Virus record (IMG/VR): IMGVR_UViG_3300005518_000013
Location: 1 to 40,477 of that record
Source of the DNA: a virus
Direction: 5' to 3' (one strand)
Length of the DNA: 40,477 nt
Below, piece by piece: positions 1 to 40,477 of the stretch. The position numbers were made by a program, and so were the translations under genes. A model generated the notes under the pieces. It did not search any database. It was not told the origin of the DNA and saw nothing but the letters and a program-made list of their open reading frames with translations. Position 1 is the first letter of the stretch. The number at the start of each line of letters is the position of its first letter.

Positions 1-120
1 CAGCACCTCGTGAAGTGGTGATATCGCCGCGACGAATGGCGGCGTCCACGAGATGCTCGACTGCCGGCCAGTCGACATGCGGATCGCGACCCGTTGTGGC
101 GAGATGCGCTCGTTCGAGAG
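1..120. repeat. Left copy of 120-bp terminal direct repeat
   Basis: Bases 1-120 match 40358-40477 exactly. The copies are at the very ends, and an open reading frame continues smoothly across the join. The simplest reading is an assembly overlap of a circular or circularly permuted genome. A true terminal redundancy of this length is possible but less likely. Confidence 0.97.
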
Positions 121-220
121 CGTTGGCCTCTTCGGCATCGAGCCGACGGTGAAGTCGGAGCATGTCGAGCAGTTCGATGAGAGGATCGGCGCCCCGGCGC
201 TCGGGGTTGTCAGTCGACAT
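1..220 (-). CDS. HTH-containing small protein, N-terminal part (crosses the circular junction)
   Basis: The ATG at 220 starts a protein that runs off the left end and continues at 40357, so the full product on a closed molecule is 164 residues ending at 40083. The N-terminal 50 residues are helical and charged. A short helix-turn-helix-like stretch (AIRRGDITTSRGAEILGIT) follows near residues 65-85, and a beta-rich tail ends the protein. The start overlaps the end of the upstream 133-residue gene by 11 bases, so the two are probably translated together. The function is unknown; a DNA-binding role is inferred from the HTH only. Confidence 0.8.
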   Translation of the reverse strand, partial: MSTDNPERRGADPLIELLDMLRLHRRLDAEEANALERAHLATTGRDPHVDWPAVEHLVDAAIRRGDITTSRGA

Positions 221-611
221 GGGACGCCTCAGAAGCGAGGGCGAGCAGCGCGGCGGCGGGAGTGGCGGCCCACGGCCCGTGCTTCTCCTCGTAGTTCCGG
301 TTCGGGCCGGGAGAATGCTGCGCGAACGCCATCCACCGCTCCTCGTAAGCGGGCGCCGTTCGCAGCACCCGGCCAACGTGCCACCCTTCTGGCAGCGCCG
401 CCTCGACCTCGGCCCACGCCGCGTCCAGTCCTGCCGGGTCTGTGGCGGGCAGGGCGGCCAGCGCCACGCGGACGATCTCGTACACGGCGTCGGCGATGCA
501 GTCAGCCGACGAGCAGTCCTGCGCATCGCCTTCGAGGACAGCCTGTCGCGTCTCCTCACGGATAGCGAGGAGCCAGTCCTCGACGGTCACGCTGCGCTGT
601 TCGTCTGTCAT
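210..611 (-). CDS. Hypothetical protein, 133 aa
   Basis: A helical acidic protein (begins MTDEQRSVTVEDWLLAI) whose ATG overlaps the stop of the preceding 29-residue gene as ATGA. The C-terminal half has aromatic and basic patches (AYEERWMAFAQHSPGPNRNYEEKHG). No family is recognised. The first 11 codons are nearly duplicated at the start of a 28-residue frame at 40086, with only two base differences in 33. Confidence 0.8.
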   Translation of the reverse strand: MTDEQRSVTVEDWLLAIREETRQAVLEGDAQDCSSADCIADAVYEIVRVALAALPATDPAGLDAAWAEVEAALPEGWHVGRVLRTAPAYEERWMAFAQHSPGPNRNYEEKHGPWAATPAAALLALASEASHVD

Positions 612-697
612 CGGAAGATGCGCTCTAGGACGCGACACTCGGCATCGAGGAGCCAGCGCGGCCATAGGCCGAGGAACGCGAAGGCGAAGCGGCTCAC
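608..697 (-). CDS. Microprotein, 29 aa
   Basis: GTG at 697 overlaps the HAD gene stop (GTGA), and its own TGA overlaps the next ATG (ATGA), so it fits exactly into a coupled chain. The product starts MSRFAFAFLGLWPRWLLDA and ends with a charged helix, giving an amphipathic, probably membrane-associated peptide. Its reality rests on the two perfect four-base junctions. No homologue is known to me. Confidence 0.6.
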   Translation of the reverse strand: MSRFAFAFLGLWPRWLLDAECRVLERIFR

Positions 698-1254
698 GGC
701 GTCTCTCCGGCGGCGAGGGCGGCACGAGCGGTAACGATCGCCTCAGCCCAACGCTCCTCGATCTCCATGTGCCCGGACCGGACCGGCGTGATCCGTCGAA
801 TGTCGGTCGTCGCATCGAGAAGTTCCCGCAGCGCCTCTCGCAGCCCCGGCTCCGCTGCCGGACGAGCGGCACGGGCGGCGGCGGCCATCGGTCCCCACTG
901 CGCTCCCCATTCCATGAATGGCCAATCGGCGATCCGCTCTGTGTGATCGTCGTCGATCTGCAATGCCGGGCGGCGGCCCACGATGCGGAGTGCGTCGTCC
1001 TCGGTCGGCGGGTAGGTGGGCTTCTCGTGGATCGTGAACGAGCCGTAGATGCCCGCCCGGTTGATGGCCTCGCCAGCATGGCGTGTGCCTCCGGCCGACC
1101 AGAACCGGACCTCGAAGCCGAGGCACATCAGCGTGTCAACGAGCCACCCCGCTCCGGGCAGCGGTGTCCCGTCCGCTGAGAGAATCACGCCGTCAATGTC
1201 AAACAGGACGATCGGGCTCATGGCCGTCTCGGCGCTCTGGCGGTCGGCTGTCAT
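694..1254 (-). CDS. HAD-superfamily phosphatase-like protein, 186 aa
   Basis: The haloacid-dehalogenase motif I appears as LFDIDGVIL with the catalytic Asp pair near residues 19 and 21. A motif II Ser/Thr lies in the FWSAGGT segment, and an acidic motif IV is seen as LQIDDDH. HAD enzymes use the first Asp as nucleophile to dephosphorylate small molecules, nucleotides or polynucleotide 3' ends; the substrate here cannot be told. The start at 1254 is chosen because GGAGG lies six bases upstream and the ATG overlaps the stop of the membrane peptide gene (ATGA). An ATG at 1221 nearer motif I lacks a good ribosome site. The C-terminal third is Ala/Arg-rich helix. Confidence 0.85.
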   Translation of the reverse strand: MTADRQSAETAMSPIVLFDIDGVILSADGTPLPGAGWLVDTLMCLGFEVRFWSAGGTRHAGEAINRAGIYGSFTIHEKPTYPPTEDDALRIVGRRPALQIDDDHTERIADWPFMEWGAQWGPMAAAARAARPAAEPGLREALRELLDATTDIRRITPVRSGHMEIEERWAEAIVTARAALAAGETP

Positions 1255-1367
1255 CGCCAGCCTCCGACAATGAGTAGCCCGAAGATGAGGCCGATGTACG
1301 CGCCGAGTTTCAGCGCGCCGATGATGTCGCCGTACTTGATCGGCGTCTTGCGGCTCGTGGTCGCCAT
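1251..1367 (-). CDS. Single-span membrane peptide, 38 aa
   Basis: Reads MATTSRKTPIKYGDIIGALK and then a hydrophobic stretch (GAYIGLIFGLLIVGGW), ending at TGA that overlaps the HAD start (ATGA). The basic N-terminus before one transmembrane helix predicts an N-in orientation. It is the first gene after a 160-base structured leader whose last hairpin contains its GGAGG site and touches its ATG. The function is unknown; candidates are a small holin-like, exclusion or stress peptide. The leader suggests tight post-transcriptional control. Confidence 0.75.
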   Translation of the reverse strand: MATTSRKTPIKYGDIIGALKLGAYIGLIFGLLIVGGWR

Positions 1368-1463
1368 TGGAGCTAGGACCTCCAATCGAAACGCCCGCTC
1401 GCACTGGTCCTAGCAGTACGAACGGGCGTCGATGAGTCTATTCGGTTAGCAGCTAGGACCTGC
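1366..1463 (-). promoter_or_regulatory. Tri-hairpin leader with complementary 7-nt loops (candidate kissing-loop switch)
   Basis: Read as minus-strand RNA, three hairpins follow one another. C (1463-1449) has stem GCAG/CUGC and loop GUCCUAG. B (1429-1391) has an 11-bp stem, a U-G pair and ACUG/CAGU, and loop CUAGGAC. A (1386-1366) has stem AUUGGAG/CUCCAAU and loop GUCCUAG. Loop B is the exact complement of loops A and C. The two non-Watson-Crick positions of stem B are G-U wobbles on this strand but A-C mismatches on the other, which points to a minus-strand RNA. Hairpin A holds GGAGG and ends in the AU of the start codon. Regulation by loop-loop pairing is inference. Confidence 0.65.
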
Positions 1464-1527
1464 ACCCATATTGTCTCACACCCGTCAATGGTCGTCCGCG
1501 GTTCCCGGCGCGGGGTGGGGGCCTGGG

Positions 1528-1803
1528 TCATCGGACGGGCTCCACGAACGGGTGGTGCGCGAACTCAGCGTGGTACTCGGGTCCCTCGGCCGAGTGCTCC
1601 GGGTCCATCTCATGGCTGACGTGAAAGCGGACCATCCCGCAATCGGCGCATCGGGTGTCGATGTAGCGATGCCATTCGTCGCGGGAGTCGCGGTTCCTTG
1701 CCCGCCGCACGTCGGCCTCGCGTGGTGTCTCGCCCGGAACTGGCGGCTCCCATTCAGGCGCACGTCGCGGCATCGCCGTCCTCACCGGTTCAGACGTGCT
1801 CAT
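1528..1803 (-). CDS. Small putative metal-binding protein, 91 aa
   Basis: Starts at ATG 1803 (MSTSEPVRTAMPRR), which overlaps the upstream TGA (ATGA) and has GAGGAGG about ten bases upstream. An N-terminal basic, Pro-rich part leads to a C-terminal DTRCADCGMVRFHVSHEMDP stretch. One CxxC pair plus several His residues could bind a metal ion. It ends the 2451-1528 block, and the structured leader of the next gene follows. No family is recognised. Confidence 0.75.
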   Translation of the reverse strand: MSTSEPVRTAMPRRAPEWEPPVPGETPREADVRRARNRDSRDEWHRYIDTRCADCGMVRFHVSHEMDPEHSAEGPEYHAEFAHHPFVEPVR

Positions 1804-2021
1804 TGGGCGGGTTCCTCCTCTTTGATGGCGGCCAGGAGCTGGCGGCGCTCGAACGTCAACGTGACGGGCGGCCATACGATGTTCGGCTCATAAGTCCAAG
1901 TCCGACTCAGTCCGCCGGTAACGCTGCCATTCATGGTCCGATAGAGCACCTCGGCCAAGTCATGGAACGGCCGCTCACGCCGGTACTGGCGCCACGAGCG
2001 GAGGAGCTTGCGCCGCTTCAT
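1800..2021 (-). CDS. Hypothetical basic protein, 73 aa
   Basis: The product begins MKRRKLLRSWRQYRRERPFH, strongly basic, followed by a segment with alternating aromatics (SRTWTYEPNIVWPPVTLTF). Both ends are four-base ATGA overlaps with neighbouring genes, which fixes the start. It is likely a small nucleic-acid or host-factor binding protein, but this rests on charge alone. Confidence 0.72.
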   Translation of the reverse strand: MKRRKLLRSWRQYRRERPFHDLAEVLYRTMNGSVTGGLSRTWTYEPNIVWPPVTLTFERRQLLAAIKEEEPAQ

Positions 2022-2206
2022 CGTTGTTCGTCGCTACGGAACGGCCACGTCTCGCCCCGTTCCCGGACCCGAACTCGACATTCGTCACGCTGGACGCACA
2101 GGGGCAGGGAGTCGAACCGCTTCGTCACGGGCTCGGCCCATTCCACGAGGCGGATGCGGACCTGGGGGCCGGTGGTGCCGCAGACGCAACATTCGAGATA
2201 GGTCAT
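2018..2206 (-). CDS. Small zinc-ribbon-like protein, 62 aa
   Basis: Starts MTYLECCVCGTTGPQVRIRL with a CxxC knuckle near residues 6-9. Two more Cys residues lie further on (PLCVQRDEC), giving a plausible four-Cys zinc site in a small beta protein. The ATG overlaps the upstream stop and its own stop overlaps the next start (both ATGA). The role is unknown. Confidence 0.75.
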   Translation of the reverse strand: MTYLECCVCGTTGPQVRIRLVEWAEPVTKRFDSLPLCVQRDECRVRVRERGETWPFRSDEQR

Positions 2207-2451
2207 GTCAGTTCGTCGAGAGCGTCCAGCGCGTTGTCTAGGAAGTCGAATGCCCTGACGCGCACGCCGTACTTCGGCTGGTTGAGGTTCGCGTGGCCGC
2301 ATTGGATCACGAGGCGCGCGGCTCGCACGACTGCTCGATAGCGCCGTTCGAGCTCATCCTGCCGGAGGCCGGAGCCGGGCACACGCCCCCCGTTGCCGGG
2401 AGACGTGCGTGCCGTCTGGCCTGTCGCCGTGTGCACGTTTGAGCGAGCCAT
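2203..2451 (-). CDS. Hypothetical protein, about 82 aa (start uncertain)
   Basis: The C-terminal part (QDELERRYRAVVRAARLVIQCGHANLN, then a DALDELT end) is a helical protein with codon use like the neighbours. In-frame starts are ATG 2451 (MARSNVHTATGQ), ATG 2469 and GTG 2505. None has a strong ribosome site; 2451 is chosen as the most protein-like. It is the first gene after a 300-base non-coding stretch, so a promoter should lie upstream, but none is obvious. Confidence 0.65.
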   Translation of the reverse strand: MARSNVHTATGQTARTSPGNGGRVPGSGLRQDELERRYRAVVRAARLVIQCGHANLNQPKYGVRVRAFDFLDNALDALDELT

Positions 2452-2760
2452 CGCGCCCTGTCCTGCCATTACCGCGGCCCGCCCCGCCCGGAGCTCGCGC
2501 TCCACAGGAAAACGGGGTTTCTTTGTCCCAGAGGGACCAGGGAATTGCGGGTCTGCACCGCTCGGGACGGGTCCCGCTGCTCACCGTGCCACGGGTGGGT
2601 ATTTAGGCGCACATCTTGACAAAATGCGCCAGGCAAGCCGATCATGGGATCGCGCCAGAGCGACGCGATCGAGACCCCGGACCCGTTCCGGGGTCTCATG
2701 CTGTTAGGCGCGGAGAATGGCACGGGTGGGCGGCTCGACGCAATAGCGTTGTCCACGAAG
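2452..2760. other. Non-coding interval with hairpins and DnaA-like boxes
   Basis: No convincing gene lies here. It holds a perfect 10-bp inverted repeat (GAGACCCCGG, 7-base loop, CCGGGGTCTC) at 2671-2697 and an adjacent GATCGCG/CGCGATC repeat just left of it. A short palindrome (CGGGAC GG GTCCCG) lies at 2563-2576. A TTGACA on the plus strand at 2616-2621 has only a poor -10 (GATCAT, 18 bases on). The interval follows the last gene of the long early operon. Termination, an operator cluster or an origin are all possible. Confidence 0.6.
2671..2697 (-). terminator. Strong hairpin, possible terminator of the early operon
   Basis: A 10-bp perfect GC-rich stem with a 7-base loop lies about 60 bases after the stop of the last gene in the eleven-gene chain. 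There is no T-run on either side, so classical intrinsic termination is doubtful. It may act as an RNA-stabilising 3' end or an operator. Confidence 0.45.
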
Positions 2761-2769
2761 TTATCCACG
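2749..2769 (+). promoter_or_regulatory. Two DnaA-box-like sites
   Basis: TTGTCCACG (2749-2757) and TTATCCACG (2761-2769) are direct repeats 12 bases apart. Each matches the DnaA box consensus TT(A/G)TCCACA at eight of nine positions. The second overlaps the TAA stop of the HTH gene. I saw no other close match in the window. Together with the neighbouring hairpins this is a candidate origin or DnaA-controlled region. Two boxes are few for a classical origin. Confidence 0.4.
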
Positions 2770-3027
2770 CTCCCACGCGCTGATCCGGACGGGCGGCTTG
2801 CCGTGACGGCGTGCGAACGTGGCCGTCCACCCGGCGATCGTCACGGTCTCGACCGAGGCCAGGTCCTTGCGCCATCGGTAGACAGTCCGGACGCTTACGC
2901 CCGTTACTTCCGCCAGATCGCGAATAGCGCCACCAGCGAGAAGCTTCATCGCGAGGCCGGGACTCAATTCGTTCGACGTGGCGCCGTTCTGATAACGCGT
3001 CCAGATGGAGCGACGAAACGCGCTCAC
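2761..3027 (-). CDS. Helix-turn-helix DNA-binding protein, 88 aa
   Basis: A central segment AIRDLAEVTGVSVRTVYRWRKDL (about residues 34-56) is a clear homeodomain/resolvase-type helix-turn-helix, the second helix being the recognition helix. The C-terminal part (TIAGWTATFARRHGKP) is basic and may extend DNA contact. GTG 3027 is the start because it overlaps the upstream stop (GTGA). As the last gene of the P2 operon it is a plausible early regulator or replication factor. Its target is unknown; the DnaA-like boxes and hairpins beside it are candidates. Confidence 0.8.
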   Translation of the reverse strand: MSAFRRSIWTRYQNGATSNELSPGLAMKLLAGGAIRDLAEVTGVSVRTVYRWRKDLASVETVTIAGWTATFARRHGKPPVRISAWERG

Positions 3028-3245
3028 GCCGCACCGAACAGCGTCAGCTTGGCGTCACGGTCGATGTAGTAGCGGAGCCTGCCGTCCTTGTCCTTGATAC
3101 AGTCGATCTGATGACCGAGAGCTCGGGCATCGGAGATGCGGGCGCGGGGATTCGCGACGAATGGGTCGAGGCCCTTCGTGATGTCGAGGATCGTCGCCCC
3201 GTCGTGCTCTCGGAGGAAGCGAACGACGCGCTGAACCTGCGTCAC
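3024..3245 (-). CDS. Small winged-helix-like protein, 73 aa
   Basis: Starts at GTG 3245 (GTGA overlap with the HNH gene) and reads MTQVQRVVRFLREHDGATI. The pattern of a helix, then DITKGLDPFVANPRARISDARALG and RLRYYIDRD fits small phage winged-helix domains, where two helices are followed by a beta hairpin. This family is common in phage early regions and is usually of unknown function. DNA or RNA binding is inferred. Confidence 0.75.
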   Translation of the reverse strand: MTQVQRVVRFLREHDGATILDITKGLDPFVANPRARISDARALGHQIDCIKDKDGRLRYYIDRDAKLTLFGAA

Positions 3246-3562
3246 CCGATCACCGGCCTTCCCTCTAGGTACGCCCGGATCAGGTTTCGCTGTTCCTTCG
3301 ACGGAACGCCGATGTTCGCGCCGGCGCACAGGATCACGGTATGGGCTAGGTCGGACGGGGCCCTGCGTCCCATCTGGAGCTGCGACTTGACGTGCTCGAC
3401 GGTCAATCCGTCGCGGTCCCGCCAGTCGATGACATCGCCCCATTGGTTGCGGCAGACGTGGCCTTCTTGGAGGAAGGCGAGAACACAACCCATGTCACGG
3501 GCGAGCAGGGCTTCGCGAAGGTCGGGGGTGACGGGATCGGTCTTGCGCCTGCGGCGGATCAC
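3242..3562 (-). CDS. HNH endonuclease, 106 aa
   Basis: The segment CRNQWGDVIDW is followed by LTVEHVKSQLQMG and HTVILCAGANIGVPSKEQRNLIRAYL. This is the order of an HNH fold: a metal-binding Cys pair, the general-base His (in VEHV), a central Asn, and a final helix. The start is GTG 3562, overlapping the upstream TGA; the basic N-terminus (RRRRK) may bind DNA. Lying among early genes it may act in recombination or host DNA attack rather than packaging. It is one of four HNH proteins in this genome. Confidence 0.85.
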   Translation of the reverse strand: MIRRRRKTDPVTPDLREALLARDMGCVLAFLQEGHVCRNQWGDVIDWRDRDGLTVEHVKSQLQMGRRAPSDLAHTVILCAGANIGVPSKEQRNLIRAYLEGRPVIG

Positions 3563-3834
3563 AGTCCGAGTCCCACGGCAGCGGCGTATGCCGCTGGGCG
3601 CTTGCCGTTGCCGCCGTTCGATTTCCACCAAGGGGGGCCGTCAGGGTGATCGGCGCAGTGCCACGAGCCTCGCGCCTTCCAATCGTCGACGCGGAGCTGC
3701 TCAATGCGGAACCCCTTGGCAGCGTGGCGCGCAGCCTCACGATAGGCGCCCGGATCGTGGCCGTAGCCGAGCACTTCCACCCATCCCGTGCAGCCACAAG
3801 GCTCAGAGGCGACGAGACACTGGTGATCGCTCAC
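3559..3834 (-). CDS. Hypothetical protein, 91 aa
   Basis: Starts at GTG 3834 (GTGA overlap). The N-terminus has a Cys-rich stretch (DHQCLVASEPCGCTGWVEV). A helical middle (YREAARHAAKGFRIEQLRV) leads to a second Cys/His/Trp motif, GSWHCADHPDGPPWW. Repeated Cys and His residues suggest a zinc site. No family is recognised. Confidence 0.75.
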   Translation of the reverse strand: MSDHQCLVASEPCGCTGWVEVLGYGHDPGAYREAARHAAKGFRIEQLRVDDWKARGSWHCADHPDGPPWWKSNGGNGKRPAAYAAAVGLGL

Positions 3835-4040
3835 GACGCCTCCCGCATTCCTTCGGCGAACGCGCGGCCCCTCTCGCGCTCCCATGCCAGCGCGTCATGG
3901 CGATATCGACGTTGCCTCTCCTCAGCCTGCACGAACATGACCGCGTGACGCGGGAATAGTCCCGGATATTCGGCGAGGATGGCATCCACTCGCTTCTCCC
4001 ACTCCTCGTCCGTCAACTCCACGAACGGCTCGTCGCTCAC
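3831..4040 (-). CDS. Hypothetical acidic helical protein, 69 aa
   Basis: GTG 4040 overlaps the upstream stop (GTGA), as does its own stop with the next start. The product (MSDEPFVELTDEEWEKRVDA and on) is almost all helix, acidic at the N-terminus and Arg-rich at the end (ERERGRAFAEGMREAS). Such small charged proteins are often adaptors of early phage enzymes. The function is unknown. Confidence 0.75.
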   Translation of the reverse strand: MSDEPFVELTDEEWEKRVDAILAEYPGLFPRHAVMFVQAEERQRRYRHDALAWERERGRAFAEGMREAS

Positions 4041-4867
4041 GGCACCGCCCCAATCACCTCATCGAGCAAGTGTTGTTCGTCCTCATCGAACAACGGGATC
4101 GACGGCGCCTCCTCGGGCGGCTCGGGCAACGCGTCGCGATCGTCGGCGGGTGGAGCGTCTTTCGTATCCCACACCGGCGCCGGCAGGATGCCGTCAGGTG
4201 TCGCGATCCGTTCGAGAACCAAGACGTTGTAGGTGATCTTCGGCTTGTTGCCCTTGGCCGGAATCGTCTGCGGAATCCAGTGGCCCCAGACCGTGACGCG
4301 CTGATCGATGACGGTCGATTTGATCGCATCCAGGGCTTGGGCTAGGCCGTCCTCGGCCCGGACGATGAACGACTTCGAGCCGTTCTTGACCCGGAACGGG
4401 AGCACCCAGCCTTCCGGTGTCTGACGCAGGTTGAAATCGTGGTTGCCTTGCGCGATGGCGGTACCGATGAGCCCGCCGTGGGACGTCGAGACGTCAATCT
4501 GATCCGTCCCCACCGTGACGATCCGCGGCTCGTCCTGCTTGTTGCGCACTTCCTCGGCCGAGGCGATGCCGCGCTTGACCTCGAAGCCAAGCGCGGCGAT
4601 CGCCCGGCCCCAAGCCGAAGTCTCGGCGTTCTCGACCTCGCTGCCGCGGGTGTACGGCGTCCGGCCGGGGATTTCCAGAGACGAGTAGCCGATGCCTGGA
4701 CGGGGATCGTCGGGCGAGCGGTACGCATAGGCGCGCATCACGACGCGGGAGTCGGACAGCTCGACGAGCTCCGACTGCAACGAGCCCTCGGGATGCTTCG
4801 CCAGGAACGCGCCGATCCGCTCGTTAACCGGAACATAGTCCTTCATGATGTCGTCGCGGGCGCTCAC
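4037..4867 (-). CDS. Putative single-strand annealing / ssDNA-binding recombination protein, 276 aa
   Basis: The N-terminal 100 residues show a pattern seen in many phage early proteins: KDYVPVNERIGAFLAKHPEG, then ENAETSAWGRAIAALGF, then IASAEEVRNKQ. This recalls the ERF/Sak group of annealing proteins, whose core also has a small-residue GRA(I/L) helix. The assignment is by pattern only. The middle (GWVLPFRVKNGSKSFIV, YNVLVLERI) is beta-rich and could be an OB-like domain. The C-terminus is acidic and Pro-rich (PEPPEEAPSIPLFDEDE), like the tails of ssDNA-binding proteins. GTG 4867 is chosen for its GTGA overlap. It is the only candidate recombination or replication protein found. Confidence 0.6.
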   Translation of the reverse strand: MSARDDIMKDYVPVNERIGAFLAKHPEGSLQSELVELSDSRVVMRAYAYRSPDDPRPGIGYSSLEIPGRTPYTRGSEVENAETSAWGRAIAALGFEVKRGIASAEEVRNKQDEPRIVTVGTDQIDVSTSHGGLIGTAIAQGNHDFNLRQTPEGWVLPFRVKNGSKSFIVRAEDGLAQALDAIKSTVIDQRVTVWGHWIPQTIPAKGNKPKITYNVLVLERIATPDGILPAPVWDTKDAPPADDRDALPEPPEEAPSIPLFDEDEQHLLDEVIGAVP

Positions 4868-5265
4868 AGGACTTCGACCTCGATCCGGTTCCCCCACTCG
4901 TCGTCGTAGGCGATCCAGCCCTCGCGCAGCTCGTGGTCTCCGCCAGCCTTGCCGGGGCAGCCGTCGACGTGGCCTGCGAGGGAGCAGATCGTCCCGTTGT
5001 CTGCCGAGAGGCCGGAGCGCTCGAACGTCAGACGGCCTTCCTCGAAGGCATCCTGTCGCGCCGCGATCGACGTGACCGGAGCGAGCGGATACCGCCGCAG
5101 CATCGCGTCCCGGTGGTGACGACAGGCTCGATGGGTGAAGCCGCTCGAGTCCCGCCAGGTCGTGAGGCCGACGGTTGCTTGGCAGAAGGTGGGCATCTCG
5201 GCCCACTCGCCGGGGTAGAACCCGGTGCGGGCCTCACAGGCCGGTGTCGAGACGATTGCGGTCAT
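4864..5265 (-). CDS. Cys/His-rich hypothetical protein, 133 aa
   Basis: Cys and His residues are spaced CEARTGFYPGEW, FCQATVG, HRACRHH, then TICSLAGHVDGCPG, which could form one or two zinc sites. The C-terminal part ends in a beta-rich acidic stretch (YDDEWGNRIEVEVL). The ATG overlaps the TGA of the 47-residue gene upstream (ATGA). The gene lies directly before the putative annealing protein, so a nucleic-acid role is plausible but unproven. Confidence 0.75.
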   Translation of the reverse strand: MTAIVSTPACEARTGFYPGEWAEMPTFCQATVGLTTWRDSSGFTHRACRHHRDAMLRRYPLAPVTSIAARQDAFEEGRLTFERSGLSADNGTICSLAGHVDGCPGKAGGDHELREGWIAYDDEWGNRIEVEVL

Positions 5266-5405
5266 CGGAGCACCGGCTCTGCTTGCGTGGTCGCGGACTC
5301 ATCGCACCATACGGATTGGCTGATCCGATGGACCCAAACGTCGGCAGGCCAGCGGAATACGACGACCTTTCGACAATGACGACAGTGACGGCGCGGCTCG
5401 ATCAC
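5262..5405 (-). CDS. Zinc-knuckle microprotein, 47 aa
   Basis: Reads MIEPRRHCRHCRKVVVFRWP from GTG 5405, with a CxxC near residues 8-11 and a further Cys near residue 34. Its start overlaps the upstream stop (GTGA) and its stop overlaps the next ATG (ATGA). These exact junctions at both ends are the main reason to call it. Confidence 0.7.
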   Translation of the reverse strand: MIEPRRHCRHCRKVVVFRWPADVWVHRISQSVWCDESATTQAEPVLR

Positions 5406-5584
5406 TTGGAGAACCGTGCCCTTGGAGACTGCGGCACCGGTACGCCGCTAACCCTGTGGCACGGATCGTTGCAAGTCTGGCCGAAGGGTCGTCCTCTCAT
5501 CCCCGATGTGCCGCCTGGACGGCAGTACCGGTGTAGGTTGATGTGCTCGCGCCGCACCTCGGCGATTCGCTCGTCGCGGGTCAT
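5402..5584 (-). CDS. Hypothetical basic protein, 60 aa
   Basis: Begins MTRDERIAEVRREHINLHRY with an N-terminal charged helix. A Gly/Arg/Pro-rich tail holds two Cys residues in GQTCNDPCHR. Four-base overlaps at both ends place it in the operon. No family is recognised; the tail is probably disordered. Confidence 0.68.
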   Translation of the reverse strand: MTRDERIAEVRREHINLHRYCRPGGTSGMRGRPFGQTCNDPCHRVSGVPVPQSPRARFSK

Positions 5585-5754
5585 GCTGCCTCCCCTTTCC
5601 GGCGCAGATGATCGCGCCGGTAGCGTTCCAGGTCGGTCTCGGTGACGTGCCAGTCACGGCCGAGCTTCTGGGCCTTGAGTGAGCCGCGGGCGATGGCGCC
5701 GCGGAGGTTGTCGGGTGTGGTGCCGAGGCTGGCGGCGGCTTCTTTGAGGGTCAC
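5581..5754 (-). CDS. Excisionase-like HTH_17 DNA-binding protein, 57 aa
   Basis: The whole protein is one MerR/excisionase-type domain. TLKEAAASLGTTPDNLRGAIARG is the helix-turn-helix and DWHVTETDLERYRRDHLRR is the wing plus last helix, a very typical pattern. GTG 5754 overlaps the upstream stop (GTGA). Such proteins act as Xis-type DNA benders or small transcription factors. No integrase is present, so a regulatory role is more likely than excision. Confidence 0.85.
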   Translation of the reverse strand: MTLKEAAASLGTTPDNLRGAIARGSLKAQKLGRDWHVTETDLERYRRDHLRRKGEAA

Positions 5755-6047
5755 GCCATCAGCCCAAGAGCGTCGAGCATCCCATCGGCTACATCCGCAG
5801 CCGCGTTTCCTTCGTCGTCGGTCGCCGGGAGAACCGACAGGAGCATCGGACGGAGACCCCGTGCGATCCGGTTGCGCTCGTCCTCCAACCACGGCTGGAA
5901 CATCTCGACACACAATCTATCGAGGTTCCGGCTCATCAGTTCTCTGCTTTCGGCGAGAGTGAGCGGACGGGTCGGCTCTAGCCCAGCCAGTCGGCGCTCC
6001 ACTTCGGTGAGGTCATCCATACTGCGAGTCTTGTCGGTCGTCTTCAT
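5751..6047 (-). CDS. First gene of operon P2, helical protein, 98 aa
   Basis: ATG 6047 lies six bases after the TACTAT -10 box, so its message should begin at or next to the ATG (leaderless). There is no ribosome site, which agrees. The protein is mostly helix with a leucine-rich start (MKTTDKTRSMDDLTEVERRL) and an acidic C-terminus (ATDDEGNAAADVADGMLDALG). It is unrecognised; as first gene under an operator it may be an early regulator or host-takeover protein. Confidence 0.78.
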   Translation of the reverse strand: MKTTDKTRSMDDLTEVERRLAGLEPTRPLTLAESRELMSRNLDRLCVEMFQPWLEDERNRIARGLRPMLLSVLPATDDEGNAAADVADGMLDALGLMA

Positions 6048-6053
6048 GTCCGT

Positions 6054-6082
6054 ATAGTACTCGCTCTAGCGTAAGTTGTCAA
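6054..6082 (-). promoter_or_regulatory. Promoter P2 (TTGACA-17-TACTAT)
   Basis: On the minus strand a perfect -35 TTGACA (6082-6077) is followed, after 17 bases, by TACTAT (6059-6054). The gap to the ATG at 6047 is six bases, predicting a leaderless transcript. It drives eleven overlapping genes down to 2761. A strong inverted repeat covers the -35 box. Confidence 0.85.
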
Positions 6083-6090
6083 TACGCTAG
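6066..6090. promoter_or_regulatory. Operator: perfect 8-bp inverted repeat over the -35 of P2
   Basis: CTAGCGTA, nine bases, then TACGCTAG form a perfect inverted repeat that spans the TTGACA of P2. A dimeric HTH repressor bound here would block RNA polymerase. Candidates are the Xre-type protein at 7783-7986 and the HTH proteins within this operon. Confidence 0.75.
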
Positions 6091-6103
6091 CGGGAGAAAT
6101 ATC

Positions 6104-6138
6104 AGGGTCGGCGGACCAGCCCAAGGCCCGCCGACCCT
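6104..6138 (-). terminator. Terminator of operon P1
   Basis: An 11-bp perfect stem (AGGGTCGGCGG / CCGCCGACCCT) with a 13-base loop overlaps the TAG of the last P1 gene. On the minus strand it is followed by GATATTTCT, a modest T-rich tail. It cleanly separates operon P1 from promoter P2 about 20 bases further on. Confidence 0.75.
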
Positions 6139-6649
6139 AGTCCCCGTCGCCCCCGGCGGGAGAGCGCCAAGCGCTCAAGGGAGAGGCGGAGCGCTGCCGG
6201 GGGGAGGGCCGACGTTCACGCCTCTCCATTGAGGGCTGGGAATGCTCCCGGAGGGGCACGCGGTCCGGGAGCGGGTGGAGCGCAGATCGCCGCGACGATC
6301 CTTCCTCGCGCTGGTCGCGTGGCGCCCCGCGATGGGCAGCAGCCAGGATCACGGGCTCTCCTCTCGGAGGCGTGAACTGCTGCCCATCGCTAGGAGCCGC
6401 GATAGATGGGGCGCCGCCCTCCTGGACGACCGGCGAGCTCAGAGACACTCGGGGTGTGCGCGACGGCGCCCCGGTCCGCGCCGAAAGCCCCACCGGGATG
6501 GAAGGGTTCGACGCGGGCCTAGGAGCCGCGAGGGTGAATGGGTGGCGCTGGTAGCCGATGACGTGCTCGATGCCGCCGGCCTTGAGGCGGACGATGCGGG
6601 CCTCCAGTCCGCAATAGCCACACAAAAGGATCTCGTCGGGCGGGATCAT
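6137..6649 (-). CDS. N-terminal zinc-knuckle protein with long disordered tail, 170 aa
   Basis: The first 35 residues (MIPPDEILLCGYCGLEARIV and on) form a CxxC knuckle with an HVIGYQRHPF segment. The remaining ~130 residues are Ser/Pro/Arg-rich and low in complexity, so they are likely disordered, or only the 5' part is functional. The ATG overlaps the upstream stop (ATGA), and the TAG lies in the terminator stem. A 13-base repeat (ctaggagccgcga) occurs twice within the tail-coding part. Confidence 0.65.
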   Translation of the reverse strand: MIPPDEILLCGYCGLEARIVRLKAGGIEHVIGYQRHPFTLAAPRPASNPSIPVGLSARTGAPSRTPRVSLSSPVVQEGGAPSIAAPSDGQQFTPPRGEPVILAAAHRGAPRDQREEGSSRRSALHPLPDRVPLREHSQPSMERRERRPSPRQRSASPLSAWRSPAGGDGD

Positions 6650-6939
6650 CGGTCGAATATCCGTGATAGGGCGAGGGTCATTCGCTCCAGCGTCGGCAAC
6701 AGTGCCTTGCCGATCGTCCGGTTGAGCTGCATGAGGGCTCGGTTCAGATCGCGCATCTGAACGGCCAGTGACCGACGCATGATCCGAACGTATGCCGCCC
6801 GGTCCTCGCGATGGACGAAACGGAAGACGACCTGCGGCGACGGTCTAGGCGGGAGCGGCGCACCGATCGTTCGGAAGTACGCGACGATGATGAGCGAGGA
6901 CAGGATCATGCCGAGGCCGAACGCGAGTCCCTCCATCAC
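6646..6939 (-). CDS. Membrane-anchored helical protein, 97 aa
   Basis: GTG 6939 overlaps the upstream TGA; an ATG at 6936 is the alternative start. A transmembrane helix (GLAFGLGMILSSLIIVAYF) follows almost at once. A Pro-rich linker and a basic amphipathic helical domain come next (RRSLAVQMRDLNRALMQLNR). The layout suggests one span with a long cytoplasmic coiled helix. The function is unknown. Confidence 0.75.
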   Translation of the reverse strand: MMEGLAFGLGMILSSLIIVAYFRTIGAPLPPRPSPQVVFRFVHREDRAAYVRIMRRSLAVQMRDLNRALMQLNRTIGKALLPTLERMTLALSRIFDR

Positions 6940-7226
6940 GTCGCGCTCGCAATCGTGCTCGCGCAACCCAGCACCCCCACCACAATCGCCACCGCCAGCA
7001 TCAGCCTCACGGCGTAGACCGCCCGCCCGCCGATCCGGTCAGAGGCGATGGCGAGGGACCACAGGACGACCAGGAGGAGGAGGCGCGCCCCGGCTGCACC
7101 TTCTGCGACCATCGAGTGGACGATGGGGTTGCCCTCGTGGACGCGGCCGGGGAGAACAAGAGCGAGCCACGACGCAACGTCAGCGCAGGTCGCGATGGTG
7201 GCGGCGAACGCAAGGTTGTACGTCAT
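6936..7226 (-). CDS. Multi-span membrane protein (DUF5658-like pattern), 96 aa
   Basis: Three hydrophobic stretches (AATIATCADVASWLALVL, ARLLLLVVLWSLAIA, RLMLAVAIVVGVLGCAS) predict three transmembrane helices. An EGNPIVHSMV motif between the first two recalls the E-(A/G)-NP signature of DUF5658-type proteins of unknown role. It is coupled by ATGA to the 32-residue peptide before it. In this operon it may modify the host envelope or affect superinfection, but that is speculation. Confidence 0.75.
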   Translation of the reverse strand: MTYNLAFAATIATCADVASWLALVLPGRVHEGNPIVHSMVAEGAAGARLLLLVVLWSLAIASDRIGGRAVYAVRLMLAVAIVVGVLGCASTIASAT

Positions 7227-7321
7227 ACCGACAGCCGCCCGAGAATAAAGCCCGCCGCCGCGATCCCTAAACCGACAAGCAAAGCGACGACAAACTCTCG
7301 CGCCCGGTCCATGTCTGTCAT
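7223..7321 (-). CDS. Single-span membrane microprotein, 32 aa
   Basis: MTDMDRAREF is followed by one hydrophobic helix (VVALLVGLGIAAAGFILG). The start shares one base with the upstream stop (TGATG) and the stop overlaps the next start (ATGA). Codon use and junctions match the neighbours. Confidence 0.68.
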   Translation of the reverse strand: MTDMDRAREFVVALLVGLGIAAAGFILGRLSV

Positions 7322-7431
7322 CAGTGAATCCCGTCAATCGACAGCAGCAGGATGATGACGAACGCGCAGACGAGGAAGGCGACGAGGTCGATTGCCTCGC
7401 GCAGGCGGGAGGGACGGTGAGCCTGTCTCAT
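7321..7431 (-). CDS. Single-span membrane microprotein, 36 aa
   Basis: Basic N-terminus (MRQAHRPSRLREA), then the hydrophobic span LVAFLVCAFVIILLLS, and a short exit (IDGIH). The ATG overlaps the upstream stop (ATGA). Two membrane peptides in tandem, followed by larger membrane proteins, make this an envelope-directed operon. Confidence 0.7.
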   Translation of the reverse strand: MRQAHRPSRLREAIDLVAFLVCAFVIILLLSIDGIH

Positions 7432-7619
7432 CGCCCCGGCCTCTGCAACGCCGGGTCATCCTCGGACAGCCGCTTGACCTTCCGCTGAGGCGCGCGCATC
7501 GAGTTGATCCATTCCTGGATCGCCGTCTCATCGGTCAGGCGGTCGCCGTCCCGGACGAGCTTGCGTTCGCGGCGGTCGGGGACGTAGGTCTGGTCGTCGG
7601 CGCTGGGCGGGCGGGTCAT
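7428..7619 (-). CDS. Hypothetical charged protein, 63 aa
   Basis: Reads MTRPPSADDQTYVPDRRERK and continues with an acidic helix (DETAIQEWINSMRAPQRKVKRL). Both junctions are ATGA overlaps. It is soluble, small and unrecognised. Confidence 0.7.
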   Translation of the reverse strand: MTRPPSADDQTYVPDRRERKLVRDGDRLTDETAIQEWINSMRAPQRKVKRLSEDDPALQRPGR

Positions 7620-7786
7620 GCTGCGAGGACCTTTCCTCGGAGCAGCCCGTCACGCGAGCGACGGACCCACGCCGCCATGACCGGCCGACATACACAAACC
7701 GCCGGCTCGCGGCGACAGACGTCGCACACCAACCGGCGGAGGCGGGTATCGAGGGTTGTCAGGGCGCCGCAGGTCGAGCAGATCAC
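7616..7786 (-). CDS. Zinc-ribbon protein, 56 aa
   Basis: From GTG 7786 the product begins MICSTCGALTTLDTRLRRLV, with a second pair in CDVCRREPAVCVC. This CxxC...CxxC arrangement is a standard zinc ribbon. It directly follows the Xre-type gene with a GTGA overlap. It may be a small transcription or translation factor. Confidence 0.75.
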   Translation of the reverse strand: MICSTCGALTTLDTRLRRLVCDVCRREPAVCVCRPVMAAWVRRSRDGLLRGKVLAA

Positions 7787-7986
7787 GCGGCCTCACGCGC
7801 CTTGCGGAGCGCCTCCATGACTGCGGCGTACTCCGCGCCGGATGGGACGAGACGGCCATGCTCGGCCATCGACAGGATCGCCTTGTCGACGCCGGACAGC
7901 CGGGCGAGCTCGCGGATAGAGATGCCGAGCGCCACGCGCTCAGGCCCCCACGCAGCGCCTCCGGTTGTCAGCCTCCGTTCGCTCAT
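7783..7986 (-). CDS. Xre/Cro-family HTH regulator, 67 aa
   Basis: A five-helix Xre domain fills the protein: an N-terminal helix (GPERVALGIS), then IRELARLSGVDKAILSMAEHG as the HTH, then a final helix (EYAAVMEALRKAREAA). The ATG lies seven bases after a -10-like box, so the message should be leaderless. A palindrome in its own promoter suggests autoregulation. It is the best candidate for the master early repressor, acting on its own promoter and perhaps on P2. Confidence 0.85.
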   Translation of the reverse strand: MSERRLTTGGAAWGPERVALGISIRELARLSGVDKAILSMAEHGRLVPSGAEYAAVMEALRKAREAA

Positions 7987-7993
7987 GGGCCAT

Positions 7994-8023
7994 ACGGTAG
8001 CAGGCCGTTATAACCAGTGTCAA
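7994..8023 (-). promoter_or_regulatory. Promoter P1 with palindromic operator
   Basis: The minus-strand -35 TTGACA (8023-8018) is followed by an 18-base spacer and TACCGT (7999-7994), preceded by TGC (extended -10 style). Seven bases separate it from the ATG, predicting a leaderless message. The spacer holds GTTATAAC (8007-8014), a perfect 8-bp palindrome, flanked by GGCC on both sides. This is a likely autoregulatory operator of the Xre protein. Confidence 0.75.
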
Positions 8024-8028
8024 GGCCC

Positions 8029-8682
8029 TTATGTCACCTTGCCTAGGAACGAGATCGAGAAGACCGGCGACGCACCCGCATCGAACACGGCATTGAACGT
8101 GCCGCCCGTCGTCCGGACGAACGTCTCGACGTAGTCGCCCGCCGTGAACACGTAGTCGCATGCCGCTCCGTACGCCCCGAGCACCAAGTTGGCTGCGGCG
8201 ATGTTGGGGATGGACCCGAACGCGATCAGCGTCCCGCTGGCGGGATTCCCAGCGGCATTCAACCGGATCGCACAGTCCTGCCGGGCGTTCTGGCTGAGCT
8301 GGTCCGTGTAGCCGAAGGACGTGACGTGCCACAGGCCGGTCGTCACGCCCGTGATCGTGGGAATGATGAGGCGCGAGTTGTTGGTCGTGTTGTCGTGCAT
8401 CGCGTCCGTGTCGAAGTCCTCGGCCGTGAACGCGAGGACGGTGTAGACGTTGTTGCCGACCGACAGGTTGGCGCTGCGGATCACCCGTGCCCCGTGGGCC
8501 GTGACGTAGGCCGCCGCCGTTCCACCTTCGAGGTCGGTGACCGTGCCCGAGCTGTTCTTCCGCTTGAGGTGGTGATCGGCCGAGTCGATGTAAACACGCT
8601 GATCCCCGGAGGCGGGAGAGGCTGGAGCCGTGCCCTCCTTGATGAGCAGGCTTGGGAACTCGTTATCCGATGCCTTGGTCAC
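8029..8682 (-). CDS. Tail fibre / receptor-binding head, C1q-like, 217 aa
   Basis: After a short stem with repeated Gly/Ser (RVYIDSADHHLKRKNSSGTV), residues ~70-217 form a beta sandwich. The signature FDTDAMHDNTTNNSRLIIP...GLWHVTSF resembles C1q/TNF-like heads of phage fibres and bacterial surface proteins, which trimerise and bind receptors. GTG 8682 has GGAG eight bases upstream. It is the last late gene and likely a distal fibre protein that works with the pectate-lyase-fold fibre upstream. Confidence 0.75.
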   Translation of the reverse strand: MTKASDNEFPSLLIKEGTAPASPASGDQRVYIDSADHHLKRKNSSGTVTDLEGGTAAAYVTAHGARVIRSANLSVGNNVYTVLAFTAEDFDTDAMHDNTTNNSRLIIPTITGVTTGLWHVTSFGYTDQLSQNARQDCAIRLNAAGNPASGTLIAFGSIPNIAAANLVLGAYGAACDYVFTAGDYVETFVRTTGGTFNAVFDAGASPVFSISFLGKVT

Positions 8683-8691
8683 GAGCGGCTC

Positions 8692-10404
8692 CTATCCGAT
8701 GTCAGCGTAGACGAGGTCAGTCTGCGCCTCGTTCTGGATGAGATCGGCGAATACCAACGGCGTCGACGGGGTGTTGGAGATCAGGATCTCTCCGACCGCC
8801 CCTCCGGCCGATAGCGATACTGTGACCGTCTTGGCCGCAGTGGTGCCAGATGCCGACACCGCCGTCCCCACGAAGTCGATCGAGGTCGCAGCAGTGGCGA
8901 GCGCGACCCCCTCGTCCTTGATCGTCAGCGGTGCGGCGTCCGTCGTGTTCGTGTCACCCGACGACGTGTAGCGGGCGTTGAAACCGCTGATCTGGTAATC
9001 GCCGAGCCACGCCAGGTCCGTCTTGATGAGCTCGACCGCCGCTCGAGCCGTGCCGCTCGTATGGAACGTCCCACCAGCGATCGTGATGACGCCGATGCTG
9101 CCGTTGGCCGGGAACGCGCCGTTGGTGGCGGCGCTGATCTTGACGGCGCGGCCCGTGTTGTTCGAGTACAGCCCGACCTCGTTGCCCGTGATCGAGATCA
9201 GCCCGTAGAAGCCGGTGCTGATGGTGGCGATCGTGATCGCGTCGCCGCGGACGTTCTCGATCGAGTTGTTGGCGATCAGCAGGACGCCCGTCCCGATGCC
9301 CGCTCCGATCGACACATCGATGCCGTTGAGGAACCCGACCGTCACCGATGAGTTGATCTTGGTGTTGATGATCTTCCCGCCGCCGGCCGACTCGATCCGG
9401 ATCGCCGCCGTGGAGCTGTTCGCTCCGTCGACGAAGTAGCAGCCGACCATCGACCAGTCGCCCTCATCGGGGCTGGCCGTGTTCTTGGTCCGCAGGCCGT
9501 ACAGCCACGACTGGCGCGAGGCGCAGTCGCGCATGTGCCACCAGCCGCCCTCGGCGAAGTCGTAGTTGACGTAGAAGCCGGTGGCCGTCACCTCGTCATA
9601 CGTCGCCCAGTAGCCGCGTGACCCGCCGGCCGGGATCTGGATGAAGGCGTTTCCGGCTGAGGGCGTGGAGCCCGTGTAGTGGCCCGCGATCTTAGCGAAC
9701 GAGACGTTGTTCGAGGTGACGCTGAACACGGCCGTCGTCGTGCTGTTGAAGATGATCCGGCTCGGTGCATCGGTCGGGGTGACGGTCAGCGATCCGCCGT
9801 CCCCGAGGACGAGGCACGGCACCGACAGCGCCGTGAGCGTCGCGGTGACCTTGTAGCCGGTGCCGGCGGGGAAGTAGAGCACCCCCCTGCCGGCGGCTAC
9901 GAGTGCGGCGATCGCGAGGTTGATCGCGGCCGTGTCGTCGGTCGTCCCGTCGTTCAGCGCGCCGTAGGCAGCGTTCATGACGTTGAACCACGGCAGCGAC
10001 CCGCCGCTGCTGCCAGAGGTCACAATCTGGCTGAACGTCAGGGCCGTCGTGCCGATGACCGGGACCGACGTGTTGGTGTTCTGCCAGAGCGTCCCGCCGT
10101 TGGCTGTCCCGGCGATGACCTTGATGACCGCTCCGAGCACCTCGGACGCCGGGACCGCCGAGGTGGCGTCCTGGTCCATGTCGAACGCCCGGATCGCGGT
10201 GCCCGTTGCCTGGCTGACCCAGATGCCGTTCTCCGCCCCGGCGGTTTGGTTCTTGAGCAGGACCCGATCGCCCGTCGCCAGCGTCACCCCGTCGACAACC
10301 TGACCGTTGGCAAGTCCAGTCGTGACCGCGACGTTGGCCGTTGAGGCGGCGCGACACGGCTCCTTCCACGCGATGCCCCGATGGTTGTCGGGGAGATGTG
10401 ACAC
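8692..10404 (-). CDS. Tail fibre/spike with pectate-lyase fold, 570 aa
   Basis: An N-terminal module (CRAASTANVAVTTGLANGQ, then TLATGDRVLLKNQTAGAENG) is a common phage fibre adaptor. It is followed near residue 150 by AYGALNDGTTDDTAAINLAI, the entry signature of the pectate-lyase-3 right-handed beta helix found in tailspikes that cleave surface sugars. The rest alternates short beta rungs with Asn/Gly turns, and the end (LSAGGAVGEILISNTPS) is a trimerisation-like tail. GTG 10404 is the first usable start. A plus-strand HNH gene lies just upstream, so the true 5' end may have been rebuilt by that insertion. Confidence 0.8.
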   Translation of the reverse strand: MSHLPDNHRGIAWKEPCRAASTANVAVTTGLANGQVVDGVTLATGDRVLLKNQTAGAENGIWVSQATGTAIRAFDMDQDATSAVPASEVLGAVIKVIAGTANGGTLWQNTNTSVPVIGTTALTFSQIVTSGSSGGSLPWFNVMNAAYGALNDGTTDDTAAINLAIAALVAAGRGVLYFPAGTGYKVTATLTALSVPCLVLGDGGSLTVTPTDAPSRIIFNSTTTAVFSVTSNNVSFAKIAGHYTGSTPSAGNAFIQIPAGGSRGYWATYDEVTATGFYVNYDFAEGGWWHMRDCASRQSWLYGLRTKNTASPDEGDWSMVGCYFVDGANSSTAAIRIESAGGGKIINTKINSSVTVGFLNGIDVSIGAGIGTGVLLIANNSIENVRGDAITIATISTGFYGLISITGNEVGLYSNNTGRAVKISAATNGAFPANGSIGVITIAGGTFHTSGTARAAVELIKTDLAWLGDYQISGFNARYTSSGDTNTTDAAPLTIKDEGVALATAATSIDFVGTAVSASGTTAAKTVTVSLSAGGAVGEILISNTPSTPLVFADLIQNEAQTDLVYADIG

Positions 10405-10437
10405 CCGTCCTGTCGGATCAGGCAAAGCACACCTCGC

Positions 10438-10443
10438 TATAAT
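10438..10443 (+). promoter_or_regulatory. -10 box TATAAT for the plus-strand HNH gene
   Basis: A perfect TATAAT lies 11 bases before ATG 10454. The -35 region (GGATCA at the 17-base spacing) is weak. The box overlaps the earlier in-frame ATG at 10442, which argues for the start at 10454. Confidence 0.55.
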
Positions 10444-10453
10444 GACAGAGGTA

Positions 10454-10927
10454 ATGCGAGACGAACGGTTCTGGTCCCGCGTTGATCGGTCCGGCGAGTG
10501 CTGGTTGTGGACGGGCGCTGTGAACAACAAGGGCTACGGGCGTCTCAACCGACGCGGCCACTTCTCTCTTGCCCACCGATTTGCTTGGGCTGAAGCGAAT
10601 GGCCCGATCGCGGATGGTCTCGTGATTTGCCATCACTGCGACACGCCGGCCTGTGTCCGCCTGGATCATTTGTTTGCGGGAACCCGAGCCGACAACAACG
10701 CGGACGCGAGAGCGAAGGGGCGAATGCACGCTCCGCACCCGCGATGGGAGCGCATTCCACGCGGTGCGAACCACCATTGGGCACGCTACACCGAAGAGCA
10801 GGTCCGTGAGGTTCGTCGGTTGGCGGCGCTCGGTATTCGGCAAGCCGTGATCGCGCGCAGGCTGGGTATCAACGACCGAACGGTCAGCAGGATCGTCTTG
10901 CGGCACATCTGGACCGAAGTCAAGTAG
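10454..10927 (+). CDS. HNH homing-type endonuclease on the opposite strand, 157 aa
   Basis: An HNH_3-type domain: FWSRVDRSGECWLWTGAVNN, then RFAWAEANGPIADGLVICHH, then CDTPACVRLDHLFAGTRADN. The His of the ICHH motif and the ...DN helix are the expected catalytic elements. A C-terminal HTH (IRQAVIARRLGINDRTVSRI) gives DNA specificity. It is one of only two convincing plus-strand genes and has its own TATAAT and an AGAGG ribosome site. Its position between two tail genes is typical of a mobile homing endonuclease. Confidence 0.88.
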   Translation: MRDERFWSRVDRSGECWLWTGAVNNKGYGRLNRRGHFSLAHRFAWAEANGPIADGLVICHHCDTPACVRLDHLFAGTRADNNADARAKGRMHAPHPRWERIPRGANHHWARYTEEQVREVRRLAALGIRQAVIARRLGINDRTVSRIVLRHIWTEVK

Positions 10928-10932
10928 GCTCA

Positions 10933-12975
10933 TCAGCGGCCCTGCGCATAGACTTCGACGAGCTCGCCCGTCTTCGGGGCGAAGCCAAGGGTGAAGGTGC
11001 GGGCGGCACCGTCATAGGACAGGACTGCCGCGGTCTGATCCAGCCGATCGACGTAGACCCGAAGCGAGCCGTCGGCAAACTCGTAGCCTGCCGGGAGAGT
11101 GAATGTCGTCGTGACACCGTTCGGCGTCTCGACCGGCAGGACCGGACCGAACTGCTGGCCCGAGAGGGGCGGTGTCACCCCAGCCGTGGACGCGAAGAAC
11201 AACGTCTGTCCGCCGTAGCCGCCAAAGTTGTACGGCCCGCCCGACAGGGCCTGGACCGTGGACGGTGAGGCCGCCGCCGAGAATGACTGCGAGCCGAGCC
11301 ACACCAGCGGATGCTCATCGCCGTTGACGAGGATGGCCTTCTGTTCCAACTCGGTCCACGGTGGCTGGACGATGATGCTGGTCGGACCGTTGCCGGCCCA
11401 GTCGGAGCAGTGAACGACCTCGCCCTGCACCGCAATCCCAGCACCGGGGATCGTGAGGGTTCCGGCGTCGACCGACGATGGCTTAGTCCCGGTGTCGACG
11501 TCCGCCTCGGAATGGGCCGTCTGGGTCATATCTACCCCGGTCAACTCTGCGATGAGGTACGTCTGGGCGACGCCGTTGTTGGCCGGGTCGCGGACCTGGA
11601 TGGATGTTGTCTCGCCAGCGAGAACCGTCCGGTAGCCGATCGCCCCACCGTCCGAGCCGGGCGTGGTCGTCCCGTCCGGGCTGGCCGTGAAGGCGCTGTG
11701 CATGAGCGCCCCGCCACCCCTCCGCCCCACTTGCAGGACGAACACGTCTCCCTCGGTCGGCGTCTGCGGCAGGGTGATGTTGTTCGTGCCGCCCGCTGGC
11801 AGCGAGATCTTGGCGTGCTGGACGACGGAGGCGTTGGCAGGAGGGGGAGCGGGGAACCCGCCGGTCCCCCCTCCGGGGATCGCCGTGAAACCCTTCAGCG
11901 ACAGCTCGAGCGCCACGTCATAGTGGAGGGTCGTGTCCGCCTGTGCGTTGAGCCGGACTGTCCTGCGAGCGACCCGCATATACGTGAACGCGGAGTAGCC
12001 CGGCAGGTGGCTGAACTTGACCTGGACGCGCATCCCCTCAGTCAGGAGATTGACCTGCGTCGAGGGCAGGGTGATCGAACAGGAGATCGTGTCGATCTGT
12101 CCGGCGTGGAGATGCAGGAAGCTGGCGGCATGGCGAGTAGCCGTGTCGACCGACCCGACCCTAGTCGTCTCGTACACCGCGATCCGGTGGAAGCCGTTCG
12201 AGAAGTACGTGTTGTGGGTCGCGGTGTTGTGTGCGAAGACCTCACCGGTCTTGTACTTGAACCGGACGCCGCAGTAGATGTCCTCCGCCGTCCCGACGAC
12301 GTTGCTGTCCTCGGACGGTGCGAACGTGACCGAGTCCGCGTCGGCCAGGACGTTGCTGATCCGGAGGGTCGAGTCCCGGACTGCCACCGTCGGGACCTTG
12401 ATGAACAGGCTTGGTTGCTGTGTCGTGGGATCGGCGTACACAAAAAAGATGCGCCCGATGTCGGTGACCGACGAGACACACAGGTCGGCCAGGACAGAGG
12501 GCGCGTACTGATCAGTGTAATCGGCCTCGTCGAAGTTGTCGGGGATCGAGTCGACGAAGCCGTTGTCGTAGACGATCCCAGCTAGAGCCTCTGACGCGAG
12601 CAGCCACGCTAGCCGCTGAGTGCCAGTCTCGGCCGGCCGCTTCGCCGTCGCGCCATGGAGGGGTTGCATGTTCAGCAGAACGTTGAGATCGGACATCTCG
12701 CAATCGACGAACCGGCTCGACCCAACCCGGAACGCGCCGCGGGTGCTCGTCTGCTGGTACAGGTAGCCCGTCCAGACGCGTGGGTTACTGCAATCGGTCT
12801 CGGTGGCGATGAGCGGTTGCCACGCGACGATTGTCAGGGCCCCGTCGCCGTTGTCGAGCTGGACGGCCGCCGCCTCGAACTGGCCGTCGGCGTTCGATGT
12901 AAACCCTTCCGTTCCTTCTGGGAAACGGATACGGCTGGTGACGTCGACCCCGCCGTAGGTCACCGAGAAGCTCAT
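10933..12975 (-). CDS. Minor tail / tail-tip protein, 680 aa
   Basis: This large beta-rich protein follows the tape measure by an ATGA overlap, the position of distal tail proteins. The N-terminal ~380 residues (MSFSVTYGGVDVTSRIRF and on) resemble tail-tip hub proteins. After a Pro/Gly hinge (GGGTGGFPAPPPANA) the C-terminal half holds beta domains (AKISLPAGGTNNITLP, FTLPAGYEFADGSLRVYVDR). It ends next to the HNH insertion. The exact structural role is inferred from position. Confidence 0.75.
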   Translation of the reverse strand: MSFSVTYGGVDVTSRIRFPEGTEGFTSNADGQFEAAAVQLDNGDGALTIVAWQPLIATETDCSNPRVWTGYLYQQTSTRGAFRVGSSRFVDCEMSDLNVLLNMQPLHGATAKRPAETGTQRLAWLLASEALAGIVYDNGFVDSIPDNFDEADYTDQYAPSVLADLCVSSVTDIGRIFFVYADPTTQQPSLFIKVPTVAVRDSTLRISNVLADADSVTFAPSEDSNVVGTAEDIYCGVRFKYKTGEVFAHNTATHNTYFSNGFHRIAVYETTRVGSVDTATRHAASFLHLHAGQIDTISCSITLPSTQVNLLTEGMRVQVKFSHLPGYSAFTYMRVARRTVRLNAQADTTLHYDVALELSLKGFTAIPGGGTGGFPAPPPANASVVQHAKISLPAGGTNNITLPQTPTEGDVFVLQVGRRGGGALMHSAFTASPDGTTTPGSDGGAIGYRTVLAGETTSIQVRDPANNGVAQTYLIAELTGVDMTQTAHSEADVDTGTKPSSVDAGTLTIPGAGIAVQGEVVHCSDWAGNGPTSIIVQPPWTELEQKAILVNGDEHPLVWLGSQSFSAAASPSTVQALSGGPYNFGGYGGQTLFFASTAGVTPPLSGQQFGPVLPVETPNGVTTTFTLPAGYEFADGSLRVYVDRLDQTAAVLSYDGAARTFTLGFAPKTGELVEVYAQGR

Positions 12976-15164
12976 ATCGCGATGACGTGGGTCGGGTTGA
13001 TCTTGGTCGAGGTACTGATCTTCTTCTGCAGGCCGCGCAGGCTGACGGATGTCGAGACGTTGACGGTGGTGTTGATCTCAGCCGACAGATTCTTCCGGCG
13101 GATCGCCTCGGTCGTCGTGTGCGCGGCGGCAACCTGCGCGGACTGCGCGGCGGCAATTCGTTGGGCGATGACCTGAGCGGCATGTGGCAGGCCATGATCC
13201 CTGAGTGACCGCTCGATCGAGGCGATGGTCTTGAGATCGGCCCGCGACACGTCCCCATCGCGGATCAACTTGTCCGCCTTGTTGAGCTGCGCCTGTGCGA
13301 ACTCCCGGCCAGGCAGCTTCCCCTCGACCTTCGTCAGAGCGGAGCGGATCGCCGCTGCCAGCTTCGGGTCGTGGACGTGGGCTAGCGCCGCCCGCAGCGC
13401 GCCGATTGTCTGACGAGTGGAGGAGACCGAGCCGCCGGATTTGGTGATGAGCAGTTCGACGGCCTTGCGGACCCCGGCCGCGACGTTCTCCGGCTTGTTC
13501 GACTTGATCGCTGCGATCATGGCCCGGAACTCATTGACGAGTGCGGAGTGAAGGCTGGCCGTGATGGTGGCAGGGCTGAGTTTGCCAAGCGGGCTGTCGA
13601 GGAGCACCTCGGCGAGGTTCCGGCCGGTCCGAAGGGCCGCGCTGTCAAGACCGCGATCGCCGCCCGGCGATACGCTGAGGGTGCCGCCCGGACCCGTGCC
13701 GATCACGACGAGCGGGCTGCCCTTACCGCCCAGCGCCCGCGTCCCTGTAAAGCCCGGATCGTGGACGACCGGATTGGCGCCGAGCGTCAGGCCTTGGTCA
13801 GTCAGCGCCTTCCCTGCCTTGTCAAGGCCGCCCTTGTTGTTGATCGCCGCATCGAGGATGGCTGACAGACCCGCTGCTGCGGCAACGCTGAGCGTCAAGG
13901 CGGCGAGCACGGGCGTGGTCAGGCCGATCGACTCCAGCAGGCCGATGCCCTTGGGTCCGACGGGTGGCACGCGACCACCACCACCTGGCACTCCGCCGAC
14001 GTTGACCACCGCGCCCTCGACGTTGACCACGGCTGCCTTAAGCCGGCCGAGGATCGTCTCGACGATGCCGCCCGCGACGTTGGTCACGAGGCCGCCGGTC
14101 AGCTTGTTGACCGCGAAGGCACCGACTGCCAGATCCTGCAGCGGCTTTGGCAACTGCTGGAATAGACCCACGGCCGTCTTGACGATGTTCAGGGTCGCGC
14201 TGGCGACATCCTTCAGAACCGGGGCGGCGGCCTTGGCCGTGTCGAAGAACGTACCGAGAATCTTCCCGCCCTCGGCGAGGTTCTTGTCGCTGAACAGATC
14301 GGCGATCGACTGGCCCAGGTCCGAGATCGTCTTGATGACCGCCGGGTCCTGCAGGAACGTCGACAGCCGGTCGGCCACTTTGCCGATCGTCGGCAGCAAC
14401 GCCTGAGCAAGCGCCTTTTGCAGGTCCTCAATCGCGTCCCGGAACTTGGCCACCTTGCCCGCCGTGGTCTGACCGCCGGCGAGGAACGACCCGCCGAACT
14501 CCTTGTTGAGTTCGGCGAGGATGATCTTCTGGGCTTCCGCCACATGTCCGGTCTCGGCGAGCCGCTTGATGACCGTGACCTGATCGGCACTGAACGCCAC
14601 GCCGATCCGCCGAAGGGCTGTCAATCCGATCAGGGGATCGTTCAGTGCCTTGCCAACCTGAACGATGGATGACTGCAGGTCCTGACCCATCGCCGTCGAC
14701 AGATCAAGGGCGGCCTGCAGGGCTGGCTCAAATGCCTCTTTCTTGATGTTCGTGAACGTGAGCAGGACGTTCTCGCCGGACTGAATGACCTTGTCGTCGA
14801 TGGTCGCGTTCAGCGCTTCATACTTCTCGGCGAGGTCCCGGATGGCTGCGGCATTCTCCCCGGCAGCGCCCTTGGTGGACTTGAGGACCGCATTGGTCTG
14901 GGTCGTGACCTTCTCGAGTTCGGTAAGTGCTCGCAACCCCAACCCGACGTTCGTGGCGAGGAAGCCGACAGCCGTTCCCGCGATGACCAGCCCGTTCTTG
15001 ATCCCGGTCCCGATCTGTACACCAGCCCGATATGAGCGGGAACCGGTAGCGGTCACCTGACTGTCGAAGTCCTTCAACAGCCGCTTGTTAGCCGCCATCG
15101 CGGACGCAAAGTTGCCCCCGAGGGACATCTTTACGATCAGGTTGACGGTGTCAGCCAGTGCCAT
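12972..15164 (-). CDS. Tape measure protein, 730 aa
   Basis: Long helical protein with hydrophobic stretches (GTAVGFLATNVGLGLRAL; the central PVLAALTLSVAAAAGLSAIL) and many Ala/Lys/Asp-rich helices. The N-terminal ~330 residues contain a typical tape-measure repeat region (ALNDPLIGLTALRRIGVAFS). It is placed between the tail chaperone frames and the tail tip. At 730 residues it would set a tail of roughly 110 nm by the usual 1.5 Å per residue rule. A Gly/Pro hinge (VPGGGGRVPPVGP) precedes the second membrane-like segment. Confidence 0.88.
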   Translation of the reverse strand: MALADTVNLIVKMSLGGNFASAMAANKRLLKDFDSQVTATGSRSYRAGVQIGTGIKNGLVIAGTAVGFLATNVGLGLRALTELEKVTTQTNAVLKSTKGAAGENAAAIRDLAEKYEALNATIDDKVIQSGENVLLTFTNIKKEAFEPALQAALDLSTAMGQDLQSSIVQVGKALNDPLIGLTALRRIGVAFSADQVTVIKRLAETGHVAEAQKIILAELNKEFGGSFLAGGQTTAGKVAKFRDAIEDLQKALAQALLPTIGKVADRLSTFLQDPAVIKTISDLGQSIADLFSDKNLAEGGKILGTFFDTAKAAAPVLKDVASATLNIVKTAVGLFQQLPKPLQDLAVGAFAVNKLTGGLVTNVAGGIVETILGRLKAAVVNVEGAVVNVGGVPGGGGRVPPVGPKGIGLLESIGLTTPVLAALTLSVAAAAGLSAILDAAINNKGGLDKAGKALTDQGLTLGANPVVHDPGFTGTRALGGKGSPLVVIGTGPGGTLSVSPGGDRGLDSAALRTGRNLAEVLLDSPLGKLSPATITASLHSALVNEFRAMIAAIKSNKPENVAAGVRKAVELLITKSGGSVSSTRQTIGALRAALAHVHDPKLAAAIRSALTKVEGKLPGREFAQAQLNKADKLIRDGDVSRADLKTIASIERSLRDHGLPHAAQVIAQRIAAAQSAQVAAAHTTTEAIRRKNLSAEINTTVNVSTSVSLRGLQKKISTSTKINPTHVIAI

Positions 15165-15507
15165 CGGACTCCTGGCGGGCCTTGAGCAGGGCCACGCTGC
15201 GTTGGTACTTGGAGACGAGGTCAGACTCGCGGAAGCGCTCCTCGCGCTGCGCCTGGCGGATCAGTGTCCCGAACTGCTCCTCCCAGAGCAGCCAGCGCGC
15301 CGCCCACCATGCCCGATATGTCATGCGGCCGGTGGCACCTTGGCCGAACCGCCCGTCGACGATCGCTTCCGCCGCGTCCCGATCGAAGTTGGGGTCGCTG
15401 ATGTTGCCTTCGGGGTAGGTGTGGTCGACCCAGCCTTGGAGCGCGCGGCGCGTTGCCTGCGCTTCTCCTCGGCCGCCAGCTTCTGGAGTGCTGTCAGCCG
15501 TGCCAAG
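15151..15507 (-). CDS. Tail assembly chaperone, frameshifted C-terminal part
   Basis: In the -1 frame relative to the 181-residue gene, an open frame reads GWVDHTYPEGNISDPNFDRD and later RMTYRAWWAARWLLWEEQFG, then runs to a TGA inside the tape measure start. Its third-position GC is high from about 15440 onward and there is no good start, so it is almost certainly reached by ribosomal frameshifting, as in lambda G-T. A CCCTTTC heptamer sits at 15513-15507. Codon statistics suggest the switch may occur nearer 15440. Confidence 0.75.
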   Translation of the reverse strand, partial: LGTADSTPEAGGRGEAQATRRALQGWVDHTYPEGNISDPNFDRDAAEAIVDGRFGQGATGRMTYRAWWAARWLLWEEQFGTLIRQAQREERFRESDLVSKYQRSVALLKARQESDGTG

Positions 15508-15866
15508 AAAGGGCGAAGGACGTCCTCGTTGTAGAGCTCGTCGGCCTTGTTCGCGACGGCCTCGCCGCCCTTGCCGTAGGGCAGCGCCTGCGTCTTGTTC
15601 TCAGGCGTGAGAGGGACCGGATCGCCCTCCTCGTCGACGAGGTTCCAGTCGACGATGCCGTGGTCGCGGTAGATCCGCCACAGGAGCTCCTGCAGGAGCA
15701 CTCCATCGCTCGCGGCATCGGCGATGGCGCCCTGCGCCGCCATCCCCCCTGCTGCAGACAGAACGGGCGCGAGATAGACGACGTCCCCGCCGTCATGCGG
15801 TGTCCCTGGGCACAGGCAGGGACCGATGGCGACGGGGACGGGAGGGACCGGATCGAATCTGGACAT
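15321..15866 (-). CDS. Tail assembly chaperone, frame-0 product, 181 aa
   Basis: It lies between the tail tube and tape measure genes, the standard place for the G-like chaperone. Residues up to about 145 (VDWNLVDEEGDPVPL, then LYNEDVLRPFLARLTALQKL) look coding. The last ~35 residues are Ser/Thr/Pro/Arg-rich and look like reading in the wrong frame, consistent with most of the functional C-terminus being in the -1 frame. Chaperones of this type coat the tape measure during tail assembly. Confidence 0.8.
   Translation of the reverse strand: MSRFDPVPPVPVAIGPCLCPGTPHDGGDVVYLAPVLSAAGGMAAQGAIADAASDGVLLQELLWRIYRDHGIVDWNLVDEEGDPVPLTPENKTQALPYGKGGEAVANKADELYNEDVLRPFLARLTALQKLAAEEKRRQRAARSKAGSTTPTPKATSATPTSIGTRRKRSSTGGSAKVPPAA
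15507..15513 (-). other. Candidate -1 slippery heptamer CCCTTTC
   Basis: In frame 0 the codons are CGC CCT TTC, so C-CCT-TTC fits the X-XXY-YYZ rule for -1 slippage. The -1 frame is open from here to 15151. It is less certain than usual because frame 0 keeps coding-like codon use for about 25 codons past it. Confidence 0.45.
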
Positions 15867-15882
15867 GAGCGCTCCCAGTGGG

Positions 15883-16911
15883 TTACGGCAGGGCCGACAG
15901 GCTGTTGAGGACCACGGCCTTGATGGCGTAGGTCAATGTGCTGTCGTAGAAGCCGTGGTAGGTGAAGGTGTAGTTGGTATTGCCGCCGATTTCCCCCTCC
16001 GCGACGGAGAAGAGCCGGCACGGCAGGAAGAACTCGAACTTGGCCTTGGTCCCGCCGGAGCCCGCATTCTCGGTCGAGTTGCAGGCGACCTTGATGTAGC
16101 GGTTCGGGACGGGCGTGTCGTCGAGGGTGACCGCTTCGGCGATCGTGGCCGTCGTCTTCTCGACGGTCAGGGTGAACTCGATCGTCCGCAGCCCCCGGCC
16201 GTAGGCGCCGAGCTGGAAGCGGGTGTTTGAGCCGTTGGCGAAGCGCTTGAGGTCGAGATTGTTGTTGATAGTCAGCGAAGCACCGCGCACCGCGTCGGTG
16301 ATCTGGGTCGCCCCGATCGCCCCGGCGACGGAGTTCAGGTAGAACGCCGTGTCCGCGCCGAAGGCGAAGATCGGATTGGCATCAACGTTCAGCCCGGCGG
16401 TCCGGTTGCCGTAGGTCGCGCCGGCGAAGACCCAGTCATCCGAGACGGTCCACGGGCTGAGGTCCTCGGGCATCGTCATCGCGAGCTGATTGATGACGCC
16501 ACCGAAACCGTTCGTCCCGGCACCCAGTGCATCGGACGTGTCGTCGCCCGTCTGGACACTGTAGTAGTCGAACGAATCCGCCGTCAGCGACGCGGCGGTG
16601 TACGTCCAGGTGTAGCCCGCGACGGCAGAGCCGGTGGCGGTGACGCCGCCCATCAAGCCCGCACTGAGCCTGACGGACAGGTCGTTGAACGTCTGCGGCC
16701 CGGTCGCCCCGCCGATCGTCACGTCGAGGGCGGTGGCGTACGGGGCGATGATCGGATCGAGCGATCCGACGTCGACGTCGGGGTCGGTCCGGTTGGGGTT
16801 GACGACGATCAGACCGCGGTAGGGCAGGACGCGCGTCGCAGCGACCGCGGTTCCGATGACACTTTGCTTGCCAACTTGGAGCTTCCGAAATCTCGTAAAA
16901 CCCTGTGCCAT
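15883..16911 (-). CDS. Major tail tube protein, 342 aa
   Basis: Beta-rich virion protein beginning MAQGFTRFRKLQVGKQSVIG, in the slot just before the chaperone frames. Segments DVTIGGATGPQTFNDL and DKT-like beta strands in the middle, plus a C-terminal FEFFLPCRLFSVAEGEIGGN end, fit a large tail tube of the lambda V / Ig-extended type. The upstream 95 bases contain an extended hairpin that may stabilise its abundant message. Assignment rests on position and composition. Confidence 0.78.
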   Translation of the reverse strand: MAQGFTRFRKLQVGKQSVIGTAVAATRVLPYRGLIVVNPNRTDPDVDVGSLDPIIAPYATALDVTIGGATGPQTFNDLSVRLSAGLMGGVTATGSAVAGYTWTYTAASLTADSFDYYSVQTGDDTSDALGAGTNGFGGVINQLAMTMPEDLSPWTVSDDWVFAGATYGNRTAGLNVDANPIFAFGADTAFYLNSVAGAIGATQITDAVRGASLTINNNLDLKRFANGSNTRFQLGAYGRGLRTIEFTLTVEKTTATIAEAVTLDDTPVPNRYIKVACNSTENAGSGGTKAKFEFFLPCRLFSVAEGEIGGNTNYTFTYHGFYDSTLTYAIKAVVLNSLSALP

Positions 16912-16930
16912 GTCCTGATCCCTTCTCTCC

Positions 16931-16983
16931 GGGCCGACACGAACAACCCGCCGACATGGCGGGCTTCGTCATGGGTTCGGCCC
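16931..16983 (-). promoter_or_regulatory. Extended nested hairpin in the tail tube leader
   Basis: Three stems nest: GGGCCGA/TCGGCCC (16931-16937 with 16977-16983), ACGAA/TTCGT, and CCCGCC/GGCGGG around a five-base loop (16953-16957). It lies about 20 bases before the tail tube ATG. On the minus strand the inner stem is followed by TTGTTCG, which is only weakly terminator-like. A role in message stability or attenuation is inferred. Confidence 0.5.
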
Positions 16984-17006
16984 AGAGCGGGCCGTGGCTA
17001 GAGCGC

Positions 17007-17438
17007 TTAGGTCCGACCTTCGGTCTTCTGGAAATCCGAGAATGTGAACCGCACGGCGGCGAAGAACGAGTCGCCGTCCTGGATCGTCTCGTCCGCGACG
17101 GTCATGTCCGACCAGATCGAGCCGGTCGTGATGTGCGGGTAGGTCGTGAAGTGATCCATCAGACTGTCGACGAGGACGTCGAAGCGGTCCTCGGTCTCAA
17201 GGTTGTCGGTCAGCCGGTCCACGATCACGACCTGCGGAGTGATGATCCGATCCCGCAGCCCGTTGGCGTGATGAACGGACTCGGGATGGAGATCGAGATA
17301 CGAGAAGGGCGTGTCACTGTTGAGCGATGGCGGCCGCGATCGGAAATGGCGTCGGAGGAGGGTTGGGTTGGCGGCGATAAAGGCCGTCATCATTGTCGTG
17401 ACCCCGGCCACGAGATCGGCCCGGACCGTCGTTACCAT
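17007..17438 (-). CDS. Tail terminator / tail completion protein, 143 aa
   Basis: Mixed alpha/beta protein (MVTTVRADLVAGVTTMMTAF and on) with a middle stretch VVIVDRLTDNLETEDRFDVLVD and a C-terminal FFAAVRFTFSDF strand. These features and the position just before the tail tube match tail terminator (gpU-like) proteins, which cap the tail tube and join it to the head. ATG 17438 abuts the TAG of the gp10-like gene. Confidence 0.68.
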   Translation of the reverse strand: MVTTVRADLVAGVTTMMTAFIAANPTLLRRHFRSRPPSLNSDTPFSYLDLHPESVHHANGLRDRIITPQVVIVDRLTDNLETEDRFDVLVDSLMDHFTTYPHITTGSIWSDMTVADETIQDGDSFFAAVRFTFSDFQKTEGRT

Positions 17439-17882
17439 CTAATGTCGATTCCAGAGCTTGACGATCACCTCGTTGATCGCGGCGACGGCCTTGCGGGCAC
17501 CGGGCAGGAGATATGGCTGCGCCCGCGTTCCCGGATGGTGAACGAGCGTCGCGAAATGGGTGGCCTGCGAGCCCGCCTTGAGCCTTCCCGTCAGTCTCCG
17601 CTCGCCGCCCCACGCGAGGACCTTGCGGTTCTTGGGCCGGATGATGTGGGGCCGCGTCCCGAACTCGACCGGAGCCGCGTAGGGCGTCGCTGCCACCACC
17701 TCCGCTGTCTGTCCCATGATCCGACCCGGCCGGATGCTGCGCTGGAGATGATGCGTCTTGACGGGGACGATCTTCTGCGCCTCGGCGACAGCCGCGATCT
17801 GGGCGGCGCGTAGGACGGGCTGTGCCTCGCCGATGGCTTCCATCCGCCGGATCAGGGCAGCGAGGCCCTCAACGCTAGACAC
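17439..17882 (-). CDS. HK97 gp10-like neck protein, 147 aa
   Basis: The pattern AEAQKIVPVKTHHLQRSIRP followed by AATPYAAPVEFGTRPHIIRP is the hallmark of HK97 gp10-like proteins of the head-tail junction. PYLLPGARKAVAAINEVI is the usual C-terminal helix. GTG 17882 overlaps the connector stop by a few bases. Confidence 0.87.
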   Translation of the reverse strand: MSSVEGLAALIRRMEAIGEAQPVLRAAQIAAVAEAQKIVPVKTHHLQRSIRPGRIMGQTAEVVAATPYAAPVEFGTRPHIIRPKNRKVLAWGGERRLTGRLKAGSQATHFATLVHHPGTRAQPYLLPGARKAVAAINEVIVKLWNRH

Positions 17883-18513
17883 TGCTGACCGCCTCGCGGA
17901 CCTGCCAGTTACGGACGAAGACGGGGGAGGACACGGGTTCTGCGGCGAGGTCGATCGTCTCCCCCGTGGGAGTCTGGATCACTCCCGAAGCGCCGGACTT
18001 CGCCCGCCAGTAGAACCAGGCCGAGAGGAACGTCACCTCATGGGTCACATCGTTCGTCCAGGTCGGGTGTCCGAGCAGCCCCGTGATCCTCAGATCCAGC
18101 GGAATCGCGCCGTAGCGTCGCCAGAAGGTGTCGAGGTTCTTGTCGAACCACTGCGGATCCGTCTTGAACCAGTCCGGCCGGTTACGGTCGAAGGCCATGA
18201 GCTGGATCGTCGTCGAGATATCCGGGTTCCGCCGGTCGGGTAGGAGCCAGTAGCCCGCGGTCTCGGTCAGAGCGGCCCCATTCAGGGTGACGACGCGACT
18301 CGCGTCCGTTCGAGGCGTATCCGCGATGTTGACGAGGACCTGACCGTCCGTCGAGTAGACCCTGTCGTTGTTCGACGAGTAGGCGAACGTCCGGCCCGTG
18401 TCCGCTTGCGCCTGTGCCAGTCCTGCGTCGAGACACGTCTGCAGCAGGGTGTTGTCGGCCGTCCCCGTCAGCCCGAGGTATGTCTTCAGGTCAGACAGCG
18501 TTGGACCGGGCAT
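17875..18513 (-). CDS. Head-tail connector protein (gp6-like), 212 aa
   Basis: Begins MPGPTLSDLKTYLGLTGTAD with a helical opening (LQTCLDAGLAQAQADTGRTF) typical of gp6-like adaptor proteins that ring the portal. The C-terminal HEVTFLSAWFYWRAKSGASG helix also fits. It restarts the morphogenetic order after four glycan genes, and its ATG overlaps the end of the upstream glycosyltransferase by 23 bases. Confidence 0.8.
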   Translation of the reverse strand: MPGPTLSDLKTYLGLTGTADNTLLQTCLDAGLAQAQADTGRTFAYSSNNDRVYSTDGQVLVNIADTPRTDASRVVTLNGAALTETAGYWLLPDRRNPDISTTIQLMAFDRNRPDWFKTDPQWFDKNLDTFWRRYGAIPLDLRITGLLGHPTWTNDVTHEVTFLSAWFYWRAKSGASGVIQTPTGETIDLAAEPVSSPVFVRNWQVREAVSSV

Positions 18514-19759
18514 CGGCTTCCTCGAGGAGGGTCAGGAACCCCTGCGCACAGGCATTCCAGGTGAACGATCGTTGGACGTGCTCCCGCCCCGCGGCGCCGA
18601 GAGCGCGGCGGCGAGCGGGCTTGGCGAGGAGCGTCAGGACCGGCTCGACGAACGCCCGGGCGTCAGGCACCGCCCAGTCCATGCCGTAGGTCGAGTGGTA
18701 CCGCACCACGTCCCCGTAGGAGTCGTGGAGCGGCGGGATCATCACGCCGCCCGGCCCGATGACCTCGGACTCGGCCGCCCAGTCGGATGAGATGACCGGC
18801 ACCTCGCAGGCGAGCGACTCCGCGAGCGTCAGCCCGAATCCCTCACCGCCGGTCGTGGTGACGTATAGGTCGGCCGCGTTGTACAGCGCAGCAAGCCCGG
18901 CCTGATCCAGCCCGACGAAGGTGTCGTGCATCCCGGTGAACCACACCCGCCGTCCCTCCCGGATCACCTCGGGCATCCGCTGGACCTCGGCGATCAGGTC
19001 TGAGCCCAAGGGGTCGTTCGGGGTGCAGTGCAGGAGCAGGTCGACCTCGGGATCAGCCTCGGCGATCGGGATAAAGGCCTGGAGCAGGACCGGGTAGAAC
19101 TTGCGGGTGGCGTTCCGGTCGGCCCTGAGGATCAACTTGCGGTTGGAGAACTGCGCTCCGAAATGGACCTTGCAGGCCTCCTTGGTCCCGAGCCGCTTGC
19201 CGTTGACGATCAGGGGGTCGGTGATCGACACCGGCCGGAATGTCTCCGTATCCACGCCGTGGTAGATGCGCGGCACCCACCGCCCGATGTGAGCGGAGAT
19301 GACCCGCTGGCCGTAATCGCTCATGGCCACCGGCGAGACGAGTTGCCACAGGTCCTTCCACGCCGGGGTCAGGTTGTCACCCTCGATCGGGCAGTAATGC
19401 AGGATCGGGATTAACTTCCACGTCTCGACATTCTGCGGCGTGGCCTGACCGATGTGCGACAGCAGCCCCGAGACGTCGGCGATGACGATCCCGGCGTCGG
19501 GCTTCCAGTCGTCCGTGGGATCGAGTTGCCGCCAGAACGGTCCCCGGATGGCGTCGGCGCTGATGTTGCCGCCGAAGTCGTCACCGAAGATGCGAGCCGG
19601 CCACACACGCCCTGCCAGAGGTCCCCTCACCGGCTCGCCGCGATGATTGACCGCGAGGACCCGGACGTCCATGCCGGCCTCGAGAAGGCGCGTTGCCAGC
19701 TCGATCGTGACGGTGCCGAAGCCAGTCGCCGAGTGATGGCCCCAGATGAGAAGCCTCAC
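18491..19759 (-). CDS. GT-B glycosyltransferase (GT4-like), 422 aa
   Basis: An N-terminal Rossmann half (RLLIWGHHSATGFGTVTIEL) is followed by the nucleotide-sugar half with ILRADRNATRKFYPVLLQAF. The E-x7-E region GGEGFGLTLAESLACEVPVI, near residues 320-340, holds the donor-phosphate site of GT4 enzymes. It probably transfers a sugar to virion protein or to a growing glycan in the cytoplasm. GTG 19759 overlaps the upstream gene (GTGA). The placement before the connector argues for virion rather than host-DNA modification. Confidence 0.85.
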   Translation of the reverse strand: MRLLIWGHHSATGFGTVTIELATRLLEAGMDVRVLAVNHRGEPVRGPLAGRVWPARIFGDDFGGNISADAIRGPFWRQLDPTDDWKPDAGIVIADVSGLLSHIGQATPQNVETWKLIPILHYCPIEGDNLTPAWKDLWQLVSPVAMSDYGQRVISAHIGRWVPRIYHGVDTETFRPVSITDPLIVNGKRLGTKEACKVHFGAQFSNRKLILRADRNATRKFYPVLLQAFIPIAEADPEVDLLLHCTPNDPLGSDLIAEVQRMPEVIREGRRVWFTGMHDTFVGLDQAGLAALYNAADLYVTTTGGEGFGLTLAESLACEVPVISSDWAAESEVIGPGGVMIPPLHDSYGDVVRYHSTYGMDWAVPDARAFVEPVLTLLAKPARRRALGAAGREHVQRSFTWNACAQGFLTLLEEADARSNAV

Positions 19760-20829
19760 GGCAGCACCTGAGCGAACATCGCCCGGATGGCCCCCTCCTC
19801 CTCGTCGAAGTTCACGACCTCGGCGAAGCGGGCGGCGGATCGCTCGCAGGCTCGGAGATGGAACTCCTCGTCATCGCGGAAGCGGCGGATCAGGCTCGCG
19901 ACCTCGGCCGGCGTCCGTGTCTCGATGTCCCACGCCGTCTCGCCTTCGATCCAGAGCTGTCCGGCGAGCTGGTCCTTGTAGTAGTTGCGGAAACCGAACA
20001 TTGGTCGACCGACCGCGTGCCAGTTGTGCGCGACATGACCGAATCCGTCCGACCACCGTTTGGCGTGCCATGCCACGTCCGAGGCTCGCATCGCCTGAGC
20101 CACGTCGGCGCAGCGGTCGAGATTGCCGGCCTGGTATTGGTCGGGCTGCGCTTCGCCATAGGCGCCGTAGACCTTCCAGCACAACTCGGGCGCCTGCTCG
20201 GCGGCCTTCTGCCAATAATCGTAGGCCGGCTGGTCCTGCGGGTAGCACTGGACGAACGACGAGACGATGAACTCCCCCCGAGGAGGAGGCTCGTATCGGA
20301 AACCCGGACTCCCATCGAACCGGTCGACGATCCGGAACTCCTGGTGGTAGACGACGTGCGGCTTGGGAGGTGTGACCGGGAGGAGAGCCGAGACGAGGCC
20401 GAATGCTGCTAGGTCCCAGCGGTCCTCGGCCATGTCCGCCGCCGAGAAGCGGACGTTGCCGACCTGCAGGCCAAACGTCGCACCGACTTCCGAGGCGAAC
20501 CGGGCGAAGCCCTCGTGGTTATGGGCGAGGGAACTGATGACGATGTCGGGCCGCAGATCATGCGCCTGCTCGAGCGGTAGCAGGTTATGGATGCGCCCGT
20601 GGAAGGCGTTGAGCCGCGTCCAGTTTGTCCCGTCCCAGAGGTCCGAGCCCCATGGTTCGAGATACTGCCGCGCGACCGCGTCACCGTGCCACTTGCGCTC
20701 GTGGCTCCAGTAGCCCTCGGCGAACCACTCCATGCCGATCGGCCGGTACAATTCCCAGCCGAGTCGGTCGCAGAGGAGGGCCATCGACTCGTACAGGCAA
20801 TCGTGATGGAAATCGATGAGGACCCTCAC
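19756..20829 (-). CDS. Putative glycosyltransferase, 357 aa
   Basis: Begins MRVLIDFHHDCLYESMALLC and shows a two-half layout with VISSLAHNHEGFARFASEVG at the domain hinge. An acceptor/donor region KVYGAYGEAQPDQYQAGNLD follows, then MRASDVAWHAKRWSDGFGHV and PMFGFRNYYKDQ. This resembles GT-B folds without a clear E-x7-E pair, so the activity is likely but not proven. Start GTG 20829 overlaps the upstream stop (GTGA). Confidence 0.65.
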   Translation of the reverse strand: MRVLIDFHHDCLYESMALLCDRLGWELYRPIGMEWFAEGYWSHERKWHGDAVARQYLEPWGSDLWDGTNWTRLNAFHGRIHNLLPLEQAHDLRPDIVISSLAHNHEGFARFASEVGATFGLQVGNVRFSAADMAEDRWDLAAFGLVSALLPVTPPKPHVVYHQEFRIVDRFDGSPGFRYEPPPRGEFIVSSFVQCYPQDQPAYDYWQKAAEQAPELCWKVYGAYGEAQPDQYQAGNLDRCADVAQAMRASDVAWHAKRWSDGFGHVAHNWHAVGRPMFGFRNYYKDQLAGQLWIEGETAWDIETRTPAEVASLIRRFRDDEEFHLRACERSAARFAEVVNFDEEEGAIRAMFAQVLP

Positions 20830-21854
20830 GACAGGAACGCCTGCCATGCCTCGGAGACCGTCGCGATATCGAACCGTTCCAAGGCTCGCTCGCGGGTGAT
20901 GATCGACATCTCCGTGGCCAAGCGCTGATCGTTCAGGATCTCCTGCAGAAAGCGATGAGCCTCGGCTGGCCCCTCGGCCGATAGTTCGACGATCTCGGAG
21001 GCCTCGAACAACAACGGGAAGCCCCACGCCTTCGGGCCGATCGAGACGACGGGCACGCCGCTGAGCATCGCTTCGATCAGGCCGAGCGTGTAACTCGCTG
21101 GCACCGTTCCGGTGTACAGATAGGCCCGGATGTGCCGGAGATATTCCAGCATCGCCTCGTAGGGGAGGGTGCCGAGGCCGCCGCGCAACATCTCCGAGCT
21201 CGGGCCGGCCGGGCGGACCGGCAATCCATCCGTCGCCGCCTCCCAGAACGACAGGCCCGTCGCATCGCCGCGCTTCGCCATGTCCTGGGTGATGTTGCCG
21301 ACCATCGGATCATCGCCGATCCACGGCCCGTAATCCTCGGGGTATTTGCCGAACCGGATCAGGGCGTCCTCGCCGGCGAAGCAGCCGAACGACTCGAAGT
21401 AGCGTGCTTCGGCGGGCGAATAGCGGACGATCTGCAACCTCTCGGAGCGGTATGGGGCCATGTCCCGCTCGAGGGACAGGTCCGATTGGCCGCAAGTCCG
21501 CCAGATCACCCGCTTGTGCTTGATCCGGTCCCACTGGCCGCCGATCCACTGGCGTGGGAAGTGGTGGACGATGATCGCGTCGGCCCAATCGATGATGTCC
21601 GGGTGGAGGCGCGCCTTGCCGGCATCGATCAGCGGTCCGGGGTCGCCGTACTCGGCGCGGGTTTCCTGCAGGCGGGCCACGAGGTCCGGGTGGGCCGGGG
21701 TGTCCGCCAGGGGGGGTCGGATACCCTCGGGCGCGCGGCCCGGAACCTCGTAGCCGCCAGGACAGAAGGTGTCATAGCCGAGATCGGTGAACATCCGCAG
21801 GTCGTCGAACTCGGCAACCGCGTGAGAGGCCAACAGAAGGATGCGCTCCGTCAT
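20826..21854 (-). CDS. GT-B glycosyltransferase-like protein, 342 aa
   Basis: Starts MTERILLLASHAVAEFDDLR at ATG 21854 (ATGA with the methyltransferase stop). The C-terminal donor half has YTGTVPASYTLGLIEAMLSG and VPVVSIGPKAWGFPLLFEAS, a group-1 glycosyltransferase signature in which the E of GLIEAM is one of the E-x7-E residues. The N-terminal half (DIIDWADAIIVHHFPRQWIG) is Rossmann-like. It is the first of three transferases in this coupled set. Confidence 0.78.
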   Translation of the reverse strand: MTERILLLASHAVAEFDDLRMFTDLGYDTFCPGGYEVPGRAPEGIRPPLADTPAHPDLVARLQETRAEYGDPGPLIDAGKARLHPDIIDWADAIIVHHFPRQWIGGQWDRIKHKRVIWRTCGQSDLSLERDMAPYRSERLQIVRYSPAEARYFESFGCFAGEDALIRFGKYPEDYGPWIGDDPMVGNITQDMAKRGDATGLSFWEAATDGLPVRPAGPSSEMLRGGLGTLPYEAMLEYLRHIRAYLYTGTVPASYTLGLIEAMLSGVPVVSIGPKAWGFPLLFEASEIVELSAEGPAEAHRFLQEILNDQRLATEMSIITRERALERFDIATVSEAWQAFLS

Positions 21855-22591
21855 CGCGGCACCGCCACGAACGGTCCGCCGCCGATGCCCTGAGCCCACG
21901 TCACCTCATGGGTGGCCGAGAGTGTCTCAGCGAACGACTCCGGTGTGCCGTCGCGCTCGTGCCACTCGCCCTCGATGACGCCGAGCTTGGCAAGGGACTT
22001 GCCTCGGAAGAAGGGGTGCTCGCAGCCCTCGCAATCGGACTTGACCCAGACGAACCCCTGCCCCTCCGTGATGTTCAATGCCTGCCGCAGCGTGACCGAG
22101 CGGACCTTGGCGTACTTGCGCGGCACGTCACTGATCCACGGCGAGACGCTGCCGATGAACTGGTGGACCTCGGCGATCTCGTTGCCGGTGTAGCCGTACT
22201 CGACGGTGATCTGACCGGCCTTGCTCCACGCTGCGGCGTTCCAGACGACGGCCCGATCCCCGACGCTGTTCATGGCGATATTCGCCTCGAGCAGTTCGAC
22301 GTTCGGCGGCACCGCCTCGATGGCGAGGACCCGGAGGTCGGGGTTGTCGAGGAGCAGCCCGACCGTCACCGCGCCGATGTGCGCTCCGAGGTCGAGCGCC
22401 CAGCCCGTGAGGCCCGACGGGAGGTGATATTCGTCGCCGTTCTCACCCATCGGGTTGCGCAGACAGGCCGAGATCGTGTTCCAGTCCGAGGTCCCGCCGC
22501 GGTACTGGAGGGTGGCGACGTGGCCTCCCGGTGTGTCCCATTCAGACATCCAGACGCCGGGCTCATTGCTCGGACCGTTGTTGTTTGCCAT
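21851..22591 (-). CDS. FkbM-family SAM-dependent methyltransferase, 246 aa
   Basis: Motif I WALDLGAHIGAVTVGLLLDN (near residues 64-83) is the SAM-binding loop. LRVLAIEAVPPNVELLEANI is motif II with the acidic ribose-binding residue, and GFVWVKSDCEGCEHPFF matches the FkbM K-x-D-(V/C)-EG core. FkbM enzymes mostly O-methylate sugars, so this one probably caps a glycan made by the three transferases downstream. GGAGG lies nine bases before the ATG. Confidence 0.88.
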   Translation of the reverse strand: MANNNGPSNEPGVWMSEWDTPGGHVATLQYRGGTSDWNTISACLRNPMGENGDEYHLPSGLTGWALDLGAHIGAVTVGLLLDNPDLRVLAIEAVPPNVELLEANIAMNSVGDRAVVWNAAAWSKAGQITVEYGYTGNEIAEVHQFIGSVSPWISDVPRKYAKVRSVTLRQALNITEGQGFVWVKSDCEGCEHPFFRGKSLAKLGVIEGEWHERDGTPESFAETLSATHEVTWAQGIGGGPFVAVPR

Positions 22592-22627
22592 GGCAGAGCG
22601 CCTCCATGGTCGAGCGCTGTCGGGCGA

Positions 22628-22657
22628 GACCCCGGCGGGCGCTCTTCCGCCGGGGTC
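22628..22657 (-). terminator. Strong hairpin between capsid and glycan genes
   Basis: An 11-bp perfect stem (GACCCCGGCGG / CCGCCGGGGTC) with an eight-base loop lies between the capsid stop and the methyltransferase start. There is no T-run, so it is more likely a partial attenuator or message end than a full terminator. It would let capsid message exceed glycan-enzyme message. Confidence 0.5.
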
Positions 22658-22721
22658 CCCGTGATGTCATGGCCCTTAGGTGGGCCAGCCCGCCTGATAT
22701 CCCACGGCGAGGGGGAGGAAC

Positions 22722-22737
22722 CCGCAGGCCGAAGCCT
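22722..22737 (-). terminator. UUCG-capped hairpin right after the capsid stop
   Basis: On the minus strand GCAGGC-UUCG-GCCTGC is a perfect 6-bp stem capped by a C(UUCG)G tetraloop, an unusually stable fold, four bases after the capsid TAG. Its likely job is to protect the 3' end of the capsid message. A further GGCCC/GGGCC repeat lies at 22671-22686. Confidence 0.6.
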
Positions 22738-22741
22738 GCTG

Positions 22742-24025
22742 CTAGATGCCGGTGACCTTCTGGACGCGACCGGTCCGAACGTACGGCTCGGCGTTGAAGG
22801 CGAACTCCTCCTCTGCCCGGAAGCCGGTGATGTTCTGGTCGAAGCGGTTGCCCGCCTCGGACGAGACGTCGATCCGGTATTCCTGCCCGGTGTAGATGTC
22901 GATGTCCGACCGCTCGATGATGAGCGCCGTCCCGATCTGGGCCGACGGCCACCACGGATCGCGTCGGACCGGCACGCCCCACAGGGACGTGACGGGCGGA
23001 TTGCCCGCCGCGCCACCGGCCGGGTCGAGGACCCAGCCGCCGGAGCCGGACGAGCCGAGCGTCTCCGTCGCCAGCTCCCAGTAGTCGGTCGGGTGCATGA
23101 CGATGGCGAGGTTGTCGGCCCCGATGCCGCGGGCCTCGAGAGCCGAGATGCCGCGGCCGATGGCCGCCGCCCGCGACTCGGACGAGAGCGCCGTCTTGAA
23201 ACCGGCCGGATCGCCGTAGGCGAGGAAGGCCTGGAAGAAGCCCAGCGGCTGGGACGAGCCCGTGCCGTTGGTGATGAACTGGGCCTCGGCGATGGCGATC
23301 GACTTGCCGAGCCGGCGCCGGGCGCTGTTCTCGGCCGCCCCGTTGGACTGGCGGAGGAGCTGGTTGCCGACGTCCGCGATCTCGGCGATCGTGTAGAGCG
23401 TCGCCGTTGCCCGCGCGAACTGGAAGTCGCGGATGTCCTTGTTCGAGCCATAGGCGCCCTGCAGAAGGGCGGCCGTCAGGCCGGTGATCTCATACGGGAC
23501 ATCCACGCCGGCGCCGACGACGCCGTTGGTGACGTTGAACAGATTGCGGTAGATGTTGTCTGCCGCGATCTGGGTGACGAGGGCGTCGACGAAGTTGTTG
23601 GGGATGATCGCCGTGCCGGTCGCGGCCGACGTGCCGAGGACGGCCTTGACGAACTCCTGGGCGTCGGTGTCGCCCTTCTGGCGGTTAAGGAGGGCCGCCA
23701 GGAAGTTCGTCTCGGTATATCGGCCGACCGACTTGACGCTGGAATTGACCGCGGCGTTGGCCCCGGCGAGGATCGCCGTGGCCTTGGTCTGGACGGTCGA
23801 CTTCTGGAGTTCCTTGAGGCGGGCGTCCATCGTCGCCAGCCGGGCGTCGATCTCCTTGGCCCGCTTCTCGGCGACGAGGTCGTCGATCTGGGCGGACTTG
23901 GCGGTGATCTCCTGCTCGATCTGGCTGACGCGATCCTCGGGGACGTCGTCCTTCTCGCGAAGCTCCTCCGCGAGGTCGGTGACGGACTTGGTCAGGGATG
24001 CGATCTTGTCATCGAGTTCCGACAA
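22742..24025 (-). CDS. Major capsid protein, HK97 fold, 427 aa
   Basis: Residues 1-75 are a charged coiled-coil delta/scaffold domain (DDKIASLTKSVTDLAEELRE). A HK97-type body follows: GTAIIPNNFVDALVTQIAAD, the A/P-domain stretch RSNGAAENSARRRLGKSIAI-type helix, and the late VTSLWGVPVRRDPWWPS and YRIDVSSEAGNRFDQNITGF segments. The protease upstream would remove the delta domain. The start is TTG 24025 with AAAGGA in the loop of a small hairpin seven bases upstream; an AUG is absent, unusual for the most abundant virion protein. Confidence 0.92.
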   Translation of the reverse strand: MSELDDKIASLTKSVTDLAEELREKDDVPEDRVSQIEQEITAKSAQIDDLVAEKRAKEIDARLATMDARLKELQKSTVQTKATAILAGANAAVNSSVKSVGRYTETNFLAALLNRQKGDTDAQEFVKAVLGTSAATGTAIIPNNFVDALVTQIAADNIYRNLFNVTNGVVGAGVDVPYEITGLTAALLQGAYGSNKDIRDFQFARATATLYTIAEIADVGNQLLRQSNGAAENSARRRLGKSIAIAEAQFITNGTGSSQPLGFFQAFLAYGDPAGFKTALSSESRAAAIGRGISALEARGIGADNLAIVMHPTDYWELATETLGSSGSGGWVLDPAGGAAGNPPVTSLWGVPVRRDPWWPSAQIGTALIIERSDIDIYTGQEYRIDVSSEAGNRFDQNITGFRAEEEFAFNAEPYVRTGRVQKVTGI

Positions 24026-24047
24026 GGGGTGATCCTTTCGTCACCCC
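24026..24047 (-). promoter_or_regulatory. Hairpin presenting the capsid ribosome site
   Basis: GGGGTGA, loop CGAAAGGA, TCACCCC: a perfect 7-bp stem whose 8-base loop contains the AAAGGA ribosome site, directly before the TTG start of the capsid gene. A site held open in a loop could give strong or regulated initiation. Confidence 0.6.
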
Positions 24048-24066
24048 ACGCGAGCGCTGACGCGGG

Positions 24067-25065
24067 CTACCGAGCGAGGCCTTTCAGGACCCGCTCGAGT
24101 TGGCTGAGGGTTGATGCCAGCCGCGCCAGCGCCGGGTCCTCGCCACCTTCCGGCAGGTCAGCACCCAGGTCGGACACGTCGGGTTCGGTGAGCACGTCCC
24201 GCACGGCGGGATCGAGCTCGATACCGGCAGTGGTGAAATCGTCCAACGCCTTCGACGCGGTGATCCGCGAAAAGACGTTGGCGGGAGTGAGGGTCAGGGT
24301 CTGCTCGACATGGGGCCAGACGAGGATCTCCCCGTCGTGGGCCTTCCGGACGAGATGGGCCATCGAGCCCGACGAGCCGTACATCTTGCCGGCCCGGATC
24401 AGGGCATCGAGTTCGGCGAAGTAGGCCGACTGGCGATCGAGCCACAGGCGCGCCCACCAGCCGTCGGTCTCCTTGGTCAGGTCGTCCTCGATCCCGACAT
24501 CGTCCGAACCGACGCGGGAATCCTGGCCGTGGTGGAACAGCACCGGCCGCTCCTTGAACCACGTCGGCTTGGTGTCGGTCCGCGGCGAGAAGTATTCGCC
24601 GTCAAGGTCCCGGCCGCCCTTCAACGGACCCCCGAAGGGGATGGCGAGGACGCGCCAGCGAGCCGTGCCGAGCTGCTCGGCCTTGATCGGCTCGGCCTTG
24701 CCGACACCCTGCGCCCGGGCGTGGGCCTCAAGGTGAGAAGCCCCGCACGTCGCGGTCCCGGACTGGGCGATCCGAGACAGGGCGTTGCGGAGATGGGGCA
24801 GGTCGAGCTTGCCCGAGGCGTCGTGGTGGGGATAGTGCCGGCCGGACGAGTCGACGCACGCGAACGCGCTGTCCGGCAGGGCGGTGATGTAGGCGCTGCT
24901 CCAGGCAGCCTTGGCTTCGGTCATCGTCGCCTCCTGGACGTTCGCATACAGCGCGCGCATCTGCCTCTCGGCTCGTGCTCGGGACGGGTGGCAGCCCATC
25001 CGCTTGTCGGTGCCCTGCTTGAAGACGCAGAACTCGCCGTCGACCCGTCTGATCTCGTAAGGCAT
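24067..25065 (-). CDS. Prohead protease (HK97-like), 332 aa
   Basis: An N-terminal substrate-like module (MPYEIRRVDGEFCVFKQGTD and SSAYITALPDSAFACVDSSG) of a kind often fused to these proteases precedes the catalytic domain. RWRVLAIPFGGPLKGGRDLD opens it, VLFHHGQD supplies the likely His, and GKMYGSSGSMAHLV the likely Ser. The C-terminal ~60 residues are an acidic linker and helix. It should cleave the capsid delta domain during maturation. TGATG junction with the repeat gene upstream. Confidence 0.85.
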   Translation of the reverse strand: MPYEIRRVDGEFCVFKQGTDKRMGCHPSRARAERQMRALYANVQEATMTEAKAAWSSAYITALPDSAFACVDSSGRHYPHHDASGKLDLPHLRNALSRIAQSGTATCGASHLEAHARAQGVGKAEPIKAEQLGTARWRVLAIPFGGPLKGGRDLDGEYFSPRTDTKPTWFKERPVLFHHGQDSRVGSDDVGIEDDLTKETDGWWARLWLDRQSAYFAELDALIRAGKMYGSSGSMAHLVRKAHDGEILVWPHVEQTLTLTPANVFSRITASKALDDFTTAGIELDPAVRDVLTEPDVSDLGADLPEGGEDPALARLASTLSQLERVLKGLAR

Positions 25066-26588
25066 CAGTCCTCCTCGTCGAGGAGTAACAGCAGGGCCAG
25101 CAGGTTCTGGTCGGAGATGAGGTTGCGGTCGACGAGGATGCGGACGCCTCGCCGCATGCCCTTGGCGCCATGACCGAGAGCGAGGCTGATCCCGCCGACG
25201 AGATCCAGGGTCGATGCGGCGATGACGCTGTCAGCGAAACCACGAACGGCGGTCAGCGTCCGCATCCACGTGTCCGAGGTGGTGAGGCTGTCGGCGAGCG
25301 TCAGTAGCTTGGTGATCGCCCGCGTCAGCGTGTCCGAGGTCGTGATCGAGTCCGCGAACGACCGGCCGAGGATCGTGACGCGGCTCAGGGCATCCGACAG
25401 CGTCAGGGCGTCCGCGAAAGATCGACCGAGCGTTAGGAGTCTCGTCCACGCGTCCGAGGTGGTCACTGCGTCGGACATCGATCGGGCATAGGTCATCACC
25501 CGCACCAGCGAGTCCGACGTGGTAACGGAGTCCGCCAGCGACCGGAGGTCCGTGATGACCCGGACCAACGCATCCGACGTCGTGACCGCGTCGGCGAAGT
25601 CGAGGACCTTCTGCCCGCCGGCGATGACCAGGTCGAGGGCGCTGCTCAGGGTCACCGTGTCGGTGAAACTGCGCAGGTTCGTGACGACGCGGGCGAGGGT
25701 GTCGCTGGTCGTGACCGAGTCGCTGAGCGAGCGACCCAGTGTCAGGACCCGAGCCCACGCATCCGATAGCGTGACGGAGTCGCTCAGGCTTCGGCCGAGC
25801 GTGAGCAGCCGGCTAAGGCTATCGCTCGTCGTCACGGAGTCCGAGGCCGAGCGTCCGAGAGTCAAGACACGGACTAGGGCGTCGCTCGTCGCGACGCTGT
25901 CCGCGAAGGACCGCCCGAGCGTGAGCAGCCGCGTCCATGCGTCGGACGTCGTGATGGCGTCAGCGAAGGCCATCTGCTTCGTCTTGACGAAGGCCAGCGC
26001 GTCCGACAGCGTGAGGCTATCGGCGAACGATCGCCCAAGAGTGAGCAGGCGGGTCCACGAATCGCTCGTGCTCACGGCATCGGCGAATGCTCGGCCCAAC
26101 GTCAGCAGGCGAGTCCATGTATCCGACGTCGTGAGCGCATCCGCGAATGAGCGGGCGAGCGTCAGGAGCCTCGTCCATGCATCGGAGGTTGTGACGGCAT
26201 CACTGAACGACCGCCCGAGAGTAAGAACCCTGACCAGCGCATCGGATGTGGTCGGTGCGTCCGACCAGGATCGGCCCAGCGTCAGGACCCTGACGAGGGT
26301 GCTGGATGTCGTGAGCGTATCGGCGACCGATCGGCCGAGGGTGAGGACTCGGGCCAACGTGTCCGAGGTCGTGACCGCATCCGCCAAGGCTCGGCCTAGG
26401 GTGAGAACCCGGACGAGAGCGTCAGAGGTCGTCGGAGCGTCGGCCCACGCTCGCCCCAAGGTCAGGACCCTGGCGAGCGTATCGGACGTGGTTGGGCTGT
26501 CGGCGAAGGCGAGCGTCTTGACGGGTGGGCTCGGGTCCGGTCCGCTCCATGGCGGGACGGGTAGCCAGAACCGGGCATCCCGCGGCAT
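25065..26588 (-). CDS. Tandem-repeat virion protein, 507 aa
   Basis: After 25 Pro-rich residues come about 22 tandem copies of a 20-residue unit, consensus RSFADSVTTSDALVRVLTLG, then a 55-residue non-repeated end with basic and acidic helices (KGMRRGVRILVDRNLISDQN). Alternating small, Ser/Thr and hydrophobic positions suggest a beta-solenoid or fibrous rod, possibly a head fibre or decoration. One imperfect copy of the unit is also seen at the C-terminus of the 268-residue protein at 29039. Ser and Thr are plentiful, so it is a possible acceptor for the glycan enzymes. No known family is recognised. Confidence 0.8.
   Translation of the reverse strand: MPRDARFWLPVPPWSGPDPSPPVKTLAFADSPTTSDTLARVLTLGRAWADAPTTSDALVRVLTLGRALADAVTTSDTLARVLTLGRSVADTLTTSSTLVRVLTLGRSWSDAPTTSDALVRVLTLGRSFSDAVTTSDAWTRLLTLARSFADALTTSDTWTRLLTLGRAFADAVSTSDSWTRLLTLGRSFADSLTLSDALAFVKTKQMAFADAITTSDAWTRLLTLGRSFADSVATSDALVRVLTLGRSASDSVTTSDSLSRLLTLGRSLSDSVTLSDAWARVLTLGRSLSDSVTTSDTLARVVTNLRSFTDTVTLSSALDLVIAGGQKVLDFADAVTTSDALVRVITDLRSLADSVTTSDSLVRVMTYARSMSDAVTTSDAWTRLLTLGRSFADALTLSDALSRVTILGRSFADSITTSDTLTRAITKLLTLADSLTTSDTWMRTLTAVRGFADSVIAASTLDLVGGISLALGHGAKGMRRGVRILVDRNLISDQNLLALLLLLDEED
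25190..26512 (-). repeat. 60-bp tandem coding repeat, about 22 units
   Basis: The repeat is in register with codons and diverged between units (for example the CGGCCGAGGGTGAG-like segment recurs with changes), so it has been kept by protein-level selection rather than recent amplification. Near the 5' third one unit carries an insertion that shifts spacing (IAGGQKVLDFADAV). Confidence 0.9.
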
Positions 26589-26594
26589 CGCGGG

Positions 26595-27188
26595 TTACCG
26601 AAGGCCGAAGACGAGCAGTTGCGTCAGGGTGATGCTGTTGCTGGCGCTGGAGGTGCCACAGGCGATGTTGACGTTGACATAGTTGGTGATCGAGGCGTCG
26701 AACGTGGCGACCGTGCCCGGCTGGGCCGCATTCCCCCACGCGGCACCCGCGAACGGCGAGGCGAGACAGCCGGGCGAGGAGACCATGCCGACGCCCTGGA
26801 TCGTGGAGTTGGCACCCGCCGTCGCCAGGGTCCGCAGGATCACGTCGCCCTGCAGCTCCCAATGCTGGTTGGTGACCGCGCCCGATCCCGTCGTCAAGGC
26901 GGCCGTCCCGAGGGCGATGACCGCGGTCGTACTGCCGTTCGAGCCAAGCCGAATCGTCCAAGTGAAGGTTGGCGCGCCGGTCGTGATGGAGATGATGCCC
27001 TTGGCCACGATCCGAATACCGCCGCCGACGCCGCCGTTGGGCGCGAAGTAGTAGGGCGGGATGACTGGCCGTTCGCCCATCTCGGCGGTCGTGAACAGGG
27101 AGCGCTCGGCGGTGAACGTGTTCTGCGCCGCGCCCGTCGCGGTGTTCCCGTAGATCAGCTCGACGACCGTGCCCGTGATGTTTGGCAT
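26595..27188 (-). CDS. Virion structural protein, 197 aa
   Basis: Beta-rich, small-residue protein: MPNITGTVVELIYGNTATGA, then FTWTIRLGSNGSTTAVIALG, ending SNSITLTQLLVFGLR. It resembles jelly-roll decoration or fibre proteins found in metagenomic phages, and lies in a block of similar genes between portal and protease. A head-decoration role is inferred from place and composition only. Confidence 0.72.
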   Translation of the reverse strand: MPNITGTVVELIYGNTATGAAQNTFTAERSLFTTAEMGERPVIPPYYFAPNGGVGGGIRIVAKGIISITTGAPTFTWTIRLGSNGSTTAVIALGTAALTTGSGAVTNQHWELQGDVILRTLATAGANSTIQGVGMVSSPGCLASPFAGAAWGNAAQPGTVATFDASITNYVNVNIACGTSSASNSITLTQLLVFGLR

Positions 27189-27194
27189 GGCGGG

Positions 27195-27536
27195 TCAGAC
27201 TCCAAAATACAGGATGACCACGCCGAAGGTGACATTGGGTGTCACCCCCGCGACAGTTGCCGTGATCCGAATGTAACCTGATGTGATCAGCGCGTGACCG
27301 ATGCTGTTGCCGACGCCGACCAACTGACTGATGCCCGAGCCGATCGAGCTCGTCCATGTGCCGCCGCCGGCCGATTGTTCCGCCGAGATATCAAGGGTTG
27401 GTGCGCCCGAGACTGCGGTGACATGGACCAGAACCAGACAGTACGTCGCGGTCGGCAGGGCGATGGGATTGGACAGATATGTGCCGCTGCCTCGGGCGCT
27501 GGAGACGAGCGCGATCTCGCCGTTGATGAGCGGCAT
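27195..27536 (-). CDS. Small virion structural protein, 113 aa
   Basis: All-beta composition (NPIALPTATYCLVLVHVTAV, then TPNVTFGVVILYFGV). It is probably a small beta sandwich that decorates the capsid, and a neighbour of three more proteins of the same type. No named family is recognised. Confidence 0.7.
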   Translation of the reverse strand: MPLINGEIALVSSARGSGTYLSNPIALPTATYCLVLVHVTAVSGAPTLDISAEQSAGGGTWTSSIGSGISQLVGVGNSIGHALITSGYIRITATVAGVTPNVTFGVVILYFGV

Positions 27537-27548
27537 GGACGAGGCCCC

Positions 27549-28268
27549 TTACAGGAGGATGCGGCGGTTGTTGCGGACGGTCAGGGCAGGGTAGGCGTAA
27601 ACGGGATTGGCGGCAGCGGTGGCGGCCTCGAAGATGAAGACATGATGCTCGCATTGGACAGCGGCAGCAGCCATTCCCCCAGTGCCGATACTTGCCTCCG
27701 AGGTAACCGCCGTCAGCGCCCGATAAAAGCCGGCCGTCGTGGTTCGCGAACTCGCACCACCACCGGTCGAGGCGGATTCACCATTGGTCGGCTCCGTATA
27801 GGAGGTGGGACTACCCTGGACGATCGTGCCGACGGCAAACCCAGTCAGGAAGACGGCGATTCCGTTCTGACTCGCCCATGTTCCCGGTCCAATGGAGGCG
27901 AAGTTGGTGCTCGAGTTCCAGTTGTTCTGGGTGAACTGCGAAGAGCCGGGTGTCCCGCTATCGGCACCCGACAAGGCGATGATGACGCCGGACGCCTTGT
28001 TCGAGGTGATCGTGATCGTATAACTGGCTGGTTCGCTGCTGGCGATGCGCCAATACAGCTTTTCGGCAAGGACCGTCGTCGAATTCTCCTGTGAGCCGAT
28101 CAGCGTCCATCCGGATGGATCCGTGATGGTTGTCCCCGTGCCACCCCTGACAGTCAGCCCCATGAGCAAGACGTCACCATCGACAACGCCCGCAGGAACC
28201 GTCATGACGATCGTTGTTCCGCCGCCCGCATTGTTGGAGCCCTGCGCGGCCCTGAACGCAATCGCCAT
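27549..28268 (-). CDS. Virion structural protein, Ig-like, 239 aa
   Basis: The opening (AGVVDGDVLLMGLTVRGGTG, then DPSGWTLIGSQENSTTVLAE) has the GDVLL...P.GWT pattern of a beta-sandwich family widespread in phage and prophage structural proteins. YWRIASSEPASYTITITSNK continues it. The end (YAYPALTVRNNRRILL) is a conserved-looking tail. The ATG follows the upstream TAG directly. Confidence 0.75.
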   Translation of the reverse strand: MAIAFRAAQGSNNAGGGTTIVMTVPAGVVDGDVLLMGLTVRGGTGTTITDPSGWTLIGSQENSTTVLAEKLYWRIASSEPASYTITITSNKASGVIIALSGADSGTPGSSQFTQNNWNSSTNFASIGPGTWASQNGIAVFLTGFAVGTIVQGSPTSYTEPTNGESASTGGGASSRTTTAGFYRALTAVTSEASIGTGGMAAAAVQCEHHVFIFEAATAAANPVYAYPALTVRNNRRILL

Positions 28269-29039
28269 CTAGCTCTGCGACCATATGAATGGGTAGTCGT
28301 TATTCGCCGGCGGCTGGGGTACAGGCAGTCCGTTGTTGTCGAAGACGCAACCTGATACGCCGGTGACATCGGACGTATAGCCCCATCGGGCACTGATTCC
28401 CTTGACTTGGGCGAGTGAGTTGTTCGATACGGTTGCGGTGATCGTCGAGATCAGGCCATAGCCACCGCCTGAACCGCCTATCTCAACGAGAGTGGCGTCG
28501 AGCGGATCACCTGTATAGACAGCATGACCGCAGAATGTCCATGTGTAATACGAGTTCAGCGGTTTGTGCTGGTAGACGAATAACGGCTGGGGCGTGAAGC
28601 ACCGGTTCTGGGGCTGATAGCAGATGGTCACCGTCAGCCCCGGTGAGGATGCAACCACGGCGATGCCGTATAAACCGTGAACACCGAAGGCTTGGCCGAA
28701 TGCCCCTGCGCCATAGCGCGTCGAGTAGGTCGGGTACGAATACGACACCATGCATGTGTCGTCGGAAGATGATCCACTAGGGTCGAGAAAGCCGGTGAAG
28801 GTATTCGTCTGTACGTGATCATTGATGTCCCAGTCGCAGGCGGGCACGATGGGATTCACGATCCAGATCGAACGATCGGCTGGGAGGGGGTAGGGGTTAT
28901 ATTCCTCGAGCGGATAGTCGCTCTGCCCTGAGCCGCCGGACGTGTTCTGAAAACTGAATGGCTGCTGCTGGCCACCACGTACCGGAATCGAAAGGGCCCC
29001 GGCGAGTGCCAGGGCCCCGAGCAGCGCAAGGAGCTTCAC
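28269..29039 (-). CDS. Exported Cys-containing protein, 256 aa
   Basis: GTG 29039 shares one base with the upstream TAG. The first 17 residues (MKLLALLGALALAGALS) form a textbook signal peptide. The mature part is Tyr/Pro/Asn-rich (QQQPFSFQNTSGGSGQSDYP) with six Cys residues in motifs such as PACDW, TCMVS, ICYQ, RCFT and FCGH, enough for three disulphides. An exported, disulphide-bonded protein within the head gene block is unusual. It could be a surface exclusion or adhesion factor. No family is recognised. Confidence 0.75.
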   Translation of the reverse strand: MKLLALLGALALAGALSIPVRGGQQQPFSFQNTSGGSGQSDYPLEEYNPYPLPADRSIWIVNPIVPACDWDINDHVQTNTFTGFLDPSGSSSDDTCMVSYSYPTYSTRYGAGAFGQAFGVHGLYGIAVVASSPGLTVTICYQPQNRCFTPQPLFVYQHKPLNSYYTWTFCGHAVYTGDPLDATLVEIGGSGGGYGLISTITATVSNNSLAQVKGISARWGYTSDVTGVSGCVFDNNGLPVPQPPANNDYPFIWSQS

Positions 29040-29845
29040 TAGCCGCTCAACGTCACGGTCCACGTCGCGACGAGCGTGTCGGACGTGGTGACGATGGCAT
29101 CGGCATTGGCGACTGTCTCGAAGACGAGCACCCCAGCCGCGGTCGTGTTGGCGGCGGTGAACAGGCCGCCCTTGTGGACCGTCTGCGGCCCGCCCGACAC
29201 GTTGAACGTGTTGGTCAGGGTGTATGTCGCCGCCGCGCCGGTGTGGGCATAGGCCGCCTTGGCCCGGCCGAGGCCGTTCGTGGTGAGCTCGGTGGCGAGG
29301 GTGGTGTCACCCGCCGCAGCTGCCGCGGCATCCGTGGTCAGGCCCATGAACCTGGCCAGACAGGTCGGGACGATGTGGTAGCCGTTGGTGCCCGCCGGTG
29401 TCGTGCCGGTCATCGTGTCCGACGTGCCGACCCACCAGCCGTCGACGGTCAGGACGGTCGCCGAGTTGGAGCCGATGTTGCCGTACACCGGAGCGGTCGT
29501 CAGGCCGGTCACCGGGCAGAACACGCGCATGCCCTTGTAGGCATCGACGGTCATGCCGCCACCGGAGGGAGTGGCGGAGGTAGCCGTTGCCGCGGTCAGC
29601 GCGCCGTCCTTGGCCGCGAAATTGCCCAGTCCTGCCGCGAGGAGATCCCTGCCGACCGTCGTCAGCAGGTTGGTGCTGATCCCGAGGTCCTCGGTCGTCC
29701 CATCGGGGTGAAAGATCATGAAGTGAACCTGGTTCGGGCCGAGCCGGACCGAATCCGACAGTCGATGGCCCCGCATCAGACGGACGAGCGCGCCGTCGTC
29801 TAGATTGTCGACCTCGACGCGCGGCCGGAGATGGAGGAGCTTCAT
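29039..29845 (-). CDS. Virion structural protein, 268 aa
   Basis: The opening (MKLLHLRPRVEVDNLDDGAL) leads to NQVHFMIFHPDGTTEDLGIS and NLLTTVGRDLLAAGLGN, a pattern of phage structural proteins in which a short helical arm precedes a beta domain. The end, ADAIVTTSDTLVATWTVTLS, resembles one unit of the 20-residue repeat in the gene at 25065-26588. It is a likely head protein; position and composition support this. Confidence 0.72.
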   Translation of the reverse strand: MKLLHLRPRVEVDNLDDGALVRLMRGHRLSDSVRLGPNQVHFMIFHPDGTTEDLGISTNLLTTVGRDLLAAGLGNFAAKDGALTAATATSATPSGGGMTVDAYKGMRVFCPVTGLTTAPVYGNIGSNSATVLTVDGWWVGTSDTMTGTTPAGTNGYHIVPTCLARFMGLTTDAAAAAAGDTTLATELTTNGLGRAKAAYAHTGAAATYTLTNTFNVSGGPQTVHKGGLFTAANTTAAGVLVFETVANADAIVTTSDTLVATWTVTLSG

Positions 29846-29856
29846 CGAACGGTCTC

Positions 29857-30033
29857 CTAGTTGAAGCGATCGACGGCCTTCACGCCGTCACTGGCCGAGA
29901 AGGTGAACTGACGACTGTTTGAGCCGCAGCGGTTGCAGGGCTGGCGCTTGTCCGAAAACCACGGCCGACCACAGCCCCCGCAATACGACTTGGGCCGGAG
30001 GATGCGGGCGATGGCGCGGGCGAGATCAGCCAT
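29857..30033 (-). CDS. Small zinc-ribbon protein, 58 aa
   Basis: ATG 30033 has GGAGG six bases upstream and overlaps the portal stop. The helical start MADLARAIARILRPKSYCGG is followed by CGRPWFSDKRQPCNRCGSNS, a classic CxxC...CxxC ribbon. Its role beside the portal is unknown. Confidence 0.72.
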   Translation of the reverse strand: MADLARAIARILRPKSYCGGCGRPWFSDKRQPCNRCGSNSRQFTFSASDGVKAVDRFN

Positions 30034-32563
30034 TGACAACCTCCAGCTTGACGATCCGGCCTTGGCGGTCGTACACGACGCGCTTGTCCTTGGCCGGCAT
30101 GTTGACCGTCATCTCAGACAGGGTCGGGTTGACGTTGACGACCGGTGCCGGGATGACCGCCTGCTGGACGTTGACGACGGGCGCCGGCTGCGCTGGGACG
30201 TTGACTTGGATGATCGGCGTTTGCGCGGTGAGCGTTTCGAGGATCGCCGCCAGCCGATCGCGCTCCTGTTGAGCCTTCGTCTGCTCATCATTCACGACCT
30301 GGGCGAGGGCCGACATGATCGGCATCGGCTCCTGAGCTCGTTGGACGCTGAGTGCCTCAATCGCCTTGGTGGCCAGCATCAGCATCCGATCGTCGTCGTG
30401 CATGGACTTGTCCTCGATGACAGGCGACCACACGAGCGTGCCGTTGGGGTGGTCCTCGATCCCGAGGGCTTCCTCGATCGAGTAGACCTGGCCGGCCCGC
30501 TCGGCGCATTCGGGGTCCCCGTCGCCGTCGTAAGCCTCGAGTTGCTCCACCCCGTATGCCCCGTAGCCCGTCACGGCGGCCCGGTTGTAGCTGAGGGCCG
30601 TCTCCGTCCGGGCGATCATCTCGGCGCGGTAGTCGGAGAAGGCTTCCGTGCCGTTGTCGAGGGTCGTCCCCTTGACCCCGGGATAGTTCTCGTCGGGCAC
30701 GCCCTCGATGATCTGGTTGAGGGAGTAGCCCCGTCTCGTCCCCTCTGCCAGCGTCAGTGTCAGCGATTGCAGCGTCTTGGCGTTGATGTCGCTGATCCGC
30801 TGCCCGCCATACGCCAGAAGGTCCTCGATGACGGCCCGCACTTGCGGCTTGGCGACGATCTTATTGAGGTTGTTGGCGACGGCCTGGAGCCCGTCCCTGC
30901 CGATCTCGACGTAGAACCCCTGCAATGCGAAGCGGAGCTCGTCATCCTCGGAGTCGTCCCAGAAGTCGGGCGGGTTGGCCTTGCGGGCAGCCTTGGCCTT
31001 GGGCCATCCGTTTCGAAGACGCTCCGCAACCCGCTCGAACTGCGCCCGGAAGAACTCGGACAGGACGCTCCTGGCGGTCCCTTCCGCGGTCCGAACGAGG
31101 GCGTTCTTTTGGTCCTCGATTTCCGCCTTCACGAGGGCCTGAGTGACCGGCAGGTTCGTCGTTCGGGCCGTGTTCCCCTCGGCGTTCACGACGAGGCCCG
31201 TGGAGACCTCCGGAGCAGCCGGCAGTGCCGGAGCGGGAGCCGGGCGGCCAAGGAACTTGATGTGGTCGAGGCCGACCGCCGCCACCGCCTCCTTCTCGTC
31301 GAAGCCGGCGTTCCACAGGGCCGTCAACGCACCGACTTTCTCGACGAGGGCAGGTGCCGTGTCGAGGTTCGGCTCGGCGATCTCGAAGTCGTACGTCGCG
31401 CCCATGATCGCTTCGTACCGGTTGAGCAGGCCAACTTGGACCGCCTCCTCGAGCAGTTCCACCCGCGGGTGGATCGTGTCCTGCTGGTAGGCGAGCCGCT
31501 CCTCCCGACGAACCTCTCCCGAGGCGTTCATCCCTCCCGGAATGGGGATGCCCAGCATGTACGGGCTGATCGGGAACGCCGTCAGGATGTTGTCGCGGTT
31601 GAGGTTGGCGAGATCGGGGATGCCGATCTGGGCCGGCGTGCTCGCCCCAGCCGTCCACTCCATCGGCTCCGGGAACAGGAGCAGCCTCCGCGCCGCGTTG
31701 GGGTCGCTCGCGACGTTCCGCCAAGCCCGCTGCGCGTCCTGGAACTCGGCCTCGGAGAGCGACTTGTCCTTCGGCCACAACATGCCGGCCAACCTGCCGC
31801 CCGTCGTCAGCAGATCCGAGACATGGCGGGCCATCAGCTCGCCCAACGGAAGCTCGGACGCGATCGCCTCGAAGATGCCGACGCCGAACGGGTCCCCATC
31901 GTCCGGCGATGAGGTCGCGAACGTCAGGATCTCGTCCGCCTCGAACGGGACCGCCTTGCCCGGCGAGTCCTTGTCCATGACCCAGCCGATGAGGTTGCCG
32001 GCGTTGTCGTGGGACGCCCACATCCGGCTCGGGCTGATGCCGTAGATCGCGGTGGGCAGGCCCCCGTTCGCGCCGTTCTCCAGGTACCAGAAGCCCCAGC
32101 CCGCCATGTCGACGCGGATCTGCGTCTTCGCCCGCAGAGCCCGGCCGGTCTGGTTCGGGTTGGGCCGCTCCATGAGCCGCAGGAACTGGCCGATCGGATC
32201 GAGTCGCTCCCAGTCGGTGAACAGGTCCGGCTCGACGACGGTCGTCTCGTTGTCGCCCTCGGTGTCCTCCGGGGCAACAGAGACCTTGAGCGCGGCGATG
32301 TCCTCAGCGATCTTGTGCTCGGCCTTGTAGAACCAGCCGACCTTGTAGGCCTTGAGGGCGGCCGCAGCCCTTCTCTGGGGCGTGTCGTACAGGCTCGTCA
32401 GCGGGATGCCGGTGGCCCACGGCCCGAGGTTGGTGACGGCCTTGATGGTGTGAGGCGAGATGGACGACGGCAGATAGATGCGCGGCCGGGAGGGCTCGAT
32501 GATCTTGGCCTCGCCCTGCCACGGCGTGCCGTCCCATTCGCTGACGCGTACATCGTTGCTCAT
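30026..32563 (-). CDS. Portal protein fused to MuF-type head morphogenesis domain, 845 aa
   Basis: The N-terminal ~440 residues are a portal: WFYKAEHKIAEDIAALKVSV, GWGFWYLENGANGGLPTAIY, the stem/crown stretch GDPFGVGIFEAIASELPLGE, and PYMLGIPIPGGMNASGEVRR. Residues ~540-720 are a MuF (SPP1 gp7-like) domain with YRAEMIARTETALSYNRAAV and YDGDGDPECAERAGQ. The last ~100 residues are a coiled coil and a Pro/Val-rich tail. Portal and MuF are usually separate genes; fusion places the MuF part inside the head at fixed stoichiometry. Confidence 0.87.
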   Translation of the reverse strand: MSNDVRVSEWDGTPWQGEAKIIEPSRPRIYLPSSISPHTIKAVTNLGPWATGIPLTSLYDTPQRRAAAALKAYKVGWFYKAEHKIAEDIAALKVSVAPEDTEGDNETTVVEPDLFTDWERLDPIGQFLRLMERPNPNQTGRALRAKTQIRVDMAGWGFWYLENGANGGLPTAIYGISPSRMWASHDNAGNLIGWVMDKDSPGKAVPFEADEILTFATSSPDDGDPFGVGIFEAIASELPLGELMARHVSDLLTTGGRLAGMLWPKDKSLSEAEFQDAQRAWRNVASDPNAARRLLLFPEPMEWTAGASTPAQIGIPDLANLNRDNILTAFPISPYMLGIPIPGGMNASGEVRREERLAYQQDTIHPRVELLEEAVQVGLLNRYEAIMGATYDFEIAEPNLDTAPALVEKVGALTALWNAGFDEKEAVAAVGLDHIKFLGRPAPAPALPAAPEVSTGLVVNAEGNTARTTNLPVTQALVKAEIEDQKNALVRTAEGTARSVLSEFFRAQFERVAERLRNGWPKAKAARKANPPDFWDDSEDDELRFALQGFYVEIGRDGLQAVANNLNKIVAKPQVRAVIEDLLAYGGQRISDINAKTLQSLTLTLAEGTRRGYSLNQIIEGVPDENYPGVKGTTLDNGTEAFSDYRAEMIARTETALSYNRAAVTGYGAYGVEQLEAYDGDGDPECAERAGQVYSIEEALGIEDHPNGTLVWSPVIEDKSMHDDDRMLMLATKAIEALSVQRAQEPMPIMSALAQVVNDEQTKAQQERDRLAAILETLTAQTPIIQVNVPAQPAPVVNVQQAVIPAPVVNVNPTLSEMTVNMPAKDKRVVYDRQGRIVKLEVVNG

Positions 32564-32566
32564 CCC

Positions 32567-32582
32567 TGTACACTCTTGTACA
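32567..32582. promoter_or_regulatory. Paired TGTACA palindromes at a divergent start
   Basis: Two copies of TGTACA, itself a palindrome, lie ten bases apart (one helical turn). They sit between the portal ATG (32563, minus) and the ribosome site of the plus-strand 86-residue gene. A -10-like TACACT (32569-32574) overlaps them; no good -35 is seen. They are likely an operator controlling the plus-strand gene. Confidence 0.5.
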
Positions 32583-32595
32583 AGGAGGTACGGCC

Positions 32596-32856
32596 TTGGA
32601 CAAACTGCCGAGCACGCTCTTTCGCAATCAGTACCCGAGCCTGAGCAAGCCCACCGTGGTCACCGTCAATGGCCGACCGATCGGGACATGGACCCCCGGC
32701 CCTTGGGGGACGTGGGGCGCTGTCACGATGCCACTCAAGGCCAAGGAGATCGCCGCATCCGACGCCGAACTCCTTGCTGTCGAGAGCGATCCGCTGACCC
32801 AACAGGATCGTGCCTTCAACAGCCGCCCGTTCACGCCAGTCCCGAAGAAACGCTGA
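32596..32856 (+). CDS. Plus-strand hypothetical protein, 86 aa
   Basis: TTG 32596 is preceded by a near-perfect AAGGAGG seven bases upstream, the best ribosome site in the window. The product begins MDKLPSTLFRNQYPSLSKPT, with TVNGRPIGTWTPGPWGTWGA and a basic end (FTPVPKKR). It fills the whole gap between terminase and portal, pointing against both, and ends six bases from the terminase stop. It is an independent, possibly acquired or regulatory, gene; no family is recognised. Confidence 0.75.
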   Translation: MDKLPSTLFRNQYPSLSKPTVVTVNGRPIGTWTPGPWGTWGAVTMPLKAKEIAASDAELLAVESDPLTQQDRAFNSRPFTPVPKKR

Positions 32857-32861
32857 GTAGG

Positions 32862-34349
32862 TCACGCAACTGCTCCAAAGCTGGAGACCCGGCGGCGAGC
32901 GCGTGACCGGGCGAACAAGGCGAGACAGAAGGCATCGGCGAGGTCGGGAGATGACAGGCCGCGGGCCTTCATCTCCTCCTTGGACTCGATCTGGACCTTG
33001 CCGGAGGAGGTCATCCGGTAGGTGGCCGCGGTCAGCTCCTGACGGAGACGGGCGTACGTCGGTTCGTCGAGCCGCCACAGGCTGACCGGATCATCCGAAG
33101 TCGAAGGATCGAGCGCGAGCCGGGCGTCCCACCAGACCTGCGCCCGAAGGTTCGTCAGCAGGTCCTCGTCGTGGTCGGGCTTCTCGGCCACATTGACCGC
33201 GATGAGCGTGCCGGGATGCTGCTGCTCCCTGATCCGGTCGACCACTCCGCCGCCGACCCCGATCACGTCGACCGCCAGCGAGCCCCTCCGCTCGTTGAGG
33301 TAGCGCATCCCCATCCCGGCCACCGCCATCGTGTCCTGGCCGTGGACGATCTGCACCTGCTCGGGGCCGTTGCCGGTTCCTTCGAGGAGGACGGAGTCAT
33401 CCGAGCCGAACCGGGCCACGTCGAGTCCCGCCCACTCCCGAGCATCGGTGATGTGACCCCGCTCCCTCGCCGCCTCGACCCATGCCAGCGGGATCACCGC
33501 ATTGCTGGCGGTGTCGGGGAACTGGCCGAGAACCTTGGCCTGCCACCACGGCGTTCCCTCAAGGCCCTCCGCCTTGCGCTGCTCCAACCAGAACGGCGAG
33601 ACGAGTTCGGCCTGCGCCTTTTCCGGGACCGGCTCACCCGTGAAGTTGGGCGTGTCGTGGACGCTGATGTGGATGACGTGCCACGTCTTGGACCGACAGG
33701 CCTCGAAGAACGGCCCCTGCGGCTCGTGCGGGTTGCCGATCGCGAGGATTCGCGACTGCTCGTTGACGACGAGGCCCTTGGCCGCCTCCCACAATTCCGA
33801 GCCGATGCCGTTGGCCTCGTCCATGACGACGAGGACGCGCTTGCCGTGGATGCCCTGGAACCCCTCGGGGTTGTAGTCCTCGGGCTTGATCCCGATCGCG
33901 AATGCTCCGGTCGCGGGGATCTCCCAGCGTGACTCAACCGCAGGGATCGTGCCAGGCAGCCAACCCCGATGGTGGGCCTTGCGGAGCTCGCGCCACAGGA
34001 TATCGCGGACCTGGCGGTAGGTGTCGGCGGTGGAGACGGCGATCCCGCCGGTCGCCACCCACCACGCGATGAGGCGGGCCGCGATCCAGTCCTTGCCCGA
34101 GCCGAAGCACGACGGAACGGCCGTCTGCGGATGGTCCCGGACGGCCTCGGCGATCCGTCGCTGGATGCTCCACGGGCGCTCGTCGAGGATCAACTCGATG
34201 AAGCCGACCGGGTCGGTCGCGAATACCTCGTATTCGCTACCCCTCAGCCGGCTCCGCAGCCTCCTCGTCAGCACTCGTTCCGCTAAGGACAGATCGGGCT
34301 TCGCGGATGGCGTCGATGTAGGCAGAGTCGGGGAGATCGTTGAGTTCAC
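32862..34349 (-). CDS. Terminase large subunit, 495 aa
   Basis: The ATPase P-loop is SCFGSGKDW (residues ~80-88, a shifted Walker A), Walker B is RVLVVMDEAN (~171-180), and AIGNPHEPQG follows as the coupling motif. The nuclease half starts at GLDVARFGSDDS (Asp ~310), with DVIGVGGGVVDRI and a late SPDLADAFCLALF Asp. It packages DNA into the prohead. The start at GTG 34349 overlaps the small subunit by 113 bases; a GTG at 34274 is an alternative. Confidence 0.92.
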   Translation of the reverse strand: MNSTISPTLPTSTPSAKPDLSLAERVLTRRLRSRLRGSEYEVFATDPVGFIELILDERPWSIQRRIAEAVRDHPQTAVPSCFGSGKDWIAARLIAWWVATGGIAVSTADTYRQVRDILWRELRKAHHRGWLPGTIPAVESRWEIPATGAFAIGIKPEDYNPEGFQGIHGKRVLVVMDEANGIGSELWEAAKGLVVNEQSRILAIGNPHEPQGPFFEACRSKTWHVIHISVHDTPNFTGEPVPEKAQAELVSPFWLEQRKAEGLEGTPWWQAKVLGQFPDTASNAVIPLAWVEAARERGHITDAREWAGLDVARFGSDDSVLLEGTGNGPEQVQIVHGQDTMAVAGMGMRYLNERRGSLAVDVIGVGGGVVDRIREQQHPGTLIAVNVAEKPDHDEDLLTNLRAQVWWDARLALDPSTSDDPVSLWRLDEPTYARLRQELTAATYRMTSSGKVQIESKEEMKARGLSSPDLADAFCLALFARSRARRRVSSFGAVA

Positions 34350-34680
34350 GGGACTCCGTTCGCGATGTGGCGGAGCCGGTCAGCAAGGCATAGCGGTCGG
34401 CGATCGTCCGCAGCGCGTCGGACTTCTCCTTGAGCGGAGCGTCGGACTCGATGCCCTTGAGGACCTCGCGCAGACCCACCTGAAGGCCGATCCAGAACTG
34501 GTCGACGACGACCTCTCGCGCGGTAGTCCGAAGATGTCCGAACTCGGGCTTGGACTGCCAGTAATCAATCGTCTGCTTCGGGATGCCAGTCTGCCGCTCG
34601 GCCTCGGTCACACCCTCGACTACGGCGATGCCGACCGCATCCGCCCGTTGCTTGGCGGTGTACCTACGTCGCGTCGGCAT
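34237..34680 (-). CDS. Terminase small subunit, 147 aa
   Basis: Opens MPTRRRYTAKQRADAVGIAV, then EGVTEAERQTGIPKQTIDYW, an HTH that binds the packaging site. A helical oligomerisation region (LRTTAREVVVDQFWIGLQVG) and an acidic tail follow. Position just before the large subunit confirms it. ATG 34680 overlaps the preceding gene by 17 bases. Confidence 0.87.
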   Translation of the reverse strand: MPTRRRYTAKQRADAVGIAVVEGVTEAERQTGIPKQTIDYWQSKPEFGHLRTTAREVVVDQFWIGLQVGLREVLKGIESDAPLKEKSDALRTIADRYALLTGSATSRTESRELNDLPDSAYIDAIREARSVLSGTSADEEAAEPAEG

Positions 34681-34849
34681 CCTCGGCCTTCTGGCACTTG
34701 GCGCAGATCTTGTCGGGCTGGTCCGTCGTCCACTGAGCATCGAAGGGCACGATCAAGCCGCAGTCGGTGTGCTCATCGTCGCCGAGGACGTGCGCGACAC
34801 GGCCTCCCTCGAGAACGACATAGAGCGGACTCGGGGGATTGGCCATCAT
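34664..34849 (-). CDS. Small Cys-containing protein, 61 aa
   Basis: ATG 34849 has GGAGG eight bases upstream. The product (MMANPPSPLYVVLEGGRVAH and on) ends in TDCGLIVPF and KICAKCQKAEDA, a three-Cys site typical of small phage zinc-binding proteins. It overlaps the small terminase start. Role unknown. Confidence 0.75.
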   Translation of the reverse strand: MMANPPSPLYVVLEGGRVAHVLGDDEHTDCGLIVPFDAQWTTDQPDKICAKCQKAEDADAT

Positions 34850-34867
34850 CGGATCAGCCTCCACATC

Positions 34868-35032
34868 TCAGATCGCGCCATCCGGAAAGCAGATGGCACA
34901 CACCGCACCGCTCGGCTGCTCGCGGACCCAGAGCGTCAGCACAGGCACCAAGAGATCACAGGCCGTGAGTTCCTTGTCGACGATGCGATGTAAGAGGCCG
35001 TCAAGAACGACGATGAACTGCTGGGATGCCAT
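34868..35032 (-). CDS. Hypothetical protein, 54 aa
   Basis: ATG 35032 has CGGAGG eight bases upstream. The product starts MASQQFIVVLDGLLHRIVDK and ends VCAICFPDGAI. One CxxC and alternating hydrophobics suggest a compact beta protein. It fills most of the gap between the 182-residue gene and the zinc-binding protein. Confidence 0.7.
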   Translation of the reverse strand: MASQQFIVVLDGLLHRIVDKELTACDLLVPVLTLWVREQPSGAVCAICFPDGAI

Positions 35033-35117
35033 CTGGCTGGCCTCCGAGGGAATAGCAGCGGCTGAGGGATGGGCCTCGGCCCCGTCCGGGTCGCCGAGGG
35101 AGCGGTTGCGCGGCAGT

Positions 35118-35666
35118 CTACGCCGCCGCGTGCTCCGAGGGTAGATGCACCTTGATGTCGGTCAGGTTCCGCAGGAACGAGCGGAGGACGTGCTCGACGA
35201 CGATACCGGCGCACCACGGAGGGACGCCCTCGCTGACGGCGGCCTGGATCGGCGACTGTGAGCCGACCGTGACATGACTGACGACGGCGGCGTGCTTGGC
35301 GTTCACCCGGTCGAGCGTCTCCAAGGCCGCCCGGAACGGGGCGCGATAGTAGTCGACGAGCGGATCGTCGCCTTTCGCGGAGTCCCCCGCCACGGGCGAG
35401 CCGAAGATGTAGCCCTCGGCCTGCGGCGTCATCTTGGGCGTCCCGTCCTCGGCGATGTCCTGGTTGTGCATCCGCAGCGGGACTTCGTCGGCATAGGCCG
35501 CTCGGACCATCCGGACGCACTCGCGGAGGTCCTTCGGCTCGCGATTGTGCCAGTCCCAGCGGACGCGAAACGACTGGCCGGACGCCTCCGAGTACGACCG
35601 ACCACGGCGCGCGAGCGCCTCGGCGTTGGCCTGAGCCTCGCTCTTGTAGATCGGCCGGCGGCTCAC
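35118..35666 (-). CDS. Hypothetical protein, 182 aa
   Basis: GTG 35666 overlaps the upstream TGA (GTGA). A charged helical N-terminus (MSRRPIYKSEAQANAEALAR) and an alpha/beta body (FRVRWDWHNREPKDLRECVR, then FRAALETLDRVNAKHAAVVS) end with AGIVVEHVLRSFLRNLTDIK. The gene lies before the terminase genes. No family is recognised. Confidence 0.75.
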   Translation of the reverse strand: MSRRPIYKSEAQANAEALARRGRSYSEASGQSFRVRWDWHNREPKDLRECVRMVRAAYADEVPLRMHNQDIAEDGTPKMTPQAEGYIFGSPVAGDSAKGDDPLVDYYRAPFRAALETLDRVNAKHAAVVSHVTVGSQSPIQAAVSEGVPPWCAGIVVEHVLRSFLRNLTDIKVHLPSEHAAA

Positions 35667-35794
35667 GCCAGGAACGAGCCGGCGAAGAAGGCCATGCCGA
35701 GCCACGCCAGCGACACGCGGTCGATCCCGATCCCCAACGCCGCCAGCACAAAGCAGATCACCGCCACCAACAGCAGGAGTTTGTTCACGCTCAT
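35663..35794 (-). CDS. Two-span membrane microprotein, 43 aa
   Basis: MSVNKLLLLVAVICFVLAAL is the first span; RVSLAWLGMAFFAGSFLA is the second. GAGG lies seven bases before ATG 35794. The upstream bases TGACAGAGGTAATGCGA also occur exactly before the plus-strand HNH gene at 10443. It could be a second holin or an anti-holin, given the lysis genes nearby. Confidence 0.72.
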   Translation of the reverse strand: MSVNKLLLLVAVICFVLAALGIGIDRVSLAWLGMAFFAGSFLA

Positions 35795-35807
35795 CGCATT
35801 ACCTCTG

Positions 35808-36182
35808 TCACGGGTACACCACCGCGAACCCATCGGCGACCATCCGGTCATTGATCGACGGCACGCTGACGACGAACTCGTTGTCCGATCCCCACGTCCC
35901 CTCGCTCTCGAGCCAGAGCTTGCCGTCCCAGCGCTCGCCGTACTTGTCGGCGGCGTCCTTGATCGTCCGGATCACGAGGTTCGCCGGGAAGGCGCCGAAC
36001 AGGGAGACGAGGTGTGCCCGGCTCGCCTTGCCCGCATCCGTCGCGATCTCGGGTGCGTTGATGCCGAAGAACCGGATGTGCATCTTCCGGTACTCCTTCA
36101 GCCCCTGGTCCAAGGTGACGGTGATCGTGTCGCCATCGTGGATGTCGAGCGGGGCGGCGAGGGTGGCGCGGTACTCGTACAT
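35808..36182 (-). CDS. Thermonuclease (SNase)-like protein, 124 aa
   Basis: The stretch LDIHDGDTITVTLDQG followed by MHIRFFGINAPEIATDAGKA matches the staphylococcal nuclease/TNase core: a calcium-binding Asp in DGDT, the Arg in IRFFGI and the Glu in APE. VIRTIKDAADKYGERWDG continues with the last barrel strands. The family cleaves DNA or RNA; without a signal peptide this one would act in the cell. The start ATG 36182 overlaps the HNH stop (TGATG). Confidence 0.75.
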   Translation of the reverse strand: MYEYRATLAAPLDIHDGDTITVTLDQGLKEYRKMHIRFFGINAPEIATDAGKASRAHLVSLFGAFPANLVIRTIKDAADKYGERWDGKLWLESEGTWGSDNEFVVSVPSINDRMVADGFAVVYP

Positions 36183-36601
36183 CAGGCGACGCTTCGCAAT
36201 CGCGCCTGGTATCGCCTCTGTTTGGTCACCGTACACCGCCGACATACTCGTGCCGTTCTGCCTGAGCCATTTCGATGAACCGCGTCATACGGATGGCCCT
36301 GAGGACAGCGGCTCTGACGAGCCTTCCGTGCTGGCAATCCGTAACCGCGCAAATCATTGACAGTCTTGGATACCGGCTCTAGGTGATCTGGGTTGACGCA
36401 GGCCCGGTTCCGACATAGGTGGTCAATGGTCAACCCATCCCCAATCGGCCCAACGAGAAGCTCGTAGATGACGCGGTGAGCTAATCGGACCTCGCCTATC
36501 ACCTTGATCCGCCCATATCCGTCAGCACTTCGACTGGCGAGCCACTCCCAGCAGTCGCCATCGGCATCAACCTTCGCGAAGAACCTCTCGATCAGTTCCA
36601 T
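36182..36601 (-). CDS. HNH endonuclease (HNH_3 type), 139 aa
   Basis: The layout FFAKVDADGDCWEWLASRSA, RVIYELLVGPIGDGLTIDHL, CRNRACVNPDHLEPVSKTVN is the standard HNH_3 fold with the general-base His in IDHL and the second His in PDHL. A C-terminal CPQGHPYD...CRRC pair is a second zinc knuckle. It may be a homing nuclease, or may take part in packaging as HNH proteins beside terminases do in HK97-like phages. Confidence 0.87.
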   Translation of the reverse strand: MELIERFFAKVDADGDCWEWLASRSADGYGRIKVIGEVRLAHRVIYELLVGPIGDGLTIDHLCRNRACVNPDHLEPVSKTVNDLRGYGLPARKARQSRCPQGHPYDAVHRNGSGRTARVCRRCTVTKQRRYQARLRSVA

Positions 36602-37152
36602 TCGACCGTCACTGTCAGCACTCCTCGCGAGAGCGGTGCGAGCCGGTCAAAGGCCGTGCTGTAGAGATCGAGGAGCCGACCATTCGGACAGGCGCACCAG
36701 TCGATGAGCTCCACGACGACGGATTGACCGCCCAATATGACACGGACGCGACGTTCCCGCCACTGACCGACTCGAAGGGCTGGCCCGGCGGCAGCGTAGA
36801 GCCCTCCGGGATAGCCGGAGGTGCAGGCTGAGCCGTGTCCGCAGTACCAGGAGGCGGTGCCGGAGAGACGAACCGCGCGAGGTTGTCCGACACGTTCTGG
36901 GGCCACCATGACGGCTCGGGGCGGGTTGGCCGGAAGTCGAACTGCCAGACGATTCCGCACCGCCGACACCCCACGCTGCCCCACGTTCCGCCGCTGTTCA
37001 GGACCGTCAGATCGACGAACCGCCACCGATGCCCGAAGAGCCTGCACAGGAACGAAGACCAACGGCTCACTCGGCTGGCTCCCGCTGTCCGCCAGGACGG
37101 GCGAGACGATGAGGACGGCGAGGAGCAACCCGACGACGGGCCGGGTACGCAT
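36592..37152 (-). CDS. Secreted RlpA-like double-psi beta-barrel protein, 186 aa
   Basis: Signal peptide MRTRPVVGLLLAVLIVSPVL (residues 1-21) is followed by ~70 Arg/Pro-rich linker residues. A DPBB domain follows: SGTASWYCGHGSACTSGYPG, then VVVELIDWCACPNGRLLDLY and LSRGVLTVTVEWN. The D-x-CAC...R-LDL core is the hallmark of RlpA/expansin-type barrels that bind or cut cell wall. Coming after holin and endolysin it is probably a lysis accessory. The linker is also coding in another frame. Confidence 0.8.
   Translation of the reverse strand: MRTRPVVGLLLAVLIVSPVLADSGSQPSEPLVFVPVQALRASVAVRRSDGPEQRRNVGQRGVSAVRNRLAVRLPANPPRAVMVAPERVGQPRAVRLSGTASWYCGHGSACTSGYPGGLYAAAGPALRVGQWRERRVRVILGGQSVVVELIDWCACPNGRLLDLYSTAFDRLAPLSRGVLTVTVEWN
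36615..37070 (-). CDS. Nested zinc-knuckle protein overlapping the DPBB gene, up to 151 aa
   Basis: GTG 37070, with GGGAG eight bases upstream, begins MSRWSSFLCRLFGHRWRFVD and continues GSVGCRRCGIVWQFDF. The C-x3-FGH-W ... CxRCG pattern is common in small phage proteins (DUF1660-like). It lies wholly inside the 186-residue gene in another frame. Coding signs are best in the first ~80 residues; the end (STARPLTGSHRSREEC) looks like shadow. Either real nested coding or a sequence change could explain it. Confidence 0.6.
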   Translation of the reverse strand: MSRWSSFLCRLFGHRWRFVDLTVLNSGGTWGSVGCRRCGIVWQFDFRPTRPEPSWWPQNVSDNLARFVSPAPPPGTADTAQPAPPAIPEGSTLPPGQPFESVSGGNVASVSYWAVNPSSWSSSTGAPVRMVGSSISTARPLTGSHRSREEC

Positions 37153-37158
37153 CGGCTC

Positions 37159-37452
37159 TCATGGCCCGGGCACCGGAACGGGCGGCGGGTCCTGCGCCGG
37201 CGGGGTGGCGACGGTCGTCTGATACGTCGGCTGGCCCGGAGGCGTGGTCACCTTGATCGTGTCGCCGGGGTTGACCGTCGGGGCCTGACCGGCCACCACG
37301 AGGATGAGCGCGCCGAACACCGCGCCCCATGCGCCTGAAATCGTGGCCACGATCTGGGCGTCAGCGCCGAGGGTGACGGCCGTGACGGCGATGGCGCCCT
37401 GGATGGCGGTCGCGAGGCCGAGCCACAGGTTGGTCGGGCGGCCGAAGATCAT
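37159..37452 (-). CDS. Holin, 97 aa
   Basis: Two hydrophobic spans (LWLGLATAIQGAIAVTAVTL and IVATISGAWGAVFGALILVV) separated by a short turn are followed by a Pro/Thr-rich tail (PPAQDPPPVPVPGP). This is a class II holin layout. It follows the endolysin gene by an ATGA overlap, which fixes its role in membrane permeabilisation at lysis. Confidence 0.82.
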   Translation of the reverse strand: MIFGRPTNLWLGLATAIQGAIAVTAVTLGADAQIVATISGAWGAVFGALILVVAGQAPTVNPGDTIKVTTPPGQPTYQTTVATPPAQDPPPVPVPGP

Positions 37453-38417
37453 GCGAACACTCCCTCGATCGCGGCGAGCGACGCCGTCCGGTCCTTCTCC
37501 CGCTGTGCGGCTACTTCATCGGTGCAGTCCACCGTCTCTGCCACGAACGTCACGTCCGAGGCGAGCATGAACCCGGCCTCGGCGTTCGTTGCCTCCTGCG
37601 GTGTCTTGCCGACAAGATACCCGTTCGTCCGGTCGCCCGGGCGGGTGTCGAGCGGCTCCAGCAGGGCGACCTTCGCGATGGCCTCGCGTTGCTCACCGGC
37701 CGGGACGGCGATGTACTGCTTGTCGTAGACGCGGATGAGGGAGTGTCCCGATCCGGTGACGGTCGTCGTCCCACCGTCCCCGGTGAAGCGGAAGCGGAGC
37801 CCAGGCATGGCGTCTCCTGTCGAGCTGTCGGGGAGCGGCATCCACTGGCCGAAGTCACTGACCAGCGCGCGGTCGAAGTCCACCGCGGCGCCGTTGATCG
37901 TCTGGCCGTTGTGGTACTGGTACAGGTGGGCGTGGGCCGACTGGCGACCGCCGGACCAGGCGTAGGTCTGCCAGAACCACTTCGCCGAGCCGTTCTCCGC
38001 GCAGCGGTTGACGACGTCGAGGCCACCGTAGACGCCGATGCGCGACGCTCCGAGCACGGAAGCCGCGCCGCGCAGGTAGGCGTCGATCGACGCCTGCTGG
38101 GCGGCGCTGGCATCGAAGTCGACAGCGAAGTAGACGGGCCGGTCAGCGGGGAAGCCGAGGCTCGTGACCGCGGCAGCCGTCATCGTGGCGTCCGCAATAC
38201 CGGCAGCTCGACCACCGAGCGCTCGTCCCTTCACCGACTCGAAGACAAGTCCGACCGCGAGGCCATGGCTCTGCAGATCGCCAAGTTCGGCCGTGGTCAG
38301 GCCCTTGCCGCCGTTGCCCGGATAGGGCACGTAGCGCATGGCGAAATGCTTCCCGGCCGCCACGAGTGCGGCGCCGCCCGGGCGACCCCATGCATAGTCC
38401 ACTCCCTCGAGGCTCAC
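37449..38417 (-). CDS. Endolysin with Rv2525c-like (DUF1906) glycoside hydrolase domain, 322 aa
   Basis: Residues ~1-195 form a TIM-barrel of the DUF1906 type: GVDYAWGRPGGAALVAAGKH, YVPYPGNGGKGLT, PVYFAVDFDASAAQQASIDA, IGVYGGLDVVNRCAENGSAK, and ending FDRALVSDF. Acidic residues at strand ends are the likely catalytic ones. A linker and a C-terminal ~120-residue beta domain (YDKQYIAVPAGEQREAIAKV) probably bind cell wall. The family is typical of actinobacterial phages. GTG 38417 overlaps the HNH stop (GTGA). Confidence 0.87.
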   Translation of the reverse strand: MSLEGVDYAWGRPGGAALVAAGKHFAMRYVPYPGNGGKGLTTAELGDLQSHGLAVGLVFESVKGRALGGRAAGIADATMTAAAVTSLGFPADRPVYFAVDFDASAAQQASIDAYLRGAASVLGASRIGVYGGLDVVNRCAENGSAKWFWQTYAWSGGRQSAHAHLYQYHNGQTINGAAVDFDRALVSDFGQWMPLPDSSTGDAMPGLRFRFTGDGGTTTVTGSGHSLIRVYDKQYIAVPAGEQREAIAKVALLEPLDTRPGDRTNGYLVGKTPQEATNAEAGFMLASDVTFVAETVDCTDEVAAQREKDRTASLAAIEGVFA

Positions 38418-38836
38418 CGCGGAGCCTCATTCGTGAACTTCCGCCTGTTGCACGACAGACAACACGGACTGAGATTGGCCACTGCGTTGGAACCGCCTCG
38501 AGCGAACGGTGTCCGGTGATCGACTCCATTCGCTGGCGTCACACCACAGAACGTGCACGGCAATAACACCAGCCGCGCGATGTCCTGAACTGTGGTCGCA
38601 CCTGCATCCATCCCGATGCGTCGAGCACGAATGCGGTTGTTGCGCCAAATCAGCCAGACCGTTCGCCATGGGTTCGCGTAGTACCAGCGCATCGATCGAG
38701 CGTTCTCGCGGTCCGGATGAGTGGCCCGCCGCCGGACGTATTTGGCGTGATCGATCGCACGATATTTGTCCGGATGCGCAGCGCGATCGCACCGCTTCCG
38801 CTCACGGTCGAGGGCGCGCTGTCGTTCCTGGCTCAT
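38414..38836 (-). CDS. HNH endonuclease, 140 aa
   Basis: A basic helical N-terminus (DRERKRCDRAAHPDKYRAID) precedes CTFCGVTPANGVDHRTPFAR and GGSNAVANLSPCCLSCNRRK, a four-Cys HNH with the general-base His in VDHR. It is coupled (ATGA) to the GerE-type regulator gene and (GTGA) to the endolysin. It may be a homing nuclease inserted in the lysis region. Confidence 0.88.
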   Translation of the reverse strand: MSQERQRALDRERKRCDRAAHPDKYRAIDHAKYVRRRATHPDRENARSMRWYYANPWRTVWLIWRNNRIRARRIGMDAGATTVQDIARLVLLPCTFCGVTPANGVDHRTPFARGGSNAVANLSPCCLSCNRRKFTNEAPR

Positions 38837-39084
38837 GCCCGTCGCCGCTGATAGCCGAGCCGCCGATCCTGTTGCGGCGGCAGCAGCTGCTCGCCGATGA
38901 CCGGCCACAGGATCACGACGGCATGGGGTCGACTCCGCGCGCCGACCTTGCCATATAGCCGCTTGAGGAGGTTCTTGACGGTCTGGTACTCCACCCCGAG
39001 TTCGGTCGCGGCGGACTTCACGCCGCCTGAGTTGACGCTCTCGATGAGGGCGGTGAGTTCGGCGGCCGTCGGGTTGTCCTGCAT
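38833..39084 (-). CDS. Minimal GerE/LuxR-type HTH regulator, 83 aa
   Basis: The segment GGVKSAATELGVEYQTVKNL plus LKRLYGKVGARSRPHAVVIL is a GerE domain (T-V-K-N...Y-x-K-...-R-x-x-A-V). The protein has nothing else but a short basic tail, so it lacks any sensor domain. Placed at the head of the lysis and terminase genes it is a candidate late-gene activator. ATG 39084 shares a base with the upstream stop (TGATG). Confidence 0.8.
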   Translation of the reverse strand: MQDNPTAAELTALIESVNSGGVKSAATELGVEYQTVKNLLKRLYGKVGARSRPHAVVILWPVIGEQLLPPQQDRRLGYQRRRA

Positions 39085-39170
39085 CAGCGCGTCATCGCTA
39101 CGAATGCCTCGATGACCGCGATGAACACCCACACCCCGGCGATCGTCAGAAGCCGCTGACGGCGCTTCAT
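39084..39170 (-). CDS. Single-span membrane microprotein, 28 aa
   Basis: MKRRQRLLTIAGVWVFIAVI continues EAFVAMTR; basic N-terminus and one hydrophobic span. Overlaps both neighbours (ATGA and TGATG). The role is unknown, perhaps lysis timing. Confidence 0.65.
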   Translation of the reverse strand: MKRRQRLLTIAGVWVFIAVIEAFVAMTR

Positions 39171-39379
39171 GCCGTCCGGCCCAACGGATACCGCCGCTCC
39201 CATTCGTCCTCGGCGGCTCCCCGCGCCTCGCGGATCATCCCCATCCCCACGAGGTGAGCGAGCCGGAGGTACTGCTTGGCCCCTTCGGCGTCGCCGGCCT
39301 GCACTGCCCAGCGCGCCATCGTCCGGAGCGCGCGTTCACCCGCTCGGTAGCGCGCCACGGCATTGTCCTGAGCGCTCAC
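39167..39379 (-). CDS. Hypothetical helical protein, 70 aa
   Basis: Reads MSAQDNAVARYRAGERALRT with a TPR-like pattern (MARWAVQAGDAEGAKQYLRL, AHLVGMGM), so a short helical repeat is likely. GTG 39379 is one base from the stop of the coiled-coil gene upstream. Unrecognised. Confidence 0.72.
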   Translation of the reverse strand: MSAQDNAVARYRAGERALRTMARWAVQAGDAEGAKQYLRLAHLVGMGMIREARGAAEDEWERRYPLGRTA

Positions 39380-39380
39380 G

Positions 39381-39872
39381 TCAAAGCAGCCGGATGGCGA
39401 TGTTCACAATCACCACGACCACCCCGATGACCGCCGACACGCCGATCATCCGGCCCTCCAACCCCGATCGCCACCGATCCAAGCCGTCGATCCGATCGTT
39501 GAGCGCCCCGATCGCGGTGTTGAACCGCTCGGCCTGCGCCTCCACCAAGGCGTCCTCTCGGGCGGCCGTCTCCTTGACGTAGGCGTCGAACAGCTCGCGG
39601 GGAACCGTCCTCGCCTGAGCCTCGACGGCTTGGGCGTGGGCGTGGTTGAGGTCCTCCAGCCGCCGCTCGTATTCCTGGGCTTGTAGCTCCAGCGCTCGCC
39701 GGTCGCTCACCGCCTGCTGATCGAATAGCGCCTTGAGCGCTTCGAGCGACTCCCGCATCGCGACGTACTCCCGTTCGCGGAGGGCGCGTTCGGAGGCGAG
39801 TCGTTCGGCTAGGAGGGCGGGTGTCAGGGTCGCCGGGTCCGGCCCCGTGATCGGATCGAGATCGTGAGTCAT
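39381..39872 (-). CDS. Coiled-coil protein with C-terminal membrane anchor, 163 aa
   Basis: About 130 residues of charged helix (LAERLASERALREREYVAMR, FDQQAVSDRRALELQAQEYE) are followed by a C-terminal span GVSAVIGVVVVIVNIAI. Such tail-anchored coiled coils occur near phage lysis genes. A spanin-like or lysis-control role is possible but unproven. It is the first gene of the late rightmost block; no strong ribosome site precedes ATG 39872. Confidence 0.75.
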   Translation of the reverse strand: MTHDLDPITGPDPATLTPALLAERLASERALREREYVAMRESLEALKALFDQQAVSDRRALELQAQEYERRLEDLNHAHAQAVEAQARTVPRELFDAYVKETAAREDALVEAQAERFNTAIGALNDRIDGLDRWRSGLEGRMIGVSAVIGVVVVIVNIAIRLL

Positions 39873-39999
39873 CCATCACAGGTAACGGTGGGCGTCCTCA
39901 CGCTCGGGCATGATGCGGTGTCCGGGAGCGGAACGCAATACCTAAACGGCGAGCCTGGAGTCCCTGCGCGTGGCCCAACGCGAACCCGATCGATGACGA
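39873..39999 (-). other. Gene-free gap before the late block
   Basis: The gap between the 28-residue frame and the coiled-coil gene is where a late promoter should lie. TTGCGT with CATCAT after 17 bases is the best minus-strand match, and it is weak. No strong hairpin is seen. Confidence 0.4.
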
Positions 40000-40086
40000 T
40001 TACGGCCAGTTGTCAACGATTCGTGTTCCGGCGGTCGTCCGAAGAACTGGCGTCTCGACGGTCACGCTGCGCTGTTCCTCGGTCAT
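40000..40086 (-). CDS. 28-aa frame with duplicated start
   Basis: MTEEQRSVTVETPVLRTTAG and a short end. It begins by ATGA overlap with the HTH gene. Its first 33 bases copy the start of the 133-residue gene at 611 with two changes. It may be a remnant of that gene left by recombination rather than a functional protein. Confidence 0.45.
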   Translation of the reverse strand: MTEEQRSVTVETPVLRTTAGTRIVDNWP

Positions 40087-40477
40087 CTGAGTTCAGCCTC
40101 ACCGCGTGACGGATTGCGCGCGATGTCCTCGTCAACGAACGAGTCGAGCGTGGTAAACCGGATGACCGTCCCGTCATCGAGATGCTTGGTGCCGTATGGT
40201 GCGGCTCCGAGAACGCGCAGCCGCCAGTACCGGCGAGCGTCTCGTACCTCGACCGTCTCTTCGGCGGCGACTGGCTCTGAGGCGGCGAGCGGATTTCCTT
40301 CCTTGCGGATTTCAAGCGCCCGCTCACGCCATGTGCGAAGCGTGATGCCGAGGATTTCAGCACCTCGTGAAGTGGTGATATCGCCGCGACGAATGGCGGC
40401 GTCCACGAGATGCTCGACTGCCGGCCAGTCGACATGCGGATCGCGACCCGTTGTGGCGAGATGCGCTCGTTCGAGAG
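40083..40477 (-). CDS. HTH-containing small protein, C-terminal part (crosses the junction)
   Basis: This is the continuation of the gene at 1-220; on the closed molecule the product is 164 residues. The portion here holds the HTH-like stretch and RDARRYWRLRVLGAAPYGTK, a beta-rich tail. It ends at TGA 40083, overlapping the next ATG. Bases 40358-40477 are the repeated copy. Confidence 0.8.
   Translation of the reverse strand, partial: LERAHLATTGRDPHVDWPAVEHLVDAAIRRGDITTSRGAEILGITLRTWRERALEIRKEGNPLAASEPVAAEETVEVRDARRYWRLRVLGAAPYGTKHLDDGTVIRFTTLDSFVDEDIARNPSRGEAELR
40358..40477. repeat. Right copy of 120-bp terminal direct repeat
   Basis: Identical to bases 1-120; see the left copy. Confidence 0.97.

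What the first reader, a model, noticed from the sequence alone, without database searches (positions are those of the whole stretch)
1366..1463. Three hairpins with exactly complementary 7-nt loops ahead of a membrane peptide gene
Read as minus-strand RNA, hairpins C, B and A have different stems (4, about 16 and 7 bp) but loops GUCCUAG, CUAGGAC and GUCCUAG. Loop B can pair fully with loop C or loop A, and seven-base kissing loops are known from ColE1 RNA I/RNA II. Stem B has two G-U pairs on this strand that would be A-C mismatches on the other, so the RNA is what is conserved. Hairpin A holds the GGAGG and the AU of the start codon. C and A could compete for B as an on/off switch for the 38-aa peptide and the genes coupled to it. 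Antisense or protein-bound versions are possible.
Basis: partly seen in the sequence, partly recalled or inferred. Interest (0 to 1): 0.9.

Follow-up and report, generated by a model that had tools for sequence, protein, structure and literature searches.

The report
Loop-matched RNA switch in phage leaders
A short leader RNA in front of early phage genes carries three hairpins whose loops match each other even where other phages have changed the loop sequence, which points to an uncatalogued RNA-based on/off control of phage replication, probably a lysogeny or immunity switch like those of phages P4 and P1.

Summary
On the minus strand, window 1463-1366 holds hairpins C, B and A with loops GUCCUAG, CUAGGAC and GUCCUAG; shuffles never gave such a triple.

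It is an uncatalogued RNA family. I found 12 further distinct copies, on IMG/VR phage contigs and on contigs of Olsenella, Atopobiaceae and Chloroflexota. The loops change as a set: GUCCUAG, GUAGUAG, GUGGUAG, GUACUAG, GUAGUGG. B is always the exact complement of C and A, except in L340, where A is degenerate. The GUAGUGG copy (L321) was reached by protein homology plus a covariance model, not by a loop pattern. Stems covary strongly. Rfam has no match.

Order: -10-like site, C, second -10-like site, B, A over the ribosome-binding site, gene. Downstream lie replication genes (O-like initiator, DnaC-like loader), HNH genes or membrane peptides.

Best explanation: B is also a small antisense RNA whose loop kisses C and A of the leader and shuts the operon. 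The topology is that of P4 CI RNA with seqA/seqC and of P1 C4, but the structure is unrelated to C4. Structure and loop covariation are shown; antisense action and immunity are inferred.

The parts
1470..1475 (-). P1: -10-like hexamer GACAAT, ending 10 nt before loop C; the leader would start at hairpin C (inferred promoter)
   Evidence: A -10-like hexamer ends 9-11 nt before loop C in 9 of 12 members, e.g. TATAAT in L210 and L192. Picked as best match in a short window; not tested against shuffles.
1449..1463 (-). Hairpin C: 4-bp stem, loop GUCCUAG (1453-1459); upstream target
   Evidence: stem covaries in relatives; loop pairs with B in all 8 aligned members.
1435..1440 (-). P2: -10-like hexamer TAGACT between C and B (inferred promoter for B)
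   Evidence: TANNNT 11-14 nt after loop C in 8 of 12 members; chance about 4e-12 if members were independent, which they are not fully.
1390..1430 (-). Hairpin B: 17-bp stem with G-U pairs, loop CUAGGAC (1407-1413); proposed antisense RNA
   Evidence: stem covariation. Followed by U-tracts in relatives L302 and L205.
1366..1386 (-). Hairpin A: 7-bp stem, loop GUCCUAG (1373-1379), containing GGAGG (1379-1383) and the AU of the start codon; downstream target
   Evidence: loop pairs with B in all 8 aligned members.
1251..1367 (-). First gene under control: 38-aa peptide MATTSRKTPIKYGDIIGALKLGAYIGLIFGLLIVGGWR with one hydrophobic stretch
   Evidence: Open frame starting in hairpin A; no PHROGs match.
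694..1221 (-). Next gene: protein weakly like a haloacid dehalogenase hydrolase
   Evidence: Open frame (start of MSPIVLFD chosen inside the listed ORF); Pfam Hydrolase_6 E = 0.003, below its cut-off.

Best explanation
A phage leader RNA that controls early genes by loop-loop antisense pairing. Transcription from P1 makes a leader with hairpin C at its 5' end, then B, then A over the ribosome-binding site of the first gene. Hairpin B is also made on its own, from P2 and/or by termination or processing at its 3' side, as an RNA of about 45 nt. Its 7-nt loop kisses the identical loops of C and A in leader transcripts. Pairing with A locks the ribosome-binding-site hairpin and stops translation; pairing with C at the 5' end, and lack of translation, lead to early termination. 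The early (replication) operon therefore stays off while B RNA is present, as in a lysogen or on superinfection, and the loop word would set the immunity group. Shown: the structure, the strand, covariation of stems and of the loop set, the conserved order of sites. Inferred: the promoters, a separate B RNA, the direction (off), termination, immunity.
For: Loops change as a set and B stays complementary to both C and A in 12 of 13 distinct elements; L321 was found without using a loop pattern and shows a new matched change in all three loops. Stem and loop covariation. A lies on the start site in every intact member. -10-like sites ahead of C and between C and B; U-tract after B in L302 and L205. 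Downstream genes are early/replication: O-like initiator and DnaC-like loader in L192, initiator-like proteins in L225/L251/L321/L210. Five of eight other element-bearing records carry a tyrosine integrase. The same topology is known for P4 CI RNA, which silences replication genes through an upstream and a downstream target (PMC4825925; P4 record), and P1 C4 RNA acts at a ribosome-binding site and sets heteroimmunity (PMC12197685).
Against: No transcript data. The second -10-like site is missing or unclear in L302, L205, L316 and L293, and -35 boxes are weak. B is linked to its targets in cis, so a cis switch explains the covariation equally well. The window record itself shows no integrase and no recognisable replication gene after the element, though it may be a fragment. 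Some records also have HTH_3 proteins that could be protein repressors.
Confidence: 0.6

Rival explanations
1. Cis-only switch: within one leader, B pairs either with C or with A. The C-B contact frees the ribosome-binding site, the B-A contact locks it, and transcription kinetics or a signal decides.
For: C, B and A lie on one transcript at near-constant spacing; RNAalifold itself prefers to pair loop B with loop A; covariation is equally expected.
Against: Does not explain the conserved -10-like site between C and B in 8 of 12 members, which would make B-A transcripts that lack C.
Confidence: 0.27
2. RNA-based replication or copy-number control, in the manner of ColE1 RNA I/RNA II or the RNA-based origins of extrachromosomal mycobacterial prophages.
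For: Kissing loops are used there (own knowledge); non-coding RNA is required for replication of some actinobacterial prophages (PMC7157519); replication genes lie downstream here.
Against: ColE1 antisense comes from the opposite strand; here all copies are on one strand. Hairpin A sits on a start codon in every intact member, which points to control of a gene. Most records with the element carry an integrase.
Confidence: 0.05
3. DNA operators: three copies of GGTCCTAGC bound by a repressor protein, the hairpins being incidental.
For: The 9-mer is present three times in 90 bp and nowhere else in the window; a few HTH_3 proteins exist.
Against: Stems differ between the three sites yet covary within each site; G-U pairs occur on this strand; orientation X / complement / X is the same in every member; loops are exactly 7 nt; A always sits on the start site.
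Confidence: 0.04

Closest known systems
Phage P4 immunity: CI RNA with targets seqA and seqC
   Same: Order upstream target - antisense RNA - downstream target - early/replication operon; antisense RNA encoded inside the leader it controls (PMC4825925; P4 record).
   Different: P4 CI belongs to Rfam C4: a long stem enclosing two hairpins, with targets spread over about 300 nt. Here a single hairpin with one 7-nt loop, all within about 100 nt, and no Rfam match.
C4 antisense RNA of P1/P7 and relatives, RF01695, with targets c4-a1b1, RF03163
   Same: Pairs around a ribosome-binding site of an early gene and sets heteroimmunity (PMC12197685). Some C4 loci share the 9-mers GCUACCACC/GGUGGUAGC with L192, L270 and L302.
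   Different: Fold and covariance model differ; in C4 the 9-mer lies in the closing stem and tail, not in a hairpin loop. The model R1 scores the C4 locus L259 only at E = 0.27, and on the opposite strand.
P22 sar RNA
   Same: Phage antisense RNA that blocks translation of an early regulator (PMC12197685).
   Different: No three-hairpin target-antisense-target leader is described there; not compared by sequence here.
ColE1 RNA I/RNA II kissing complex
   Same: Seven-base loop-loop contacts (own knowledge).
   Different: ColE1 partners come from opposite strands and control a replication primer; here all copies are on one strand and one sits on a start codon.

Membership tests
C4 antisense RNA, RF01695 (P1 C4, P4 CI) | Match to the Rfam covariance model at its gathering score | tested here: not met
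   No match in the window or in ten related loci, even at E up to 0.5-10; P4 and enterobacterial controls match at 75-86 bits.
C4 antisense RNA, RF01695 (P1 C4, P4 CI) | Long stem enclosing two hairpins | tested here: not met
   B is a single hairpin with a 7-nt loop against the C4 structure shown.
C4 antisense RNA, RF01695 (P1 C4, P4 CI) | Targets both upstream and downstream, the latter near the start of an early gene | tested here: met
   C upstream and A on the start site, both complementary to B.
C4 antisense RNA, RF01695 (P1 C4, P4 CI) | Stable processed antisense RNA that represses in trans | not testable with these tools
   No transcript data held; a -10-like site between C and B is suggestive only.
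ColE1-type RNA I/RNA II | Antisense RNA from the opposite strand of its target | tested here: not met
   All three hairpins are read on one strand; the opposite strand turns G-U into A-C and folds less well in 10 of 12 members.
Any Rfam 15 family | Match at gathering score | tested here: not met
   no match up to E = 0.5 in eleven related loci.
This three-hairpin family (model R1) | Stems C, B, A conserved, and loop B complementary to loops C and A | tested here: met

The most novel reading that the evidence does not exclude
A new family of loop-coded RNA immunity modules in phages of Actinobacteria and probably Chloroflexota: one 7-nt loop word, repeated as target, antisense and target, both silences the early operon and defines the immunity group, so that changing the word in all three loops creates a new immunity type.
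Probability: 0.45. Interest if true: 0.88.

Novelty: new variant of a known kind. Interest (0 to 1): 0.78.

Why it matters
RNA-based lysogeny control is known mainly from enterobacterial phages (P4, P1, P22). This would be a compact, structurally different version in phages of other phyla, absent from Rfam, with five loop words already visible. It makes directly testable whether a phage immunity group can be specified by a 7-base RNA word, and it offers a small orthogonal loop-loop regulator. It also shows that alternating complementary hairpin loops are a usable signature for finding RNA regulators that sequence searches miss.

Tried and rejected
Exact-loop search (GGTCCTAGC...GCTAGGACC) in viral contigs: 6 loci, none with the three-hairpin form. 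HAD-like neighbour as query: no relatives. B-stem sequence pattern: 118 loci, only the L028 contig real. Loop pairs in L018 and L159/L162: chance or tandem repeats. Most hits of the GTNNTAG pattern are C4 loci, coding repeats or chance. Model R1 in genomes: 1 of 398 Coriobacteriia, 0 of 396 Actinomycetota (no known positive in that draw, so it shows little), 2 of 301 Chloroflexota including degenerate L340. Relatives of the nearby phage protein other than L028 gave no triple. L322 and L323, which encode the replication-type protein, have no element directly upstream. No related DNA in named phages or plasmids beyond chance. No further target copies: the 9-mers occur only in the elements within the held loci. 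Papers on actinophage antisense immunity: nothing relevant found.

Full report
OBSERVATION. On the minus strand the window reads: -10-like GACAAT, hairpin C (GCAG-GUCCUAG-CUGC), an 18-nt spacer with TAGACT, hairpin B (17 bp, loop CUAGGAC), a 3-nt spacer, hairpin A (7 bp, loop GUCCUAG) whose stem ends inside the AUG. The element is stable (z = -3.6) and such a triple is not expected by chance. The 9-mer GGTCCTAGC occurs only here. The 7-bp loop contact is worth about -9.3 kcal/mol as a plain duplex. The window is an IMG/VR virus record.

RELATIVES. Relatives of a nearby phage protein gave 57 loci. A loop-agnostic scan for three hairpins with complementary loops found one other triple, in L028, with different loops: GUAGUAG, CUACUAC, GUAGUAG. 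A pattern that fixed five of the seven loop bases but left the two middle ones free in each loop then found L210, L225, L251, L192 and four near copies, L205, and contigs of Candidatus Olsenella (L270), Atopobiaceae (L302) and Chloroflexota (L293, L316). In each of these the two free bases match in all three loops, which the pattern did not require. The loop words are GUCCUAG, GUAGUAG, GUGGUAG and GUACUAG.

TEST WITHOUT A LOOP PATTERN. The replication-type protein of L225/L251/L028 was used as query. One hit, L321, does not match the loop pattern. The covariance model R1, which holds no loop-loop pairing, found the element there at 65 bits, E = 6e-11. Its loops are GUAGUGG / CCACUAC / GUAGUGG: the same position changed in all three loops and complementarity was kept. 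A later pattern scan for GUNNUGG loops returned only this contig as a true member. L340 in a Chloroflexota genome is a weaker copy (41 bits) with C and B loops matched and a degenerate A loop.

COVARIATION. On eight sequences, 20 stem pairs are 96.2% standard (79.6% shuffled), 11 pairs have double changes, and the covariation score is 0.498 against 0.154, 0 of 500 shuffles; slid controls collapse. One pair of hairpin C appears as CG, GC, UA and AU. Loop pairs C-B and B-A are 100% standard with two compensatory columns, 0 of 500 on the covariation score, though only about a fifth to a quarter of shuffles differ on the coarser counts. Five of seven loop columns are invariant in this set, partly because the search pattern fixed them; L321 shows that at least one of these can change too. 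Minus-strand RNA folds better than the opposite strand in 10 of 12 members.

LAYOUT. In 9 of 12 members a -10-like hexamer ends 9-11 nt before loop C, and in 8 of 12 a TANNNT hexamer lies 11-14 nt after loop C, shortly before B, often as TCGAATANNAT. B is followed by GCGUUUUU in L302 and CGCUUUUUU in L205, as in intrinsic terminators. Hairpin A covers the start region in every intact member. -35 boxes are weak, so the promoter calls are inference.

CONTROLLED GENES. L192: NUMOD4-HNH, then an O-like initiator and a DnaC-like helicase loader. L225, L251, L028 and L321: one protein family weakly like replication initiators, directly after the element in L225 and L251. L210: initiator-like (E = 0.008) and VRR-NUC. 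L302: NUMOD4-HNH. L270: an HTH-rich protein. Window and L205: short peptides with one hydrophobic stretch. Five of eight other element-bearing records have a tyrosine integrase, so the family occurs in temperate phages.

COMPARISON. P4 CI RNA pairs with seqA upstream and seqC downstream and silences P4 replication genes by early termination (PMC4825925). On the P4 record Rfam finds c4-a1b1 (just under its cut-off), then C4, then the gene. P1 C4 acts around a ribosome-binding site and sets heteroimmunity (PMC12197685). Topology and type of target agree with our element; fold, size and sequence model do not. So it works like C4/CI, as far as anatomy tells, but is not a member of that family. The 9-mers GCUACCACC/GGUGGUAGC shared between some members and C4 loci may be convergence or distant kinship; this is open.

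LIMITS. No named phage isolate carries the element in the collection searched, no expression data exist, and host assignment of the window rests on weak DNA similarity of one gene to Gordonia phages. The pattern scans fixed some loop bases, so the diversity of loop words is underestimated. Relatedness among members means the covariation counts are not independent events.

Noticed in passing
L311 (Mycobacterium kyorinense) 5799-5867: GCTATAACC / GGTTATAGC / GCTATAACC around a ribosome-binding site and start codon on the minus strand, an arrangement like enterobacterial C4 targets, in a mycobacterium.
   Followed up: no
L259, L190 and many enterobacterial loci: The loop 9-mers GCTACCACC/GGTGGTAGC of L192, L270 and L302 are identical to antisense/target segments of Rfam C4 loci; P4 has GCTATCGCC/GGCGATAGC.
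   Followed up: partly
window 7804-7938 (-) and 2863-2934 (-): HTH_3 matches (Cro/CI-like small proteins), so a protein repressor may coexist with the RNA element.
   Followed up: no
window 6151-6256 and 6318-6401: Two long imperfect inverted repeats (38 nt at 76%, 25 nt at 84%) close together.
   Followed up: no
L340 1501-1613: Chloroflexota copy in which loops C and B still match (GUACUAG/CUAGUAC) but hairpin A is degenerate (GGUGGUCUAG next to the AUG): a possible natural variant lacking the downstream contact.
   Followed up: partly
L205 2254-2540: As in the window, the element precedes a short peptide with one hydrophobic stretch (57 aa), here with a clear U-tract after hairpin B.
   Followed up: partly
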